Source of the DNA: Natrinema caseinilyticum
GTDB lineage: Archaea; Halobacteriota; Halobacteria; Halobacteriales; Natrialbaceae
Direction of reading: 5' to 3'
Assembly: GCF_024227435.1 (NCBI RefSeq)
Contig: NZ_CP100445.1
Location: forward strand, 1,857,369 to 1,921,368
DNA length: 64,000 nt
Shown: one piece after another, positions 1 through 64,000 of the stretch
Layout of the letters: each line of letters begins with the position of its first letter
Numbering within the stretch: the stretch's first letter is position 1
Program-made: the position numbers and the translations under genes
The notes under the pieces: generated by a model
Told to the model about the DNA's origin: nothing
Seen by the model: only the letters and a program-made list of their open reading frames with translations
Database searches by the model: none

Positions 1-1021
1 GGATGGCCCGGACGAGCGGGGAGAGCCCGCCGACGCCGAACCCGGTGACGAGCACGCTCCCGACGAGCAGGAGGCCGACGTCGCTGGCGAGAATACCCGA
101 GACGCCGACGGTAGCGACGACGCCGCAGACCATCAGGGCCGTTCGACGCGCGCCGAAGCGGTCCGCGACCGCGGGGACGGCGAGGACGCCGACGACGTTG
201 GCCGCAACGAGCAGGCTCGTCGTCCGGCCCGCCCGGTCTGCCGAGTACCCGCGGGCCTCGAGCAGGGTGGGGAGCCACCCCTGTATCCCGTGAGCGATCA
301 GCAGGTACATCGTCCCCACGACGACCACGAGTTGCAGCTCCCGATGGGTGAGAACCAGTTCGAGGTCCCGCTGAACGGCCGCGAGCGTGAGCGACGAATC
401 GGCCGCCTCGGCGCCGTTGGCCGCGCGGTTTCGGGGGTCGATCCTGAGCCGCCGCGCGACGACGAACCACAGGAGGCCGTACCCGAAGGCCACGACCCCG
501 CTCCAGAAGAAGAGCGCGCGCCAGCCGCCGAGCAGCGGACCCAGAACCGGCCGACCGACGGCGAAGGCGCTCGCCGTTCCCGCGGACGCCCCCACCAGAT
601 AGATCGAGGACGGGAAACCGGTTTCGTCGGGCGGGAACAGCACCGAGACGAGTTTCGGCAACCCGAACGTGATCGCCGTCGCGCCGACGCCGATCAGGAG
701 CGTCGTCCCGAGTAGCGACGGAAATCCGACCGCGAAGCTGCGACCGATCTGGGCGACGCCGTAAATCAGAACGCCGGCCGCGAGGCTCCGGCCCGGACCG
801 ACTCGGTCGACGACCATCCCCGAGGCCAGCGCGATCGGAATGTAAGTCAGCGGGACCGCTCCAGCGGCAATCCCCGCTTGCGTCCCCGAGAGCCCGAGTT
901 CGTCGATTATCGTCGAGAGATACGCCGGCAGCGAAAACCAGATGAACATCAAGCAGGTGTAGCCGAGCGTCCCGACGACGACGGTACCGTACGCGCGTCG
1001 CCGATCCATCCGTCCAGTCAT
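1..1021 (-). CDS. MFS transporter, 3' end beyond the window
   Basis: Reading the minus strand from the ATG at 1019-1021 gives about 340 residues without a stop before the left edge, so the C-terminus is missing. The product is a polytopic inner-membrane protein: hydrophobic helices recur through the whole length. Between helices 2 and 3 there is the MFS-type loop with a VVDRVGPGRS stretch, and a matching loop (AVADRFGARR) appears in the second half, which is the usual two-fold MFS pattern. It starts MTGRMDRRRAYG; the inner ATG at 1007-1009 is an alternative start. The substrate cannot be told from the sequence. It is divergent from the PPOX-fold gene at 1116. Confidence 0.85.
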   Translation of the reverse strand, partial: MTGRMDRRRAYGTVVVGTLGYTCLMFIWFSLPAYLSTIIDELGLSGTQAGIAAGAVPLTYIPIALASGMVVDRVGPGRSLAAGVLIYGVAQIGRSFAVGFPSLLGTTLLIGVGATAITFGLPKLVSVLFPPDETGFPSSIYLVGASAGTASAFAVGRPVLGPLLGGWRALFFWSGVVAFGYGLLWFVVARRLRIDPRNRAANGAEAADSSLTLAAVQRDLELVLTHRELQLVVVVGTMYLLIAHGIQGWLPTLLEARGYSADRAGRTTSLLVAANVVGVLAVPAVADRFGARRTALMVCGVVATVGVSGILASDVGLLLVGSVLVTGFGVGGLSPLVRAI

Positions 1022-1115
1022 CCGTCCGTGGATGGGCAGCGGTGGGCCGAGTATCTTCGCGTCGCGGTAGCCGCTCCGTGGACGGCAGGCGAGGGGGAAG
1101 GCTTTCTATCGCGGC

Positions 1116-1673
1116 GTGGTCGATCGTCCCGTGACACCGACGGAACGGGCGTTTCTCGAACGGGGCCGCGTCGCCGCGTTAGCGACCGTCGACGGCGACG
1201 GCCGACCGCACGCGGTGCCGATCTGTTACGCGCTCTGCGAGCGCGAGGACGTGATCGATTCGGCGAAGGCGGCCGATCCGACGGACGGAACGGAACTCGT
1301 CTCGGCGATCGACGAGAAGCCGAAGACGACGAGCGCCCTGCAGCGAGTGCGGAACGTGCGAGCGAACCCGCACGTGACGGTGCTCGTCGACCGATACCGC
1401 GCGGACTGGTCGCGCCTCGGGTGGGTCCAGGTCCGCGGTCGAGCGCGGATCGTAGAGCCAGATACCGCGGCGGATTCCGCCGTCGACGTCGCGACGCGAG
1501 AGTCGGCCGATTCGGAGCGGTACGACGCGACCGATTCGGCGTTGCACGACGCGGCCGTGGCCGCGCTCGAGACGAAGTACAATCAGTACGCGACCCAGGA
1601 TCTCGGCGACCGACCGATCATCTCGATTCGCGCGGATCGGACCGTCTCGTGGGGCGCGCTCGAGTCGGACTGA
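1116..1673 (+). CDS. PPOX-class F420/FMN-binding oxidoreductase (Rv0121-like)
   Basis: This 185-residue protein has the split beta-barrel of the pyridoxamine-5'-phosphate oxidase fold. It opens with ERAFLERGRVAALATVDGDG and then PHAVPICYAL, the typical flavin/F420-site strands. A central segment with KTTSALQRVRNVRANPHVTVLVD follows, then DWSRLGWVQVRGRA. The arrangement matches the group named after mycobacterial Rv0121, whose members are thought to use coenzyme F420; the cofactor here is an inference. The start is GTG at 1116; a GTG at 1131 is also possible. It is probably a soluble cytoplasmic dimer. It is monocistronic, convergent with the P-type ATPase that ends at 1713. Confidence 0.8.
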   Translation: MVDRPVTPTERAFLERGRVAALATVDGDGRPHAVPICYALCEREDVIDSAKAADPTDGTELVSAIDEKPKTTSALQRVRNVRANPHVTVLVDRYRADWSRLGWVQVRGRARIVEPDTAADSAVDVATRESADSERYDATDSALHDAAVAALETKYNQYATQDLGDRPIISIRADRTVSWGALESD

Positions 1674-1712
1674 TGCCGAATGCAGTGACGGGCGTCTCGG
1701 CGGGGGGTGCCC

Positions 1713-4256
1713 TCACTCGTCGACGAGCGACCGCTCGGCGTTGCCGACGATGAGCAGGGCGCCCGCCACGACGGCGACGGTCGTCACGAGCGGGTTCACG
1801 ACGCCGAGAACGGCGGCGGGGATCGCGAGTGCGTTGTAGACAAACGCGAGCCCGATGTTCTGCCTGATGCGCGTTCGGGCCGCCGTCGCTAGCGCGAACG
1901 CCCGTTCGACCGCGGCGAGGTCGTCGTCGGCGATGGCGACGTCGGCCGCGTCGGCGGCGAGTGCGGTCCCGCTTCCCAGCGAGATACCGAGATCCGCCGC
2001 GGCGAGCGCGGGCGCGTCGTTCGTCCCGTCGCCGACCATCGCGACCCGATTGTCCGCTCGCATCCGCCTGACCGCCGCCGTCTTTCCGTCCGGCGAGACG
2101 CCGGCGAAGACGCGATCGACGCCCGGATGCCGATCGAAGACGTCGGCGGCCGTCCCGTCGTCGCCGGTCAGCACCACGACGTCGATCCCGGTTTCGTTCA
2201 GCGCCGTGATGGTCTCGTCCCAGGCCTCGCGGGGGTCGTCACCCACGACGACGATCCCGTCCGCCTCGCCGTCCCGACCGACGACGACGGGCAGTCGACC
2301 GGCCGCTCGAGCGCCGTCGATTCGCTCGCAGAGCGCGTCGCCGATCGTCCAGCCGCGGTCCCGGAAGAGATCGGGGTGGCCGACGAGTACCGTTCGCCCG
2401 TCGACGGATCCCTCCACACCCGTCGCGTGCGTCTGAAAGTCCTGGACGTCCATCCCGCCGGACGCGGCCGACCCGCCGTCCGCGCGAGTCGTATCCTGGG
2501 GGCCGTCGTTCGCGTCATCGTCGCGGCCCGCGTCCGCGTCGAAGGCGTCCGCGATCGCCGTCGCCGCCGGATGGGCCGCACGCCGCTCGAGGGCCGCAGC
2601 GGCCTCGAGCAACTCGTCCGGCGCGTCGGCTTCGCGGACGCTCATCTCGCCGCTGGTGAGCGTGCCGGTCTTGTCGAACACGACGACGTCGATCGCGCGC
2701 AAGCGCTCGAAGATCGTCTCGTCGAAGACGACGATTCCGCGCTCTAAGGCTTCTTGAAGGCTCGTCGCGACGGTATACGGCGTCGCGAAGGCGAGCGCCC
2801 ACGGACTCGCGACCATGAACGTCATGAGGACGGCCAGTACGACGCTCTTTACGCCCGGGTCGGTGAAGATCGAGATCGCGCCCACGAGGGCGGCGGCGGC
2901 GAGGACGATCGGAACGATGACCGCAGCGACTTCGTTCGCGCGGCGCGTGATGCCGTGGTCCGCGCTCTGAACGTTCCAGACCACCTGCGTCAGTTGCTCG
3001 ATGCTGCTGGTCGTCCGCTCTCCGACGTCGACGATCGCCGCGTCGGTCGTGACGACCGAGCCACCGACGACCTCGTCACCCGCGCGTTTCGTGACCGGGA
3101 GCGACTCCCCCGTCACGACGGCCTCGTCGACCGCACACTCGCCTTCGGCGAGCGTCCCGTCGACGGGAATGCGCTCGCCCTCGCGGACGAGTACTCGATC
3201 GCCGGACTCGAGGTCCGAGACGGGAAGCTCGGTCGTCGACCCGTCCGAGGCGTACAGCCGGGCCGTGTCGACCTGCGAGACGGTGAGGTCGGTCAATCGA
3301 TCCGTGGCGCGTCGCTTGACCGTCGTCTCGTAGTACGTGGCGCCCATCACGATCGAGGCGACGACGATCGTCAGATCGAAGTAGAGGTGGGTCCCGCCGA
3401 GGCCGGTGGTGATGACGCTGTAGAGGTACGCGCTGACGATCGTCAGCGCCGCGAGCAGATCCGTCGTCGGTCGCCGGAGTTTCAGGCTGACGGAGGCCCC
3501 TCGCAGGAGCGGGCCGCCGGTCAGGTAGAGGATCGCCCCCGTCAACACCACGAACAGGGGCAGGTACAACGTCCCGCTGAAGCCGGTGAACGCGTTCTCG
3601 AAGTGCGAGATCGCGCCCCAGTCGGTAAACGACGTCAGAAACATCGGATAGAGGATCGCCACGAACGGAAGCAGGAGGAACGATCCGAAGACGACCCCCA
3701 CCACGTACCGCATCTCGAGCATGTCGTCGGCGCGGCGCTTCCGGAGACCGGACATCTCGCGGGAGCGCCGCGTCCCGCCCGTCTCGTCGTCGGCGGTCGC
3801 GTCCTCCCGCAAGTAGGCCGTGTAGCCGAGCGTACTCAGCGCGTCCTCGAGCGTCCCCGCCGTGATCCGGTCGGGATCGTGATCGACGCGGATCGTCTCC
3901 GTGACGTAACTCGCCTCGGCCTCGACGACGCCGTCACGTTCCGCGGCGACGGACTCGAGGAACGCCTCGCAGGTCGCCGAGTGCATGCCGTCGACCCGGA
4001 GGAACGTGCGGACCGTTCCGTCGTGTCCGTCCCGCCGCTCGTCGTCCGCACTCGCGGTCGAACCCGGATCGGGGGCGGAGGACCCGAGTTCGTTTCCGTC
4101 CTCGCTCACACCGTACGCTGCAGCGACGTCCCGGCAGCCGGTCGAACAGAAGTCGTCCGATACCGACCCGCCTTCCCGCTGGGACAGCGTCGCCCCGCAC
4201 AGCCGACAGCGGTCCGGCCGGTCGCTCCCGTTGGGTCGATCGGTCACAGTCGCCAC
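1713..4256 (-). CDS. Heavy-metal P1B-type ATPase with altered metal-binding motifs
   Basis: This 847-residue membrane ATPase has, in order, a TRASH/YHS-like cysteine cluster near residues 17-41 (CRLC and CSTGC), an HMA-like domain near 83-150, eight predicted membrane helices, TGES (382-385), the phosphorylation motif DKTGT (528-532), HP (562-563) and the hinge GDGTND (742-747). These define a P1B copper/silver-type pump. Two metal-binding motifs differ from the classic form. The HMA site reads GMHSATC (one of two cysteines replaced), and the membrane CPC/CPH motif reads SPW (484-486). The ATPase machinery looks intact, so it may be a functional subfamily with other ligands rather than a broken gene. 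Transport direction and ion are unproven. Confidence 0.9.
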
Positions 4257-4325
4257 TGCGGGTTCGACGGCAATAACGGTGACCGATCCGACCGATCGTC
4301 GGCAGGCGGGGAGAAACGGCCGCCG

Positions 4326-5489
4326 TCACGTCGTATCCAGGTCGAGTCGGGAGAGCGTCCATCCGTCGATCGGGCTGGACTCGAGGTCGAGTCCGTCGCC
4401 GAGATCGCGTGCGAGGAGGGTCCGTGACGACGGTCGAACCAGCGCCGACAGCGGCAGTCGGGTATCCGGATAGAACCGGAACCGAAGGGGTGTCGGCATC
4501 GTCTCACCGAACGCGGTGAGATAGCGCCTGTCGGCGAAGTCGTCGATCGCCGCCACGAGGAGGCGGTTGAGCGCCACTCGTTCGGGTTCGATCGTCCGCG
4601 GCAGCGTCTCGACGATCCGGGCGCGGTCGGCACCGGTCGAGAGGACGAGTGCGGCGACCGGATCGCCGTCCCGTCGAGCGACGTAGGTCAGATACGAGTG
4701 GGCGGGGTTGGCGAACCGCCACCGGTAAAAGTCCGCCGTCCTGTTCGTGTGGATCCCGTCGGGGATCGATCGCCGATAGATCGTTGCGAGCGTCTCGGTC
4801 GGTGGCGTCCCGTAGTATTCGACACCTCGCTCGTCGTCGAAGTCGACGAACAACCGGTCACCGGCGCGATGGGCACGCGTAATCGTTCCCTCGAGCACCT
4901 CCGCGAGTCCGTTGCTCGGGCGACCGTGGTCGGTCGGCCGCGCGTCGGTGATCGGTCCCGCTTCGTCGGTGCGTCCGTCCGTGGCGGCTGCCGGCGGCTC
5001 GACGATCCGCTCCTCGAGGGCGTCGACGGGGTTCTGCGGCCGGTAGTAGGCGGGGACGGTTCCGATTTCCTGCCAGCCGGAAGCGAGGTTCCCCGGCAAC
5101 GAGTTCTCGTTCGGGAAGTTGAAGAAAAACGACGGCGGGCCGGCCGTGTAGCGCTCGATCGCCCGCTCGTTCAAGCGAGCGAACACGCCGCGTTCGCGGT
5201 GGTCCGGGTGAACCATCGTATCGCAGGGCTGGAACGCCGTTCGAACGATGCCGCCGAGGGACATCTCCTGGGCGAAGAACGACCGGAAGCCGATCGGATC
5301 GCCGTCGGCGGTCGCGACGATAATCGGGACGTGATCGACGTACGGGTTCTCGCGGAACTTCCAGCGGAACCAGCCGGGGCTTCTGTCGTGACCGAACACG
5401 GTTTCGAACATCGACAGGAACGTCGCTCGATCGCTGGGCTCGAACGCTCGGACGGTGTACTGTGACGCCGTACGGAGAGGTGCGTTCAT
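4326..5489 (-). CDS. GNAT-family N-acetyltransferase
   Basis: The 387-residue product starts with YTVRAFEPSDRATFLSMFE, a typical first strand and helix of GNAT acetyltransferases, followed by GWFRWKFRENP. The acetyl-CoA-binding region lies near residues 95-110 with CDTMVHPDHRERGVFARL, equivalent to the Q/RxxGxG/A signature in degenerate form. A second, weaker GNAT-like half follows, with DFYRWRFANP and a TYVARRDGDPVAALVL strand, so this is probably a tandem-GNAT architecture. I chose the ATG at 5487-5489 because the sequence upstream does not look coding. The acceptor substrate is unknown; related haloarchaeal genes often sit near polysaccharide genes, which is not clearly so here. Confidence 0.75.
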   Translation of the reverse strand: MNAPLRTASQYTVRAFEPSDRATFLSMFETVFGHDRSPGWFRWKFRENPYVDHVPIIVATADGDPIGFRSFFAQEMSLGGIVRTAFQPCDTMVHPDHRERGVFARLNERAIERYTAGPPSFFFNFPNENSLPGNLASGWQEIGTVPAYYRPQNPVDALEERIVEPPAAATDGRTDEAGPITDARPTDHGRPSNGLAEVLEGTITRAHRAGDRLFVDFDDERGVEYYGTPPTETLATIYRRSIPDGIHTNRTADFYRWRFANPAHSYLTYVARRDGDPVAALVLSTGADRARIVETLPRTIEPERVALNRLLVAAIDDFADRRYLTAFGETMPTPLRFRFYPDTRLPLSALVRPSSRTLLARDLGDGLDLESSPIDGWTLSRLDLDTT

Positions 5490-5772
5490 GGGCAGGGACG
5501 GTTCACGCCCGAGAGCGGGACGAACTCGGAGACGTCCCGCCGCGTGGCCGTGACTGGTAACTGTTCGCCCGAGAGCGGAATACTGGTTCGCCTTGAATAC
5601 GCCCATTTCGACAGGTTGACAAACCGCTCGACGGGGAGTACTATCGAACGAGCGCAGCTTAGTGTGACCCCCTTTCGTTCGATTTTCGAATGCGACCGAG
5701 ACGACACGAAACGCGCAACGACGACCTCTCACGCGAACCCCGTTCTTGCCGACCGGCCTCCGTGCACCCGAG
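5490..5772. other. Intergenic region without recognisable gene
   Basis: This stretch separates two minus-strand genes. It contains short open frames on both strands with no recognisable protein features. It should hold the promoter of the GNAT gene, but I see no convincing TATA element at the expected spacing. Confidence 0.4.
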
Positions 5773-7065
5773 TCAGCGCCGTTCGACGGCGGACCCGTTC
5801 TCGCCGACGGCCACGGCCCGCTTCCCTGCCGAATCGGTAGAAACGGAAAGCAGCGACTCCGGCGAGCGAGTTTCGACCCGCTCCCACTGGGCCGTCGAAT
5901 CCCGTTCGTAGATCGCCCCGTCCGCGTCGCAGGCGATCGTCTCCCCCTCGCGGCGCGCGATTCCGCAGACGGCCTCCTCGCCGACCCGCTCGGGAGTCCA
6001 CGTCGACGTTCCGCGGCGGTGGACGACGCCGTCGTCCGCGCTCACCAGGCAGTCACCCCGCCCGAGCGTGGCGAGGGTCTCGAGCGTCCCGCCCGCGCCG
6101 ACGGGACCGACGCCGTCGAACGATTTGCCGCCGTCCGTCGTCTCGAAGACGCCGTCGTTCGTATCGCAGCAGTAGCCGACCGACGCATCGGCGAGGGCGA
6201 TCCCGCTCAGGCTCGAGCCGTCGCCGGGCGTGACGGGGTCGTCCCACGAAACGTCGCCGTCGCGATAGCGCCCGCGGCAGACCGCGCCCGAGCCGTTGAT
6301 CAACAAGATCGTTTCGTCGCCGCCCACACCGCCGACGGCGACCCCGGGCCAGTTGTCGGTGATCCCCGCGGGTGCCGTGTAGTCCTCGTGACGGTCGGTG
6401 TCGGCCTCGAGCCGACCGACGGCGCCGCTATCGCCCGCGATCCAGACCGCCTCGCCATCGGACGTGGCGTCGACCCCGGAGAGGTCCTCTCCCGCAGCCG
6501 CCGGTCCGTCCGCGAGGGCGATCGACCACTCGCTTTCGGCGTCATCGTCGGCGGCCGAAGCGGCGAGAACCAGTCCGTCGTCGCCGACCGCGTAGACCGC
6601 ACCGGTTTCGGTGACGCAGACGTCGTTGAGCGTCGTTTCCGTGGGGACGTCGACGACGGTCCAGTCGCGAGTGCGCTCCGATTCGTCCGCTCCCTCGGGC
6701 GCCGCTTCGTCGGCTTCGGCCGGTGAAGTCCCGGAGTCGGTGGCTGAGCCCTCCGTCGTCACGATCGCCGTCCGTTCCGGCGACACCCGATCGGCGTCTT
6801 CGTCCTCGCGCGCCCGTTCCATTCGCTCTGCGGGCCCCGTCCGATCCTCTCGTTCCCCCTCCTCCGCTGGCGGTTGTCGAAGGTACAGCACGATCGGCGG
6901 CAGGACGTACGAGGCGATCGCCGGGAGGACGAACAGCCGGTGGACGATCGTCAGCGTCCCGAAGGCGGTCATACCCGCCGTCGCGACCGCGTGGACCCAC
7001 GTGGTCGTATACCTGCGAAAGAACGGAACGAACCCGTCGCCGGAGCGCGCGTTGTGGGTAGCCAT
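5773..7065 (-). CDS. Membrane-anchored YCF48/BNR-like beta-propeller protein
   Basis: The 430-residue protein begins with a short cytoplasmic segment and two adjacent hydrophobic helices (near residues 20-60, with a FGTLTIVHRLFVLP stretch between). A very acidic linker rich in E, D, A and T follows (about 65-130). The remaining 300 residues are short repeated blades with motifs such as GAVYAVGDDGLVLAA, EAVWIAGDSGAVGRL, GVFETTDGGKSF and GAIYERDS. GxxxxTxDGGxxW-like repeats are typical of YCF48/sialidase-type propellers. I infer a tethered propeller facing the outside or the membrane surface, probably for protein interaction or assembly; no catalytic residues are visible. The start is the ATG at 7063-7065. 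No operon partner is evident. Confidence 0.65.
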   Translation of the reverse strand: MATHNARSGDGFVPFFRRYTTTWVHAVATAGMTAFGTLTIVHRLFVLPAIASYVLPPIVLYLRQPPAEEGEREDRTGPAERMERAREDEDADRVSPERTAIVTTEGSATDSGTSPAEADEAAPEGADESERTRDWTVVDVPTETTLNDVCVTETGAVYAVGDDGLVLAASAADDDAESEWSIALADGPAAAGEDLSGVDATSDGEAVWIAGDSGAVGRLEADTDRHEDYTAPAGITDNWPGVAVGGVGGDETILLINGSGAVCRGRYRDGDVSWDDPVTPGDGSSLSGIALADASVGYCCDTNDGVFETTDGGKSFDGVGPVGAGGTLETLATLGRGDCLVSADDGVVHRRGTSTWTPERVGEEAVCGIARREGETIACDADGAIYERDSTAQWERVETRSPESLLSVSTDSAGKRAVAVGENGSAVERR

Positions 7066-7213
7066 CGTCGACGTGCCTGGCCGCTCGAGTCCGCCTATCG
7101 GACTGGCGAGCAAAAACGTGCTGCAGGCACGCGACCGCCGGATCGGACTCCGAAGTCGCTCTCGATTCACGCACCGAGTCGCTGGAGATGGCTCGACCCA
7201 CGCCCGCCGGCGG

Positions 7214-7525
7214 TCACCGAGTCCGACGCGATCGGCGGCGTGGTCTCGTCTCGAGCGAGAGACTGAGAACGCCGTTGTTGCATCTCCCCTCGCGGTCGTC
7301 GCCGAACACGAGGTGGCGCGGGAGCGGCGTGATGGTCCGGTCGGCGATCTCGTCGCCGCGGTCGACCGCGATACGGAGGCGGCTCGGGCCGACTTCGACC
7401 GTCAGATCGTCGACGGTCGCGGGCGCGACGTCGACGGTGACGCGGAGACGGTTGGCCGATTCCTCGTAGACGATCTGCGTCGGGAACGGGAACGACGCCG
7501 ATTCGGGAGGCAGAGCGGAGGTCAC
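7214..7525 (-). CDS. Small Hsp20/alpha-crystallin-like protein
   Basis: This 103-residue frame starts with GTG at 7523-7525 and carries one alpha-crystallin-like domain. It has a first strand near VYEESANRLRVTVDV, then VDDLTVEVGPSRLRIAV, then PRHLVFGD, and the closing CNNGVLSLSLET, which resembles the NGVLxLxLPK signature of small heat-shock proteins. It ends in a short arginine-rich tail. The same frame remains open far upstream, but that part does not look like protein, so I use the GTG. A second, clearer Hsp20 gene lies at 45126-45488. Function as a chaperone is an inference from fold only. Confidence 0.55.
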   Translation of the reverse strand: MTSALPPESASFPFPTQIVYEESANRLRVTVDVAPATVDDLTVEVGPSRLRIAVDRGDEIADRTITPLPRHLVFGDDREGRCNNGVLSLSLETRPRRRSRRTR

Positions 7526-7841
7526 GGGACGGCGTTTCGACGGCTGTTCCAAACACTTCCACGTGTACGATTGTACGTTTGATACCGTCGTCGGGGCGAC
7601 CGTAGAATTCGCGCTCGATGGCGAGCGCGAGCGCCGAACGCGGAGCGGCGGTGAACGCGTCGTCGTACCGACCGTGCGACCGGGTTCGGTGACGCAACCC
7701 GCCGCGCGCGCCCGCAGACAAACATGACCGTGTCGGCTACTCGAATGGATAACGCGCACGTCGTGAACTGACTTCGGGTTCGGGATCCGACCGGTCTGCA
7801 CGAACGAGCCAGCGAGGGTTGTCCGTACGGACACCGCTACG
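7526..7841. other. Intergenic region, nothing recognised
   Basis: These 316 bases lie between the Hsp20-like gene and the sulfatase gene. Open frames in this region are the overlap of long shadow frames. I see no RNA gene, repeat or convincing promoter. Confidence 0.4.
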
Positions 7842-9431
7842 TCACAGATAGCCCAGGTCCGCAAGCCGCTCTTTCGTCCCCTCGCGCATCGCGACGCCGG
7901 CCGTTTCCTCGGCCGTCGAGAGCGGTTCGAACTGTGCCTCGAGTCGCCGACTGAACTCCCGCACCCGCTGTGGATCGTCGTCGCTGATGTCCGTCTCCTC
8001 GAGCGGGTCGGTCGGGACGTGGTGGAGGCGCTCGAAGCCGTCGTCGCCGCGCACGTACTTGTAGTCGTCCGTCCGGACCGCGCGCAGCCGCCGATCGAAC
8101 GCCCGCACCCGGTCGGGAATGTCGCCGAAGCGGGCCTCGAGGCGGTCGATCGAGGGCTGCGGGGAGACGTACTCCGCGAAGACGGCGTCGCGCGACTCCG
8201 ATTCGGAGTCGGGGTGGAACGACCGGCTCGACCACTGCTCGCGCAGTTTCGGATCGTCGATGCCGGCCGTCTCGAGGAGCGTGGCGGGGAGGTCGAGCAA
8301 CTGGACGAGGTCGTCGCGTTTTTCTCCGTCGGTAAAGGGGCCGCCGTGACAGACGAGCGGGACGTGCAACAGCGTGTCGTAGAGGTTGTACTGGTGACCG
8401 AAAAACCCGTGCTCGCCGATGTGTTCGCCGTGATCGCCACAGACGACGAACAGCGTGTCGTCCCACTCGCCCGCGGCCTCGAGTGCGGCTCTGAGTCGGC
8501 CGACGTGGCGATCGACGTAGGCGAGTTCGGCCCGGTAAAGCCCCCGGAGCACGGCGAATTCGTCGTCGGAGATGTCGTAGTCCTCGCAGTCGAACGCGCG
8601 GGGATCCTGGCGGATCGCGGTCGCGTCTTCGAGGCTGGCGCCGTCGGGGAGAAACCGTTTCGCGTACTCTTTCGGCGGATCGTACTGAACGTGTGGTTCG
8701 ATGAAGTTACAAAAGAGGAAAAACGGTCGGTCGTCCCCGCGGTCCGTCAGCCAGTCGGCGATCCAGTCCGTCGACCGAGCGGCACCGTCGTCGCCGGCCG
8801 GCTGGAACAACTCGCTGTAGAGGATATTCGCCGCGTTGACGAACGGATTGCCGTCCAGGAGTCGGTTTCGAGTCGCCTCGATCTTCTCGCGAAGATTCTC
8901 GCCGCGAACGACCGCCCCCATATCGGCGTCGGATTGAATGAATTGCCAGCCCTTTCGAAGATCGTCGAACCCGCGATGGAAACCGAATTCCTCGGTGATC
9001 CAGGTGTTGTTCGAGACGCCGATCGTCCGAACGCCGGCGTCCGCGAACGCTTCGGGAAGGGTTCGAAGGTCGTCGTCGAGATAGGTGTGACCGCCGTGCG
9101 TGCCGTGCTCGGAGGGGTACGTCCCGGTGAAAAACGACGCGTGAGAGGGCAACGTCCAGGGGGCGGTCGCGAACGCGTTCGTAAACGCGGTCCCGTCCTC
9201 GGCGAGCCGGGACAGGGCTGGCGTTTCGCTCGCGCCCGTACCGTCCGCGCTCGCGACGTCCCGATCGACGGAAGCGGGACTCGTCTCAGTTCGGCCGTCC
9301 CCCGCCACAACCCGCTCGTCCGCGATCGACTGGATCCCGACGCTCCTGGCGCGGGCCGTATCGAGAACGACGAAAACTACGTTCCGCACAGTACTATGTG
9401 ATTCGCCGTCACGTCCGTTGGATTCCGACAT
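7842..9431 (-). CDS. Sulfatase/alkaline-phosphatase-superfamily hydrolase
   Basis: This 529-residue protein belongs to the alkaline phosphatase-like superfamily. It has the N-terminal metal-binding strand (NVVFVVLDTARARSV), the nucleophile region APWTLPSHASFFTGTYPSEHGTH, a central FLFCNFIEPHVQY and the C-terminal metal site VCGDHGEHIGEHGFFGH. At the nucleophile position there is threonine (WTLPSH) where classic sulfatases have the cysteine that becomes formylglycine. It may therefore act as a phosphoesterase or phosphotransferase rather than a true sulfatase; this is an inference. The start is the ATG at 9429-9431; a GTG/ATG a few codons upstream is possible. It lies in the same direction as the hydrolase and PAP2 genes upstream of it. 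Confidence 0.85.
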   Translation of the reverse strand: MSESNGRDGESHSTVRNVVFVVLDTARARSVGIQSIADERVVAGDGRTETSPASVDRDVASADGTGASETPALSRLAEDGTAFTNAFATAPWTLPSHASFFTGTYPSEHGTHGGHTYLDDDLRTLPEAFADAGVRTIGVSNNTWITEEFGFHRGFDDLRKGWQFIQSDADMGAVVRGENLREKIEATRNRLLDGNPFVNAANILYSELFQPAGDDGAARSTDWIADWLTDRGDDRPFFLFCNFIEPHVQYDPPKEYAKRFLPDGASLEDATAIRQDPRAFDCEDYDISDDEFAVLRGLYRAELAYVDRHVGRLRAALEAAGEWDDTLFVVCGDHGEHIGEHGFFGHQYNLYDTLLHVPLVCHGGPFTDGEKRDDLVQLLDLPATLLETAGIDDPKLREQWSSRSFHPDSESESRDAVFAEYVSPQPSIDRLEARFGDIPDRVRAFDRRLRAVRTDDYKYVRGDDGFERLHHVPTDPLEETDISDDDPQRVREFSRRLEAQFEPLSTAEETAGVAMREGTKERLADLGYL

Positions 9432-9543
9432 ATACCTTCCCTCCACGTCACGTGGGGAAGGTCACAGGCCCGGAGTATGCAGGGAGATAATCCGAGATAT
9501 CGTCGCTTCGCCGAGAACGTGTCACTCCGGCGACCGGATCGAG

Positions 9544-10455
9544 CTACGTCCGCGAGGGCGTCGCCCCATCGATAGCCCCCCGAACGTGCTCTCGAAGACG
9601 GTCGGTCGCGAGCGATCCGGTGACGTGGCCTTTCTCGAGCGTGGCGAGCGACAGTTCATCGTAACAGTGTCGTTGCGTTTCGAACTCGACGATCCGGTCG
9701 TACCGTGCGAGCAGTGGCGTGCAGTCCGCGGCCGTATTCTCGAGGAAGGCACGGTCGAAATCCAGCACTTCCCGAAGTCGATCGGGGTTGTCACGCGCCC
9801 TCGATCCGGTCATCTTCCGATACACCGAGGAGACGAACATCTCGCCGAGGGACGCGCCGGCGAAAAGAGGGGCGTATCCGTCCGCCGTCCCGAAGAACGC
9901 ACGGTGGAGGTTCGTTATCCAGCCGCCGAGGCTGAGACCGGAAACGACCACCGCGGGATGTCCGCGATCATGCAGACGCCCGGTCAGCGCATCGACGAGG
10001 GCGGTCGACGTCACACACATGCCGACGAAATTCGCGAGGTCGCCCATCGACCGGGCGTAGTCAAGGCTGGATCGGTCGTGAAACGGCGCACGGACGGCGA
10101 TCACGTTCGCGGGAACGTCCCACGCGTCGGTCGCGAACAGCCGCTCGAACGAGTTCGAGCCGAACCGTCCGAAATCGAACGGATCTTCGCCGCTCCCGTG
10201 GTGGTATATCAGCGTCGGGGCATCGTCGCCGTGCCACTGCCAGGCGCGATACGCACTTCGAAACCGACCTGCGGGCGTCTCGGCGACGACGTCGCGTGTC
10301 CCGGAACTGGCACCCGCGTCGAGCGTGAGCGAGGTATCCGACAGTGCGTCACCGATGTGCGGGCTCGCGAGGCTCCGCGAGAAGAACGTGTGTCCTCGAA
10401 GCACCAGTGCGCTGACGGTAACGGTGGCGCTGTCGACGAGTTCGTGACGGTTCAT
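9544..10455 (-). CDS. Alpha/beta hydrolase
   Basis: The 303-residue product has the alpha/beta-hydrolase core. An oxyanion-type strand TLIYHHGSGEDPFDF is followed by the nucleophile elbow GLSLGG (serine near residue 169) and a C-terminal histidine in EKGHVTG that fits the catalytic triad. No signal peptide is evident. The substrate is unknown; esterase or lipase-like activity is an inference. It follows the PAP2 gene by 53 bases and precedes the sulfatase gene by 112, so the three may form one transcription unit acting on lipid- or phospho-linked substrates. Confidence 0.8.
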   Translation of the reverse strand: MNRHELVDSATVTVSALVLRGHTFFSRSLASPHIGDALSDTSLTLDAGASSGTRDVVAETPAGRFRSAYRAWQWHGDDAPTLIYHHGSGEDPFDFGRFGSNSFERLFATDAWDVPANVIAVRAPFHDRSSLDYARSMGDLANFVGMCVTSTALVDALTGRLHDRGHPAVVVSGLSLGGWITNLHRAFFGTADGYAPLFAGASLGEMFVSSVYRKMTGSRARDNPDRLREVLDFDRAFLENTAADCTPLLARYDRIVEFETQRHCYDELSLATLEKGHVTGSLATDRLREHVRGAIDGATPSRT

Positions 10456-10508
10456 GTGGTAGTTCGGTGGTGGGAACGCACGTGCCGACCGTCTCCGAGG
10501 ACGTCACC

Positions 10509-11444
10509 TCACTGCGAACCGGACGGCGACCGCCGCCCTCGGTTTCGGACCCGCTCGCTCCTGGAGACGATCGGAATCGAGACGAAAGCCGCGGCGACGG
10601 CACCGAGCGCGATGCTCCGAGCCGCCAGTGAAACGGGACCGAAGGACGTCGTCACGGCGACGAGGACGACGACCGAGAGGACCACGCCGATCGCTCTGGC
10701 GGTGAGCGGACGGCTGGTTCGGATCGGGCCGCGGCCCGTCTCTCGCGCTCTAACGAGGACGGCGAACTGCCAACCCGCGAACGCCCCGAGCGATGCGCCG
10801 AACAAGAGGACGGCGTCCGGAGTCACGTCGGAGACGACGAGGGCGACGGTGGAAATTCCGACCGCGATTGCGAATCCGAGCGTCCCGCGGTGGGCCGGAT
10901 ATCGGTCCAGCAGTGGTCGGGTCAGGAGTAGAAATGCGAGCCCGGCGCCCGCGCCGGCGACGACGTCGACGAGATAGTGAACGCCGAGGCCGATCCGGGA
11001 GAGGCAGACGGCGGTCACGACCGCTCCTGCGACGAGGTACCGGCGACGGCGTGTGCTGACGGACCAGTATTCGGCCAGAGTCAGGTACACGACCGTCGAC
11101 ATGAGCGCGTGGCCGCTCGGAAACCCGTAGCCGGTCGCCGTCGTGGTCGCCTCGTAGAGCGGCCGTGCCAGCTCCGGCAGCGTTCCGACCTCCACGAGCA
11201 CGCGTTCCGGCCGCGGGAGCGCGAAGACCGCTTTCAGCGCCGTGATGAGCGATAACCCGGCGAGCGTGATCCCGAGGATAGCCGCGGCCTCGTCGCGGTC
11301 CGCCCTGTCGGTCCAGTAGACGAGCCCGACGAGCAATCCGAGAAACCAGACGTCGCCGAGCTGGGTGACGAGCCCGAGCAGGACGACGCTCCAGTCCGGT
11401 GCGACGTCTCGGAACGCGTCGAACCAGTCTAACCCGCGGGTCAT
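10509..11444 (-). CDS. PAP2-family membrane phosphatase
   Basis: This 311-residue polytopic protein carries the three motifs of the PAP2 acid-phosphatase superfamily: KAVFALPRP (motif 1), GFPSGHA (motif 2) and SRIGLGVHYLVDV (motif 3, with the catalytic histidine). Several hydrophobic helices flank and follow these, extending about 100 residues past motif 3. Such enzymes dephosphorylate lipid phosphates or isoprenoid diphosphates at the membrane; in an archaeon a polyprenyl-phosphate role is plausible but unproven. It reads toward the alpha/beta hydrolase and sulfatase genes and is divergent from the nuoCD-like gene at 11709. Confidence 0.88.
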   Translation of the reverse strand: MTRGLDWFDAFRDVAPDWSVVLLGLVTQLGDVWFLGLLVGLVYWTDRADRDEAAAILGITLAGLSLITALKAVFALPRPERVLVEVGTLPELARPLYEATTTATGYGFPSGHALMSTVVYLTLAEYWSVSTRRRRYLVAGAVVTAVCLSRIGLGVHYLVDVVAGAGAGLAFLLLTRPLLDRYPAHRGTLGFAIAVGISTVALVVSDVTPDAVLLFGASLGAFAGWQFAVLVRARETGRGPIRTSRPLTARAIGVVLSVVVLVAVTTSFGPVSLAARSIALGAVAAAFVSIPIVSRSERVRNRGRRSPSGSQ

Positions 11445-11708
11445 ATGTCACGTTACGTGCGACGGGATACATAAACGATTCCGGTGGGAACGAACACCAA
11501 ACGAAGTCTCGAGGACGAGTCAGCGCCAGCGTTCCGGTGATCGGGCGGTCCCCTCGGTCGGGTAGTCGAGCGAAACCATCGGTCCGGTCGACGAACCGGC
11601 GCTACGTTCCGGCTCGAGCGAGAGTCAGTACGAGACGGGAAAATCCTCATCTTCGCGTCACCTGTAGGGTATCGGGACCGGCGTCACCGGCATCGAGAGG
11701 GGAGTTCA

Positions 11709-13391
11709 ATGAGCGAGACACCAGTGCCCGAACGCGAGATCGATCCGGAGTACGACCACCGACGCGAGACGGGCGTCCAAGAGTCCGTCCTCGAGTCCCT
11801 GCTCGACGAGTACGCGATCGGGCGTGACGAACACGAGAACGCGCCCGCCTTCGTCATCCGGCCGGACGAGGTCCAGGAGGTGATCCGGCTGCTGCGCGAC
11901 GAGGCGGGGTTCGGTCACCTCTCGTGTCTCACGGCCCAGCAGTACCAGGACCGCTACGAGTCGATCGTCCACATGACGAAGTACGACCAGCGCACGCACG
12001 AGGTCACGCTGGTCGTCCCGCTCCCGACCGACGAGCCGACCTGCGGGTCCGCAGAACCCGCGTTCCGAACGGCCGACTGGCACGAGCGCGAGGCGTTCGA
12101 CCTCGTCGGCATCGAGTACGACGGCCACCCGGGTCTCCGGCGGATTCTCCTCCCGGAATCCTGGCAGGGCCACCCGCTCGCGCTCGAGTACGATCAGGAC
12201 AAACCGCAGGTCGTCCGATACGCCGAACACGTGAATCCGCTCCAGGCGGCCCATCGCGACCGCGAATCGGAGACCATGCTGCTCAACATCGGCCCCCACC
12301 ATCCGGCGACACACGGCGTCCTCCACCTCGAGACGGTACTCGACGGCGAGACGGTCGCGGACGTGCGGCCCGATATCGGCTATCTGCACCGCTGCGAGGA
12401 GCAGATGTGCGAGAACGGAACCTATCGACACCAGATCATTCCCTACTCGAATCGGTGGGATTACACGGCCAACCTCCCCAACGAGTGGGCGGTCGCCCGC
12501 GCGATCGAGGACGTCGCCGACATCGAGGTGCCCGCCTACGCGCAAGTTCTGCGAACGATGGCCACCGAATTCGGGCGGATGCTCGGCCACTTCCTCGCGC
12601 TGGCCACGTTCGCGCTGGACGTCTACGGCGACTTCACCGCCATCTTCCAGTACGCCATGCGCGACCGGGAGGTCGTCCAGGACATCCTCGAAGACCTGAC
12701 CGGTCAGCGAATGATGTTCTATTTCTTCCGACTCGGCGGCGTCTGCTGGGACCTGCCCGAACCCCGCGAGCAGTTCGTCGAACAGTGCCGAGACTTCTTG
12801 GACGAATTGCCCGCGAAAGTCGACGAGTATCACGACCTCCTCACCGGCAACGAAATCTTCCAGGTACGAACGGTCGACACCGGCATCTTAGAGCCCGAGG
12901 TCGCCAAGCAGTACGGCTGTACCGGCCCGGTCGCCCGTGGATCCGGCATCGACTACGATCTCCGTCGGGACGATCCCTACGGCTACTACGAGAATATAGA
13001 GTGGGACGTCGTCACGGAAGACGGCTGTGACAATTACGCGCGGGTTCTCGTCCGGATGCGCGAAGTCGAGGAGTCCGCGAAGATCGTCGAACAGTGTCTC
13101 GACCTCGTCGAAGACTGGCCCGAGGACGAGCGGACGGTCCAGAGCAACGTCCCGCGGACGCTGAAACCGGACGCGGGGACCGAAACCTATCGTGCCGTCG
13201 AGAGCGCGAAGGGCGAACTCGGAATCTACATCCGCGCGGACGGGTCGAACTCGCCGGCCCGATTCAAGATCCGCAGCCCGTGTTTCCACAACCTCTCCGC
13301 GCTGCCGGAAATGGCAGAAGACGAGTACGTCCCGGATCTGATCGCGTCACTGGGAAGCCTCGACATCGTTCTCGGGAGCGTCGATCGGTGA
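11709..13391 (+). CDS. nuoCD: NADH dehydrogenase-like complex I subunit CD, isolated copy
   Basis: The 560-residue protein is a fusion of NuoC (residues 1 to about 185) and NuoD (from about 195). The NuoC part has the hallmark EREAFDLVGIEYDGHP and LRRILLPE. The NuoD part has GPHHPATHGVLHLETVLDGE, then IGYLHRCEEQM, NRWDY and FRLGGVCWDLP. The histidine and tyrosine that line the quinone site in complex I (HPATHGV and the WDY tyrosine) are present. It would sit in the peripheral arm of the ferredoxin/F420H2-type archaeal complex. No nuoB, H, I or other subunit lies nearby; trpB follows 90 bases later. A purine-rich GAGGGGAG precedes the ATG. Confidence 0.92.
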   Translation: MSETPVPEREIDPEYDHRRETGVQESVLESLLDEYAIGRDEHENAPAFVIRPDEVQEVIRLLRDEAGFGHLSCLTAQQYQDRYESIVHMTKYDQRTHEVTLVVPLPTDEPTCGSAEPAFRTADWHEREAFDLVGIEYDGHPGLRRILLPESWQGHPLALEYDQDKPQVVRYAEHVNPLQAAHRDRESETMLLNIGPHHPATHGVLHLETVLDGETVADVRPDIGYLHRCEEQMCENGTYRHQIIPYSNRWDYTANLPNEWAVARAIEDVADIEVPAYAQVLRTMATEFGRMLGHFLALATFALDVYGDFTAIFQYAMRDREVVQDILEDLTGQRMMFYFFRLGGVCWDLPEPREQFVEQCRDFLDELPAKVDEYHDLLTGNEIFQVRTVDTGILEPEVAKQYGCTGPVARGSGIDYDLRRDDPYGYYENIEWDVVTEDGCDNYARVLVRMREVEESAKIVEQCLDLVEDWPEDERTVQSNVPRTLKPDAGTETYRAVESAKGELGIYIRADGSNSPARFKIRSPCFHNLSALPEMAEDEYVPDLIASLGSLDIVLGSVDR

Positions 13392-13446
13392 ACGGGCCGT
13401 CGTGCTGAGACGGGAGCGAGTCGTCCGTTCGCCGCGTCAGCACAGA

Positions 13447-13454
13447 ACATATTT
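13447..13454 (+). promoter_or_regulatory. TATA-like element for trpB
   Basis: The sequence acatattt is centred about 31 bases before the trpB ATG at 13482, which fits a promoter giving a very short or absent leader. This suggests trpB is transcribed independently of the upstream nuoCD gene. Confidence 0.5.
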
Positions 13455-13481
13455 GACGGTGAGCGCGCAATCCACCGGCAT

Positions 13482-14633
13482 ATGTCCAACGGAGAGTTCG
13501 AAGGATATGGTGGGAGACACGTTCCCGAGCCGCTTCGGGAGCCGCTCGAGGAACTGGCGACGGCCTACGACGAGGTCGCCGAGACCGACGCGTTTCAGTC
13601 CGAACTGCGCAGCCTCTTAGAGGAGTTCGCGGGCCGACCCAGTCCCCTGTACTACGCGCGCAACCTGAGCGAGCGCTACGGCGCTGAGCTGTACCTCAAA
13701 CGCGAGGACCTGCTCCACGGCGGCGCACACAAGATCAACAACTGTCTCGGACAGGCGCTACTCGCGAAGCGGGCCGGCCGGGACCGCCTGATCGCGGAAA
13801 CCGGCGCGGGCCAACACGGCACCGCGACCGCGATGGTCGGCGCCTTGCTCGACCTCGACACGGAGATCTACATGGGGAAGAAAGATATCGAGCGCCAGGA
13901 GATGAACGTCTTCCGGATGCGGCTGATGGGCGCCGAGGTCAACGAGGTGACCCGCGGCAACGAGGGGTTGGCCGACGCCGTCGACGCGGCACTCGAGGAC
14001 TTCGCCCAGAACGTCGACAATACGCACTACCTGGTCGGCAGCGTCGTCGGGCCGGACCCCTTCCCGCGGATGGTTCGAGACTTCCAGAGCGTCATCGGTC
14101 GGGAAGCGCGCGAACAGATCCGGGAGCGGACGGGCGACCTGCCCGACGCGGCGGTCGCCTGCGTCGGCGGCGGTTCGAACGCGATCGGACTCTTCCACGC
14201 GTTCCGGGACGACGACGTCGAGTTCTACGGCGCGGAAGGCGGTGGCGAAGGGGCCGACTCGAGTCGACACGCCGCTCCACTCGCGAAGGGCCAGGACGAC
14301 GTCATCCACGGGATGAAAACGCGAGTCATCGACGAGGACGTCGAGGTCCACTCCGTCTCCGCGGGGCTCGATTACCCCGGGGTTGGCCCCGAGCACGCGA
14401 TGTACCGCGCCGTCGGCCGCTGTGAGTACCAGGGCGTCACCGACGACGAGGCGCTCGCCGCCTTCCGCGAACTCAGCGAGACCGAAGGGATCATCCCCGC
14501 GCTCGAGTCCAGCCACGCGATCGCTCGCGCGATCGAACTGGCCGAGGCAGGGGACCACGACACGATCCTCGTGAACCTCTCCGGGCGCGGCGACAAAGAC
14601 ATGAAGACGGCGGCCGCGAAGTTCGACCTCTGA
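13482..14633 (+). CDS. trpB: Tryptophan synthase beta chain, isolated copy
   Basis: This 383-residue PLP enzyme makes tryptophan from serine and indole. The PLP lysine lies in GGAHKINNCLGQALLAKR and is followed by AETGAGQHGTATA. CVGGGSNAIGLF is the phosphate-binding loop, with SAGLDYPGVGPEHA and the C-terminal VNLSGRGDKD. These are features of the TrpB1 type. It is slightly shorter than usual (about 390-430). No trpA, trpC or other trp gene is adjacent, so it either complements a trp operon elsewhere or works as a salvage or second enzyme. It has its own TATA-like element. Confidence 0.93.
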   Translation: MSNGEFEGYGGRHVPEPLREPLEELATAYDEVAETDAFQSELRSLLEEFAGRPSPLYYARNLSERYGAELYLKREDLLHGGAHKINNCLGQALLAKRAGRDRLIAETGAGQHGTATAMVGALLDLDTEIYMGKKDIERQEMNVFRMRLMGAEVNEVTRGNEGLADAVDAALEDFAQNVDNTHYLVGSVVGPDPFPRMVRDFQSVIGREAREQIRERTGDLPDAAVACVGGGSNAIGLFHAFRDDDVEFYGAEGGGEGADSSRHAAPLAKGQDDVIHGMKTRVIDEDVEVHSVSAGLDYPGVGPEHAMYRAVGRCEYQGVTDDEALAAFRELSETEGIIPALESSHAIARAIELAEAGDHDTILVNLSGRGDKDMKTAAAKFDL

Positions 14634-14709
14634 TCGTCGGCCCCGTCGACGGTCATCGACGATTTCTGACGGTCCTGTTCGCGGGCCCGAACTCGAAGAG
14701 ACCCGTTCG

Positions 14710-15114
14710 TCACAGGACCGCTCGAAGGCGAGCCGTCAGCGCGGTCGCGTCGTCGAGATCGAGGCGACTTCGGGACAGCGACACGTCGTCGTCCGCAAAC
14801 CGGAGCACGATGTGAACGTGTGCGTGTTCGACGGTTCCGACCAGCGGGCCGCTGGTGTGAAACATGCTGAACCCGTCCGGTTCGAGCGTCTCCTCGATTG
14901 CGCTCGCGACGGTCCGGGCCGTCTCGAAGACGGCCGTCGAGGTCGGTTCGTCGATGGTCAGAATCTCCGCTTCGTGGACGCGCGGAACCACGAGGGTGTG
15001 TCCCGTCACGGCCGGCCGGCGGTCGAGAAACGCGATCGTCCGATCGTCCTCGAAGAGAACGTGCGCCGGGCGATCGCCGTCGATGAGGCGGCAGAACTCG
15101 CAGGTGTCGACCAT
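14710..15114 (-). CDS. HIT-family nucleotide-binding protein
   Basis: The 134-residue protein has the histidine-triad signature HAHVHIVLRF near residues 97-106 and the N-terminal CEFCRLIDGDRPAHVLFEDD, including the CxxC pair found in many HIT proteins. GHTLVVPRVHEAEI lies between. HIT proteins hydrolyse nucleoside phosphoramidates or dinucleotide polyphosphates; the exact substrate is not evident. The start is the ATG at 15112-15114, since the frame upstream does not look coding. It is transcribed in the same direction as the glycosyltransferase upstream of it, about 107 bases away. Confidence 0.88.
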   Translation of the reverse strand: MVDTCEFCRLIDGDRPAHVLFEDDRTIAFLDRRPAVTGHTLVVPRVHEAEILTIDEPTSTAVFETARTVASAIEETLEPDGFSMFHTSGPLVGTVEHAHVHIVLRFADDDVSLSRSRLDLDDATALTARLRAVL

Positions 15115-15221
15115 GGCCGGACTTTCTCTCTCTCGAACCAACAAATAGGTACCTCCGCTCGACGGAGGCTCGTCCGATCCCACGCACGATCGCCGCGGGC
15201 GAGCGGACGGATGGTGCGTAA

Positions 15222-16283
15222 TCAAAGGATACCGTGGTCCTCCTGGAGCGCCCGGTACGACTCGAGATATCGGTCCGCGACGGCCGACCGGTCGTAGTCG
15301 GCGAACCGATCGTCGTACTCGCGGTGTTCGAGATCGCCCGCTGCGAGGATGGCTTCGCCCAGTTCCGCTTCGCTCGTGGTTCGGAATCCGCGGTTCCAGC
15401 CCTCGACGAGTTCGTGAGCGCTCGAGTTCGCGTGATACTCGACGATGCCGACACAGCCGGCGGCGAGCGCCCAGAGCATCTCCGTCGGGAACACGCAGCG
15501 TTCGGCGGTCTGGGCGAAGACGTGAGCCCCGCGATAGGCCGCGATTCGCTCTTCGAGCGACAGTTCCCCGAGGAACGTCACGCGGTCGTCGATCCTGAGG
15601 TCGCTCGCGAGGCGCTCGTACGTCTCCCGTTCCTTGCCGTCGCCGATGACGGACGCGGACCAGTCGCGATCACGGAGTTCGGCGAGGGCCAACAACATGC
15701 TCTCGAGGTTGGCACCGTCGTCGAGTCGCCGCGCGTAGATTACGTCGACCGCCTCCCCCGGCCCTACGTCTCGTGTCAGATCGCAGTCGATCGGGTTCGG
15801 GACGGGGTCGACGATGTCGCCGTCGGCGCCGTGTTCGCGAACCCAGGTTCCCACGAGTTCCGAGGGCGTGACGATCAGGTCCGGCCGACCCGTGGCGAGG
15901 CGCGTCCATCGCGTCTCGTCGATGCCGCCGTCCCCGTACCACTCGACGACCAGCGGGGCGCGTGCGAGCGTCGACCCCCACCGGGCCGCGATAACCTGAC
16001 CCGCCGGTTGCGCGGCTGCGTGGATCACGTCCGGGTTCGCAGCCGCGAGGACGAACGGAAGGCGCAGATAGAACGAGGTTCGCGCCTCGAGCCCGGTCGA
16101 GACGGCGTGATAGGTGATGTCGTTTTGTTCGAACGTGGATTCCTCGCCCGCCCAGAACCCGGCGCAGTAACAGTGGACGTCGTGGCCGCGCTCGGCAAGT
16201 ATCTCGAGGACGGTCCGGAACCGCTGGTTCGTCTCGGTGTCGCGGTGGTGAACCGTTTCGAACGAGACGAACGCGACCTGCAT
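15222..16283 (-). CDS. Glycosyltransferase, GT4-like
   Basis: The 353-residue protein has two Rossmann-like halves typical of GT-B enzymes. The N-terminal half starts MQVAFVSFETVHHRDTETNQ, with a long HDVHCYCAGFW segment and NPDVIHAAAQPAGQV. The C-terminal half has DVIYARRLDDGANLESMLLAL, ASVIGDGKERETYERLA, VTFLGELSLEERIAAYRGA and an EMLWALAAGCVGIVEY region that corresponds to the donor-binding EX7E motif of GT4. It is cytoplasmic, with an unknown sugar donor and acceptor. It is not in a larger polysaccharide cluster here. Confidence 0.85.
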   Translation of the reverse strand: MQVAFVSFETVHHRDTETNQRFRTVLEILAERGHDVHCYCAGFWAGEESTFEQNDITYHAVSTGLEARTSFYLRLPFVLAAANPDVIHAAAQPAGQVIAARWGSTLARAPLVVEWYGDGGIDETRWTRLATGRPDLIVTPSELVGTWVREHGADGDIVDPVPNPIDCDLTRDVGPGEAVDVIYARRLDDGANLESMLLALAELRDRDWSASVIGDGKERETYERLASDLRIDDRVTFLGELSLEERIAAYRGAHVFAQTAERCVFPTEMLWALAAGCVGIVEYHANSSAHELVEGWNRGFRTTSEAELGEAILAAGDLEHREYDDRFADYDRSAVADRYLESYRALQEDHGIL

Positions 16284-16397
16284 CTGATCGCCAGATGCGA
16301 CCGAATGGTAAAAACCCCACCTGTTTCGGTTGGCCGCGAGTTCGGTCGTCCTCGCTCAACGAGGGCGGGCTAATCCGCTCTCTCCTCTTCTCGTTCC

Positions 16398-16616
16398 TCA
16401 ACCCTCTTCCTCCCTCTCTTCTTCCCGTTCCTCAACCTCTTCGCGCTCTTCTTCCTCCTCGGCCTCATCGTCTCGTTCCGCAGCCGCCTCTTCTCGCTCT
16501 CTCTCTTCGCCCCCCTCCGCGTCGCCGTCGCCATCACTATCCTCGCCTTCGACGTCGCTTTCGTCGGGATTCTCGACGCCGTCGCTCCGCGCATCGTCAT
16601 CTTCGGAACCGGTCAT
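16398..16616 (-). CDS. Very acidic low-complexity small protein
   Basis: This 72-residue frame starts 16 bases after the stop of the 55-residue membrane-protein gene upstream, so the two look like an operon. The first 35 residues are rich in D, S, G and E; the second half is almost only E, R and A (EEEEEREEVEEREEERE), which would form a charged helix or coiled coil. On the plus strand the coding DNA is a long pyrimidine-rich tract. No family is recognised. It could be a real microprotein or a fortuitous frame in a simple-sequence tract; the operon-like spacing favours the first. Confidence 0.45.
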   Translation of the reverse strand: MTGSEDDDARSDGVENPDESDVEGEDSDGDGDAEGGEEREREEAAAERDDEAEEEEEREEVEEREEEREEEG

Positions 16617-16631
16617 CGATCCGTCATCAGT

Positions 16632-16799
16632 CTAGGCACCGAGCGGTTCCCGTTCGACGTCGTTCTCGGTCACACCGATCGAGTCGTCGAGGAACAGTTC
16701 CGGACCGACGGCTGCGACGGTCGCACCGAACGCCGACAGGATGATCGCGGACGTCACGAGTACGATTCCGAGCGGAGACGCGTCGGGCTCTCCCGCCAT
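16632..16799 (-). CDS. 55-residue single-helix membrane protein
   Basis: Starting at the ATG at 16797-16799, this short frame encodes MAGEPDASPLGIVLV, then a hydrophobic segment up to about residue 33 (LVTSAIILSAFGATVAAVGP), then a short acidic tail ending in a stop at 16632-16634. Small one-helix proteins of this size and layout are common in haloarchaea, usually without known function. It is followed immediately by the acidic 72-residue gene. Confidence 0.6.
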   Translation of the reverse strand: MAGEPDASPLGIVLVTSAIILSAFGATVAAVGPELFLDDSIGVTENDVEREPLGA

Positions 16800-16967
16800 C
16801 GAGCGTTTCGTTCACCCTCGGCGGCTTGGTTAATCGTACCAATCACCCGACTTCCACGATTGCCACCGAAGTCGACCCTCTCACGGACGACTCCGGCGAG
16901 CCCGGCCGTCACCGCGGGCGGTATAATCGTACCCTACGCGATGTCCCGCTGCCGAGTGGCCGCCGAT

Positions 16968-17024
16968 CCACCGACCCGCCGACCCGCTGGTCCACCGACC
17001 CGCCGACCCGCTGGTCCACCGACC
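16968..17024. repeat. 24-bp tandem repeat, about 2.4 copies
   Basis: Two perfect copies of a 24-base unit beginning ccaccgacccgccgacccg (16968-16991 and 16992-17015) are followed by nine bases of a third. The array lies 37 to 93 bases upstream of the S9 peptidase start, within the expected promoter or leader zone. It is not a CRISPR array because there are no spacers. Confidence 0.85.
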
Positions 17025-17060
17025 AAAATGACTACCCCCTCGAGTCCGTAGGGCTGGAGC

Positions 17061-18941
17061 ATGAGCAGCTACGATATCGAGCGGTATCTCAACGTCCGGA
17101 GCGCCTACGGCGCGTCGTTCGGTCCCGAGGGGGAACAGCTCTCGTTTCTGATGGATACCACGGGTACCTCGCAGGTCTGGACGCTCGAGTCCGCACGCGC
17201 CTGGCCAGAACAGCGGACGTTCTTCGAGGAGCGGGTGACGTTCGCCTCGTGGTCGCCCGAGCGGTCGGAGTTGATCTTCGGAATGGACGAAGGCGGCAAC
17301 GAGCGCGCCCAGTTGTTCCGGCTGGATGCAACGACCGGCGAAATAACGAATCTCACCGCGATGCCGGACGCCAAACACCGCTGGGGCGGCTGGAGCGACG
17401 ACGGAGACCGGTTCGCCTTCACTTCGAACCGCCGCGACGAGTCCGTGTTCGACGTGTACGTCCAGGGTCGCGACGAGACCGGCGAGGACGCGCGGCTCGT
17501 TTACGAGGGCGACGGCTGGCTCTCGCTGGCGGGCTGGAGCCCCGACGACTCCCGGCTGCTCGTCTCGCAGGCGTACTCCAACTTCGACCAGGATCTCTAC
17601 GTCCTCGACCTCGAGGCCGACGTGCCGGATCTAGAGTGCGTGACGCCACACGAGGGTGACGTCCGCTATCAGAGCGCGAATTGGGCTCCGGACGGCGAGG
17701 GAATCTACTTCGTGACTGACAGGGGCGGACGCGGAGACGAGACGGAAGGTGGCGCCCGGACCGACGCGGACACCCTCTATTTGGCCTATCTCGACCTCGA
17801 CGGCGGGATGCGGAGCGACCCGGAGGCGGGCGGCATTCGGACCGTCATGGACGGAAACGGGTGGAACGTCGACGGCATCGCCCTGGACGACGACACGGGC
17901 CGATTCGTCTGCTCGCGAAACGTCGAAGGGTACACCGAGTTGACCGTCGGGGAGTTCGACGCCGGCGACCCCACCGAGTACGAGACGTTTCCCGAACCCG
18001 ATCTTCCGGGCGGCATCTCCGGCGGGGTGAGCTTCGATCCGGACGCGGAGCGGTTCGCTCTCTCGACGGCCGGCGACACGGTCAACACGAACGTCTTCGT
18101 CGTCGATATCGAAACCGGGGAAGCGAAACGGTGGACGAGCGCGCCGACTGCGGGCATCCCTCGCGAGTCGTTCGACGAATCCGAACTCGTCCACGTCGAG
18201 AGTTTCGACGGCCTCGAGGTACCCGGCTTCCTATCACTTCCGGACGATCTCGAGGCGGGGAACACACCCGTCATCGTCGACATCCACGGCGGTCCAGAGA
18301 GCCAGCGCCGCCCCTCGTTCTCGAGCGTAAAGCAGTACTTCCTCGACCGGGGCTACGCGTACTTCGAGCCGAACGTGCGAGGGTCGTCGGGCTACGGCGC
18401 CGAGTACGCGGCCCTCGACGACGTCGAAAAACGGATGGATTCGGTCGCCGACATCGAGGCCTGCGTCGAGTGGCTGGCCGCACACCCCGCGATCGATCCC
18501 GACCGGATCGCCGCTAAAGGCGGCTCCTACGGCGGTTTCATGGTGCTCGCCGCGTTGACCGAGTACCCCGACCTGTGGGCCGCCGGAATCGACATCGTCG
18601 GCATCGCGAACTTCGTCACCTTCCTCGAGAACACCGGCGACTGGCGGCGCGAACTCCGCGAAGCCGAATACGGCTCCCTCGCCGAAGACCGCGAGTTCCT
18701 GGCGGACATCTCCCCCATCAACACCGTCGAAAACATCGAGGCGCCGCTTTTCGTCCTCCACGGCGAGAACGATCCCCGCGTCCCGGTCGACGAGGCCGAA
18801 CAGATCGCCGACCGAGCCGCCGAGCACGGGGTCCCCGTCCGGAAACTCATCTTCGACGACGAGGGGCACGGCTTCTCGAAGCTCGAGAACCGAATCGAAG
18901 CCTATTCCGCGATCGCAGATTTCCTGGACGAGCACGTCTGA
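17061..18941 (+). CDS. S9-family serine peptidase (prolyl oligopeptidase/acylaminoacyl peptidase type)
   Basis: The 626-residue enzyme has an N-terminal beta-propeller (residues 1 to about 365) with WD40/TolB-like blades such as VTFASWSPERSELIFG and LSLAGWSPDDSRLLV. An alpha/beta-hydrolase domain follows. The nucleophile serine is in GGSYGGFM (near residue 492), the acid in HGENDPRVP (aspartate near 573) and the histidine in DEGHGFSK (near 604). HGGPESQRRPSF forms the oxyanion region. There is no signal peptide, so it probably acts in the cytoplasm on short peptides. It appears to be monocistronic. The start is the ATG at 17061. Confidence 0.93.
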   Translation: MSSYDIERYLNVRSAYGASFGPEGEQLSFLMDTTGTSQVWTLESARAWPEQRTFFEERVTFASWSPERSELIFGMDEGGNERAQLFRLDATTGEITNLTAMPDAKHRWGGWSDDGDRFAFTSNRRDESVFDVYVQGRDETGEDARLVYEGDGWLSLAGWSPDDSRLLVSQAYSNFDQDLYVLDLEADVPDLECVTPHEGDVRYQSANWAPDGEGIYFVTDRGGRGDETEGGARTDADTLYLAYLDLDGGMRSDPEAGGIRTVMDGNGWNVDGIALDDDTGRFVCSRNVEGYTELTVGEFDAGDPTEYETFPEPDLPGGISGGVSFDPDAERFALSTAGDTVNTNVFVVDIETGEAKRWTSAPTAGIPRESFDESELVHVESFDGLEVPGFLSLPDDLEAGNTPVIVDIHGGPESQRRPSFSSVKQYFLDRGYAYFEPNVRGSSGYGAEYAALDDVEKRMDSVADIEACVEWLAAHPAIDPDRIAAKGGSYGGFMVLAALTEYPDLWAAGIDIVGIANFVTFLENTGDWRRELREAEYGSLAEDREFLADISPINTVENIEAPLFVLHGENDPRVPVDEAEQIADRAAEHGVPVRKLIFDDEGHGFSKLENRIEAYSAIADFLDEHV

Positions 18942-19030
18942 GAGACGGTCCCGCGGTCCGACAACGTCCATCGCAGATTCGGTTGCGCAACCGGTGTCCG
19001 ATAGTGGTTTCTGGCGAATAATTTAGAAAA

Positions 19031-19036
19031 ATATAC
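19031..19036 (+). promoter_or_regulatory. TATA-like element of the first ABC operon
   Basis: An AT-rich patch (gaaaaatatac) ends about 26 bases before the GTG at 19062. This spacing fits a leaderless transcript and supports the GTG as start. Confidence 0.55.
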
Positions 19037-19061
19037 ACGATGGGAGCGTGGATCTCTTCCC

Positions 19062-20006
19062 GTGGCCGCCATTCAGACGATTGGTCTAACCAAACGATAC
19101 GGTGAATCGGTCCTCGCCGTCGACGATCTCGCCCTCACCGTCGAGGAGGGGGAAGTGTTCGGATTCCTCGGTCCGAACGGCGCGGGGAAGTCGACGACGA
19201 TCAATATGATACTCGACTTCGTCCGGCCGACCGACGGAACGGCGACGGTGCTCGGCCTCGACGCACAGGCCGACACGGACGAGATCCGCCATCGGATCGG
19301 CGTCCTCCCCGAAGGGGTGAGCGTCTACGACCGACTCACGGCCCGCGAGCACCTCCAGTGGGTCATCGACACGAAAGGGACCGGCGACGATCCCGACGCC
19401 ATTCTCGAGCGGGTCGGCCTCGCCGGCGACGACGCAGACCGCCCCGCCGGCGACTATTCGAAAGGGATGGCTCAGCGCCTCGGCTTCGGGATGGCGCTGG
19501 TCGGCGATCCGGACCTCCTGATTCTCGACGAGCCGTCCTCTGGGCTCGACCCCGCCGGGATGCAGGAGATGCGCGATATCATCGCCGAGGAGGCGGATCG
19601 CGGAACGACGGTCTTCTTCTCGAGTCACATCCTCGGGGAAGTCGAAGCGGTCTGCGACCGGATCGGAATCATGAACGAGGGGCACCTGGCCGCGACCGGT
19701 ACCCTCGGCGAGCTCCAGGACGAACTCGACCTCGGCGTCCCGATCACCCTGAAAGTCGACGCCGTCCCCGAGTCCCTCGAACTCGAGCACATCGAGGGGG
19801 TCCGCTCGGTTCAGGTCGACGGAACCACGATCACGGCGACCTGCGCGGAGCCGGCGGTGAAAGCCGACGTCGTTCGTCGAGTGCTGTCGGCGACGGAAAT
19901 TCGCGACATCATCTCCGAAGACGTCTCGGTCGAACAACTGTTCCACACGTACACGAACGGGGAGTCGGCGGACGACGCGGCCCTCGCACCGGAGGTGACG
20001 GCATGA
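19062..20006 (+). CDS. ABC-2 type transporter ATP-binding protein, copy 1
   Basis: This 314-residue ATPase has Walker A GPNGAGKSTT (near residue 38), the Q-loop region HRIGVLPEGVSVYDRLTAREHL, the ABC signature YSKGMAQRL, Walker B LLILDEPSSGLDP and the H-loop SSHILGEVEAV. The roughly 80-residue C-terminal extension resembles those of drug- or bacitracin-type ABC-2 exporters. The start is a GTG in line with a TATA element. Its stop overlaps the permease ATG (ATGA, 20003-20006), so translation is coupled. A close paralogue lies 1.9 kb downstream. The substrate is unknown. Confidence 0.92.
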   Translation: MAAIQTIGLTKRYGESVLAVDDLALTVEEGEVFGFLGPNGAGKSTTINMILDFVRPTDGTATVLGLDAQADTDEIRHRIGVLPEGVSVYDRLTAREHLQWVIDTKGTGDDPDAILERVGLAGDDADRPAGDYSKGMAQRLGFGMALVGDPDLLILDEPSSGLDPAGMQEMRDIIAEEADRGTTVFFSSHILGEVEAVCDRIGIMNEGHLAATGTLGELQDELDLGVPITLKVDAVPESLELEHIEGVRSVQVDGTTITATCAEPAVKADVVRRVLSATEIRDIISEDVSVEQLFHTYTNGESADDAALAPEVTA

Positions 20007-20824
20007 GCACCCTCGAGGTCGCGAAGAAGGACTTCCTCGACGTCCGGCGGGCCAAGATGATCTGGTTCGTCGGCGGGCTCTACGCCTTCTTCCTGGCGCT
20101 GCTGTTCTTCGTCGGACAGAACAACGTTCCGAATCCGGACGTCAAGAACACGCTGTGGAACTTGACCGGGACCGGTGCGATGATCATCCCGTTGATCGCC
20201 CTCGTCTCGGCGTACCTCGCGATCGCCGGCGAACGCGAGTCCGGCAGCGTGAAGTTTCTCCTGTCGATACCCAACAGCCGTCGCGACGTCGTTCTCGGGA
20301 AGTACCTGACGCGAACGACCATCGTTACGGTCTCGATCCTCGGTTCGTTCCTGATCGGCGCCGTCCTCTCGCTGCTCTGGTACCCGACGTTCGAGGCGAC
20401 GTTCTTCGTCGGTATCGCGGCACTGACGGTCCTCTATGCGCTCACCTACGTCGCCGTCGCGATCGGGATCTCCGCCGCGACGTCGTCTCGCTCCCGTGCG
20501 ATGGGCGGCGCGATCGGCTTCTTCTTCGTGACCAACGTGTTGAACCTGCTCGGACCGCTTCGACTCGCTATCGAGTACCTGTTCAACGACCTCGCGGGGC
20601 TCGATATCGCTGCGAATCAGATCCGCTTCGTGCAGTCACTGATCAGTCCGACAGTTGCGTACGTAAATTCGACCGGCCTCGTCTTCCCCGACGGGTTCCG
20701 GTCCGTTCCGCCAGATATCCCCTGGTTTCTCGAGGGCGAGGTGATGGTCGTCATCCAGCTCGTCTGGCTCGTCGTCCCGATCGCACTCGGTCTCTGGACG
20801 TTCGAGCGCGCCGGCCTCGGGTGA
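20003..20824 (+). CDS. ABC-2 type transporter permease, copy 1
   Basis: The 273-residue permease has six predicted membrane helices. It begins with a cytoplasmic segment (STLEVAKKDFLDVRRAKM), typical of NosY/ABC-2 permeases, then has a large loop with IAGERESGSVKFLLSIPNSR (the conserved coupling helix) and RSRAMGGAIGFFFV. It partners the ATPase encoded directly upstream, with a 4-base overlap. The likely function is export of a small molecule or a lipid-like compound. Confidence 0.92.
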   Translation: MSTLEVAKKDFLDVRRAKMIWFVGGLYAFFLALLFFVGQNNVPNPDVKNTLWNLTGTGAMIIPLIALVSAYLAIAGERESGSVKFLLSIPNSRRDVVLGKYLTRTTIVTVSILGSFLIGAVLSLLWYPTFEATFFVGIAALTVLYALTYVAVAIGISAATSSRSRAMGGAIGFFFVTNVLNLLGPLRLAIEYLFNDLAGLDIAANQIRFVQSLISPTVAYVNSTGLVFPDGFRSVPPDIPWFLEGEVMVVIQLVWLVVPIALGLWTFERAGLG

Positions 20825-20960
20825 CGAATCCGATCGCCCCGCACGATATCGATTCGGTCGATTCCATCGGGGTTTCCCGTCTCGTCCGGAACTGCTCGAC
20901 CCGTTCAGTTCGTCAGGCCGAACGGAGACCACGATCTGTTCGACCCCTATACTACAAAAA

Positions 20961-20968
20961 CTATACGG
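20961..20968 (+). promoter_or_regulatory. TATA-like element of the second ABC operon
   Basis: The sequence ctatacgg, preceded by another AT-rich ctatact, is centred about 27 bases before the ATG at 20992. The second operon therefore seems to have its own promoter and a leaderless transcript. Confidence 0.55.
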
Positions 20969-20991
20969 TAATCGGATGTGAAATCCCACTT

Positions 20992-21933
20992 ATGACCGCT
21001 ATTCAAACAACCGAACTTACCAAACGCTATGGCAAGTCGGTCCTCGCTGTCGACGATCTCGACCTGACCGTCGAGGAGGGGGAAGTGTTCGGATTCCTCG
21101 GTCCGAACGGCGCGGGGAAGTCGACGACGATCAATATGCTCCTCGATTTCGTCCGACCGACCGACGGAACGGCGACGGTGCTCGGCCTCGACGCACAGAC
21201 CGAGAGCGACGAGATCCGCCATCGGATCGGCGTGCTTCCGGAAGATGCGAGCCTGTACGACCGGCTCACCGCACGCGAACACCTCAAGTGGGTCATCGAC
21301 ACGAAAGGAGCCGACGACGATCCAGGGTCGATGCTCAAACGCGTCGGCCTGTACGACGACGGATACCGGCCCGTCGGGGAATACTCGAAAGGGATGGCCC
21401 AGCGGCTGGGGTACGCCATGGCGCTGGTCGGCGATCCGGAGTTGCTGATTCTGGACGAACCCTCGTCCGGACTGGACCCGTCGGCGCGACAAAAGATGCG
21501 CAACAGTATACAGAAGCAAGCCGCCAGGGGGACGACCGTCTTCTTCTCGAGTCACATTCTCGGTGAAGTCGAATCCGTCTGCGACCGGGTCGGAATCATG
21601 AAGGAGGGAAGTCTGATCGCGACCGGGACGATCAACGATCTGCAGGGCGAACTCGACCTCGACGCGACGATCACGCTCGAGGTCGAACGAGCCCCGAAAA
21701 ACCTCGCACTTCACCGGCTCGACGGCGTCCGATCGGCCAGCATCACGGGGACGACGATCACCGTGACCTGTACCGACTCCGCGAGCAAGGTCGACGTCGT
21801 CCGTCACATCGCGTCCGCGACGGAGATACACGACATCATCTCCGAGAACGTCTCGCTCGAGCAACTGTTCAATACGTACACGAACGGGGAGCAACGGGAC
21901 GGGGAGAAACCGGCCATCGAGGTGTCGGCATGA
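20992..21933 (+). CDS. ABC-2 type transporter ATP-binding protein, copy 2
   Basis: This 313-residue ATPase has Walker A GPNGAGKSTT, signature YSKGMAQRL, Walker B LLILDEPSSGLDP and H-loop SSHILGEVESV. It is closely similar to the gene at 19062 along its full length. The DNA around Walker A is identical for 72 bases. The most divergent parts are the helical region after the Q-loop and the C-terminal 80 residues. The stop overlaps the downstream permease ATG (21930-21933). It is one half of a duplicated ATPase/permease operon. Confidence 0.92.
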   Translation: MTAIQTTELTKRYGKSVLAVDDLDLTVEEGEVFGFLGPNGAGKSTTINMLLDFVRPTDGTATVLGLDAQTESDEIRHRIGVLPEDASLYDRLTAREHLKWVIDTKGADDDPGSMLKRVGLYDDGYRPVGEYSKGMAQRLGYAMALVGDPELLILDEPSSGLDPSARQKMRNSIQKQAARGTTVFFSSHILGEVESVCDRVGIMKEGSLIATGTINDLQGELDLDATITLEVERAPKNLALHRLDGVRSASITGTTITVTCTDSASKVDVVRHIASATEIHDIISENVSLEQLFNTYTNGEQRDGEKPAIEVSA

Positions 21934-22745
21934 GCACGTACGCCGTCGCGAAGAAGGACTTCCTCGACGTCTGGCGATCCCGGATTATCTGGTCCGTGAG
22001 CGTACTGTACGTTTCCGTCGTGGTTCTGTTTTTGTACACCGAAAAAAACACCGTTTCGAACCCGGACGTACAAAGCGCGCTGGTGAATCTGACCGATGTC
22101 GGTGCGATGTTCATCCCGCTGGTCGCCCTCGTCTCGGCGTACCTCGCGATCGCCGGCGAACGCGAGTCCCAGAGTATCAAGTACCTGCTGTCGGTCCCGA
22201 ACAGTCGTCGCGACATCGTCATCGGAAAGTATCTGTCCCGGGCGACCATGGTCTCCATCTCGATTATCTGTGCGTTTCTGATCGGCGGGGGACTCGCACT
22301 CAACTGGTATGCCACGCTCGATCCCGAACTCTTCGCCAGCATCGCGGCCCTGACGCTCCTCTATACGCTGACCTACGTCGCCGTCGGGATCGGTATTTCC
22401 GCCATGGCGTCCTCCCGATCGCGTGCGATGGTCGGCGCGATCGGCTTCTTCTTCGTGACCAACGTGTTGAACCTCTTTGGGCCGCTAGAGCGGACCCTGA
22501 AATTCCTCCTGAACGATCTCGCCGGCCTCGGAGTGCCCGATTTGCACATCAAGTTCGTTCAGGTTCTCATCAGTCCGACAGCCGCGTACCTCGTCGCGAC
22601 ACCGCTCGTGTTTCCGCGGCAGTCGATTCCGGCCAGCACGCCGTGGTATATGCGGGGAGAAGTCGCGATCGCCATCCTGGTCGCCTGGATCGTGTTTCCG
22701 GTGGTGATCGGTCTCTGGCGATTCAAGCGCATCGACATCAGTTGA
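21930..22745 (+). CDS. ABC-2 type transporter permease, copy 2
   Basis: This 271-residue permease has six predicted helices and matches the copy-1 permease in layout: a STYAVAKKDFLDVWRSR start, an IAGERESQSIKYLLSVPNSR coupling region, and RSRAMVGAIGFFFVTNVLNL. The first external loop and the C-terminal loop diverge most, which could change substrate choice. Translation is coupled to the ATPase gene by an ATGA overlap. Confidence 0.92.
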   Translation: MSTYAVAKKDFLDVWRSRIIWSVSVLYVSVVVLFLYTEKNTVSNPDVQSALVNLTDVGAMFIPLVALVSAYLAIAGERESQSIKYLLSVPNSRRDIVIGKYLSRATMVSISIICAFLIGGGLALNWYATLDPELFASIAALTLLYTLTYVAVGIGISAMASSRSRAMVGAIGFFFVTNVLNLFGPLERTLKFLLNDLAGLGVPDLHIKFVQVLISPTAAYLVATPLVFPRQSIPASTPWYMRGEVAIAILVAWIVFPVVIGLWRFKRIDIS

Positions 22746-22792
22746 TCGCCATTACCCACGAAACGGGGGCCGTCTCGTCTCTCCTCGATCGA

Positions 22793-23854
22793 TCAGTCGA
22801 TGACGCCGGTTTTCGTCGCGACGTCTCGAGCCGCTCGCTCGTTCATCCCGTCGCCGAGGATCGTGTAGCGATCGCGGATCTCGTGGCAGGTCGTCAGCGC
22901 CTCGACGACGGTCTCGTCGTCGATGCCGAGTTCGGCTGCGGTCGTCGGGGCGTCGATACTCGAGAGCGCGGCCCGGATATCTCGCCAGATACCTCGATCC
23001 CCGCCGTGGAGATACGCGGTCATGATCGAGCCGACACCGACCTGATGACCGTGGAGGGCGGCGCCGGGCGCCAGCCGGTCGAGTTGATGAGAAAAGAGGT
23101 GTTCGGCGCCGCTCGCTGGCCGCGACGAGCCGGCGATGCTCATCGCGACGCCCGATGACATGAGCGCCTTCGTGACGATCCAGGCCGACTCCTCTAGCCC
23201 CGGCCGGATCAGGTCGGCGTTGTCCACGAGGATTTCGGCGGTCATTTCCGAGAGGGCGGCCGCGTACTCGGAGTACTCGACGTCTTGTAACCGCTTTGCG
23301 AGCCGCCAGTCCATCACGGCGGTGTAGTTGGAGATGATGTCGGCACAGCCAGCCGTCGTCAGCTCCCACGGCGCATTGGCGAGAATGCCGGTATCGGCGA
23401 CGACCGCGAGCGGTGGCTCGGCGGCGACGCTGTGGCGCGAATCCCCGTCCGGGACGGAGCCGCGATTGCTGACGATTCCGTCGTGGCTCGCCGCGGTCGG
23501 GACGGAGAGAAAGCCCATCTCGAGGTGGTAGCTCGCGAGTTTCGCGATGTCGATCGCTTTGCCGCCGCCGATTCCGACGAGGTACGTGGCCGCCTCCGTT
23601 TCGGCGATCTCGATTACGCGCTCGACAGCGTCGAACGTCGCCTTTTCGATCGTAACGATGGCTGGCTCGATTCCAGCGGCTTCGAAGTCGGCCGCGATCG
23701 GGTCCGCGGCGACCTCTCGAGGCGTCGGACTCGTGACGAACAGCGGCCGCCCCTGCAGATGGAGATCGTCGACCACGTCGACGACCTCGCTGCGAACGCC
23801 GTGACCAACGACAACGTTTCGCGGGAGGCGGATCCACGTCGACTTCTCGAACAT
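22793..23854 (-). CDS. egsA: sn-glycerol-1-phosphate dehydrogenase
   Basis: The 353-residue enzyme makes the sn-glycerol-1-phosphate backbone of archaeal membrane lipids from dihydroxyacetone phosphate with NAD(P)H. It belongs to the iron/zinc-type dehydrogenase superfamily. The nucleotide-binding motif is VGIGGGKAIDIAKL. FLSVPTAASHDGIVSNR is a family signature. Metal ligands are in the TAGCADIISNYTAV aspartate, the SGAEHLFSHQLD histidine and the LHGHQVGVG histidine. The start ATG at 23852-23854 gives the usual length; the open frame upstream is not coding. It is convergent with the ABC operon (47 bases) and divergent from the M48-like gene. Confidence 0.95.
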   Translation of the reverse strand: MFEKSTWIRLPRNVVVGHGVRSEVVDVVDDLHLQGRPLFVTSPTPREVAADPIAADFEAAGIEPAIVTIEKATFDAVERVIEIAETEAATYLVGIGGGKAIDIAKLASYHLEMGFLSVPTAASHDGIVSNRGSVPDGDSRHSVAAEPPLAVVADTGILANAPWELTTAGCADIISNYTAVMDWRLAKRLQDVEYSEYAAALSEMTAEILVDNADLIRPGLEESAWIVTKALMSSGVAMSIAGSSRPASGAEHLFSHQLDRLAPGAALHGHQVGVGSIMTAYLHGGDRGIWRDIRAALSSIDAPTTAAELGIDDETVVEALTTCHEIRDRYTILGDGMNERAARDVATKTGVID

Positions 23855-23987
23855 ACCTGACCCGACACACCCACGGGACATGTGCTTTTCCTCATCACCG
23901 CGGGGGTCAATACGAACACCGCCGTGACTCGAGACGACGGACCGGACGCTCGAGACCGACCGTTGGTTTCGACCCGATCGCCGATGG

Positions 23988-23997
23988 TATAGTATTT
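23988..23997 (+). promoter_or_regulatory. TATA-like element upstream of the M48-like gene
   Basis: The sequence tatagtattt is centred about 25 bases before an ATG at 24017. It points to that ATG as the original leaderless start, although the frame has a TGA eight codons later. Confidence 0.5.
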
Positions 23998-24067
23998 CCG
24001 ACGCCAATTTTCGAATATGATCGCTGCGTCCGTACTCTGACTCGGCCTGCTCGGTATCGGCTACGGT

Positions 24068-25096
24068 GTGGGAAGACTGTACGGGGTGTACTCGCTTCGA
24101 CGAGACGGCGACACCGAACACCGATCGCGCGGGACGTACCGAGTCCTGTTTCTCGTCGGAATCGGGGCCGGAATCGCCCTTACGCGTTCCGGACTGCTCG
24201 AGACGACCGAGGCCACGCTGTCGGCCGTCTATCCGACACTGGCAGCCGTGACGCCGCTCGTCTGGACCCCCGTATTCGCCGGTTCGATCGTCGTTGTCCT
24301 CGCGACGTACCTCGGAATCTTCCCGTACGCACGAACGCGTCGCGGACTCGAAATCAGCGCCGCGACAGCGGTCGCCCGTCTCGCCAAGTATCTCCTCGCA
24401 CTGACACTCTTCGTACTCGGGGTGTTCGGACTCGCGTCGGTGCTCCTCAGTGCGTCGGACCCACATCCAGTGCTGATCCCGGTCGTCTTCGTGGTCCTCA
24501 CGATCGGCGTCTACAGCTGGTCACAGTACCGAATACGGCTTACCCAAGCGATTTCGGAGCCGACCGACGATCACCGGCAGCGACTGGCGACCGCGGCCGA
24601 TCGGGCCTCCCTGACGGCGACGATCGAGGGCGTATTTCCGGGTCGTGAAACCGAGGTAGCCGGTCTCTATCTCGACGGACCGTTCTGGAACAGGCGCGTG
24701 TATGCAACCGATCACGCGTTCGACGTCCTCGACGACGACGAATTAACGGCGCTGTGTGCGCGTCTGAGCGCCGCCGACGAAGCGAAGATCCTCGAGCGAC
24801 AGGCGCTCACCGTCAGTGTGGCCTTCGGCCTGTTCGTAACGCTGTCCGTCTGGGTCTCGTTTCTGCTCGCACTCGCGGGCGTCGTCCTCGCGTGGCTGCT
24901 CCTCACCCGGCACCTCCAGCGCGTCGAGTTCGCCGCCGACCGCCGCGCGGCTCGAGCGGCCGAGGCCGATAGCCTCACGAGCGCGTACGAAACCGGCCAG
25001 AACCTGTCCGACGATCGGAGCCGGGTCCACGAACGGCTCGCATCGACGCCGTCGAGGGCACGACGGCTCGAGCGACTTCGAGAGATGGAAGCCTGA
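24068..25096 (+). CDS. M48-like membrane protein without a zinc-binding HEXXH motif
   Basis: The frame from GTG at 24068 gives 342 residues with four hydrophobic helices in the first 145 residues and two more near 255-290. The layout follows Ste24/HtpX-like M48 peptidases: YATDHAFDVLDDDELTALCARL stands where these enzymes have DDELxAVLAHExxH, and EFAADRRAA matches the third-ligand helix. The HEXXH itself is absent (ARLSAADEAK), so it should be catalytically inactive as a metalloprotease. The expected start is 51 bases upstream at 24017, where an in-frame TGA at 24038-24040 breaks a hydrophobic N-terminus (MIAASVL, stop, LGLLGIGYGVG). It may be a pseudogene or use the GTG. It ends exactly where the convergent SDR gene ends. 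Confidence 0.6.
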   Translation: MGRLYGVYSLRRDGDTEHRSRGTYRVLFLVGIGAGIALTRSGLLETTEATLSAVYPTLAAVTPLVWTPVFAGSIVVVLATYLGIFPYARTRRGLEISAATAVARLAKYLLALTLFVLGVFGLASVLLSASDPHPVLIPVVFVVLTIGVYSWSQYRIRLTQAISEPTDDHRQRLATAADRASLTATIEGVFPGRETEVAGLYLDGPFWNRRVYATDHAFDVLDDDELTALCARLSAADEAKILERQALTVSVAFGLFVTLSVWVSFLLALAGVVLAWLLLTRHLQRVEFAADRRAARAAEADSLTSAYETGQNLSDDRSRVHERLASTPSRARRLERLREMEA

Positions 25097-26143
25097 TCAG
25101 AACGTCTCGAGAATGCCGAGTACGCGCTCTTCGGCCTCTCGGTCCGGACCGATTTCGTCCCCGTTCCGGTCGCTCTCGAGGTGATCTTCGACCGTCCGGT
25201 CCATCGCCTCCACGAGCGGTGTCGACTCCCAGCCCAGTGCGGCGAGTTTTGCCGTCGAGAGGACGTGCGGGTAGGTCCGGTAGAGCGGATAGTCGTCGAG
25301 TTCGAGCCCGCCGGCCGCGAGTTCGCGGGGGCCGGCGTGGACGAGTTCGACGTCGCCCGCTCTCGGCTCGCTCTGCTCGCCGTTCGCGTGTTCCGTGGGG
25401 CTGTCCGCCACGTTACCCAGCGACTCGGCGATCAACTCGATCATCTCCGCGAGCGTCACGAGCCGCCGGTCGCCGACGTTGTAGGCCTCGCCGGCCGCGC
25501 CGCGTTCGGCGACGAGCCGGAGCGCGCTGGCGACGTCCGCGACGTAGACGCGGTGGCGGAGATTCGTCCCGTCCCCCGGAACGAGGATGCGGTCGAAGCG
25601 GTTGACGCGGTCGATCCACCAGTCCAGCCGTTCGGTGTAGTCGTGTGGCCCGTAGACGATCGGCGGGCGGACGACCATCGCACGGACTCCGTCCTCGGCC
25701 GCCGCGAACGCCGCCCGATCGCCCTCGGCCTTTCGATTGCCGTAGGTTTCGAAGGTGTCATCGACCGCTTGTTCGGCCGTACACGTCTCGAGCGGCGTTT
25801 CGCCTTCCCGCTTGGGAATCTCTTCGCGGCCGTACGCTGCACCGCTCGAAACGTAGACGTAGGCCTCGGAATCGTCGAATATCCGGGTTGCAGCCCGGAC
25901 GTCACTCGGGTGATAGACGACGCAGTCGAAGACCGCGTCGGGATCGACCGTCGTCGCGGCCGCCTCGAGAACCGTCTCGTTCGTCCTGTCGCCCTCGACG
26001 TGGTCGACGCGGTCGTCGTCCGCGTACGGATTCTCGCGATTACCTCGAGTGAGTAGCGTCACGTCGTATCCGTGATCCAGCAGTTCGGCGACGAGGTGCC
26101 GACCGATGAAGCGAGTGCCGCCGATGACGAGCGCGGTGTCCAT
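25097..26143 (-). CDS. NAD-dependent epimerase/dehydratase, extended SDR family
   Basis: The 348-residue protein has an N-terminal Rossmann fold with VIGGTRFIGRHLVAELL, the acidic residue DRVDHVEGDR, and the catalytic YxxxK as YGNRK near residue 140. PPIVYGPHDYTERLDWWIDR and YNVGDRRLVTLAEMIELIA follow. GGTRFIG at the N-terminus is typical of a haloarchaeal NAD-dependent epimerase subgroup related to chloroplast RNA-binding-like SDRs. The sugar or other substrate is not evident. It meets the M48-like gene end to end with no spacer. Confidence 0.88.
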   Translation of the reverse strand: MDTALVIGGTRFIGRHLVAELLDHGYDVTLLTRGNRENPYADDDRVDHVEGDRTNETVLEAAATTVDPDAVFDCVVYHPSDVRAATRIFDDSEAYVYVSSGAAYGREEIPKREGETPLETCTAEQAVDDTFETYGNRKAEGDRAAFAAAEDGVRAMVVRPPIVYGPHDYTERLDWWIDRVNRFDRILVPGDGTNLRHRVYVADVASALRLVAERGAAGEAYNVGDRRLVTLAEMIELIAESLGNVADSPTEHANGEQSEPRAGDVELVHAGPRELAAGGLELDDYPLYRTYPHVLSTAKLAALGWESTPLVEAMDRTVEDHLESDRNGDEIGPDREAEERVLGILETF

Positions 26144-26302
26144 GTGTGGGCGTCACGGTTCTGGGAGAAAACGGTGGCGGACCGGCGCGTGACAGTCGAT
26201 GACGGTCGACGAACCTCGGCGCGGCGCGGGGACGGAAATCAGTAAGTGCGGTGACGGTCAGGGGAGGGTTCTATTGGCCCGTTCGTGGTAGCGCGATCCG
26301 GT

Positions 26303-27307
26303 ATGTCAGAACAGCTCTGGACAGAGCGCGCTCCCGAGTACCCGCTCGAGTGTGACCACTGTCACTATCCGATTCCCGGCGAACCCGAGGAGACCGACGA
26401 GGGTCGGTACTGTTCGGTCGCCTGTCGCGAAGCCGCCGCCACCGATTCCTCCATGACCGACCCCCACGCCTACAAGCGGATCGCGACGGGCGTCGAACCC
26501 GTCGATTCGCTCGTCCCGAACGGCATCCCGGCGGACTCGTTTCTCCTGTTGCTGGGCGACGAGGGAACCCGACGCGCCGAACTCGGGACCGAACTCGCCT
26601 GGCGAGCGCTCGAGCGGGGCGAACCCGCCATCGTCGTCTCCTTTGCCAATCCGCCGACGGCGACGCTCGAACGATTCTATCAGAACGGCTGGAACGTCCT
26701 CCCGGCGCTCGAGAACGACCGATTGCGAGTCATCGACTGCTACACGCATCGGCTCGACGACCGGTCCGAGTTCCTCGATCGCCGCAACGAGTGGACGGCG
26801 TTCGTCGGCGAAGCCGCCGAAGACGCGATCGTCGAGGTGCGCGATCCCACCGACCGTCGCGAACTGACCAACAGTCTGTACGGCGCACTCGACGACCTCG
26901 AGATGACCGAGACCGGGCTGGTCACGTTGGACTCGCTGGACGAACTCGAGTCGCTGCTCCAGGACCGGCAGATGCACGAGTTGATCAACGACATTCGGGC
27001 CACGATCTGTAAAGCCCGATTCGTCCCGGTCGTCGCCGCCGCCTCGACGGCGAACGAAGACGAGCATCCGGAGGCAGAGTACGTTTTCGACGGGATCGTC
27101 GATCTCAGACTGACGGACCAGTTCGCGCCGGACGCCCGGCTCAAACAGCTCGCAGTGCGCAAACTGATCGGCGCTCAGATCCTGCCCCAGTGGGTCGCCT
27201 ACGACTACGAACCGACCCGCGGGCTGTTCGCGTTCGGCCCAAACGGCGACGCGCGACAGCGGTACGATCTCGGAAACGGTTCTCAACAGTCGAACCAGCC
27301 ACAGTAG
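26303..27307 (+). CDS. RecA/KaiC-like (HTR-like) signalling protein with N-terminal zinc motif
   Basis: The 334-residue protein starts with a short zinc-ribbon or TRASH-like motif (CDHCHYPIPG, then YCSVAC, residues 17-46). A RecA-superfamily domain related to RAD55/KaiC follows: TGVEPVDSLVPNGIPADSFLLLLGD, AIVVSFANPP, RLRVIDCYTHRLDD and TGLVTLDSLDELESLL. The position of the Walker A P-loop reads LLGDEGTRRAEL instead of GxxGxGKT, so ATP binding is doubtful. Haloarchaea have many such proteins, sometimes called HTR-like, and their role in signalling is a guess. The ATG at 26303 gives the N-terminus MSEQLW. Confidence 0.75.
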   Translation: MSEQLWTERAPEYPLECDHCHYPIPGEPEETDEGRYCSVACREAAATDSSMTDPHAYKRIATGVEPVDSLVPNGIPADSFLLLLGDEGTRRAELGTELAWRALERGEPAIVVSFANPPTATLERFYQNGWNVLPALENDRLRVIDCYTHRLDDRSEFLDRRNEWTAFVGEAAEDAIVEVRDPTDRRELTNSLYGALDDLEMTETGLVTLDSLDELESLLQDRQMHELINDIRATICKARFVPVVAAASTANEDEHPEAEYVFDGIVDLRLTDQFAPDARLKQLAVRKLIGAQILPQWVAYDYEPTRGLFAFGPNGDARQRYDLGNGSQQSNQPQ

Positions 27308-27355
27308 CCGGACCGACGGGCGCCAGGACGGCCCATCGGGGACCCGCCCGACCCG

Positions 27356-27805
27356 TCACTCGAGACCGAACCCGCCTCCGCGCCGACAGCGACGGCGGCG
27401 GTTCTTCGTTCGGATCGTGCCCACGAGACCGGGCGATCCCGTCGCCACGGGCAGTCCGAATTCGGACGGCACCAGCGAAGCGAGGGTCATCAGTCCGGCA
27501 GCCAGCGAAATCGCGGGGGACAGTACGGCCAGCGAACGGGAGGCGAGTACGGAGGCACCCGGCACGGCGGGAACGGGGAAACGCAACAGTACGACCGTGG
27601 ACGAGGTCGAGGTGACACCGACAGCTTCGCCGGTCGGTCGGACCGCGAACGGTCGAGCAGCGGCCCCCAGTACCGCCAGCCACGACGATCGGAACACGGC
27701 GACTGGACGGATACCCGTGAGTCGAACCGAGGCCGATCGAGCGGTGAGAGCGACCGGAACCAGCAACTCGAGGACGACGACATGAGCAACCGCCGGCACG
27801 TCCAC
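27356..27805 (-). CDS. Possible small membrane protein
   Basis: A 149-residue frame starting with GTG at 27803-27805 has three or four hydrophobic stretches (PAVAHVVVLELLVPVAL, VFRSSWLAVLGAAARP, SLAVLSPAISLAAGLMTLA) and a basic tail of arginines. The frame remains open upstream, so the true start is unsure. The opposite-strand frame over the same DNA is serine/threonine-rich and less convincing. No family is recognised. Its place, convergent with the KaiC-like gene and divergent from the AhpD-like gene, would fit a real gene. Confidence 0.35.
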   Translation of the reverse strand: MDVPAVAHVVVLELLVPVALTARSASVRLTGIRPVAVFRSSWLAVLGAAARPFAVRPTGEAVGVTSTSSTVVLLRFPVPAVPGASVLASRSLAVLSPAISLAAGLMTLASLVPSEFGLPVATGSPGLVGTIRTKNRRRRCRRGGGFGLE

Positions 27806-27922
27806 GAGCGAGATCCGACTCCCGGGTCCGATCGGTCCCGCGACGAGGGCTACCGCTCTCGATGACGACGGGTCACCCAGCGTCTCGCCCGTCGTCGATC
27901 GTCGTTGAAAATTCGCCTGCGG

Positions 27923-27930
27923 AATTATTA
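27923..27930 (+). promoter_or_regulatory. TATA-like element of the AhpD-like gene
   Basis: The sequence aattatta is centred about 28 bases before the GTG at 27954 and supports a leaderless transcript from that start. Confidence 0.5.
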
Positions 27931-27953
27931 CCGGGGCTTTCGAAACTGGAATC

Positions 27954-28565
27954 GTGAGCGAACCAGATTCCGACTCGGAACCAGAATCGAATCCCGAACT
28001 GGACGACGACGCGATGGGTCAATTTCCCGTGCCGGCGTTCGAGGACCTGCCCGCGGACCTCCAGGATCGAATCGTCGAAGAGACCGACAGCGCCGGATTC
28101 ACGCCGAACGTGTTCTCGGCGTTCGCGTACAAACCTTCGCACTTCCGGGCGTTTTTCGAGTACCACGACGCGCTCGTCGAAGACACCGCTCTCGAGCGCG
28201 AAGAGATCGAGATGATCGTCGTCGCCGTCTCCGGCGTCAACCACTGTTACTACTGCAACGTCGCCCACGGGGCGCTCGTTCGCATCTACGCCGACGATCC
28301 GACGTTAGCCGACCAGCTGATCGCGAACTACCGGACGGCCGATATCGACGATGCCCACCGGACGATGCTCGACGTGGCCGTCAAACTCACCGAGCGGCCG
28401 ATGGAGGTCGAACCCGCCGACCTCGAGGCTCTGCGCGAGGCCGGTTTCAGCGAAGAGGCTATCTGGGACATCGGCGCCGTCACCGCCTACTACAACCTGA
28501 GCAATCGCATGGCGACCTTCGCAGAAATGCTGCCGAACGACGAGTTTCACACGCTCGGCCGGTAG
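27954..28565 (+). CDS. AhpD-like/carboxymuconolactone decarboxylase-family peroxidase-related protein
   Basis: The 203-residue protein has a disordered acidic N-terminus (about 25 residues) and then the all-helical AhpD-like fold. The redox motif lies in NHCYYCNVAHGAL: the CxxC pair followed by a histidine is the signature of the peroxidase-related group. FSAFAYKPSHFRAFFEYHDALV and the C-terminal VTAYYNLSNRMATFAEML also fit this group. It is expected to reduce peroxides or similar oxidants using thiols; the partner is unknown. It starts with GTG at 27954 and is followed by a long intergenic stretch. Confidence 0.88.
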   Translation: MSEPDSDSEPESNPELDDDAMGQFPVPAFEDLPADLQDRIVEETDSAGFTPNVFSAFAYKPSHFRAFFEYHDALVEDTALEREEIEMIVVAVSGVNHCYYCNVAHGALVRIYADDPTLADQLIANYRTADIDDAHRTMLDVAVKLTERPMEVEPADLEALREAGFSEEAIWDIGAVTAYYNLSNRMATFAEMLPNDEFHTLGR

Positions 28566-28663
28566 TGGCCTGCGGGTGTCGGTGAAAGCCGACCGCAGAT
28601 AATGTATTTTGACTTACGTGTTATTAGAAATGGCTAAATATTAAATTAGACAAGGTGAAAGTA

Positions 28664-29010
28664 GTGGCCGTGAACGGAGGTGATCAATCGACGAATTCGG
28701 CAAAGATCGACCCGACTATCTCCGCTACCGGGACCGACCGTGCCAGGTTGTAGCCGCCCGGTAGCCAGCGGAAGCCGACACGAGGATACGGCGAGACAAC
28801 TCCACCCCGGTCAGCCAACGTATCCCCGGTCGGTAATCGAGCTCCTGAAACCATGTGACATTCCGCTGTTTTGCCGACCACAGCCACTATCTATCCCTGA
28901 ACGGCGATCCGACCGTTACTATCGACGCCATCGAAGACGACCGAATAGACGATCTGGTGTCACACTTGTTGCAGAGCCAATCCGTGTTCGTCGGGCTGCA
29001 GCCACGGTAG
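28664..29010 (+). pseudogene. Possible decayed small gene
   Basis: An AT-rich TATA-like patch (aaatattaaatt, about 28636-28648) is followed at 28664 by GTG and a 29-residue frame that stops at 28751. A second frame, offset by two bases, runs from GTG at 28855 to a stop at 29010 and has protein-like sequence (DPTVTIDAIEDDRIDDLVSH). Together they would fit one small gene of about 115 residues broken by a stop and a frameshift. I do not recognise the family. It could also be chance; GC content is lower than in neighbouring genes. Confidence 0.25.
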
Positions 29011-29110
29011 AGTGGCGTCTCGCCGCGTGACGCCCGGTCGGGGACGAGCACTATCCGTCCGAAACGTGGTGCGAAAATTGTACTGCAGTCCGATCCGAAT
29101 CCACCCTCGG
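29011..29110. other. Short intergenic region 3' of gltB
   Basis: No gene or clear terminator is visible between the possible decayed gene and the end of gltB. Confidence 0.3.
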
Positions 29111-32100
29111 TCAGTCGTCGCTCGTCGCGACGTTGGCCGCCCCGGTCTCGAGGTCGGCCTCGGGCGCACCGGGCAGTTCGTTGCGGACGTCGTCCGATCC
29201 CTGCTCGGTGATCGCCTCGTGGTAGGCCTCGGGCATGACCTTCACGAACGCGTCGAGCGAGCGCTCCCAGTTCTCGAGGAGGTGCTGTCCGCGCTCGGAA
29301 CCGGTGTATGCCACGTGGTTCTCGACGAGTCGCCGGAGCATCTGTTCGTCTTTTTCCTCGAGGTCGTCGTGGAGGGAGACCATGCCGGTGTTGGCTTTCG
29401 CGGCCAACTCCCGGTCGGGGTCGTAGACGTACGCGACGCCGCCGGACATGCCGGCGGCGAAGTTTTTGCCGGTGTCGCCGAGGACGGCCACGACGCCGCC
29501 GGTCATGTACTCACAGCCGTGGTCGCCGACGCCCTCGACGACGGCCTTGGCGCCGGAGTTTCGGACCGCGAATCGTTCGCCGGCGACGCCGTTTACGTAC
29601 AGTTGCCCGTCGGTTGCACCGTACAGTGCGACGTTGCCGATCGCGACGTTCTCGGTCGGATCGTACGCGGCGGTTTCGGGGGTCCGGATCGTGAGCGTGC
29701 CGCCCGAGAGACCCTTGCCGACGTAATCGTTCGCGCTGCCATCCAGGTGCATCGAGACGCCGCTCGCGAGGAACGCACCGAAGCTCTGGCCGGCGGTTCC
29801 CTCGAGGTCGACGGTGATCGTGTCGTCGGGGAGACCGGGTTCACCGTACCGGCTGGTGATGCGGTTCGAGAGCATCGCGCCGACGGTGCGGTCGACGTTC
29901 GTGACCTGCGTCTCGAGCGAGACCGGGTCCTGGTTCTCGATGGCGTCTGCCGCGGCGTCGATGAGCTCCCGATCGAGCTGGTCCTCGAGTTCGTGATCTT
30001 GCTCGCGGATCTTCCGGCGGACCTCGTTTCCGGGGTCTGCGAGCACGTCCGAGAGGTCGACGTTGCGGGCCTTCGGGTGGTCGACGTCGGCGCGCTGGGC
30101 GAGGACGTCGACCTGACCGACCATCTCGTCGACGGTTCGGAAGCCGAGTTCGGCCATGATCTCGCGCAGTTCCTGGGCGATGAACGTCATGTAGTTGATG
30201 ACGTGTTCGGGTTCCCCGGGGAATCGCTTGCGCAGATCCTCGCGCTGCGTGGCGACGCCGACTGGGCAGGTGTTCTTGTGACACTGTCGGGCCATCACGC
30301 AGCCGCTGGTGACGAGCGATGCGGTGCCGAAGATGTACTCCTCGGCACCGAGCAGGGCTGCAACGGCGACGTCGCGGCCGGTTTTCATCCCGCCGTCGGT
30401 CGAGACGCGGATGCGGTCGCGAAGACCCGTCGCACAGAGCATCTGGTTGGCTTCGGCGAGGCCGAGTTCCCACGGGAGCCCGGCGCTCTTGATCGACGTA
30501 CGCGGCGAGGCACCCGTGCCGCCGGAGTGACCCGAGATGTGGACCACGTCGGCGTTGGCCTTCGCGACGCCGGCGGCGACCGTGCCGATGCCGGCCTCGG
30601 AGACGAGTTTGACGTTGATGTCCGCGTCCTCGTTTGCGGCCTTCAGATCGAAGATCAGCTGTTTGAGGTCCTCGATCGAGTAGATGTCGTGAAGCGGCGG
30701 CGGGGAGATGAGGCCCACACCGGGGGTCGACTTCCTGACGTGGGCGATCATCTCGTTGACCTTCGAACCGGGGAGGTGACCGCCCTCACCGGGCTTCGAA
30801 CCCTGGGCCATCTTGATCTGCAGTTCGTCGGCGTTCGAGAGGTACGTCGACGTAACGCCGAACCGACCCGACGCGACCTGTTTGACGTTGCACTCGCGCT
30901 CGGTGTCGAACCGCTCCGGCGGTTCGCCGCCCTCGCCCGAGTTGGATTTGCCGCCGATCCGGTTCATCGCGATCGAGTTGTTCTCGTGGGCCTCCGGCGA
31001 GAGCGAGCCGAGCGACATCGCCGCGGTCGAAAAGCGCTGCACGATGTCCTTGATCGGTTCGACCTCCTCGAGCGGAATCGGGTCGCGATCGGAGTCGAAC
31101 TCGAGCAGCCCGCGCAGGGTCTGGAGGTTCTGCTGCTGGTCGTTGATCAATTCGGCGAAGTCCTGATAGCGCTCGTAATCGTTCGAGCGGACGGCCTGCT
31201 GGATCGCGCCGACGGTCTCGGGGTTCCACTGGTGGTAGATCCCGTTCGATCGGTGTTCGAACTCGCCCTGGCGGTCGAGGTCGGGTTCTTCGTCGTCGCT
31301 TCCGAACCCGGTTGCGTGGCGCTCGCGAAGGTCGTCCTCGATTTCGGCGAGACCGATCCCTCCGGTTCGGTTCTCGGTGCCCTCGAAGTACTTTGCGACG
31401 AGATCGGAATCGAGCCCGACGGCTTCGAAGATCTGGGCGCCCTGGTAGCTCTCGACCGTCGAGATCCCCATCTTGGCCATGATTTTCAACAGCCCGTCTT
31501 CGACCGCGCCCACGTAGGCGTCGATGGCGACCCCAGTATCGGCACCGTCGGGGCCGGCGGTGATGTCTTCGATCGTCTGGTACGCCAGGTACGGGTTGAT
31601 CGCACCAGCGCCGTAGCCGACCAGGGTCGCGAAGTGGTGAACGGTCCGGGGATCGGCGGACTCGACGACGAGGCCGACGTGGTTACGCAGTCCGTTGCGC
31701 ACGAGGTGGTGGTGGACCGCACCGGTTGCGAGCAGACTCGGGATCGCGATCCGGTCCCCGTCGACCCCCCGATCCGAGAGGACGATGACGTCGTTGCCCG
31801 CTTCGATCGCGTCGACGGCGTCCTCGCGGACGCGTTCGATCGCCGCCTCGAGGTCGGTCCCGAGGTCCTCGCTCGCGGATTCGTAGGTGATGTCGACCGT
31901 CGCCGCGGTGATTCCGTTCGCCGAACAATCGCGGATCGACTCGAGTTCGGTGTCGGTCAAAATCGGCGAATCGAGGACGAGTTGGCGGGCGTGTTCGGGC
32001 GATTCGTCGAGGAGATTTCGCTGGAAGCCGAGTCGGCTCTCCATGGAGGTGACGAGTTCCTCGCGGATGTAGTCGAGCGGCGGGTTGGTGACCTGGGCGA

Positions 32101-33760
32101 ACAGCTGCTTGAAGTACGAGAAGAGCGGCCGGTTGAACTCCGTCAGCACCGACAGGGGCGTGTCGTCGCCCATCGAGCCGACGGGGTCTTTCCCCTTCTG
32201 GGTCATCGGCTCGATCATGTTCTCGAGTTCGTCGTGCGTGTAGCCGAAGGCGGCCTGGTACTCGCGAAGACTCGAGAGTTCCCGCTGGGGCGTGGGGTCG
32301 TTCGACGCCCGGATGTCGTCCAGGTGAACCTGTTCCTGGGCGACCCAGTCGCCGTATCGGTCGTCGGTCAGGTCCTCGAAGACTTCGTCGTCGGGGATAA
32401 CGCGTCCTTCGGCAGGGTCCGCGAGGAACAGCTGGCCGGGCTGGAGGCGGCCGCGCTCTTCGATGTTTTCGGGCTCGGTCTCGAGCGCGCCGGCCTCGCT
32501 CGCCATGATCAGTCGGTTGTCCGTCGTCACGTCGTACCGGCAGGGTCGGAGACCGTTACGATCGAGGACGGCACCGACGCGTTCGCCGTCGGTCGCCGCG
32601 ACGAGCGCGGGACCGTCCCACGGCTCGACGAGCGAGGCGTGGAAATCGTACCAGTCCTTGCGGTCGTCGTCCATCGCGTCGTCGCCGCGCCACGCTTCGG
32701 GGACGAGCATCCGCAGGGCGTGTTCGAGGTCGCGACCGTCCTGCATGAGCAGTTCGAGCGCGTTATCGACGCTCGCGGTATCGGACTGATCGGGATCGTC
32801 GATGATCGGCTTGGCCGCCTCGATCGCTCGCGAGCGCTGCCCGCTTTCGCTTTCCGTGGAACCACGTTCCACGCAGTCCTCTAAGACGTCGCTCTCGATG
32901 TCCGTCTCACGAGCGCGCATCCAGTTGATGTTGCCCTGGATGGTGTTGAACTCGCCGTTGTGGATGATGTTCCGATACGGGTGGGCGAGGTGCCAGGCGC
33001 CGAGCGTATTCGTCGAGAACCGCTCGTGAACCATCGCAAACGTCGACTCCATTCGGGGGTCGGTGAGATCCGGATAGTACGTCGGTACCTGCTCGCCCTT
33101 GAGCAGGCCCTTGTAGACGATCGTTTTCGAGTCGAGCGAGCAGACGTAGAAGCGGTCGGCGCCGTCGGGTTCGGCCTCCTCTCCGCGAGCGTCGCGACCG
33201 GAGGCTCGGTGAGCGCGTTGCTCGACGGCGTTCTCGAGCGCGCGTCGAGCGACGTAGAGCCGTCGGTCGAAGTCGTCGCCGGAAACGTCGTCTTCGGGTG
33301 TGACGACGACCTGTCGGACGTCGGGCTCCGAATCGACGGCCGTCTTCCCGAGATGTTCGTTGTCGGTCGGAACGTCTCGCCACTCGAGGACGTCGAGGTC
33401 GTACGTGTCGAAGGTATCCTCAATCAGAGAGACGAGTTCGTCGCGCGTCGCGGCGTCCTGTGGGAAAAAGAGAGAACCGACGGCGTAGGTGTCCGGCAGA
33501 TCAGCTTCGAGAACGTCTCGAAAGAACGAATCGGGCATCTGGAGCATGATGCCGGCCCCGTCGCCGGTGTCTTTTTCCGCACCGGTCGTCCCGCGATGTT
33601 CGAGATTGACGAGCAAGTCGAGTCCGTCGGCGACGACGTCGTGACCCCCATCCCCATCGAGGTCCATGACGACGCCGACGCCGCAGTTCGACCGTGCGTC
33701 CTCGGGGTCGGCAAGCCCCGTCGAGCGCTCGGTGGATGACGCTATCTGTGGTTGTGGCAT
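29111..33760 (-). CDS. gltB: Glutamate synthase large subunit
   Basis: The 1549-residue enzyme converts glutamine and 2-oxoglutarate to two glutamates. After a propeptide of about 26 residues the glutaminase domain begins with CGVGVVMDL, whose cysteine is the usual N-terminal nucleophile. The central domain and the FMN-binding synthase domain follow: VKLVSEAGIGTVAAGVAKA and SGHSGGTGASPRTS, with the 3Fe-4S cysteines in CVMARQCHKNTCPVGVATQ. The C-terminal GXGXG beta-helix domain includes NYVGKGLSGGTLTI and GEYMTGG-like repeats. No small subunit (gltD) is adjacent, so ferredoxin is the likely electron donor. The ATG at 33758-33760 lies about 25 bases after a TATA-like element. Confidence 0.96.
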   Translation of the reverse strand: MPQPQIASSTERSTGLADPEDARSNCGVGVVMDLDGDGGHDVVADGLDLLVNLEHRGTTGAEKDTGDGAGIMLQMPDSFFRDVLEADLPDTYAVGSLFFPQDAATRDELVSLIEDTFDTYDLDVLEWRDVPTDNEHLGKTAVDSEPDVRQVVVTPEDDVSGDDFDRRLYVARRALENAVEQRAHRASGRDARGEEAEPDGADRFYVCSLDSKTIVYKGLLKGEQVPTYYPDLTDPRMESTFAMVHERFSTNTLGAWHLAHPYRNIIHNGEFNTIQGNINWMRARETDIESDVLEDCVERGSTESESGQRSRAIEAAKPIIDDPDQSDTASVDNALELLMQDGRDLEHALRMLVPEAWRGDDAMDDDRKDWYDFHASLVEPWDGPALVAATDGERVGAVLDRNGLRPCRYDVTTDNRLIMASEAGALETEPENIEERGRLQPGQLFLADPAEGRVIPDDEVFEDLTDDRYGDWVAQEQVHLDDIRASNDPTPQRELSSLREYQAAFGYTHDELENMIEPMTQKGKDPVGSMGDDTPLSVLTEFNRPLFSYFKQLFAQVTNPPLDYIREELVTSMESRLGFQRNLLDESPEHARQLVLDSPILTDTELESIRDCSANGITAATVDITYESASEDLGTDLEAAIERVREDAVDAIEAGNDVIVLSDRGVDGDRIAIPSLLATGAVHHHLVRNGLRNHVGLVVESADPRTVHHFATLVGYGAGAINPYLAYQTIEDITAGPDGADTGVAIDAYVGAVEDGLLKIMAKMGISTVESYQGAQIFEAVGLDSDLVAKYFEGTENRTGGIGLAEIEDDLRERHATGFGSDDEEPDLDRQGEFEHRSNGIYHQWNPETVGAIQQAVRSNDYERYQDFAELINDQQQNLQTLRGLLEFDSDRDPIPLEEVEPIKDIVQRFSTAAMSLGSLSPEAHENNSIAMNRIGGKSNSGEGGEPPERFDTERECNVKQVASGRFGVTSTYLSNADELQIKMAQGSKPGEGGHLPGSKVNEMIAHVRKSTPGVGLISPPPLHDIYSIEDLKQLIFDLKAANEDADINVKLVSEAGIGTVAAGVAKANADVVHISGHSGGTGASPRTSIKSAGLPWELGLAEANQMLCATGLRDRIRVSTDGGMKTGRDVAVAALLGAEEYIFGTASLVTSGCVMARQCHKNTCPVGVATQREDLRKRFPGEPEHVINYMTFIAQELREIMAELGFRTVDEMVGQVDVLAQRADVDHPKARNVDLSDVLADPGNEVRRKIREQDHELEDQLDRELIDAAADAIENQDPVSLETQVTNVDRTVGAMLSNRITSRYGEPGLPDDTITVDLEGTAGQSFGAFLASGVSMHLDGSANDYVGKGLSGGTLTIRTPETAAYDPTENVAIGNVALYGATDGQLYVNGVAGERFAVRNSGAKAVVEGVGDHGCEYMTGGVVAVLGDTGKNFAAGMSGGVAYVYDPDRELAAKANTGMVSLHDDLEEKDEQMLRRLVENHVAYTGSERGQHLLENWERSLDAFVKVMPEAYHEAITEQGSDDVRNELPGAPEADLETGAANVATSDD

Positions 33761-33780
33761 ACACAGGCATAGCCGAATCA

Positions 33781-33788
33781 ACTATAAG
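33781..33788 (-). promoter_or_regulatory. TATA-like element of gltB
   Basis: On the minus strand the sequence cttatagt is centred about 25 bases before the gltB ATG, giving a leaderless transcript. The surrounding DNA (33775-33850) is markedly AT-rich for this genome. Confidence 0.55.
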
Positions 33789-34232
33789 AGGCTAACCCAT
33801 TATGACTAAGCGTATTATAAACACATATATACTAATATAAGGCGATGTGTAATCCCTTAATTTGATTGTCGCGGTAAGTCAGATCTCGCAGTCTGCAAGG
33901 ATTCTCGTACTGTTGCAGTCGATGAACAGACCGGTCGTCGAAACCCCCCTCACGGGAAGAAAGACTTCCCGATATCGAGGAATTGTCAGAGACACGTAGT
34001 GTTCACCCACCAAAGTGAACACCACGTATATTTGTAACTCGTGGTCGGGTAAGCAATCTCTGGTTAAACAATTAGGTTTCGGTGAAATGACCAGGGTGGT
34101 TCGATCGTCCTCGATCGAGGGCGACACACGTGCTGATGTACAATCTCAGGGTTTGAGGGGAGCGAAACGACATCGAAGAGAAAGACGGCGGTGGACGTCC
34201 GGATCGGGACGCCCGAGACGAACCGATCGGGT
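33789..34232. other. AT-rich intergenic region upstream of gltB
   Basis: This region of more than 400 bases lies between the gltB promoter and the end of proS. It holds a strong inverted repeat at 33994-34027, listed separately. An 82-codon frame on the minus strand (33879-34127) has no recognisable features, and I do not call it. A TATA-like gtatatttgt at 34026-34035 on the plus strand has no clear gene behind it. Confidence 0.5.
33994..34027. repeat. 13-bp inverted repeat with 8-base loop
   Basis: The arms acgtagtgttcac (33994-34006) and gtgaacaccacgt (34015-34027) pair at 12 of 13 positions around the loop ccaccaaa. It lies 234 bases upstream of the gltB start and 205 bases beyond the proS stop. 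There is no T-run on either side, so it does not look like an intrinsic terminator; an operator or an RNA structure is possible. Confidence 0.7.
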
Positions 34233-35714
34233 CTAATACGACTTCGCGAAGTACGCGATCTCGTCCGCGGAACCCCCGCAGACGCCACACTCCTCGGTCT
34301 CGGGTTCGAGGACGTCACCCGCCGTCTTGCCACCCTCGTCGGTGAGCGGTTGCATGACGATCTCCGCGGCGATCTTTTCCTTGATCGCCTCCTCGCACGC
34401 CTCGTCACCACACCACGGCGTCTTCACGTAGCCGCCGTGTTTCCCGATCGTCCCGAGAATCTCCTCCGGGCTGTGGGCCTCGCGGACGTTCTCCCTCAAG
34501 TTCTCCTCGGCCGCCTCGTAGAGTTTGTCGTAGATCTCCTCGAGATGGTCGTCGACGACCTCGACGATTCCCTCGCGTCCCTCGACGGTGTCTTCGTTGT
34601 CGGGCCGGTGAACTAGCGTCACCTCCTCGTCGTCGACCTCGTGGGGGCCGATCTCGAGGCGAAGCGGGACGCCGTTGAGTTCGTGTTCGTTGAACTTGAA
34701 ACCGGGATTGCGCTCGTCACGGTCGTCGAGTTCGACGCGGAACCCGGCCGCCTCGAGGTCGTCGGCGATTTCCCGCGAGTACTCGAGAACGTCCTCTTTC
34801 GTGTCTTCCTGCCAGATGGGGACGACGACGGCCTGCGTCGGCGCGATCGTCGGCGGAAGGACGAGTCCCTGATCGTCGGAGTGGGTCATGATGAGCGCGC
34901 CGATCGCCCGCCAGGAGAGGCCCCAGGAGGTGGTGTAGGCGGTCTGTTCGACCTCGTCCTCGTCGACGAAGGTGATGTCGAACGCCTCGGCGAAGCTCTG
35001 ACCGAGGTTGTGACTGGTCGCACCCTGGACGGACTTGCCGTCGGGCATCAGGGCCTCGACGGTCGTCGTGGTGTCCGCGCCGGGGAACTTGTCGTGTTCG
35101 GGTTTCTTGCCCCGGAGGACCGGAATCGCCAGCACGTCTTCGTAGACGCGCTCGTACTGATCGAGTCGGGTCCAGACCTCCTCCCAGGCGCCCTCGTCGC
35201 TGGCGTGGGCCGTGTGGCCCTCCTGCCACATGAACTCCTTCGTCCGGAAGAACGGCTTTGTCTCCGTGGCCTCCCAGCGGACGACCGAACACCACTGGTT
35301 GAGCCGCAGCGGGAGGTCGCGGTGACTCCGCGTCCAGTCGGCCATGAACGGCGCGATGATCGACTCGCTCGTGGGACGGACGGCGAGCCGTTCCTCGAGT
35401 TCATCGTGGCCGCCCTGGGTCACCCACGCGACCTCGGGGTCGAATCCCTCGACGATGTCTTTCTCTCGCTCGAGGAAGCTCTCCGGGATGAAAAGCGGGA
35501 AGTAGACGTTGTCGACGCCGGTTTCCTTGAACCAGCCGTCGAGCGCGTCCTGAATCCCCTCCCAGAGCGCGTATCCGCGGGGTTTCGTGACGATGAACCC
35601 GCCCATCGGGGCGTAGTCGGCGAGGTCGGCTTTCTGGACGACCTCGGCGTACCACTCGCCGGGTTTGTGCGATTTCGACTCGGTGATCCCGAGCTCCTGA
35701 CTCTCGTCGCTCAT
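34233..35714 (-). CDS. proS: Prolyl-tRNA synthetase
   Basis: The 493-residue enzyme charges tRNA-Pro. It is of the archaeal/eukaryotic type: no editing insertion, class II motifs in the first 280 residues (PLFIPESFLEREKDIVEGF; LAVRPTSESIIAPFMADW as motif 2 region; RTKEFMWQEGHTAH), then an anticodon-binding domain (VVVPIWQEDTKEDVLEY) and a C-terminal domain with a zinc-like cluster. The zinc ligands appear as WCGDEACEEA and CGVCGG, and the chain ends with tyrosine, typical of this type. It begins with ATG at 35712-35714. Confidence 0.96.
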   Translation of the reverse strand: MSDESQELGITESKSHKPGEWYAEVVQKADLADYAPMGGFIVTKPRGYALWEGIQDALDGWFKETGVDNVYFPLFIPESFLEREKDIVEGFDPEVAWVTQGGHDELEERLAVRPTSESIIAPFMADWTRSHRDLPLRLNQWCSVVRWEATETKPFFRTKEFMWQEGHTAHASDEGAWEEVWTRLDQYERVYEDVLAIPVLRGKKPEHDKFPGADTTTTVEALMPDGKSVQGATSHNLGQSFAEAFDITFVDEDEVEQTAYTTSWGLSWRAIGALIMTHSDDQGLVLPPTIAPTQAVVVPIWQEDTKEDVLEYSREIADDLEAAGFRVELDDRDERNPGFKFNEHELNGVPLRLEIGPHEVDDEEVTLVHRPDNEDTVEGREGIVEVVDDHLEEIYDKLYEAAEENLRENVREAHSPEEILGTIGKHGGYVKTPWCGDEACEEAIKEKIAAEIVMQPLTDEGGKTAGDVLEPETEECGVCGGSADEIAYFAKSY

Positions 35715-35801
35715 TGATTCGACTCTCAGGCAGCGCGGTCTTAAACCATGCGAAGGGCGAACGCCGGTTCGCGAACTCGCCGCGGGTCAGTAGCGTCGCG
35801 G

Positions 35802-36191
35802 TCAGCTACCGTTGCGGTCGAGTCGCTCGCCGCGGGTGTATCTCCCGTGGAATGCGAGCATGTCGATACCCATTACCACCAGCGAGAGTCCGCCGACGCT
35901 GGTCAGGAGGAAAAAGGCCCAACCGCTTCCGGCGAGCCCGACCGGAAACGACAACCCGAGAAGGACGTTCCCGGCACCGTTCCACCGGTACCACGCCCAG
36001 CGATCGGTCAGTCTCGTATCTGTCGCCGCGACGATATCGAACAGTCCGGCCAGTCCAAGCAACCCCGTCTGACCGAGCAACGCCGGCGTTTGGAGGGGGT
36101 CAGCCCCGAGCAGGAAGATGCCGGAGCCGCCGACGAGGAGCAAAAACACGCCGACGACCGCACTGAGTTGGCGGTGACGACGTTCGTTCAT
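35802..36191 (-). CDS. Small four-helix membrane protein
   Basis: The 129-residue protein has four hydrophobic segments: LSAVVGVFLLLVGGSGIFLL, LLGLAGLFDIVA, NVLLGLSFPVGLAGSGWAFFL and GGLSLVVMGIDMLAF. Both ends are charged. No family or function is recognised. It is 87 bases from the start of proS and may share a transcript direction with it, but no link in function is evident. Confidence 0.7.
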   Translation of the reverse strand: MNERRHRQLSAVVGVFLLLVGGSGIFLLGADPLQTPALLGQTGLLGLAGLFDIVAATDTRLTDRWAWYRWNGAGNVLLGLSFPVGLAGSGWAFFLLTSVGGLSLVVMGIDMLAFHGRYTRGERLDRNGS

Positions 36192-36340
36192 ATGGTTCCG
36201 GGCGTCGATCGAAAGCGTCGGTTCCGTGTGCGGAGAGACATTGTTTCAAGTTCGTGTGGTCAATACTTAACCATTGGTGGAATGCGTTCGCCTGCGCTGT
36301 AAACGGTAAACGAAAAGCCGGTTTTGTCCGGTTCTCACAG

Positions 36341-36348
36341 TTTTATGC
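36341..36348 (+). promoter_or_regulatory. TATA-like element of the quinone oxidoreductase gene
   Basis: The sequence ttttatgc is centred about 31 bases before the ATG at 36375, within an AT-rich stretch. Confidence 0.4.
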
Positions 36349-36374
36349 GGTCGACTGCCGTACGAAGGGACGGT

Positions 36375-37349
36375 ATGAAAGCAATCGAAGTCGACGCGTA
36401 CGGCGACAGCGACGAACTCGCCGTGGTCGACGTACAGACGCCGGAACCGGACGCGGGGGAGGTCCGCATCGACATCGAAGCGGCGGGCATCAATTTCGCG
36501 GACATCATGCAGCGCCGCGGCCACTACCCGGGCGGTCCCGAGCCGCCGTACGTCCCCGGCATGGAAGCCGCGGGAACGGTCGACGCGGTCGGCGAGGGAG
36601 TCGACGACCTCGCGGAAGGCGACCGCGTCGTCGGGATGCTGAACACCGGCGGCTACGCGGAGTCAGTCACCGCCGACGCCGGAATGCTCTTTCCGATTCC
36701 GGACGCGATGAGTTTCGAGGAGGCCGCCGGCTTTCCCGTCCAGTTTCTCACCGCTCACGCCTGCCTCTTCGAGTGGGGCGGACTCGAGGCGGGCGAATCG
36801 GTGCTGATCCAGGCCGCCGCTGGCGGGGTCGGCACGGCCGCCGTCCAGCTGGCGTCGAACGCCGGCGCCGAGGTCTTCGGGACCGCGAGCACGCAAGAGA
36901 AACTCGACCTCGCGGCGGACCTCGGCTGTGACCACCCCATCAACTACACGGAGACGGACTTCCGCGAGGTCGTCGACGAGGAGACCGACGGCGAGGGCGT
37001 CGACCTGGTCCTCGAGAGCGTCGGCGACGACGTCTTCGACCGGAGCCTCGACGCGATGGCCCACTTCGGGCGGATGGTCACCTACGGCGTCGCGAGCGGC
37101 GTTCCCGCCGAGGTCAGCAACCAGCGCCTGCTCTTCGAGAACAAGACCGTCTCCGGGTTCCACCTCGGACAGGCCGCGATGCACGATCCGAACCGGGTCA
37201 TGAAGGCCATCCCGGACCTCACTGACGGGTTCGCAGGCGGCGACCTCGAGGTCATCCTCGGCGAATCGTTCGCGCTCGAGGACGCGGCCGAGGCCCACCA
37301 GTACATCGAGGATCGGAAAAGTTCCGGGAAAATCGTTCTCGAGCCGTAA
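36375..37349 (+). CDS. NADPH:quinone oxidoreductase, zinc-independent MDR family
   Basis: The 324-residue protein belongs to the medium-chain dehydrogenase/reductase superfamily. The N-terminal GroES-like domain contains AAGINFADIMQRRGHYPG and PYVPGMEAAGTVDAVGEGV, the signature of quinone oxidoreductases. The Rossmann domain has the nucleotide-binding VLIQAAAGGVGTAAVQLA. Cysteine ligands of zinc enzymes are missing, which fits the quinone oxidoreductase subgroup. It would reduce quinones or other carbonyl compounds with NADPH in the cytoplasm. The start is the ATG at 36375 rather than an upstream one, based on the family's MKAIEV start. Confidence 0.9.
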   Translation: MKAIEVDAYGDSDELAVVDVQTPEPDAGEVRIDIEAAGINFADIMQRRGHYPGGPEPPYVPGMEAAGTVDAVGEGVDDLAEGDRVVGMLNTGGYAESVTADAGMLFPIPDAMSFEEAAGFPVQFLTAHACLFEWGGLEAGESVLIQAAAGGVGTAAVQLASNAGAEVFGTASTQEKLDLAADLGCDHPINYTETDFREVVDEETDGEGVDLVLESVGDDVFDRSLDAMAHFGRMVTYGVASGVPAEVSNQRLLFENKTVSGFHLGQAAMHDPNRVMKAIPDLTDGFAGGDLEVILGESFALEDAAEAHQYIEDRKSSGKIVLEP

Positions 37350-37409
37350 GCGCCTGGGATGCCGGACCACCGAGTGACCCGGAGCACGCCCGCAGCGCTC
37401 GGCTACAAT

Positions 37410-37424
37410 GCAAACGATGTTTGC
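37410..37424. promoter_or_regulatory. Inverted repeat before the RHH antitoxin remnant
   Basis: A perfect 6-base inverted repeat, gcaaac-gat-gtttgc, ends two bases before the ATG at 37427. Ribbon-helix-helix antitoxins often bind such sites to control their own operon; here this is an inference from position. Confidence 0.45.
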
Positions 37425-37426
37425 GC

Positions 37427-37657
37427 ATGGGCACTATCTCGGCGCGCGTTCCCGACGAACTCGAAGACGATCTCGAGTCCGAACGATTAGATCGGAGTAC
37501 CGCCGTCCGAAAACTCCTCGCGGAGGGGCTCGACGCGTGGCGTCGTGATCGTGCGCTCGAGAAGGCAGATCCCGCAGCGCGTCTACGAAGAGGTCGTCAC
37601 CGACGGACTGCAGGCCGCGTATCCCGACGCGCGACGGGTTCAGAAACGCATCGATGA
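37427..37657 (+). pseudogene. Truncated ribbon-helix-helix antitoxin (UPF0175/VapB-like)
   Basis: The first 37 or so residues are a typical ribbon-helix-helix start: GTISARVPDELEDDLES, then RLDRSTAVRKLLAEGLDAWRRDRALEK. After that the frame runs into arginine-rich sequence (ARLRRGRHRRTAGRVSRR) which is the toxin gene read in the wrong frame. The C-terminal helix domain that contacts the toxin is missing. It looks like the 5' part of an antitoxin gene fused out of frame to a toxin gene by deletion. Confidence 0.65.
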
Positions 37658-37997
37658 CGGCCTGTTCGACGTTCGAGACGCACCGTCGAATTCCGTTTTC
37701 GAGCGGCTCGAGGCGAATCACGTGCTGAGCGACGTCGATCGGGCGGTACTCGCCCTCGCTGCGAACCTGGATGCCATCGCCGTGATGGACGAACGGCACG
37801 GTCGAGTCGTCGCCAGCACCGAGGACATCTCGACTCGCGCCACGGCGTATCTCGTGCTGTCGCTCGTCAGAGACGGCCACGTCAGTGCGCGAGAAGCCCG
37901 AACGACGTTCGAATCGATGCTGGACGAGGGATGGTACTGCGCGCCGAACCAGTACGCGAAGATTCTCGAAACACTCGATTCCCTCGGCGAAACGTAG
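37545..37997 (+). pseudogene. Truncated DUF3368/PIN-like toxin
   Basis: From QIPQRVYEEVVTDGL onward this frame is a good match to PIN-domain proteins of the DUF3368 kind, with LSDVDRAVLALAANLDAIAVMDERHGR and a C-terminal helical domain with EARTTFESMLDEGWYCAPNQY. The first strand, which carries the first catalytic aspartate (usually VxDxSxxxxL), is absent. The open frame begins only inside the antitoxin remnant. Three of the usual acidic residues remain, but without the first one nuclease activity is unlikely. Confidence 0.65.
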
Positions 37998-38014
37998 AGA
38001 ACTGGTTCGAAGAG

Positions 38015-38548
38015 TTACTGCCACCGCGCTTCGTTAGATGGCACGTCCCACTCGAGGTCGTGGCCGACGAACGCGGCCTCGTCGAGCGGTTCGCCGCCCT
38101 CGAACCGGAATTCGCCGACGATCGTTTTCCCCTCGAGGACCCCCGGGAGCCAGAGGTGGTCGTCCTCCCACATCTGATCGTAGGGCACCTCGTCGACCGG
38201 AACCCACTCCGGGTGTGCCTCCTCCGAGGAGGTCGGCTCACCGGTAAACGTGTCCGTTCGGTAGACGTGACAGTGCGTGTGATCTTCGCCGTCGAGGAGA
38301 AACGTGAGTTCGCCCGCCTTCTCGAGGTCTCGAACCTCGAGGCCGACCTCTTCACGTGTTTCGCGGATGGCACAGTCTCGTGGGGCCTCCCCGGGTTCGC
38401 ATTTCCCGCCGGGTCCGTTGTACCATCCCTCGCCCAGCCCGCGGCGTTTCTCGATGAGGAGTACCTCGCGACGGGACGCGTCGTCCGTGGCGTCTCCGCC
38501 GCCGTTCTGGCGGTCTCGGAGCGGGAAACACAATGTCGCCTCGATCAT
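38015..38548 (-). CDS. Nudix hydrolase, MutT/MTH1-like
   Basis: The 177-residue protein has the Nudix box GGKCEPGEAPRDCAIRETREEVGL, shown here in pieces: GGKCEPGE near residues 47-54 and REEVGLEV about 12 residues on. GLGEGWYNGPGGK just before it resembles the 8-oxo-dGTP diphosphatase (MTH1) group, which sanitises oxidised nucleotides. The later part VPYDQMWEDDHLWLPGVLEGK also fits MTH1-like proteins. An acidic insertion (QNGGGDATDDAS) is haloarchaeal in style. The ATG at 38546-38548 is preferred because the frame upstream is not coding. Confidence 0.88.
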   Translation of the reverse strand: MIEATLCFPLRDRQNGGGDATDDASRREVLLIEKRRGLGEGWYNGPGGKCEPGEAPRDCAIRETREEVGLEVRDLEKAGELTFLLDGEDHTHCHVYRTDTFTGEPTSSEEAHPEWVPVDEVPYDQMWEDDHLWLPGVLEGKTIVGEFRFEGGEPLDEAAFVGHDLEWDVPSNEARWQ

Positions 38549-38594
38549 ATCGATCGGTTGAACCGGAACGAGAAAAAGCCATTCTCTCGTCCGA

Positions 38595-39482
38595 TTAGCC
38601 GTCGGCGTGCGAAAAGACGAACTCCCTGACCAGTTTCGCCGCGAGTGCAGCGGCCTGCCCGTCGTCGCGGTCGTTGACCTCGACCACGTCGAAGCCGTCG
38701 GCGTCGGGGGCAACTGCGCGTACGACGTCACGGAGTTCTCGAGGCTCGAGGCCGAAGGGCTCCATCGTCCCGGTTCCGGGTGCGTAGCCGGGATCGGCGG
38801 CGTCGATGTCGACGCTCAGATAGACGTCGCGATCCGCGAGCCTGTCGCCGGGAGACCACGCCGCGACGTCCTCGGGCGGGACGACGGTTACGTCGTCCGC
38901 TGCTGCACGGTCCCACTCCGCCTCGCTTCCGGTTCGAACGCCGAGCAGGATCGCTTCGTCGACCGAATCCACGTCCTCGACGATCCGCCTGGTAACGGCG
39001 GCGTGTGACAGCGGGTTGCCGTCGTACGCGTCGTACAGATCGAGGTGGGCATCGAGACAGACGAACACGTCGGGTTCGACCGCTCGCGCGCCTGCGAGGG
39101 AGACGGTGTGTTCACCCCCGAGCACGAGCGGCACGCTGTCGTCCCAGACGGCTTCGCGAAGGGCGCTCGTCAGGTACTCGAGGTACGCTTCGACGTCGTC
39201 CCAGGCGCGAACGTCACCGCGGTCGACGACGCCGAGTTCCGAAAAGCGCTGGTCCGTCCGGTGGTCGTAATCGTCGAACGGCGCGGCATGAGAACGGGTC
39301 CGCTGGGGACCGAAGCGGGTCCCCGGTTGAAAGGTCGTCGTGGCGTCCAGGGGCGCACCGACGACCACGAAGTTCGCGCCGCCACGGTCGGACGCTCGCC
39401 CTCGCGTGTCGGTGTGACCGCCGCGGTCGGCATCGGCCGCCGCAGTGGTTTCCTCGCGTTCGTCGGTCGCCCCGGGAAACAT
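38595..39482 (-). CDS. speB: Agmatinase-family ureohydrolase
   Basis: The 295-residue enzyme has the arginase/agmatinase metal motifs: GGEHTVS, CLDAHLDLYDAYDG and SVDIDAADPGYAPG, all with the manganese ligands conserved. The first 40 residues are an acidic haloarchaeal extension. Its ATG overlaps the eIF5A stop (ATGA at 39480-39484), so the two genes form one operon. In Haloferax an agmatinase-like protein has been linked to deoxyhypusine formation on eIF5A using agmatine; the gene order here supports the same role. Alternatively it only makes putrescine and urea. Confidence 0.92.
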   Translation of the reverse strand: MFPGATDEREETTAAADADRGGHTDTRGRASDRGGANFVVVGAPLDATTTFQPGTRFGPQRTRSHAAPFDDYDHRTDQRFSELGVVDRGDVRAWDDVEAYLEYLTSALREAVWDDSVPLVLGGEHTVSLAGARAVEPDVFVCLDAHLDLYDAYDGNPLSHAAVTRRIVEDVDSVDEAILLGVRTGSEAEWDRAAADDVTVVPPEDVAAWSPGDRLADRDVYLSVDIDAADPGYAPGTGTMEPFGLEPRELRDVVRAVAPDADGFDVVEVNDRDDGQAAALAAKLVREFVFSHADG

Positions 39483-39856
39483 CAGACGATCTTTCGCTGG
39501 TCTTCCATCTCGAGGTATTCGATGTTCTCGTCGGGTGAGACGTCCGCATCCTCGGGGATGCGCATCGTGATCGTCTCGTACGTCTCGAGGTCCATGACCT
39601 GCATGTCGTCGCCGTCGACCGAGACGACCTGGCCCTGTTTGCGCTCGATGATCGGGACCCAGATTTTCGCGTCGACGGGCTGTGAGAGCGAGCGCTTCTT
39701 GCCGTCGAAGACGCCGACGGCCTCGACGCGGGCCTTGGCGCTGCCGTGTTTGCCCGGTTTCGCCGTCGAGTAGGCATTGATCTTGCACGCTGCGTCGTCG
39801 ATCATGACGTAGCTTCCTTCCTGGAGATCGCGAACTTCGGTCTGCTGTTTCGCCAT
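39482..39856 (-). CDS. eif5a: Translation initiation factor 5A
   Basis: The 124-residue protein is archaeal/eukaryotic eIF5A, which helps ribosomes through poor substrates such as polyproline. The hypusine loop is [13 protein letters not shown], with the modified lysine in PGKHG (near residue 36). The N-terminal SH3-like domain is followed by an OB-fold ([20 protein letters not shown]). It is the first gene of an operon with the agmatinase gene that overlaps its stop codon. The start is ATG at 39854-39856. Confidence 0.97.
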
Positions 39857-40374
39857 GTCCCGGGGTAATCAACCGACGTGCTTAAACCGTTTGGAATGGC
39901 CGCTCGAGCGCGTTCGGTGTGGGTACAGCGCCGATGCGGCCACCGAACGGAACCACTGCAGGAATCGAACGGCCGTCCCGTCGCGATCGGACGGGAAGGT
40001 CACGACGAACATCGACGGTCGCAGCGCGGAAACCGGTCGAGAAAACCGCCGCGGTCGGTCTCGGCGGTCATCCGACGACCGGCGTCGAGCGGGCGCGAAA
40101 ACCCATATATTTTCGTACGTGTAACGGCAACCCGAAACCGTCCGGGTGAAAAACGCACGACCGGGCTGGACCGTAGACGCTCACATCCATCCAGTCCAAC
40201 CCGGACTTCTTCACTTTGAGAGAGCGTGTGAAAGGCCTACTGGCCAGATCCGGAAACCGTCGAAAACCGCCGTGATCGATGACCACCACCGATTCGTACC
40301 GGACCCGAAGGTAGTGCGAGTCCGGGTCCGGGACCGTCTTCGGCTCGAGCGGACCGCGTTTACACCGGCGACCG
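39857..40374. other. Long intergenic region with a TATA-like element but no clear gene
   Basis: These 518 bases lie between the eIF5A start and the end of the enolase-like gene. An AT-rich ccatatattttc at about 40103-40114 looks like a promoter toward the right; a GTG frame starting at 40146 follows, but it runs antisense into the enolase-like gene and has no recognisable domain. No RNA gene was identified. Confidence 0.4.
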
Positions 40375-41448
40375 TCACCGGAACCCCGTCTGTTCGGCCG
40401 GCGGCTCGAGCGGGCTCGCCGGCAGGTCGTCTCCAATCGCGGGATCGTTGTACGCTCTCGGTGCGACGTCGTTGGGCGAGTCGGGATACCACAGGGACGC
40501 GAGCGTCTGGATCTGGCCGCGGCCGACGCCGAGTTCGAACTGTCCGCCGCCGTAGAGCCGAACGTCGTGGTCCACACAGTACGCGATCGTCTCGCACAGC
40601 GACTCGAGCGAGCCGAAGCGGGACGGTTTGACGTTCAGCCAGTCGGGTTCCCACGGGAGCGACGCGACGTCGTCGAGGCCGTGAATCGGTGCGTCCCAGG
40701 AGACGCGGGAGCGAACGTCGGCGTCCTCGAACAGCGGGCGCGTCTCGTCGGTCAGCGCCGGATCCTCGACGGTCGCGTTCGGGAACGACTCGAGAACGAG
40801 CTCGTAGAGGTCCGGGTCGGGGGGGACGTCGACCTCGGTCCCCTCGTACTGCCCTTTCATATCGAGGATGCGGACCGCATCGGTCCCGACGGTCCGCTCG
40901 ATCCCCTCGACGAGAGCGGCGTCCCACTCGGGGGTCGGATCGAGTTTGAACTGCAGGTCGGGCACCCGTTCTCGCAGTGCCTCGAGACGGTCGGTCGACG
41001 GCGGCTCCCCCAGGCGGGTGCTCGCGACGAACCGAACCGGCTCGAGCGAGCGGTCGAGCGCGGCCGCGAGGTCCGTCTCCGCCGTCCGCAAGGCGAGGTC
41101 GAGCGCCGCGCTCTCGAGTCCCCATCGCCGGTAGTTCCGAAAGACCTCGCGGTCGGGGCCACCGGCCGGGAAGAGGTCGAGGTCCGCGAGCCGCGTCGAA
41201 AACGAGTCCAGGGTGTATTCGCCGGTCAGAGCCGGGAGCCCCGCCTCGGCGAGCGCATCGTGATCCGCGGTCTCGTAGGTGACGTCCTCGCCGCGGCCGG
41301 TAACCGTCTCGTCTCCGGCCGACGTCGGCCCCGAGAGCGAGAATTCCGTCGTGACGCGGGTGAAATCGCTCGAGGTCTCGCGTTCGCGTCGTTCGGTCGA
41401 TACCGACTCGATCGTCAGTGGAAGGTCGGCGATGCGGTCGTAGTCCAT
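40375..41448 (-). CDS. Enolase-superfamily protein
   Basis: The 357-residue protein has the layout of the muconate lactonising enzyme/mandelate racemase group of the enolase superfamily. A capping region includes NYRRWGLESAALDLALR. The barrel carries QFKLDPTPEWD, ILDMKGQYEG (first metal aspartate), TVEDPALTD (second metal glutamate), WDAPIHGLDD and NVKPSRFGSLESL (C-terminal lysine), ending in YGGGQFELGVGRGQIQ. It differs from typical menC or dipeptide epimerase sequences, so the reaction is unknown. It follows the asparagine-synthase-like gene by 61 bases in the same direction and could be co-transcribed. Confidence 0.8.
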   Translation of the reverse strand: MDYDRIADLPLTIESVSTERRERETSSDFTRVTTEFSLSGPTSAGDETVTGRGEDVTYETADHDALAEAGLPALTGEYTLDSFSTRLADLDLFPAGGPDREVFRNYRRWGLESAALDLALRTAETDLAAALDRSLEPVRFVASTRLGEPPSTDRLEALRERVPDLQFKLDPTPEWDAALVEGIERTVGTDAVRILDMKGQYEGTEVDVPPDPDLYELVLESFPNATVEDPALTDETRPLFEDADVRSRVSWDAPIHGLDDVASLPWEPDWLNVKPSRFGSLESLCETIAYCVDHDVRLYGGGQFELGVGRGQIQTLASLWYPDSPNDVAPRAYNDPAIGDDLPASPLEPPAEQTGFR

Positions 41449-41509
41449 ACGCCTCCTTCGGATCGGGCACGGAAAGAGGCTCGTGCCGCGAACCGGGTAT
41501 CCGTCGACT

Positions 41510-43189
41510 TCAGACCGTCTCGGCGTCGGACCGCAGCGCGCTCGCGCTCGAGGCCACCGATACGGTCCGGCTGTGTGGCGCGGGCGCTACGTCGGCCGAT
41601 CGCAGGACGCGGTCGCGCCAGATGGCGTATCCGGCCAGGTTCCAGGCGAGTCCGGGGGAGCGATCGACGATCCTGCCCGCCACGTCCGGCGCGAAGTCCG
41701 GTACCTCGTACCGATCGAAGATCGTCTCGAGCGGTCCCGAGGCGTGGAATCGGTCGGCCGGAAAGTTTCCGTTGCCCTTCGGCTTGCGCCGGTCGTAGTC
41801 GGGATACCACTCGCCGAGGAGCGTCTTCGGGACGTGTTTCGGCTCGCCACCACGGACGTACCGCTCCGGCGAGGGCAGGCCGAGCGCGAGTTCGGCGACC
41901 GCCTTGCCGGCGAACGGCGTGTACATCTCGGAGCCGCGAGCGAGCCCGGCCTGTCGCCAGATGGTGTCCGTGTCCTCGCAGAAGAAGTCGACCCACTGGC
42001 CGACGTGCACGTGGCGGGCGTAGCTGTCGCCCGTCGGCTCCGGGACGCGGGCCATCGTGTACTCGTAGCGCTCGCGCTGTCGCCGGTCGTATCGGCGCTT
42101 CCCCAGCGCATCGACGGCCAACGGTACGTTCGTCCCGATCGCGAACCGGAGCGCCTGGCCGTCCGGATCGGACGGCTGTCGCCGCAGGCGCTCGAGCACG
42201 GACCGGTGTCGGCGCAGTTTTTCGACCATCGGCGGAACGTATCGGAGGTGACGCGTTCGCCACACCGTTCGAGCCATCTCGAGCTGGCCGCCGAGTCCGA
42301 AGACGCCGTCGGCGACCTGACCGCTGACCAGCGTGGCACCGCCGTCGTACTCGCGGAACACACCGTCGAACGTCGGCGTCTGGAGCTGGTGCGGCGGCAG
42401 TCCGAGGGAGTCGACGGCCGCCTCGAGCCGGTCGAGGTACTCGGACTCGGCCATCTCGACGACCGTCCGATCGGTCCCGACGAGCTCGTTCGCGCGGTCG
42501 GCGTACTCGCGTTCGCGTTCCAGTTCGGGCGTGTCGAACGACCCGGTCACGCTCTCGGTCGGGTTCGTCAAGTAGGGCTCGAGGACGGTCGAGTCGACGC
42601 CGCCGGAGAGCATGAGCGACGCCTCGTCCGCGACGGGTGCACAGATCGCCGACAGGACGGCGTCCAGCCGTTCGTGGGCCGTCGCGGGCGACAGGCCGGG
42701 TTCTGGCTCGAGCGTCTCGGTCAGTTCGGTTCGCGGCGTCGTCTCCCCCGGCGACCACGTGAGCGTTTCGCCGTGACCGAGCCGGTGGATTCGCTCGACG
42801 TAGGTCTCCATCGGCACCGTCCGAAAGAGGAGGTGCGCCGCCTTCGCGCGGTCGGGCACCCGCCGGTCGGCGGGTTCGAGGCGGGCGAGAGCGTTTCGAA
42901 AGAGGTCGGTCACGACGGGTTCGCCGCTCGAGTCCAGACAGTAGAACACTTCGTAGGCCGACGTAATTCCGCGATGTGCTCGAATCGTGGGCTCGTCCTC
43001 GCGTTCCGAGAGACGAATTATCGTGCCCTCGCCGGGCAACGACGCGTGGAGGTCTCTGACGGCCGCGAAGTCCGCACCGCGTTCGATTTCCGTTCGAAGC
43101 TCGAGTGCGTGCGTCCCGCACACGATCCACCGTCGTTCGTCCCCCGAAACGACCGCCGCGTTCGGGTTCGCGAGCAGTACTGTCGCCAT
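41510..43189 (-). CDS. Asparagine synthase-like amidotransferase without N-terminal cysteine
   Basis: The 559-residue protein has an N-terminal region (1 to about 170) that resembles the class II glutaminase domain in pattern (GEGTIIRLS, ITSAYEVFYCLDSSGEPVVTDLF), but the second residue is alanine, not the nucleophile cysteine. The synthetase domain is intact in its ATP site: LMLSGGVDSTVL near residues 192-203. LVSGQVADGVFGLGG follows. Typical AsnB proteins start MCG. The protein may use ammonia or serve another amidation or AMP-forming reaction, for example on a sugar or peptide. It is transcribed just before the enolase-like gene. Confidence 0.8.
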   Translation of the reverse strand: MATVLLANPNAAVVSGDERRWIVCGTHALELRTEIERGADFAAVRDLHASLPGEGTIIRLSEREDEPTIRAHRGITSAYEVFYCLDSSGEPVVTDLFRNALARLEPADRRVPDRAKAAHLLFRTVPMETYVERIHRLGHGETLTWSPGETTPRTELTETLEPEPGLSPATAHERLDAVLSAICAPVADEASLMLSGGVDSTVLEPYLTNPTESVTGSFDTPELEREREYADRANELVGTDRTVVEMAESEYLDRLEAAVDSLGLPPHQLQTPTFDGVFREYDGGATLVSGQVADGVFGLGGQLEMARTVWRTRHLRYVPPMVEKLRRHRSVLERLRRQPSDPDGQALRFAIGTNVPLAVDALGKRRYDRRQRERYEYTMARVPEPTGDSYARHVHVGQWVDFFCEDTDTIWRQAGLARGSEMYTPFAGKAVAELALGLPSPERYVRGGEPKHVPKTLLGEWYPDYDRRKPKGNGNFPADRFHASGPLETIFDRYEVPDFAPDVAGRIVDRSPGLAWNLAGYAIWRDRVLRSADVAPAPHSRTVSVASSASALRSDAETV

Positions 43190-43400
43190 TATCCGGTCCG
43201 ACCGGCCGTCGGGCTATTGTTATGAGAGGGATACTCCGCTCGAGAGAACATTCAGGGAGCGATGAACTGCACCTCGACGCGGCGTTTGGATCCCGCCGCG
43301 TCGTCACGCCGACCGGATCGCACTCCGCCGGAGTCGCGTCGGGCCGAGTCGTCGCTCCCGTGCGGTCACGCGGGGCCGACCGACCGCGCCGAGCCAGACC

Positions 43401-45050
43401 TCACTCCTCGCCCCGACGCTGCCGTAGGTTTTGGCGCGTGAACTGCGGTCGCGCGCCGACCGATCTGGGTCCGCGGAACGATCGGTAGAGCTGGATCGTC
43501 AACAGGACCGAGAACGCCGCCGCGACGATCGATCCCCGCGGAGCCTCGAGCGCGTACAGAACACCGGTCGAGAACAACGTCATCGTCAGCAACATGCCGT
43601 AGACCAGCCGCTTGGCGAGCTTTTCGAAGACGTCCTCCGAATCCTCGACCCCGATTCGAACGTAGAGGTCGTCGCGATCGAGTCGGTCGAGCGCTCGCTC
43701 GGTCTTGGGCGCGATCCGGGTCAACGACTCGCCCGTCCGACGGAGCTGCGTGCCCGTCTCGTCTATGTACTGCCGGATGGACTCCTCGCGATAGCCCTGC
43801 TCGGTCAGGTAGTCGGTCGCGGTCGAGATGAAGTCGAAGTCCGGGTCGAGCGTGACGCAGACTCCTTCGACGACGGTCGCAACGCGGAGGACGAGCGCGA
43901 GGTTCTTCGGGAGTCTGAAGGGGAAGGCGTAGATCGAGTCCTCGATCTGGCCGACGATCTGATTGACCCGGTACTGTTCGACGTCCTCGCCGCGGGCGTC
44001 CCGGATGGCGATCTCCATCACTTCGGCCATCACGCCGCGGTCCGCGTCGGGACTGAGCGTCCCGATCTCGATCAGCGCGTCGAGGATGCCGTCGATGTCC
44101 TGGTTGGCGACGGCGACGTAGAAATCCACGATCTTCTCCTGGACGAACGGGTCGACCCGCCCCGACATGCCGAAATCGTAGAACACGATCCGGCCCCCGT
44201 CGGTCACCGCGAGGTTACCCGGGTGTGGATCGGCGTGGAAGACGCCGTCGTCGATGATCATCTGCAGATACGATCGCTCCAGGTTCTCCGCGACCCGCGT
44301 CCGATCGATTCCCTCGCGCTCGAGTTCGTCGAGGTCGTTGATCTTCGTCCCCTCGACGTACTCCATCGTCAGCACGCGCGATCCGGAGTGACTCTCGATC
44401 ACGTCGGGAATGATGAACCGGTCGTCGTCGGAGAAGTTAGCGCGGATCTCGGTCAGCATCTCGGCTTCGCGCTCGTAGTCCATCTCCTCGCGGATCGTCT
44501 TCGAAAATTCCTGGGCCAGGTTCTCGAGCGAGAACGCGCGGGCGTCGTCGACGAAGTAGAGCAACAGCGGGAGCGACCACTTGATCACGCGCAGGTCGGC
44601 CCGGACGAGGGCCTCGATGTTCGGCCGCCGTATCTTCACCGCGACCTCGCGGCCGCTCCCGGCCGACGTGCCGGTTCGCGTCGGGGTCTCGCGTTCGGGG
44701 TCGAGCCGTGCTCGATAGACCTGTCCGAGGCTCGCCCCGCTGATCGGCTCGGTGTCGAACGACGCGAACCGCTCGTCGACGGGGCCGAGTTCGTCCTCGA
44801 GGACGGTTTCCGCCTCGGGCCAGGGCGCCGGCGGGACGTCGTCTTGCAGGGCAGAGAGGACGTCGATGTACGCCGGCGGGAGGACGTCGGGGCGAGTCGA
44901 AAGCAACTGGCCGAGTTTGATGAACGTCGGCCCCAGCGCCAGCAGCGACTCGAGCAGGACCTCCGCCCGGTGGCGGTGGGTTTCGGCGGCGACTTGTCGG
45001 GGCCGGCCGAACAGGAGGAAGCGCCGCCGATCGCGGGCGTAGGCGAGCAA
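43401..45050 (-). CDS. ABC1/UbiB-family atypical kinase, 5' end disrupted
   Basis: The 549 residues from TTG at 45050 contain the UbiB/ABC1 signature elements: GPTFIKLGQLLSTRPDVLPP (KxGQ motif), ISGASLGQVYRA (alanine-rich loop region), VAVKIRRPNIE (ATP lysine), REEMDYEREAEML (ExD motif), DGVFHADPHPGNLAV (catalytic loop) and FYDFGMSGR (metal aspartate). Two helices lie at the C-terminus. Family members support quinone or lipid metabolism. The usual N-terminus (LRAYKRFVLVAWQFLPLLLAYAR) is present in frame upstream to 45108, but it has no ATG or GTG; the likely start GTG at 45118-45120 is one base out of frame. The gene follows hsp20 directly. Confidence 0.85.
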   Translation of the reverse strand: MLAYARDRRRFLLFGRPRQVAAETHRHRAEVLLESLLALGPTFIKLGQLLSTRPDVLPPAYIDVLSALQDDVPPAPWPEAETVLEDELGPVDERFASFDTEPISGASLGQVYRARLDPERETPTRTGTSAGSGREVAVKIRRPNIEALVRADLRVIKWSLPLLLYFVDDARAFSLENLAQEFSKTIREEMDYEREAEMLTEIRANFSDDDRFIIPDVIESHSGSRVLTMEYVEGTKINDLDELEREGIDRTRVAENLERSYLQMIIDDGVFHADPHPGNLAVTDGGRIVFYDFGMSGRVDPFVQEKIVDFYVAVANQDIDGILDALIEIGTLSPDADRGVMAEVMEIAIRDARGEDVEQYRVNQIVGQIEDSIYAFPFRLPKNLALVLRVATVVEGVCVTLDPDFDFISTATDYLTEQGYREESIRQYIDETGTQLRRTGESLTRIAPKTERALDRLDRDDLYVRIGVEDSEDVFEKLAKRLVYGMLLTMTLFSTGVLYALEAPRGSIVAAAFSVLLTIQLYRSFRGPRSVGARPQFTRQNLRQRRGEE

Positions 45051-45125
45051 CAGCGGCAGGAACTGCCACGCGACGAGAACGAATCGTTTGTACGCGCGGA
45101 GGGAGGGCAGCCTCTGTCACCCCGG

Positions 45126-45488
45126 TTAGCCGTCCTCGTCGACGATGTCGATCGTCGTCTCGCCGCTGACACCGCGTTTCGGCAGGGTCAATTCGAGGAC
45201 CCCTCGGTCGACCGTCGCCTCCGCGTCTGCGTCGGACGCGTCGTCTGGCAGCGGCAGTTCGACGTCGAAAAAGAGCGATCGGTTCTCCTCGAGGTAGCGG
45301 TAATCGCCCGCCGGTTCTTTCTCCCGGTGGGCGTCGATGGAGATCCGGCCGTCCTCGATCGCGAGGTCGAGCGACTCGGCGGTGACCCCGGGGACGTCGA
45401 GGACGAGCAAGTACGCGTCCTCGCTCTCGAGCAGATCGAAGAAAACGTCCTCGGAGAGGTCCCGCAACGCGTCGCGGAGCGCAGGCAT
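45126..45488 (-). CDS. Hsp20/alpha-crystallin small heat-shock protein
   Basis: The 120-residue protein has an alpha-crystallin domain: DAYLLVLDVPGVTAESLDLAIEDGRISI, an ENRSLFFDVELPLPDD segment and the closing RGVLELTLPKRG, which is the NGVLxLxLPK signature. It is expected to bind unfolding proteins under stress in the cytoplasm. The ATG at 45486-45488 gives a length typical of haloarchaeal Hsp20 (MPALRDALRDL). Its stop lies only six bases from the putative GTG start of the ABC1 kinase gene, so the pair forms an operon. Confidence 0.88.
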   Translation of the reverse strand: MPALRDALRDLSEDVFFDLLESEDAYLLVLDVPGVTAESLDLAIEDGRISIDAHREKEPAGDYRYLEENRSLFFDVELPLPDDASDADAEATVDRGVLELTLPKRGVSGETTIDIVDEDG

Positions 45489-45718
45489 GGGCGCAGGTTG
45501 GAACGCCGATACGAAAAACCCCGCGGTCGCGGTCGATTCCTCGGTCGCCCCCGCAGAACCGACGGGGCTGCGACCGACGACCTGTCGGTTCGACGCCATT
45601 TCCTGGCGTCGACCGAGACGGACTGATAGCGCAGGGACACCAGTCGAGAGTCGCTCCCGCTCCCGCTCGACGTTTGTCAAACCCTACGCTTTTGGCGTCC
45701 GACGACACGAGTCACACT

Positions 45719-47035
45719 ATGGAAGGTGCCGACCGCGAACGGACCGAGGCCGGGTTCAAAGTTCGGACCCCGGTCGACGAAGCGCGCCGAATTCTCGAGG
45801 ACGCCGTCGCGGGGGTCACCGAGCACGACGCGGACGTGCCCTGCGGGACCGAAACCGTCGACGTCGACCGCGCGGACGGCCGCACGCTCGCCGCACCCGT
45901 CACGTCCGCTCGAGACGTTCCGCACTACCGACGAGCGGCGATGGACGGCTACGCCCTCAGGGCCGCGGACACGTTCGGGGCGAGCGACCGATCGCCGGAA
46001 GTGGTCCGGATCGTCGACGCACCGGACGGGAACGGCGACGAACACGCCGTCGCGGGCCGCATCGAACCCGGAACGGCGGCGCGGGTCCACACCGGGAGCG
46101 CCCTCCCGGACGGGGCCGACGCCGTCGTCATGATCGAACACGTCACGGAACTCGAGTCGGCCGGCGAACTCGAGGTCGAAGACGCGGTCGCGGAGGGGGA
46201 AAACGTCGCGCCGGTCGGCGAGGACATCGAGGCGGGCCAGCCGCTCTACGACGCCGGCCACCGGCTCCGACCGTCGGATCTCGGATTGCTGCGGTCGGCG
46301 GGCTACGGCCGCGTCGAAGTCGTCGAGCGGCCCACGGTTGGCGTCGTCCCCACCGGAGAGGAACTCGTCGCGGGCGATCCCGGTCCCGGCGAAGTGATCG
46401 AAACCAACGGACTCACCGTCTCGCGACTGGCCCAGCGCTGGGGCGCTCGAGCCACCTACCGCGACATCGTCACCGACGATCACGAATCGCTTCGGGTCGC
46501 CATCCAGCGAGACCTGACGAAGGACGTGATCGTCACGACAGGCGGCTCGTCGGTCGGGCAGCGGGACCTCTTGCCCGAAGTGATCGACGACCTCGGCGAC
46601 GTCCTCGTCCACGGCGTCGGGCTCAAACCCGGCCACCCCGTCTGCCTCGGAATCGTTCAGGACACGCCCGTGCTCGCGCTTCCGGGGTATCCCGTCGCCT
46701 GCATCGTCAACGCCGTCCAGTTCCTCCGCCCGACCATCCGGTGGCTCGAGGGGACGACCCCCGACCCGCACCCGACCACCAGGGCGACCCTCGAGCGCAA
46801 GATACCGAGCGAACCCGGGACCCGAACGTTCGCACGGGTCCGACTCGAGGAGCGCGACGGAGGGGACGACGACGCTGACGACCCACCGTCCGCGGCGATC
46901 CCGACGCGCGCGAGCGGCTCCGGCGTCCTCTCGAGCGTCGCGCTCGCGGACGGCTGGGTCGTCGTCGACGACGACCGCGAGGGGATTCCGGCGGGTGAGA
47001 CGGTCTCCGTGGAACTGTGGGAGCACAACGCCTAA
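45719..47035 (+). CDS. moeA: Molybdopterin molybdotransferase MoeA, copy 1
   Basis: The 438-residue protein inserts molybdate into adenylylated molybdopterin. Domains are a MoeA N-terminal domain with AMDGYALRAADTF and HTGSALPDGADAVVMIE, the MogA-like domain with VGVVPTGEELV, TTGGSSVGQRDLLPEVI, HGVGLKPGHPVCLG and LPGYPVACIVNAVQF, and a C-terminal beta-barrel domain with an acidic loop (GGDDDADDPPS). All typical catalytic residues appear present. The start is the ATG at 45719 (MEGADRE). A second, longer MoeA-type gene lies at 49118. Confidence 0.94.
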   Translation: MEGADRERTEAGFKVRTPVDEARRILEDAVAGVTEHDADVPCGTETVDVDRADGRTLAAPVTSARDVPHYRRAAMDGYALRAADTFGASDRSPEVVRIVDAPDGNGDEHAVAGRIEPGTAARVHTGSALPDGADAVVMIEHVTELESAGELEVEDAVAEGENVAPVGEDIEAGQPLYDAGHRLRPSDLGLLRSAGYGRVEVVERPTVGVVPTGEELVAGDPGPGEVIETNGLTVSRLAQRWGARATYRDIVTDDHESLRVAIQRDLTKDVIVTTGGSSVGQRDLLPEVIDDLGDVLVHGVGLKPGHPVCLGIVQDTPVLALPGYPVACIVNAVQFLRPTIRWLEGTTPDPHPTTRATLERKIPSEPGTRTFARVRLEERDGGDDDADDPPSAAIPTRASGSGVLSSVALADGWVVVDDDREGIPAGETVSVELWEHNA

Positions 47036-47105
47036 CGGGGGCGACCGGCCGAGCGAGGAACTGCCCCGGGAGGGGTCCGAGAGCCGGGTCGATAGTGCAC
47101 TGAAA

Positions 47106-47762
47106 TTATGGGACTCGTTCTCGCCGTCGGTGTCGCAGCGAGACCCACAGACCGACCGCGAGCGCGACGAGCGCGACCGTCCCCGCGAGGGCCGGTCGAT
47201 CGGCGGCGACGGACGCGAGCGCCGCCAAGAGGGACTGCTGACGGCCGTAGTAGACGACCGCGCCGACGGCCGCGTAGAACAGGACGGTTCCGGTCGCCGT
47301 GTAGACGCCGAACCGAACCCGGGTCATTCCGGCGAGACCAGCAGGGATGGAGACGACGGAGCGCACCGCCGGCAGGAATCGGCCCCAGAAGACCGAAGAT
47401 GCCCCCCACCGACGAAACCACCGCCGGCTGCGGTCGGTCGCGTTCTCGGAGACGTCGATTCGGTCCCGAAGCCTGCCGAGCCCTCGCGATCCGGGGCCGC
47501 GAAACGCGTAAAACGGAACGAACGCGCCGACGGTCCCGCCGACCGTCGCCGCTCCGACGAAGACGAAAAACGAGAGGGGGTCGGTGATCAACAGCGCAGC
47601 CGCGGCCGGGACGACCACCTCGCTCGGAAAGAACGGAAAGAGCATCGACGACTCGAGGAACGTAAAGACCAGGAGCGCGAGCGGGCCGTAGATCCGGACG
47701 AATCGCACTGCGGTCGCTCCGAGGTCGGCCATCGCGAGATCGAGCGTCCCGACGTCCGCCAT
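47106..47762 (-). CDS. DedA/SNARE-associated family membrane protein
   Basis: The 218-residue membrane protein has the DedA signature elements FPFFPSEVVVPAAAALLI and the amphipathic FWGRFLPAVRSVVSIPAGLAGM, with the two functional arginines of the family. Five to six hydrophobic segments are visible. DedA proteins act as lipid flippases or scramblases in bacteria and archaea; the lipid here is unknown. It is convergent with moeA. No operon partner is evident. Confidence 0.9.
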   Translation of the reverse strand: MADVGTLDLAMADLGATAVRFVRIYGPLALLVFTFLESSMLFPFFPSEVVVPAAAALLITDPLSFFVFVGAATVGGTVGAFVPFYAFRGPGSRGLGRLRDRIDVSENATDRSRRWFRRWGASSVFWGRFLPAVRSVVSIPAGLAGMTRVRFGVYTATGTVLFYAAVGAVVYYGRQQSLLAALASVAADRPALAGTVALVALAVGLWVSLRHRRRERVP

Positions 47763-47863
47763 AGGAGGGATACGAACGGACGGCCTATCACGTTTCCGTT
47801 GGCGGAGTCGAAATCGGTCGCAGTCGGGCGGACGGCGGGGTCACCGAAGCGCCCGATTGAAGG

Positions 47864-48994
47864 TTACCGGAGCGCGTGACGGACCGCGTCCCCCAGCGCG
47901 TTCACCCGCGCGACGTGTTCGTAGGAGCCGTCGCGGACCCCGTTCGTCACGTACGAGAACCCGACGTTCTCCTCGGGGTCGGCCCAGCCGACGCTGCTCC
48001 CGAGTCCGGCGTGGCCGAACACGTGTTCGGGGGACAGCGACCCGTACGGTGCCACCGTCGTGCCACCCTTCCAGAAGCCGAGCGTGAACCGGCCCTCCCG
48101 ACCGAGCGTGCCGTCCGCCTCCGTCTCGGCCTCGAGGCGCGTCAACCGGTCGACGGTCTCGGGTTCGAGAATTCGCGTTCCCTCGAGTTCGCCGCCGTTC
48201 GCGAGGCAGGCGTAGAAGCGGGCCATGTCCCCCGCGGTGCCGATGCCGTTGGCGGCGGGGATCACGGCGCGGTGGACCTCCTCCTCGTTGAACGGCGCCG
48301 CGACCCGCGTGTGATCGCCCAGCCCCTCCCCGGGGTCGCGACAGCGGTCGAACTCCTCGAACCCGACGAGCGTCGCCACGTCGTCGCCGTCCTCGTCTTC
48401 TCGGAGGCCGATGCCGGTGTCGTCCATCCCGAGCGGCTCGAACACGCGCTCGGCCACGGCGTGCTCGATCGGCGTTCCGGACACGCGGCGGACGATTTCG
48501 CCGACGAGCCACCCGAACGTAAGCGGATGGTACGCGGGTCGTTCGCCCGGCGGGAAGACGGGCTCCATCTCCTCGAGTTTCTCGACGACGGCGTCCCAGT
48601 CGCCCCACAGATCGGGACGCTCGTCGATCTCGCCCTGCGTGAGGCCCGCCGTATGGCTGAGAACCTGCCGGACGGTGATGTCGGCTTTGTCGGAGCCCTC
48701 GTCGGCGAACTCGGGCCAGTGTTCGACCACCCGGTCGTCGTAGTCGAGTTCGCCCTCCTCGACGAGGGTGTGGAGTGTCACCGCTCCGTAGGGTTTCGTA
48801 CTCGAGAAGAGAACGTGGCGCGTCTCGCGGGTCTCTTCCTCGCCGTCGGGTCCCGTCACGCCGCCGGCGATGTCGATCGCGGGTTCGCCGTCGACGTACA
48901 CGGCCAGTTGCGCTCCGTGGTGGAGCCCGGCCTCGAGATGGCGGTCGAAGAGAGCAGCGATGCGCTCGCGGTCCGTCTCGGAAATCTGTGACAT
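47864..48994 (-). CDS. Serine hydrolase of the beta-lactamase/PBP4 class C fold
   Basis: The 376-residue protein has the SxxK motif in LFSSTKPYGAVTL (serine near residue 64), a tyrosine motif in YHPLTFGWLVGEIV (YxN/YxP-like), and a C-terminal HVFGHAGLGSSVGWADP that holds the third motif (HxG). It lacks a signal peptide. Archaeal enzymes of this group are usually esterases or D-amino-acid peptidases rather than antibiotic-resistance enzymes. The start is ATG at 48992-48994. It is divergent from the MoeA-PBP gene. Confidence 0.88.
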   Translation of the reverse strand: MSQISETDRERIAALFDRHLEAGLHHGAQLAVYVDGEPAIDIAGGVTGPDGEEETRETRHVLFSSTKPYGAVTLHTLVEEGELDYDDRVVEHWPEFADEGSDKADITVRQVLSHTAGLTQGEIDERPDLWGDWDAVVEKLEEMEPVFPPGERPAYHPLTFGWLVGEIVRRVSGTPIEHAVAERVFEPLGMDDTGIGLREDEDGDDVATLVGFEEFDRCRDPGEGLGDHTRVAAPFNEEEVHRAVIPAANGIGTAGDMARFYACLANGGELEGTRILEPETVDRLTRLEAETEADGTLGREGRFTLGFWKGGTTVAPYGSLSPEHVFGHAGLGSSVGWADPEENVGFSYVTNGVRDGSYEHVARVNALGDAVRHALR

Positions 48995-49087
48995 GGATTG
49001 AACTCTTCGGGCCGGTGCTTAATTGTTGGCGTTGGAGAACATGCAACGGAAATCGCCGGACGGACGGCCCGATTCCGGCGACCGACG

Positions 49088-49095
49088 TTTATACC
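49088..49095 (+). promoter_or_regulatory. TATA-like element of the MoeA-PBP gene
   Basis: The sequence tttatacc is centred about 27 bases before the ATG at 49118. The spacing fits a leaderless transcript. Confidence 0.6.
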
Positions 49096-49117
49096 CTCGG
49101 CAGGCGAATGGCCGGAT

Positions 49118-51109
49118 ATGAACCGAAAGGAGTTTCGTGATCTCGCCTCGCCCGAGGATGCCCGCGAGGCCATCGAATCGCTCTCGCTCGAGGCCGGAAT
49201 CGAGCGGGTCTCGCTCGAGGACGCGCGGGGCCGGGTCCTCGTGGCCCGACTCGACGCCGAACTCGACGTTCCGGGATTCGACCGGGCGAGCCTCGACGGC
49301 TACGCCCTCAGAGCCCGCGACACGTTCGGCGCGGACGAGGCCGATCCCGCGCGCCTCGAGGTCGTCGGCGCGGTTCACGCGGGCGAGGAGCCGGCGGTTT
49401 CGCTCGAGGACGGACAGGTCGTCGAGATATCGACGGGTGCGGTGATGCCCGACGGCGCCGACGCGATGGTACCGGTCGAGCGGACTGATCGCGTCGATGG
49501 ATCGTCGAACGATCGAGCGAGCGAAGGCCCCGCGAACACTGACGCAGGCGGTGAAACTGAGGGCGCAGATTCCGGCGGCGACGACGTTCTGATCCGAACC
49601 TCGGTCGCGCCCGGCGACAACGTCATGTTCGCGGGCGCCGACGTCGCGGCGGGCGAACGCGCGCTCGGCCCCGGAACCCGGATCACGCCCCGCGATATCG
49701 GCCTCCTCTCGGCGCTCGGGATCGACGAGGTGCCGGTTCGGGCGAACCCGCGCGTCGGCATCGTCTCGACGGGTGACGAACTCGTCCGACCGGGCGAAGG
49801 GGTCCACAGCGAGCGCGGAGAGATCTACGACGTCAACAGCTACACCATCGCCGCGGGGGTCGAGGACGCGGGCGGCGAAGCGGTCCTCTACCCGCACGCC
49901 GGCGACGACCAGGACGAGATGGAACGAGTTCTTCGGACCGCGGCCGACGAGTGCGATCTCGTGGTCTCCTCTGGCTCGACCAGTGCGAGTGCGGTCGACG
50001 TCATCTACCGGGTGATCGAGGAGCAAGGCGAGTTGCTGCTACACGGCGTGAGCATCAAGCCGGGCAAACCGATGTTGATCGGACGGCTGGACGACTCCGC
50101 GTACGTCGGTCTGCCGGGCTATCCCGTCTCCGCGATGATGATCTTTCGAACCTTCGTGGCGCCGGCGATCCGCCGGGCCGCCGGAATCCCGGAGCCGACG
50201 TCCGCGACCGTCACCGGACGGCTGGCCCGACAGGAGCGCTACGAGGAGGGCCGTCACCGGCTCATGCCGGTCGGAGTAGTCACGAGCGGGCCGTCCGAAA
50301 GGGCCCGAAACGGCGGCGGAGAATCCGCCGACGCGGAGGGCAGCGACGAAATCCTCGTCTATCCGGTCGACAAGGGCAGCGGCGCGACGACCAGCCTCGC
50401 CCACGCCGACGGGGTCGTGGAGGTCGGCCCCGAAACCGACTACCTCGAGGAGGGCGAGCCCGTTACGGTCAGCCTGTTCTCGCCCGACGTTCGGCCGCCG
50501 ACCCTGTTCGGCGTCGGGGAGGACGATCCGACGTTCTCCCGCGTCCTCGACCGCCTCGAGAATCCCCGCTACCTCTCGGTCGGCACCCGACCGGGGCTAC
50601 GGCGGCTCCGCGAGGGCGTCCCCGACGTCGCCGTGGCTGCGGGGCCGCTTTCGCGTGACCTCGACGCGGTCGAACTCGGCCACTGGGAACGCGAGTGGGG
50701 ACTGATCGTCCGAACCGGTAATCCCGAGGCGATCGAAGGGGTCTCTGAGCTGGTCGATCGCGATCTGCGGTTCGTCAATCGAACGACCGACGCAGGGTTG
50801 CGCTCGAGTCTCGACGCCGCGGTCGATACGCTGGCAGCCGACCGCGGATCGACCCGCCACGAGATCGCCGACTCGATCGACGGCTTCGACCTCGGATTAC
50901 GTGCCCACGAGAGCCCCGCTCGAAAGGTCATCGCCGGAGATGCCGACGCCGGCCTCGGGTTGGGCGAAACCGCCGATCGGCTCGAACTCGGGTTCGTCCC
51001 GCTCGGCGAACAAACGGTTCGAGTCCTCGCGAATCCCGATCGGACGGACAAAACCGGTGTTCGCGAACTCGAAGAGAGACTCGAGGACGTGTCGACGGGT
51101 GGGAAGTAA
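49118..51109 (+). CDS. MoeA-type molybdopterin protein fused to a PBP-like domain
   Basis: The 663-residue protein has a MoeA part in residues 1 to about 430: SLDGYALRARDTFGADEAD, IVSTGDELVRPGEGV, VVSSGSTSASAVDVIY, HGVSIKPGKPMLIG and LPGYPVSAMMIFRTF. An acidic insertion occurs near residue 130-160. After about residue 440 a periplasmic-binding-protein-like (PBP2) domain follows, with TRPGLRRLREGVPDVAVAA and LELGFVPLGEQTVRVL. This fusion is known in archaea, where the extra domain is thought to sense molybdate or a related anion. Compared with copy 1 the catalytic SSGS region differs (SSGSTSAS instead of TGGSSVGQRD). Confidence 0.9.
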   Translation: MNRKEFRDLASPEDAREAIESLSLEAGIERVSLEDARGRVLVARLDAELDVPGFDRASLDGYALRARDTFGADEADPARLEVVGAVHAGEEPAVSLEDGQVVEISTGAVMPDGADAMVPVERTDRVDGSSNDRASEGPANTDAGGETEGADSGGDDVLIRTSVAPGDNVMFAGADVAAGERALGPGTRITPRDIGLLSALGIDEVPVRANPRVGIVSTGDELVRPGEGVHSERGEIYDVNSYTIAAGVEDAGGEAVLYPHAGDDQDEMERVLRTAADECDLVVSSGSTSASAVDVIYRVIEEQGELLLHGVSIKPGKPMLIGRLDDSAYVGLPGYPVSAMMIFRTFVAPAIRRAAGIPEPTSATVTGRLARQERYEEGRHRLMPVGVVTSGPSERARNGGGESADAEGSDEILVYPVDKGSGATTSLAHADGVVEVGPETDYLEEGEPVTVSLFSPDVRPPTLFGVGEDDPTFSRVLDRLENPRYLSVGTRPGLRRLREGVPDVAVAAGPLSRDLDAVELGHWEREWGLIVRTGNPEAIEGVSELVDRDLRFVNRTTDAGLRSSLDAAVDTLAADRGSTRHEIADSIDGFDLGLRAHESPARKVIAGDADAGLGLGETADRLELGFVPLGEQTVRVLANPDRTDKTGVRELEERLEDVSTGGK

Positions 51110-51248
51110 CCGAACGCGCCACCGCGTTTCGATCGCGGCGGGGCGGCGACGGCGTTTGAGCGCCGACGCGGAGGCGAAACCGGTCAGGACGGCGATCGAT
51201 CCTCACGCCCCGGTCCTCGAAGCCGCCGGGTCGGACACGACCACGACC

Positions 51249-52529
51249 TCAGGTCTCGACACGAGGGACGTACTGGCCGGTCTCCCGACGGACGCCGCCG
51301 AGGAGAACCGCGGCGGCGATCAGCGGGAGCGCCGCACAGGTGAGGTAAATGGGCCAGAAGCCGATCGTGTCGATCAGCGGAAGCGTGACGATCGGACCGA
51401 ATCCACCGCCGACGTCACCGAGCACGTTGTTGGTTCCGACCGCACGCCCCATCTCGTCCTCGGGTACGAGATCGCCCAGGAGAGCCATCAGGGGCCCGCT
51501 CGTTCCTCCCTGTCCGATGCCGATGCACAGACACGCGACGGTCAGGGTCGGCACCGAGTTGGCGAACGCCAGGAGAACGAATCCGAGTGACGTCGTTCCC
51601 AGAAAGCAAAGCAGCGTGGGAACGCGCGACCGCCGACGGTCGCTCACGTAACCGCCGAGGGACATCGCCACCGCCGCGGCGACGACGGTAAGCCCCATGA
51701 AGACTCCCGACGACCCCTGCGCGTCGAACCCGAGGACGGAGAGATCGTTACTGGCGAGAAACAGGACGAGCGTGGCGAACAGCGCGCCGATGTAGACGAA
51801 CAGGACGGAGAAATTGACCAGTCCGACCGTTATCGCGGCGAGACTCGTATTGACGTCCCACGGTTTGTTCGACGTGTTCGTCCCTCCTTCGACGTGCGTT
51901 TCGGGAACCGTGACGTACGCGATGAGGGTAGCGATGAACGCGAAGGCGGAGGCGATAGCGAACGCGACGAGCGTCCCGGAGAGTTCGCTCACGATACCGC
52001 CGATGACGACTCCCGTGGGGAAGCCAAAGAGGACGCCGCCCCTGACGAGCCCCATGTTCGCCCCGCGTGAACCGCCGTCGCTGACGTCGTCGGCGATCGT
52101 ATAGGCCGTCGCGAAGACGAGCGCGCTCCCGATCCCCCAGACGAGTCGCGCCGCCAGAAACCACGCTTCGGGAGCGGGCGCCACCATGGCGAGGACGTAG
52201 CAGAGGGTTCCGAATCCCTGAATACCCATCCCGACCACGAACGGCGTTCTCGTCCCGACACTGTCCACGAGAACCCCGGCCGGTGCGTTCGCAACCAGGC
52301 GCGAAAACCGATTCGCGCTCAGAATCACCCCCACGAGGACCGGGGAGATACCGAGGACGACCCCGAGGTTCGGGAGAATCGGATAGATCACGCCCCCTCC
52401 GAAACCGATGAAAAACGTGCTGGCGATGACCGCGGCGATGACGATGTACCGACCGTTCGAAGACCCACCGAGTCCGTCAGCTAGCCGGCCACCGGTTCCT
52501 CTCAGAGAGCTCAGGGGTGATTGTCGCAT
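51249..52529 (-). CDS. MFS transporter
   Basis: The 426-residue protein has twelve predicted membrane helices. The loop between helices 2 and 3 is GVLVDSVGTRTPFVVG and the corresponding one in the second half is GGYVSDRRRSRVPTLL, the usual MFS pattern. GGVIYPILPNLG and RLVWGIGSALVFATAYTIADD fit the drug:proton antiporter-like or sugar efflux MFS groups. The substrate is unknown. The start is ATG at 52527-52529. It stands alone, convergent with the MoeA-PBP gene. Confidence 0.9.
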   Translation of the reverse strand: MRQSPLSSLRGTGGRLADGLGGSSNGRYIVIAAVIASTFFIGFGGGVIYPILPNLGVVLGISPVLVGVILSANRFSRLVANAPAGVLVDSVGTRTPFVVGMGIQGFGTLCYVLAMVAPAPEAWFLAARLVWGIGSALVFATAYTIADDVSDGGSRGANMGLVRGGVLFGFPTGVVIGGIVSELSGTLVAFAIASAFAFIATLIAYVTVPETHVEGGTNTSNKPWDVNTSLAAITVGLVNFSVLFVYIGALFATLVLFLASNDLSVLGFDAQGSSGVFMGLTVVAAAVAMSLGGYVSDRRRSRVPTLLCFLGTTSLGFVLLAFANSVPTLTVACLCIGIGQGGTSGPLMALLGDLVPEDEMGRAVGTNNVLGDVGGGFGPIVTLPLIDTIGFWPIYLTCAALPLIAAAVLLGGVRRETGQYVPRVET

Positions 52530-52895
52530 TGCCTTTCGTCGGGTGCACGTGACACGGTCCCGTTACGTCGGTGAAAACGATCCGTTTGACCGACCAATCA
52601 CAGATCGACGAGATGAAACCGAGAACCGCCGTTTCGCACCCGCTTACCGCTCGAATTTGCGGAGGCGTCTCAAAAGGATTGCGATGTATTGGCGGGCGTT
52701 CCGGAAGCCGGCAGCGAGCGCAATCGAAACCCGTCGGGCGGTCGTCCGCGGAGCAGGGTTTGGTCTCCGCCGGTCCGGTCGCTGCGCAGTCCGCGAGTGT
52801 CCCGGTGGCGGGCCTCGCGCGGACCCCGGCCGTGGAGTCGATACCGCCGCCCTGCGAGGGCGCGATTTTTGGGCCCCCGCTCCGTACGGCCGGCC
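52530..52895. other. Intergenic region, nothing recognised
   Basis: These 366 bases separate divergent genes. Open frames are continuations of shadow frames. An AT-rich cgatttttggg lies about 30 bases before the BtuF-like start and could serve as its promoter, but the match is weak. Confidence 0.35.
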
Positions 52896-53903
52896 ATGCG
52901 AATCGTCACGACGCTTCCGTCGGCGACCGAAATAGTCGCCGCGCTCGGGTGCGAGCCCGTCGGGGTTTCCCACGAGTGCGACTATCCGCCCGGCGCCGCG
53001 TCCGCACCCGCCGTCACCCGGTCGCGGATCGACGCGGACGAGGCGGCGTCGAGCGCGGCGATCGATCGACAGGTCAGAGAGACCGCGGAATCCGAGGCCG
53101 GCGTCTACGAAATCGACGTCGAGACCCTCGAGGCCCTCGAACCGGACGTGGTCGTTACGCAGGGAATGTGCGACGTCTGTGCGGTCGACGAGGCCGTCGT
53201 CGAAGACGCCGTCGGCCGGATCGATGCGGACCCCGAGGTCGTTCCGACCGATCCCCACAGCGTCGGTGACGTGCTCGACGACCTGGAACGGATCGGTCGC
53301 GCGGTCGACCGCGCGGCACGCGCTCGCACCGTTCGACGGGACCTCGAGTCCCGCATAGAATCGATCCGGTCCCGAACGGCCGAGATCCCGGCCGAAGACC
53401 GCCCTCGCGTGGCGATGTTCGACTGGACCGATCCCGTGATGATCGCGGGCCACTGGTCGGCCGAACTCGTCGACTGGGCCGGCGGCGAGTACGGGTTGGC
53501 CGACCCGGGCGACCGGTCGCGACCGCGAGAGTGGACGGACGTCCGCGCGTACGACCCCGAGATCGTGATCGTCGCACCCTGCGGTTTCGGCCTCGAGCAG
53601 ATAGCACGAAACAGGGCGGACCTCCTCGAGCGCGACGGCTGGGCCGAGCTCACTGCGGTCCGCGAGGGCCGCGTCTGGGCGATGGACGGCGACCACTACC
53701 TCAATCGACCCGGTCCCCGGCTGGTGGACACGCTCGAGGCGCTGGCCCCGATCGTTCAGCCGTCGGTGTTCGACGCCAACGCGACGCTCGAGGACGCCAC
53801 CGATTCGATCGACGAAATCGCGGTCCCGTTCGACGACCTCGACGCGCTCGAGTCGGACTCCGAGAACCGCGATTCGCTGACCGAACTCGATTCGCAGCCG
53901 TGA
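52896..53903 (+). CDS. Cobalamin-binding protein, BtuF-like, cytoplasmic form
   Basis: The 335-residue protein begins at once with MRIVTTLPSATEIVAALG, the first lobe of a BtuF-type periplasmic-binding fold, without any signal peptide or lipobox. The lobes include VSHECDYPPGA, VEDAVGRIDADPEV, FDWTDPVMIAGHWSAELVDWAGG and VRAYDPEIVIVAPCGFGLEQ. Cobalamin binding is by family analogy. The lack of a signal suggests a cytoplasmic role or a salvage enzyme partner rather than an ABC uptake component. Its stop (TGA, 53901-53903) overlaps the start of the JAMM gene by four bases. Confidence 0.85.
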   Translation: MRIVTTLPSATEIVAALGCEPVGVSHECDYPPGAASAPAVTRSRIDADEAASSAAIDRQVRETAESEAGVYEIDVETLEALEPDVVVTQGMCDVCAVDEAVVEDAVGRIDADPEVVPTDPHSVGDVLDDLERIGRAVDRAARARTVRRDLESRIESIRSRTAEIPAEDRPRVAMFDWTDPVMIAGHWSAELVDWAGGEYGLADPGDRSRPREWTDVRAYDPEIVIVAPCGFGLEQIARNRADLLERDGWAELTAVREGRVWAMDGDHYLNRPGPRLVDTLEALAPIVQPSVFDANATLEDATDSIDEIAVPFDDLDALESDSENRDSLTELDSQP

Positions 53904-54334
53904 TCGTCCTGCCGACCGCCGTCCGCGAGGCGATCGTCGAACGCGCCCGCGAGGGGAGTCCCGAAGAGATCTGCGGGATCCTCGGCGGGGAGTACGACCC
54001 CGACGGACGGAGCCGCGTGCGGACGCAGTACCCCACCGACAACGTCGCCGAAACCCCACGAACGCGCTACGAGATCGACCCCGAAGAACAGCTCGCGGTC
54101 TTCGAGCGCCTCGAGGACCGCGGCGAGGACATCGTCGGCTTCTACCACTCCCATCCCCGCGGCCCGGCGCGACCCAGCGAGACGGACGCCGCGGCGGCAA
54201 CCTGGCTGGATCGCTCGTATCTGATCGTCTCGCTCGAGCCGCTCGAGGTGGGGTCGTGGCGCTGGCGGACGGACACCGAGAACGATGCGGTGACTGACGA
54301 GGGGTTCCAGTGTGAACAGCTAACCACGGAGTGA
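53900..54334 (+). CDS. JAMM/MPN+ metalloprotease-like protein (desampylase-like)
   Basis: The 144-residue protein has the JAMM zinc motif: glutamate in EEICGILGG (near residues 21-29) and HSHPRGPARPSETD with the HxH, serine and aspartate all present (near 82-95). Archaeal proteins of this size include HvJAMM1-like desampylases that remove ubiquitin-like SAMP tags; members with cysteine-linked sulfur metabolism also exist. The start is GTG at 53900, overlapping the BtuF-like stop (GTGA), so translation is coupled. The role with BtuF is unclear. Confidence 0.85.
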   Translation: MIVLPTAVREAIVERAREGSPEEICGILGGEYDPDGRSRVRTQYPTDNVAETPRTRYEIDPEEQLAVFERLEDRGEDIVGFYHSHPRGPARPSETDAAAATWLDRSYLIVSLEPLEVGSWRWRTDTENDAVTDEGFQCEQLTTE

Positions 54335-54389
54335 TTCGGGACGAACGGTGCAAAATTCCACTACCGGATTGCTGAGAAAGCAGATAGGA

Positions 54390-54815
54390 TTATGAGACCG
54401 CCGATGGTCTGCTGGATTCATTATTGAACGGGAAACTGATAGATAATTTGATGTTATCGACGCCGCCTCGAAGAATCGGCTTTTTGCTTTGTCCCTCTTT
54501 CTCGAACTCGACGACCCCGAGGGACTCGAGTTCTTTGAGATTTCGGTGTACCTCCCGATAGTCCCGATCGACGACTGTTGCAAGTTGACGGATGCTGTCA
54601 GGGCGATCCTCGACGATCGACTCGATCAATTCGAGGTTCGAGGTGCGCATGAGTCGGTCAATATCATCAAACTCCTCGAAGTTTAGGATGCGACGAACAT
54701 CCTGCGCTATGTCGTCGCCAGTTTCTCCGGCTTCGGCGCGTCGCAGTCGCTCTCGAGCAGCATCTCGATGATCGGCGGCCTGTCGGAACGTTATTTTGAG
54801 TGTGTTTTCAGTCAT
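54390..54815 (-). CDS. HTH DNA-binding protein, antitoxin of a TumE-type pair
   Basis: The 141-residue protein starts with an acidic/charged helical region (ITFRQAADHRDAARERLRRAE) and has a winged-helix HTH in residues 65-115: NLELIESIVEDRPDSIRQLATVVDRDYREVHRNLKELESLGVVEF, listed here in parts (RPDSIRQLATVV; REVHRNLKELESLGVV). This matches the HVO_A0114 family of putative DNA-binding proteins that accompany TumE-like toxins. Its start overlaps the 3' end of the toxin gene by 8 bases. Local GC is lower than in core genes around. Confidence 0.8.
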   Translation of the reverse strand: MTENTLKITFRQAADHRDAARERLRRAEAGETGDDIAQDVRRILNFEEFDDIDRLMRTSNLELIESIVEDRPDSIRQLATVVDRDYREVHRNLKELESLGVVEFEKEGQSKKPILRGGVDNIKLSISFPFNNESSRPSAVS

Positions 54816-55086
54816 TGTTGGCTTCGATTTCGTTCATGAACCGATCCCGGAGTTTCATCATTCCATGGAAGTCGATTTCTTCTACGCCATCCGCTGTGTG
54901 TTGTTCGTGGCGTCCGATTGTTCGGTTTTCGTTATCGTACCGAAGGATGGTGCCGCGGCCATCGGTGTAGCCGTGGTGGAGAGAATAGCGGTACCCGCTG
55001 GTGTACTTCGAATCATCAGTTTTGATGATTTTTCGCCGAATAACTCGGTCCTCCACGTTTTCGATGACCGTGTGCACCATCTCCAA
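54808..55086 (-). CDS. TumE-like (DUF6516) toxin
   Basis: The 92-residue protein has VIRRKIIKTDDSKYTSGYRYSLHHG, then GTILRYDNE, then GRHEQHTADGVEEIDFHGMMKLRDRFMNEI, which is the typical TumE/DUF6516 pattern with a histidine-rich centre (HxxH). The family is the toxin half of toxin-antitoxin pairs with a downstream HTH protein. The mechanism is not known from sequence. It starts at ATG 55084-55086 or six bases further in. The gene precedes and overlaps its antitoxin. Confidence 0.8.
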   Translation of the reverse strand: MEMVHTVIENVEDRVIRRKIIKTDDSKYTSGYRYSLHHGYTDGRGTILRYDNENRTIGRHEQHTADGVEEIDFHGMMKLRDRFMNEIEANND

Positions 55087-55096
55087 CCTATGGTAC

Positions 55097-55125
55097 GATC
55101 CCCATCATGTTAAGGGTATGGGATC
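55097..55125. promoter_or_regulatory. Imperfect inverted repeat upstream of the toxin-antitoxin genes
   Basis: The arms gatccccat (55097-55105) and atgggatc (55118-55125) pair with one bulged base around a 12-base centre. The repeat covers the expected promoter position 11-39 bases before the toxin ATG and could be the operator bound by the HTH protein; this is an inference. Confidence 0.4.
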
Positions 55126-55267
55126 CTCCCCATAGCGATAGTGTCGATTCTCAAACTGATCCTGGATGTCCGTGGATTCGAACTCAGAAAGATGCCTTCA
55201 ACAAAGTACGGTGTCGAAGCCACCGTCCACGGTGAGTGGAATAACGGACGATCGTCGCCGGGGATTC

Positions 55268-55717
55268 CTATCGGTCGTCGGCGCCGTCCTCGAGGTCGTT
55301 CGCTTTCTCTCGGGCCTCCGCAGCCTCCGTCCGGAACTCCTCGATACGGCGGCTGAGTTTCTTCCCCGCCGTGTACTTGAACTCGTCTGGCATCATACCG
55401 TACTCGATGTCGAGGGTGATCAAGGTGTCACAGCCCTCGACGATTTCGGGTGCCCAGCTTCCCTGCGCCAGCTTCGACTCGTCGGTGACGACCGCCTCGC
55501 CGTCCTCAACGTCGATGAACGCGGACACGATGTTCCAGATGTTCGGATTGCTCGAACTCGCCTGGTCGAACAGGCCCTCGAGCCGGGTGCCTTTGATCTC
55601 CTCGTCGCGCAATTCTTCGAGTAAGTCCTCGAGCGCGTCGGCGATCTCCTCGCACTCGGCGGCCTTCTCCCGAAGATCTGCGGGTTGTTCGCTCGAGCCG
55701 TCACCGCCCCTCGTCAT
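55268..55717 (-). CDS. Hypothetical coiled-coil-flanked protein
   Basis: The 149-residue protein has two likely coiled coils: AAECEEIADALEDLLEELRDEE (near 19-40) and KKLSRRIEEFRTEAAEAREKAND (near 119-141). Between lies a globular section with SNPNIWNIVSAFIDVEDGEAVVTDE and SWAPEIVEGCDTLITLDIEYGMMPDEF. I do not recognise the family. It lies within an accessory-looking stretch between a toxin-antitoxin pair and an IS-like hairpin; it could be of virus or plasmid origin. Confidence 0.6.
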   Translation of the reverse strand: MTRGGDGSSEQPADLREKAAECEEIADALEDLLEELRDEEIKGTRLEGLFDQASSSNPNIWNIVSAFIDVEDGEAVVTDESKLAQGSWAPEIVEGCDTLITLDIEYGMMPDEFKYTAGKKLSRRIEEFRTEAAEAREKANDLEDGADDR

Positions 55718-55824
55718 CGGTCGCCCTCCGTCCCGTCGGTGTCGCCGTTCATGTCGAACGCTATCCGCTTCGGGACCGTAAACGTACGCTTCCGTTCTCG
55801 CGGGTCAGAGAAAACAGCACAAAG

Positions 55825-55844
55825 CCCACGACGTCAGTCGTGGG
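55825..55844. repeat. Solitary hairpin resembling an IS200/IS605 (IS1341-type) end
   Basis: The sequence cccacgac-gtca-gtcgtggg is a perfect 8-base stem with a 4-base loop, preceded by aaag. Haloarchaeal IS1341-type elements of the IS200/IS605 family commonly end in such an AAGCCCACG...CGTGGG hairpin. No tnpB or tnpA lies nearby. It is only 6 bases beyond the sulfatase stop on its 3' side, so it could instead be a terminator. Confidence 0.5.
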
Positions 55845-55849
55845 AGAAG

Positions 55850-57415
55850 TCAGGAGGCATCTTCCAACACGTCCGTCACCCACTTGCGGATCGGATCGTC
55901 GGTTTTGTCCATCCAATCGATCAGTTCCTTGCGCATCTCCTCTCGTTTGTCGGCGTACTCGGGGCGGTCGATCAGGTTCCGTAACTCGGCCGGGTCGGCC
56001 TTCAGATCGTACAGTTCGTCGATGTCGGGACCGTTATAGACGTATTTGAACCGCTCGGTTCGGACCATCCGCTGACTGTAGAGGCCGAACTCGTCGCCGT
56101 GATACTGGCCGAAAACAGAGGGTCCTAACTTTGAATTGTTCGACTTGTCCCCCCCGTCGGAGTTCGAGTCGGCCGACGATTCCTCCTCGTCTGATTCCGC
56201 CCTGTCCGAAGAATCGCTGCTCTTCTCGAACAGCGACACCAGGCTCTTCGAATCGAACTCGTCGGGAACGGGGACGTCGGCGATCTCGAGGAAGGTCGCC
56301 GCCAGATCGTGCAAGTGAACCGGCTTCTCGCAGCTCGAGCCGGCATCGATTTTCGGGCCGATGTCTTCGTTCTTCGGCCCGCGTATCTGCAGCGGAATGT
56401 GATAGGTATCGTCGTACATCAGCGGCCCCTTGTTGAACTGGCGGTGGCCTCCCGCGAAATCGCCGTGGTCCGAAGTGTGGACGACGACCGTATTCTCGTC
56501 CAGTCCGTTGTCCTCGAGGGCCTCGAGGATCCGCCCCACCTGCTGGTCGATCAACATTACGAATCGTCGGTACTTCGCGATCGCTTCCTTCCAGAGTTCC
56601 CAGTCGAATCCGTCGACGCCGCGATAGGAGAGATAGTTCTCCTGAACCCGGGGTTTTCCATCGAAGGTCTCCGCGTAATTTATCAGCAGTTCGACCTCGT
56701 CGGGACCGTAATTCGACTCGAAGTGTTCCGGTATGACGTACGGGTGATGCGGGCCGTAGAAGTCCGTCCGATGAAAGAAGGGGGCGTCCAGTCCGCCGTC
56801 GACGTGGCGCTCGATCTCCTCGATCGTTAGTTTGGCGAGGAAGTACGCACGGGTGTCCTCGACGTCGATTGGCGCCGTTGCAGCGACCAGCGTCCCCTCA
56901 CTGCCGTCCCTCGGATCGTCACCGGTATAGAGTTCCTCGGTGAGTTCGACCTCGTCGACCGGTGTCCCACGCTGTTTTCGGTACTCGATGAACGCTTCGT
57001 CGATATCGTCGTGATGTTTGTCACTACCGCCGAGATACGAGAAGCCGAAGTCCTCCGGCGTGCGGTCGCGACCGGTGTGCCACTTTCCCGTATAGGTGAG
57101 ATCGTAGCCTGCCGCGTCGAGTTCCTCCGAGAACGTCGGGATATCGGGTGGAAGGTTGGGCTGAATCGCGTCGTCTTCGTGGCAGTTGTTTATCATCCCG
57201 TGTCCGTGCGGAAACTGTCCGGTGAGCAGCGACGCACGCGCGCTCGAGCAGATACTGATCGGCGTGAACGCCTGCTCGAAGCGGATCCCCTCGTTCGAAA
57301 GGCGTTCGAACGGCTGCGTCTCGTCCTCCGGCCCCCCGGGCACGCTGCAGTCGTATCGCTCCTGATCGGTGAGGAAGAAGAGAATGTTCGGGCGAGTGTC
57401 GTCAGCGTCGGCCAT
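55850..57415 (-). CDS. Sulfatase with a classic cysteine-type active site
   Basis: The 521-residue enzyme has the arylsulfatase layout. RPNILFFLTDQERYD gives the N-terminal metal ligands. The nucleophile motif ICSSARASLLTGQFPHGHG has the cysteine (converted to formylglycine in active sulfatases) and the arginine, though the usual C-x-P-S-R is C-S-S-A-R here. YDLTYTGKWHTG, FHRTDFYGPHHPY and VVHTSDHGDFAGGHRQFNKGP give further metal and substrate ligands. A serine/acidic insertion (SSDSSDRAESDEEESS) near residue 400 is haloarchaeal in style. No signal peptide is seen. The ATG at 57413-57415 is the start. Confidence 0.9.
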   Translation of the reverse strand: MADADDTRPNILFFLTDQERYDCSVPGGPEDETQPFERLSNEGIRFEQAFTPISICSSARASLLTGQFPHGHGMINNCHEDDAIQPNLPPDIPTFSEELDAAGYDLTYTGKWHTGRDRTPEDFGFSYLGGSDKHHDDIDEAFIEYRKQRGTPVDEVELTEELYTGDDPRDGSEGTLVAATAPIDVEDTRAYFLAKLTIEEIERHVDGGLDAPFFHRTDFYGPHHPYVIPEHFESNYGPDEVELLINYAETFDGKPRVQENYLSYRGVDGFDWELWKEAIAKYRRFVMLIDQQVGRILEALEDNGLDENTVVVHTSDHGDFAGGHRQFNKGPLMYDDTYHIPLQIRGPKNEDIGPKIDAGSSCEKPVHLHDLAATFLEIADVPVPDEFDSKSLVSLFEKSSDSSDRAESDEEESSADSNSDGGDKSNNSKLGPSVFGQYHGDEFGLYSQRMVRTERFKYVYNGPDIDELYDLKADPAELRNLIDRPEYADKREEMRKELIDWMDKTDDPIRKWVTDVLEDAS

Positions 57416-57543
57416 CGGTCGACGTACATCGACGTCGTAGTTAATGGTATGACCTGATTGGTGGGGGTACTCTCCACGAGAGGTGATAAGACGCCGCGGT
57501 GTGAACCCCACCGTTCATTAGACCCCAGTTCGAGGGACCAGTC

Positions 57544-57759
57544 GTGCCGGGGGCATACTGTGGTGAATGCGACTGGCAGCACCGAGTCGGCGAGGACGAA
57601 CCCGTCGAACTCAGTCGAGCGATGATCGATCACTTCGTCGAGACCGGTCACTCGCCGGTCGAACGATGTGATGCGAGCGATCGTCTCCAGTCCGAGGACG
57701 GTGCCGAGACGACTAGTGCGACGACCGAACCCGCTCGAGAAAAGCCGAGCAGTCGGTAG
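57544..57759 (+). CDS. Small zinc-finger-like protein
   Basis: The 71-residue protein has CGECDW near residues 6-11 and HFVETGHSP near 29-37, a CxxC...HxxxxxH arrangement that could bind one zinc ion. The C-terminal 25 residues are polar and likely disordered. Short proteins of this kind are frequent in haloarchaea and of unknown function. The start is GTG at 57544. Confidence 0.55.
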   Translation: MPGAYCGECDWQHRVGEDEPVELSRAMIDHFVETGHSPVERCDASDRLQSEDGAETTSATTEPAREKPSSR

Positions 57760-57829
57760 TGAACCGTCGCGTGGAACGCGATACGCGGACGGTCGCCGAC
57801 GGATCGGGGGCGGCGAGCCGCGTCTCGCC

Positions 57830-58363
57830 TCAACCGAGCAGGTAGCGCAGCCACGGCCGCTGTCGCACGAACTCGGTCGCCTCGAGGAACGCGTCGACGC
57901 CGAGGATGCGGCCCGCGGCGAAGGCGCCGACGATCACGAACATGAGAAATCCGAGCAGGTCCCCGTTGACGTACCCGTGCGCCCAGTCGGCGTTGCCCAG
58001 GTAGAACAACGTCATGAGGACGCCGCCGAAGAAGGCGGCCAGGCGCACGAAGGCCCCGAGGACGAGTCCGAGCCCGATGAGGAACTCACCGAGGGGTATC
58101 ATCACGTTAGTGACCTCGAGCAGCGAGGGGGTCCCGGCGACGATTTCGAAGAGCCACGCGATGGGCGACTGGGCGTTCTGCAGGTAGCCCGCCGCGTCGA
58201 ACGGTTCGCCCGCGACGAACGCGAATTTTCCCCACCCCGAGTGGAGGAACCAGTATCCGACGAGCAGCCGCACCGCGACCAGCACGTAGCCGGCAACCGA
58301 ATCAGCGTACTCGAACGTTTCCCGCCCGCCGAACCACTGAACTGTGGCGTCGTTAGTTGACAT
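57830..58363 (-). CDS. DoxX-family membrane protein
   Basis: The 177-residue protein has four predicted membrane helices. Typical DoxX features are VAVRLLVGYWFLHSGWGKF at the first helix, VTNVMIPLGEFLIGLGLVLG, and ADWAHGYVNGDLLGFLMFVI. It resembles haloarchaeal DoxD/DoxX proteins (subunits or relatives of thiosulfate:quinone oxidoreductase), but the exact role is not known. A GRILGVDAFLEATEF tail follows the last helix. The start is ATG at 58361-58363. Confidence 0.88.
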   Translation of the reverse strand: MSTNDATVQWFGGRETFEYADSVAGYVLVAVRLLVGYWFLHSGWGKFAFVAGEPFDAAGYLQNAQSPIAWLFEIVAGTPSLLEVTNVMIPLGEFLIGLGLVLGAFVRLAAFFGGVLMTLFYLGNADWAHGYVNGDLLGFLMFVIVGAFAAGRILGVDAFLEATEFVRQRPWLRYLLG

Positions 58364-58492
58364 TGTGAGTCACCTTACGGATAGATATTGGCCGTTACAG
58401 ACGATAATACACGTCAAAATTCCCATTTGTGAGGAATGAATGAATATATCCCCACCAATAGAGGGTGTTTAAATATGCGTCGAGCGGATCGC

Positions 58493-59791
58493 TCAGGAAA
58501 CGTCCTCGAGCGTCGGCCGCTCGACGTCCCCCGGGAACTCGTCGACCGGCACCTGCGCCTGGTCGCCCGAGTCCATGTCCTTGACCGTCACCTCGTCGTT
58601 CGCGAGGTCCTGTTCGCCGACGATGACGACCGTCTCGGCGTTGATCGAATCGGCGTACTCGAGTTGGGCACCGAACGAGCGGCCCGCGACGTCCGTCTCG
58701 ACGACGTGGCCCCGATCGCGGAGGTCCCGACAGATCCGGGCCGCCTCGGTCCGCGTGTCCCCGATCTGCAGGACGTAATAGTCGGTCGTCACCGCTTCGT
58801 CGGGCCAGACACCCGCGCGCTGTAACAGAAGCGAAAGCGTCGCGTGCCCCGGCGCGACGCCGACGGCGGGCGTCGGCTGCCCGCCGAAGCTCTCGATGAG
58901 GTCGTCGTAACGGCCGCCGCCGAAGATCGACCGCGAGACGTCGCCCGCCGAATCGAAGCACTCGAAGACGACGCCGGTGTAGTAGTCCAGTCCGCGAGCC
59001 GTCTCGAGCGAGACGGTACAGTACTCGCGAGCGCCGAAGTCCTCCGCGGCCGCGAGCACGTTTCGGAGGTTCTCGACGGCTTCGGTCACGCGCTCCGTGT
59101 CGGCGAACGCGTCGACCGCCTCGAGGTCGCCGTCCGCGATGAGATCGTCGAACTCCGCGGCCTGGTCCGCCGTCAGACCCGCCGCTATCAGCAGATCGTG
59201 ATACTCGGCGGCGGAGATCTTGGCCGATTTGTCGACCGCGCGGATCGCCGCCTCGGTGTCGACGTCGGCGTCGTAGCTCTCTAAGACGCCGCCCAAGATG
59301 TCGCGGTGGGAGATTCGGAACTCGAAGTGGTCGCCGGTGAGGCCGAGCCCGGTCAGCGCGTCGGCGGCCCACGTCAAGATCTCGGCGTCGGCTTCGGGTT
59401 CCGACGAGCCGAAGATGTCGACGTTGGTCTGGTAGAACTCGCGCTGTCGACCCTGCTGGACCTGCTCGTATCGCCAGAACGGTCGCGTAGAGAACCACTT
59501 GATCGGCTTCGACAGTTCCTGCTGTTTCGCGACGACCATCCGTGCGACGGTCGGCGTTAGCTCTGGCGTCAGCGTCACGTGGCGTCCGCCCTGATCTTCG
59601 AACGCGTAGAGTTCGTCGACGATCTCGTCACCGCTCTTGTCGGTCCACATCTCGGCTCGCTCGAGCGCCGGCGTTCCGATTTCGCGGAACCCGTACTCGC
59701 GGGCGCTCTCCTCCAGAACGTCGATGGTGGCCCGTCTGGCGGCCATCTCACCGGGATAGAAGTCACGAAAGCCCTTGATCCGGTCGTACAT
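58493..59791 (-). CDS. hisS: Histidyl-tRNA synthetase
   Basis: The 432-residue enzyme charges tRNA-His. Class II motifs appear as GFRDFYPGEMAARR (near residue 8), LTPELTPTVARMV (motif 2 start), STRPFWRYEQVQQGRQREFYQTNVD (motif 2), the HisA region RGLDYYTGVVFEC and FGGGRYDDLIESFGG, then motif 3 APGHATLSLLL. The C-terminal anticodon-binding domain follows (VLQIGDTRTEAARICRDL). The length is normal. The start is ATG at 59789-59791. Confidence 0.97.
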   Translation of the reverse strand: MYDRIKGFRDFYPGEMAARRATIDVLEESAREYGFREIGTPALERAEMWTDKSGDEIVDELYAFEDQGGRHVTLTPELTPTVARMVVAKQQELSKPIKWFSTRPFWRYEQVQQGRQREFYQTNVDIFGSSEPEADAEILTWAADALTGLGLTGDHFEFRISHRDILGGVLESYDADVDTEAAIRAVDKSAKISAAEYHDLLIAAGLTADQAAEFDDLIADGDLEAVDAFADTERVTEAVENLRNVLAAAEDFGAREYCTVSLETARGLDYYTGVVFECFDSAGDVSRSIFGGGRYDDLIESFGGQPTPAVGVAPGHATLSLLLQRAGVWPDEAVTTDYYVLQIGDTRTEAARICRDLRDRGHVVETDVAGRSFGAQLEYADSINAETVVIVGEQDLANDEVTVKDMDSGDQAQVPVDEFPGDVERPTLEDVS

Positions 59792-59908
59792 GAACGGTCG
59801 TTCGGCGAGGCCGAACTTCTATTCTTTTGTTCGGCGCGGGCGAACCACCGCGCGAATTGCCGACTCCATCGACCGTTTGGTTCGTTGCTAATTACCGTTA
59901 GATCCACG

Positions 59909-61117
59909 ATGTCGAGTCCGAGATTGTCCCGTAATTTGATAGGTGTCTGCGCCGAGAGTACGACCGTGCAACGCGTGGCCGACGAAGACGATTGGATCGC
60001 GGATCTCGGCGATCAACTGCCGGTTTCGCCGCTGTCAGCCCTGGGCCTGTTTCTCTCGGCGATTATCGGGATCCGATTCGCCCTCGAGCGCGGGACGACC
60101 CGGGTATTGCTCGAGAGTATCTTTCCGCTCGTCGCCGCGACCGCGGTGGTCTTCGCCGACCGCTGGCTCGTCGCTCGTAACGTGTCGGTCCGGGACCGAC
60201 TCACCGTGTTCGGCTACGGGCTGGGCGGCTTTCTCGCTGCGTCTCTCGTGACGGCGCTTCACCTCTACGTGCTGTATCTCGAGGAAACCGGCGCGAAAGC
60301 GCCCCTGTACCTGCTACTCATGGGAGGGACCGTCGGTGTCGGGGCGGGCACGGTCGCCGGAATCTACGAAATTCGACAGCGGGCGGCCGTCCGCGAAGCC
60401 GAGCGACAGAGCGCCCGTCTCGAGGAATTCGCCAGCGTCGTCAGTCACGACCTCCGGAATCCACTCGGCGTCGCTCAGGGACGGCTTCGAGCGGCGTTTA
60501 CCACCGGCGAAGCGCACCACCTGGAAGAGGTCGACGCGGCGCTCGCTCGAATGGACGAACTCATCGAGGAGACGCTGTCGGTCGCCCGCAGCGGCACGCA
60601 GGTCGAAGACACCTACGATGTACCGCTCGTCGAACTCGCGAGCGAGGCCTGGACGGGAGTCGAGACGGGCGAAGCGACCTACGAAGCGGTCGGAAATCGA
60701 ACGCTCGAGGTCGACCCGAAGCGAGCGAAACAGCTCTTCGAGAACCTCTACCGGAACGCGATCGAACACGGTCGCGAGGACGTCCGCGTTCGCGTCGGCT
60801 CGTGTGACGGCGGCTTCTTCGTCGCCGACGACGGTCCGGGCATTCCCGACGCCGAACGCGACGAGGTACTCGAGCACGGATACTCGACCGCCGAGGAGGG
60901 GTCGAGCCTCGGACTCGCGATCGTCCGCGCGATCGCCGACGCGCACGGCTGGCAGATTGCAGTCACCGAGAGCGAAGACGGCGGTGCGCGGTTCGAGTTT
61001 ACTCGCGGGGAGTTGCCGCTCGGACGCGGGACGGGCCAGCAGCGGCCACCGCGCGACGATGGGCGGACGAGACGGTGGACGGACAGATGGTGGACGGACG
61101 ACCTGGACCGGTGCTAA
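59909..61117 (+). CDS. Membrane-bound sensor histidine kinase
   Basis: The 402-residue protein has four hydrophobic helices in the first 150 residues (for example LSALGLFLSAIIGI and LLLMGGTVGVGAGTVAGI) and then a HisKA domain with the phosphorylated histidine in FASVVSHDLRNPLGVAQG (near 181). The ATPase domain has NLYRNAIEHGREDV (N box), FVADDGPGIPDAER (G1) and GSSLGLAIVRAIADAHGW (G2). There is no PAS or receiver domain and no response regulator nearby, so the sensing role of the N-terminus and the partner are unknown. A GTG at 59966 is an alternative start. It overlaps the end of the convergent PP-loop gene by 4 bases. Confidence 0.9.
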   Translation: MSSPRLSRNLIGVCAESTTVQRVADEDDWIADLGDQLPVSPLSALGLFLSAIIGIRFALERGTTRVLLESIFPLVAATAVVFADRWLVARNVSVRDRLTVFGYGLGGFLAASLVTALHLYVLYLEETGAKAPLYLLLMGGTVGVGAGTVAGIYEIRQRAAVREAERQSARLEEFASVVSHDLRNPLGVAQGRLRAAFTTGEAHHLEEVDAALARMDELIEETLSVARSGTQVEDTYDVPLVELASEAWTGVETGEATYEAVGNRTLEVDPKRAKQLFENLYRNAIEHGREDVRVRVGSCDGGFFVADDGPGIPDAERDEVLEHGYSTAEEGSSLGLAIVRAIADAHGWQIAVTESEDGGARFEFTRGELPLGRGTGQQRPPRDDGRTRRWTDRWWTDDLDRC

Positions 61118-61704
61118 CGCACGTCCGTCACGTACGTCTGGACGTGGTCCGGAAAGTGCTCCGCGACGGCTCGAGGGCCGTCTTCCTCGGCGATGGTCGC
61201 TCGAAGCTCCGCCTCGTAATCGGCCCTGTCGATCTCTTCGCTCGGCCCGACGATCACGTCGAGGCGCGCCTCGACGAGTCGGTCGACGGCCGAGCGACCG
61301 AACCCCGACAGCGGTGCGATGTAGTCGATCTCGTGTCGATCCTCGAGGCTCTGGGCCTGCGCCCTCGAGACCGTCGGCACGCGGTCGTCGCGCCGAGTGC
61401 CGTCAGCGATCGCATCGAACTCTCGAGACGCGAGTCGCTCGAGCGCGTGCGTGTGGACCAGTTGAATGCCGTTTCGAGGGAAGCCGTCCTCGCGGATCCG
61501 GTCGACCGCTTCGCGTGCGACGTCGGGGTCGCACTCGAGTCGTTCGAACGCGAAGTCGGCCCGGTCGGCCGTCTCGCGCGCGTGTTTCCAGTCGTCGCTG
61601 ATCCCGAAGTGGGCGGTCACGAGCGTGACATCGTAAAACTCCTCGAGCAAGAGCGCGGCGAGCGTCGAATCCTTGCCGCCGCTGTAGAGCAGTCCGAGTT
61701 CCAT
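61114..61704 (-). CDS. PP-loop ATPase-family protein
   Basis: The 196-residue protein begins [20 protein letters not shown], the PP-loop of ATP pyrophosphatases (SGGKDS). A likely substrate loop with DDWKHARETADRADFAF follows, then RLASREFDAIADGTRRDDR. It is much shorter than diphthamide synthetase or MnmA enzymes and fits an uncharacterised archaeal group related to asparagine synthetase-type PP-loop proteins. Its start codon overlaps the stop of the PDCD5-like gene (61704), so the two genes are translationally coupled. Confidence 0.8.
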   Translation of the reverse strand: MELGLLYSGGKDSTLAALLLEEFYDVTLVTAHFGISDDWKHARETADRADFAFERLECDPDVAREAVDRIREDGFPRNGIQLVHTHALERLASREFDAIADGTRRDDRVPTVSRAQAQSLEDRHEIDYIAPLSGFGRSAVDRLVEARLDVIVGPSEEIDRADYEAELRATIAEEDGPRAVAEHFPDHVQTYVTDVR

Positions 61705-62054
61705 CAGCGACGCTGGATGTCGAAGCTCTGCGAGTCGGGTTTGAGTTCCTTGAGGAGCTGTTTCATTTTGTCGTCGTCGATCTGGCCCTGGATGCGGCCG
61801 CTCCGGGCGAGGCTGACGACCTGTCGTTCGACCTGTTCGCCGAACTGCGGTTTGCTCATTTTGACGGTGTTGAGCCGCTTGCGAGCGTCGTCGGTCAGGT
61901 GCTGACGCAGGAGTGCGTTTTTCTGGGCTTCGGCCTGCTGCTGGGCCGCCTCCTGGCTCGCTTCGCTTTGCTGGGACTCGGCTCGGTCCTGTAGCTGCTC
62001 CATCTTCTGCTGTCGGAGTTCCTCGAGTTTTTCTTCGTCTGGTGAACCGCTCAT
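61704..62054 (-). CDS. PDCD5-like DNA-binding protein
   Basis: The 116-residue protein has a charged helical N-terminus ([20 protein letters not shown]) and the conserved PDCD5 core: [22 protein letters not shown], then [21 protein letters not shown], then KQLLKEL. Archaeal homologues bind DNA or ribosomes weakly and lie in a conserved cluster with rps19e, as here. The function is not settled. The gene lies between rps19e and the PP-loop gene, in the same direction. Confidence 0.92.
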
Positions 62055-62154
62055 TGGATCTCTATGTTGTGATTATCGCGCAGTCGGGAAAATGATTACG
62101 GACGGCGGTAGCGGTAGCTCTCGGCGGAGAAACCGGCACGAAAACGGATCAGAT

Positions 62155-62610
62155 TCAGGCGTAGCGCTCGAGTTCCGGGCGGTCGAGTTCTTCGAGGACG
62201 GATCCCGCGGTATCGTCGAGCAAACTTCGACCGTCGGCGGTGATCCGGCGGCCCTCACCTTCGGCCGTCTCGACGAGGCCTTCCTCCTCGAGTTGCTGGA
62301 GGATGGTGCGGATCAGGTTCTTCGAACCGTCCGCGCGGCGGTCGGGCGCGACCTGGTAGCGGTTCGAACCGCCTTTCGCGCCGCCGTACTCGGTCGAGAG
62401 ACGCTCGACGCCGACCGGACCGCGGTCCGCGACCTTTCGCAGCAGGCTCGCGGCGCGCGTCGCCCAGAAATCGTCCTGTTCGGGCGGAAGGTCCCGGTCG
62501 ACACCGGTCTTCGCGAATTTCCCCCACTCCGGTTCCTCGAGTCGATCCGCGAGGTCGTCGGCGAGCGCCTCGATGAGGTCGTCCGCCGGAACGTCGTACA
62601 TCGTAGCCAT
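62155..62610 (-). CDS. rps19e: 30S ribosomal protein S19e
   Basis: The 151-residue protein starts MATMYDVPADDLIEALADDL and contains PEWGKFAKTGVDRDLPPEQDDFWATRAASLL, followed by YGGAKGGSNRYQVAPDR and a winged-helix-like C-terminal part with RTILQQLEEEGLVET and RRITADGRSLLDD. These are the family hallmarks of S19e, an archaeal and eukaryotic small-subunit protein. The start is ATG at 62608-62610. It is divergent from thiL with about 106 bases between. Confidence 0.97.
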   Translation of the reverse strand: MATMYDVPADDLIEALADDLADRLEEPEWGKFAKTGVDRDLPPEQDDFWATRAASLLRKVADRGPVGVERLSTEYGGAKGGSNRYQVAPDRRADGSKNLIRTILQQLEEEGLVETAEGEGRRITADGRSLLDDTAGSVLEELDRPELERYA

Positions 62611-62716
62611 TGGCGTGTGGTTCCCGGTGGCGGCATTTAAGAGCATCGTATCGCCACGCGTGCGGCGCGGAGACGCGGCCCGGACCGTTTTTCGCCCTCG
62701 AGTCGAAACGGGGGGT

Positions 62717-63622
62717 ATGGACGAACGCGCCGCCCTGCGGCTCCTGTCGGGCGAACTCGCGTCGGCCGGCGACGACGCGGCAACCGTCGACGGGCTCGTC
62801 GTGACGACGGATATGCTCCACGAGCGAACGGACTTCCCACCGGGGACGACCCGATACACGGCCGGGTGGCGCGCCATCGGCGCGTCGCTGTCGGACGTCG
62901 CTGCGATGGGTGCCGAGGCCACGGCCGCGGTCGCCGCCTACGCCGCACCCGCGTTCGACCGCGACGAACTGCTCGCGTTCGTTCGCGGTGCGACCGACGT
63001 TTGCGAGCGCGTCGGCACCGAGTACGTCGGCGGCGACCTCGACAGCCACGACGAGTTTACCGTCGCGACGACCGCGATCGGCCGAACGGACGATCCGGTT
63101 CAGCGACGCGGGGCCCGACCCGGCGACGTCGTCTGCGTCACCGGCACGCTCGGACGGAGTGCAGCCGCGCTCGAGTATTTCGAGCGCGCAACCGACAGCG
63201 ACGGCGCTGACGACCGGCTGCTCGAGCGGGCGAACGATCTGTTCCGGTTCAGTCCCCGCATCGCGGCCGGACGGGCACTCGCTTCGCGTGCGACCGCGAT
63301 GATGGACTCGAGCGACGGCCTCGCCCGCTCGCTTCATCAACTCGCCGAGGCGGGCGACTGCGGGTTCGCGATCGAGTCCGACCGGATTCCGATCGACGAC
63401 GCCGTTCGCGCGGTCGCCGACACCGACGAGGAGGCGCTCGAACTCGCGACGACCTTCGGCGAGGACTTCGAACTCGTCGTGACGCTTCCCGAAGATGCGC
63501 GCTCGGCCGCCGCTGCGGCGACCGACGTGCCGCTGTCGGTGATCGGGTCGGTTCTCGAGGCCGAGGACGCGATAACGATGGACGGCGACCCGCTCGAGGA
63601 CCGGGGTTACACCCACGGGTGA
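62717..63622 (+). CDS. thiL: Thiamine-monophosphate kinase
   Basis: The 301-residue enzyme phosphorylates thiamine monophosphate to thiamine diphosphate. Family motifs are GDDAATVDGLVVTTDMLHE (metal aspartates), YTAGWRAIGASLSDVAAMGA, YVGGDLDSHDEFTV, GDVVCVTGTLGRSAAAL and MMDSSDGLARSLHQL, plus GEDFELVVTLPE near the end. The length is typical. The start is ATG at 62717 (MDERAAL). Confidence 0.94.
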   Translation: MDERAALRLLSGELASAGDDAATVDGLVVTTDMLHERTDFPPGTTRYTAGWRAIGASLSDVAAMGAEATAAVAAYAAPAFDRDELLAFVRGATDVCERVGTEYVGGDLDSHDEFTVATTAIGRTDDPVQRRGARPGDVVCVTGTLGRSAAALEYFERATDSDGADDRLLERANDLFRFSPRIAAGRALASRATAMMDSSDGLARSLHQLAEAGDCGFAIESDRIPIDDAVRAVADTDEEALELATTFGEDFELVVTLPEDARSAAAAATDVPLSVIGSVLEAEDAITMDGDPLEDRGYTHG

Positions 63623-63678
63623 AGGGAAGCGACGTCCCAGAAGCGTACGTGCGCGTTCGACGGATTCACGGTGATCGG

Positions 63679-64000
63679 TCAGCCGATGATTGCGACCGGA
63701 ACCGGCATGAAACAGAGCAAGCCGATTCCGAACGTGACGATTCCCAGAACGAACCGGCGGCGTCCGAGGGGTTCGTCTCGAACCGGTGTCGCCGGCCCCA
63801 TCGACGCAAACAGCGTCGTCAACAGCCCCCAGATGATCCAGACGGCGACCGTGTTCACGCTGTGACCTTGTACGTAGAAGAGGTAGGCGGCGAGTGCGAA
63901 CAACGCGCCCGGGACGATGGCCGCGATCGTCTCCTGTAGCTCCCCGGCCATCGCCCGAAGGATGTGCCCCCCGTCGAGTTGGCCGACGGGAATCAAATTG
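63679..64000 (-). CDS. Site-2 protease-like (M50) metalloprotease, C-terminal part
   Basis: The last 107 residues of a membrane protein whose start lies beyond the right edge. NLIPVGQLDGGHILRA matches the LDG motif of M50 site-2 proteases, in which the aspartate is the third zinc ligand. Three hydrophobic helices follow (IVPGALFALAAYLFYV, VAVWIIWGLLTTLFASMG, FVLGIVTFGIGLLCFMPVPV). The HEXXH motif should lie in the missing part. Members cut within the membrane to release signals; the substrate is unknown. Confidence 0.85.
   Translation of the reverse strand, partial: NLIPVGQLDGGHILRAMAGELQETIAAIVPGALFALAAYLFYVQGHSVNTVAVWIIWGLLTTLFASMGPATPVRDEPLGRRRFVLGIVTFGIGLLCFMPVPVAIIG

Follow-up and report, generated by a model that had tools for sequence, protein, structure and literature searches.

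An in-frame stop codon in a haloarchaeal Ste24-like gene: probable recent loss in an old family of putative pseudoproteases

The question raised by this locus is whether a gene that carries a stop codon seven codons into its expected reading frame, and that lacks the zinc motif of the proteases it resembles, has recently been broken or begins further downstream. The gene encodes a membrane protein and occupies positions 24017–25096 (forward strand) of the 64,000-nucleotide stretch of Natrinema caseinilyticum DNA analysed here, referred to as the window, which spans C1:1857369-1921368 of the genome. A preliminary description had proposed an M48 pseudoenzyme, either recently broken or starting at the GTG at 24068. 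The comparison relied on 22 full-length orthologs (57–63% identity) found among 125 genomes of the family, 20 of them from the same genus and two from other genera.

The expected start was examined together with its promoter. A TATA-like element (TATAGTATTT, 23988–23997, forward strand) is located at −29 to −20 from the ATG at 24017, which fits a leaderless transcript. In most orthologs, the upstream region contains TTATAATATTTCCAAC-like elements with which TATAGTATTTCCGAC can be aligned, and nearly all 22 orthologs have a TATA-like element about 25–30 bases upstream of their ATG, the weakest being that of G015. Inspection of the corresponding DNA revealed an ATG at the position equivalent to 24017 in every ortholog, so that the promoter element and leaderless start proposed initially were borne out. 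The first hydrophobic helix (codons 1–19, 24017–24073, forward strand) is conserved in all orthologs, with a mean Kyte-Doolittle value of 1.79 in the window and of 1.4–2.05 in its relatives; it extends over residues 2–31 in the structural model of an intact ortholog (L006). Direct reading confirmed that a TGA (codon 8, 24038–24040, forward strand) interrupts this helix in its middle. At this codon, 22 of the 22 orthologs have TGG, from which TGA is a single change away, and the corresponding Trp8 is an invariant column of their alignment. A profile search over 293 genomes of the order reported the window copy as the sole full-length ortholog with an internal stop. Behind this TGA, the frame comprises 351 open codons up to the TGA at 25094–25096; the 342 codons given previously are right if counted from GTG 24068.

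This GTG (24068–24070, forward strand) is the earliest codon downstream of the stop at which translation could restart. If the stop is real, a shortened protein missing the first helix could be made from it, as the GTG is in frame with the 342 open codons. The differences accumulated by the window gene are, moreover, more frequent at third codon positions (0.439) than at first (0.293) or second positions (0.219), with a third-position concentration ratio of 0.583 (0.51–0.61 in the other orthologs), indicating coding constraint over most of the branch. However, such constraint can predate the stop, the conserved first helix would be lost, and no Shine-Dalgarno-like sequence is visible by eye ahead of the GTG. 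A start codon is found at this position only in the window, the orthologs having ACT, ACA, GCN, GGN, AGC or AGT. We consider translation from this restart quite improbable. As the true start of the gene, GTG 24068 was ruled out by the orthologs: every one of them lacks a start codon at this position and keeps the upstream hydrophobic helix. This alternative in the preliminary description was thus not supported. Since no relative starts at the GTG position, ATG 24017 is, from the comparison of sequences, the ancestral start.

Full-length protein could also be obtained if UGA were read through as tryptophan or another residue, a reading to which the single base separating TGA from the replaced Trp codon and the intact downstream frame would lend themselves. 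However, the genome contains no tRNA-Sec scoring above the cut-off of the family, matches below this threshold occur in all control genomes as well, and TGA serves as an ordinary stop that ends both the interrupted gene and the adjoining epimerase gene. UGA recoding was rejected on the tRNA-Sec result, and readthrough in general appears extremely improbable.

The genomic neighbourhood was then compared across the genus. Upstream, a divergent gene at 22793–23860 (reverse strand), which we take from the appearance of its sequence to encode an EgsA-like sn-glycerol-1-phosphate dehydrogenase, is found in 29 of 29 genomes of the genus with 92–98% identity. Downstream, a convergent gene at 25097–26143 (reverse strand), presumably NAD-dependent epimerase-like by the same judgement, is found in 25 of 29. 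In G074 (L069, overlapping positions) and G066 (L059/L062), this epimerase gene gave two distinct matches and may be broken as well.

The interrupted gene has intact counterparts in 20 of the 28 other genomes of the genus and in two other genera, and is missing or decayed in eight of the 28 (G052, G054, G055, G067, G068, G071, G074 and G078). In G054, which a tree of the two flanking genes places as sister to the window genome (EgsA 98% identical), the spacer joins the equivalent of window position 23933 straight to that of 25056, and only the 3′ tail is left as a scar. About the last 21–25 codons remain in G068, while the first 70–80 codons are fused to the tail in G067. No remnant of the gene was found in the spacers of G052, G074, G078 and G055, the last of which branches beside G054 and the window genome; G071 has no copy beside EgsA, with just a weak match of 31 residues nearby. 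The gene is dispensable in the genus. Given this repeated loss, which includes the nearest relative, a nonsense mutation in the window lineage is unsurprising, and the stop fits ordinary gene loss through the recent decay of a dispensable gene.

The same comparison bears on the possibility that a single wrong base, introduced in sequencing or assembly, created an apparent TGA in a gene as intact as its orthologs. One such error would account for all that is seen in the window: a single substitution is enough to reopen the frame, the promoter, the start and the remaining 351 codons are intact, and the departures of the window copy at invariant columns are within the normal range. On the other hand, the sequence lies on a main contig of 3.94 Mb in a three-contig assembly of 99.8% completeness, and a real null allele would come as no surprise, the gene being absent from the sister G054 and from G055, a member of the same clade. 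An error is thus regarded as unlikely. The smallest contig of this assembly (L134, G000:C3:1000-12000) resembles the BREX-5 genes pglX and pglZ of haloarchaeal plasmids, with 76–82% identity.

To date the damage, we counted departures at columns that are invariant in all other sequences. The window copy shows five, stop included, compared with zero to nine for the intact orthologs in a leave-one-out analysis. With only four departures besides the stop, inside the intact range, the decay appears young, and an old decay was rejected on this basis. The window protein forms the longest branch of the ortholog tree, which may but need not reflect relaxation, since G070 and G073, both intact, show a similar excess over the species-tree expectation. 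The highest count, nine departures, belongs to the intact ortholog L020 of G072 and may reflect relaxed constraint in that genome. The recent break suggested by the preliminary description is in agreement with a TGA in an invariant Trp codon and with a lineage that is shedding the gene.

The ancestry of the protein was addressed by profile and structure comparisons. Pfam PF01435 gave 13.8 bits with the window protein, below its cut-off of 20.3, the protein was absent from the matches in its own genome, and the search for a better-matching family in Pfam or NCBIfam returned sub-threshold matches only. Profile-profile alignment of the orthologs with four HEXXH-bearing M48 proteins by hhalign yielded a probability of 98.6 (E 1.1e-15, 173 columns), and a profile of the orthologs plus distant relatives reached Ste24p among solved structures at E 1e-4. 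An AlphaFold2 model of moderate confidence, made for the intact ortholog L006 and not for the window protein (mean pLDDT 76.6, pTM 0.64), resembles ZMPSTE24 and Ste24p over residues 29–359 with Z-scores of 18.5–21.2: 21.2 for ZMPSTE24 (4aw6; rmsd 3.9 over 325 residues) and 19.0 for 4il3. Its similarity to soluble M48 proteins covers the catalytic part only (Z 5.8–9.3). The protein is, as far as profiles and a predicted fold can tell, M48 by descent with a Ste24 architecture. The M48 assignment made earlier is therefore backed, with the closest fold being more exactly that of Ste24 (M48A) than of M48 in general.

Where M48 proteins carry the zinc motif HEXXH, the window protein has RLSAA (24761–24775, forward strand), which aligns with HEFGH, HEVAH and HELAH of true M48 relatives. 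HEXXH is absent from the whole chain as well as from 22 of 22 orthologs, which harbor RxxAA-like residues in this column. The site of the third zinc ligand of M48, a glutamate, is represented by EFAAD (24926–24940, forward strand); its aspartate is kept throughout, while the glutamate is lost in four of the 22 (AFAAD). Both ARLSAAD in place of the zinc motif and the retained EFAADRRAA are thus present as initially read. In much of the wider HEXXH-less clade, this glutamate is replaced by V, I, R, L or F. Across the order, the search yielded relatives from 24 of 87 genera, in 64 of the 293 genomes; among the best of these, in which the motif was read, distant relatives have replacements such as SKAGR, IEAGK, VQAGR and LQAGR, and the glutamate is mostly absent too.

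A tree of 74 sequences was rooted on an HtpX-like protein and included HEXXH-less members from several haloarchaeal families. The HEXXH-less sequences, 50 in total, all group in a single clade (ultrafast bootstrap 100), with the HEVAH and HEFGH groups outside. On the simplest reading of this tree, HEXXH would have been lost once, before several haloarchaeal families separated, and the motif-less protein retained for a long time afterwards. As the HEXXH-less sequences are a single clade and the groups with a true motif fall outside it, the disappearance of the zinc motif and the appearance of the stop are separate events, of very different age. The absence of the motif noted in the preliminary description was therefore correct, but it is a clade-wide feature, older than the stop and separate from the break.

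Taken together, these data favor, with a probability of about 0.7, an old Ste24-fold pseudoprotease family, probably non-proteolytic, of which the window copy is a young pseudogene produced by a G-to-A change in the Trp8 codon. In the proposed sequence of events, the family would have kept the Ste24 membrane fold through a single ancient loss of HEXXH, and the intact orthologs, given this loss, are probably not proteases. The G-to-A change would have created a TGA at the invariant Trp8 codon, within the first transmembrane helix. Translation initiated at the conserved leaderless ATG would end after seven residues, and the gene most likely yields no functional protein. CAAX proteolysis and zinc binding are predicted to be absent from the family, given that HEXXH is missing. 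As the most likely function of the intact members, we propose that the Ste24 chamber would hold or guide polypeptides or lipids of the membrane and leave them uncut. In eukaryotes, Ste24 is described as freeing clogged translocons and monitoring the topology of membrane proteins (PMC10456885), and ZMPSTE24 cooperates with IFITM proteins in opposing the entry of viruses (PMC5744151).

An amidohydrolase gene (PF01979) lies a few bases downstream of a HEXXH-less Ste24-like gene, on the same strand, in three genomes that belong to two further families of haloarchaea (L087:113-1480, L088:169-1488, L089:2593-3717), suggesting co-transcription there. In one genome, a gene for an Rce1-like type II CAAX endopeptidase (PF02517) is located beside such a gene (L099:2614-3426). 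Both neighbours are leads to function only.

Taken by itself, the stop codon is ordinary; of greater interest is the old and widespread family of protease-like proteins that have lost the active site. The known pseudoproteases that have the fold of a membrane protease are mainly rhomboid examples, and in the part of the literature covered, on archaeal M48 pseudoproteases and haloarchaeal Ste24, no description of a Ste24-like pseudoprotease family was found. If confirmed, an old HEXXH-less Ste24 clade of single origin would provide a simple system for studying non-cutting roles of the Ste24 chamber, and a genus whose species range from an intact gene, through one fresh stop, to outright deletion would offer natural knock-outs.

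Among known systems, Ste24p and ZMPSTE24 (CAAX prenyl protease 1, MEROPS M48A) share with this family the predicted fold, a weak but significant profile match and an EFxxD-type helix. The family differs from them by the lack of HEXXH, hence of the two-histidine zinc site, and by an identity of only 12–15%; the first helix of the L006 model falls outside the reported range of the structural alignment. The haloarchaeal HEXXH-bearing M48 proteins (the L033 group with HEFGH, L125 and L129 with HEVAH) belong to the same tree and have a similar length and architecture and aligned motif columns, but both the zinc motif and EFxAD are preserved in them, whereas the clade of the window protein has RxxAA-like or other residues. 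HtpX (M48B), to which L001 and L002 of the window genome presumably belong from the appearance of their sequences, has in common the core of the M48 catalytic domain and the C-terminal helices; unlike the present family, HtpX-like proteins retain HELxH, and they are also shorter; the solved HtpX domain gives only a small fold match (Z 5.8, 86 residues). iRhoms, which kept a membrane protease fold after losing their catalytic residues (reviewed in PMC6451368), and other membrane pseudoproteases resemble the family in principle only, as protease folds that have outlived their catalytic residues. The rhomboid fold is unrelated and the ancestry is not common, so that the comparison concerns the way of working alone. 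By this analogy, we tentatively suggest that haloarchaea may possess an ancient and widespread group of Ste24-fold pseudoproteases, derived from one loss of the zinc site, whose non-catalytic client chamber could be comparable to that of iRhoms and which the window lineage would be discarding.
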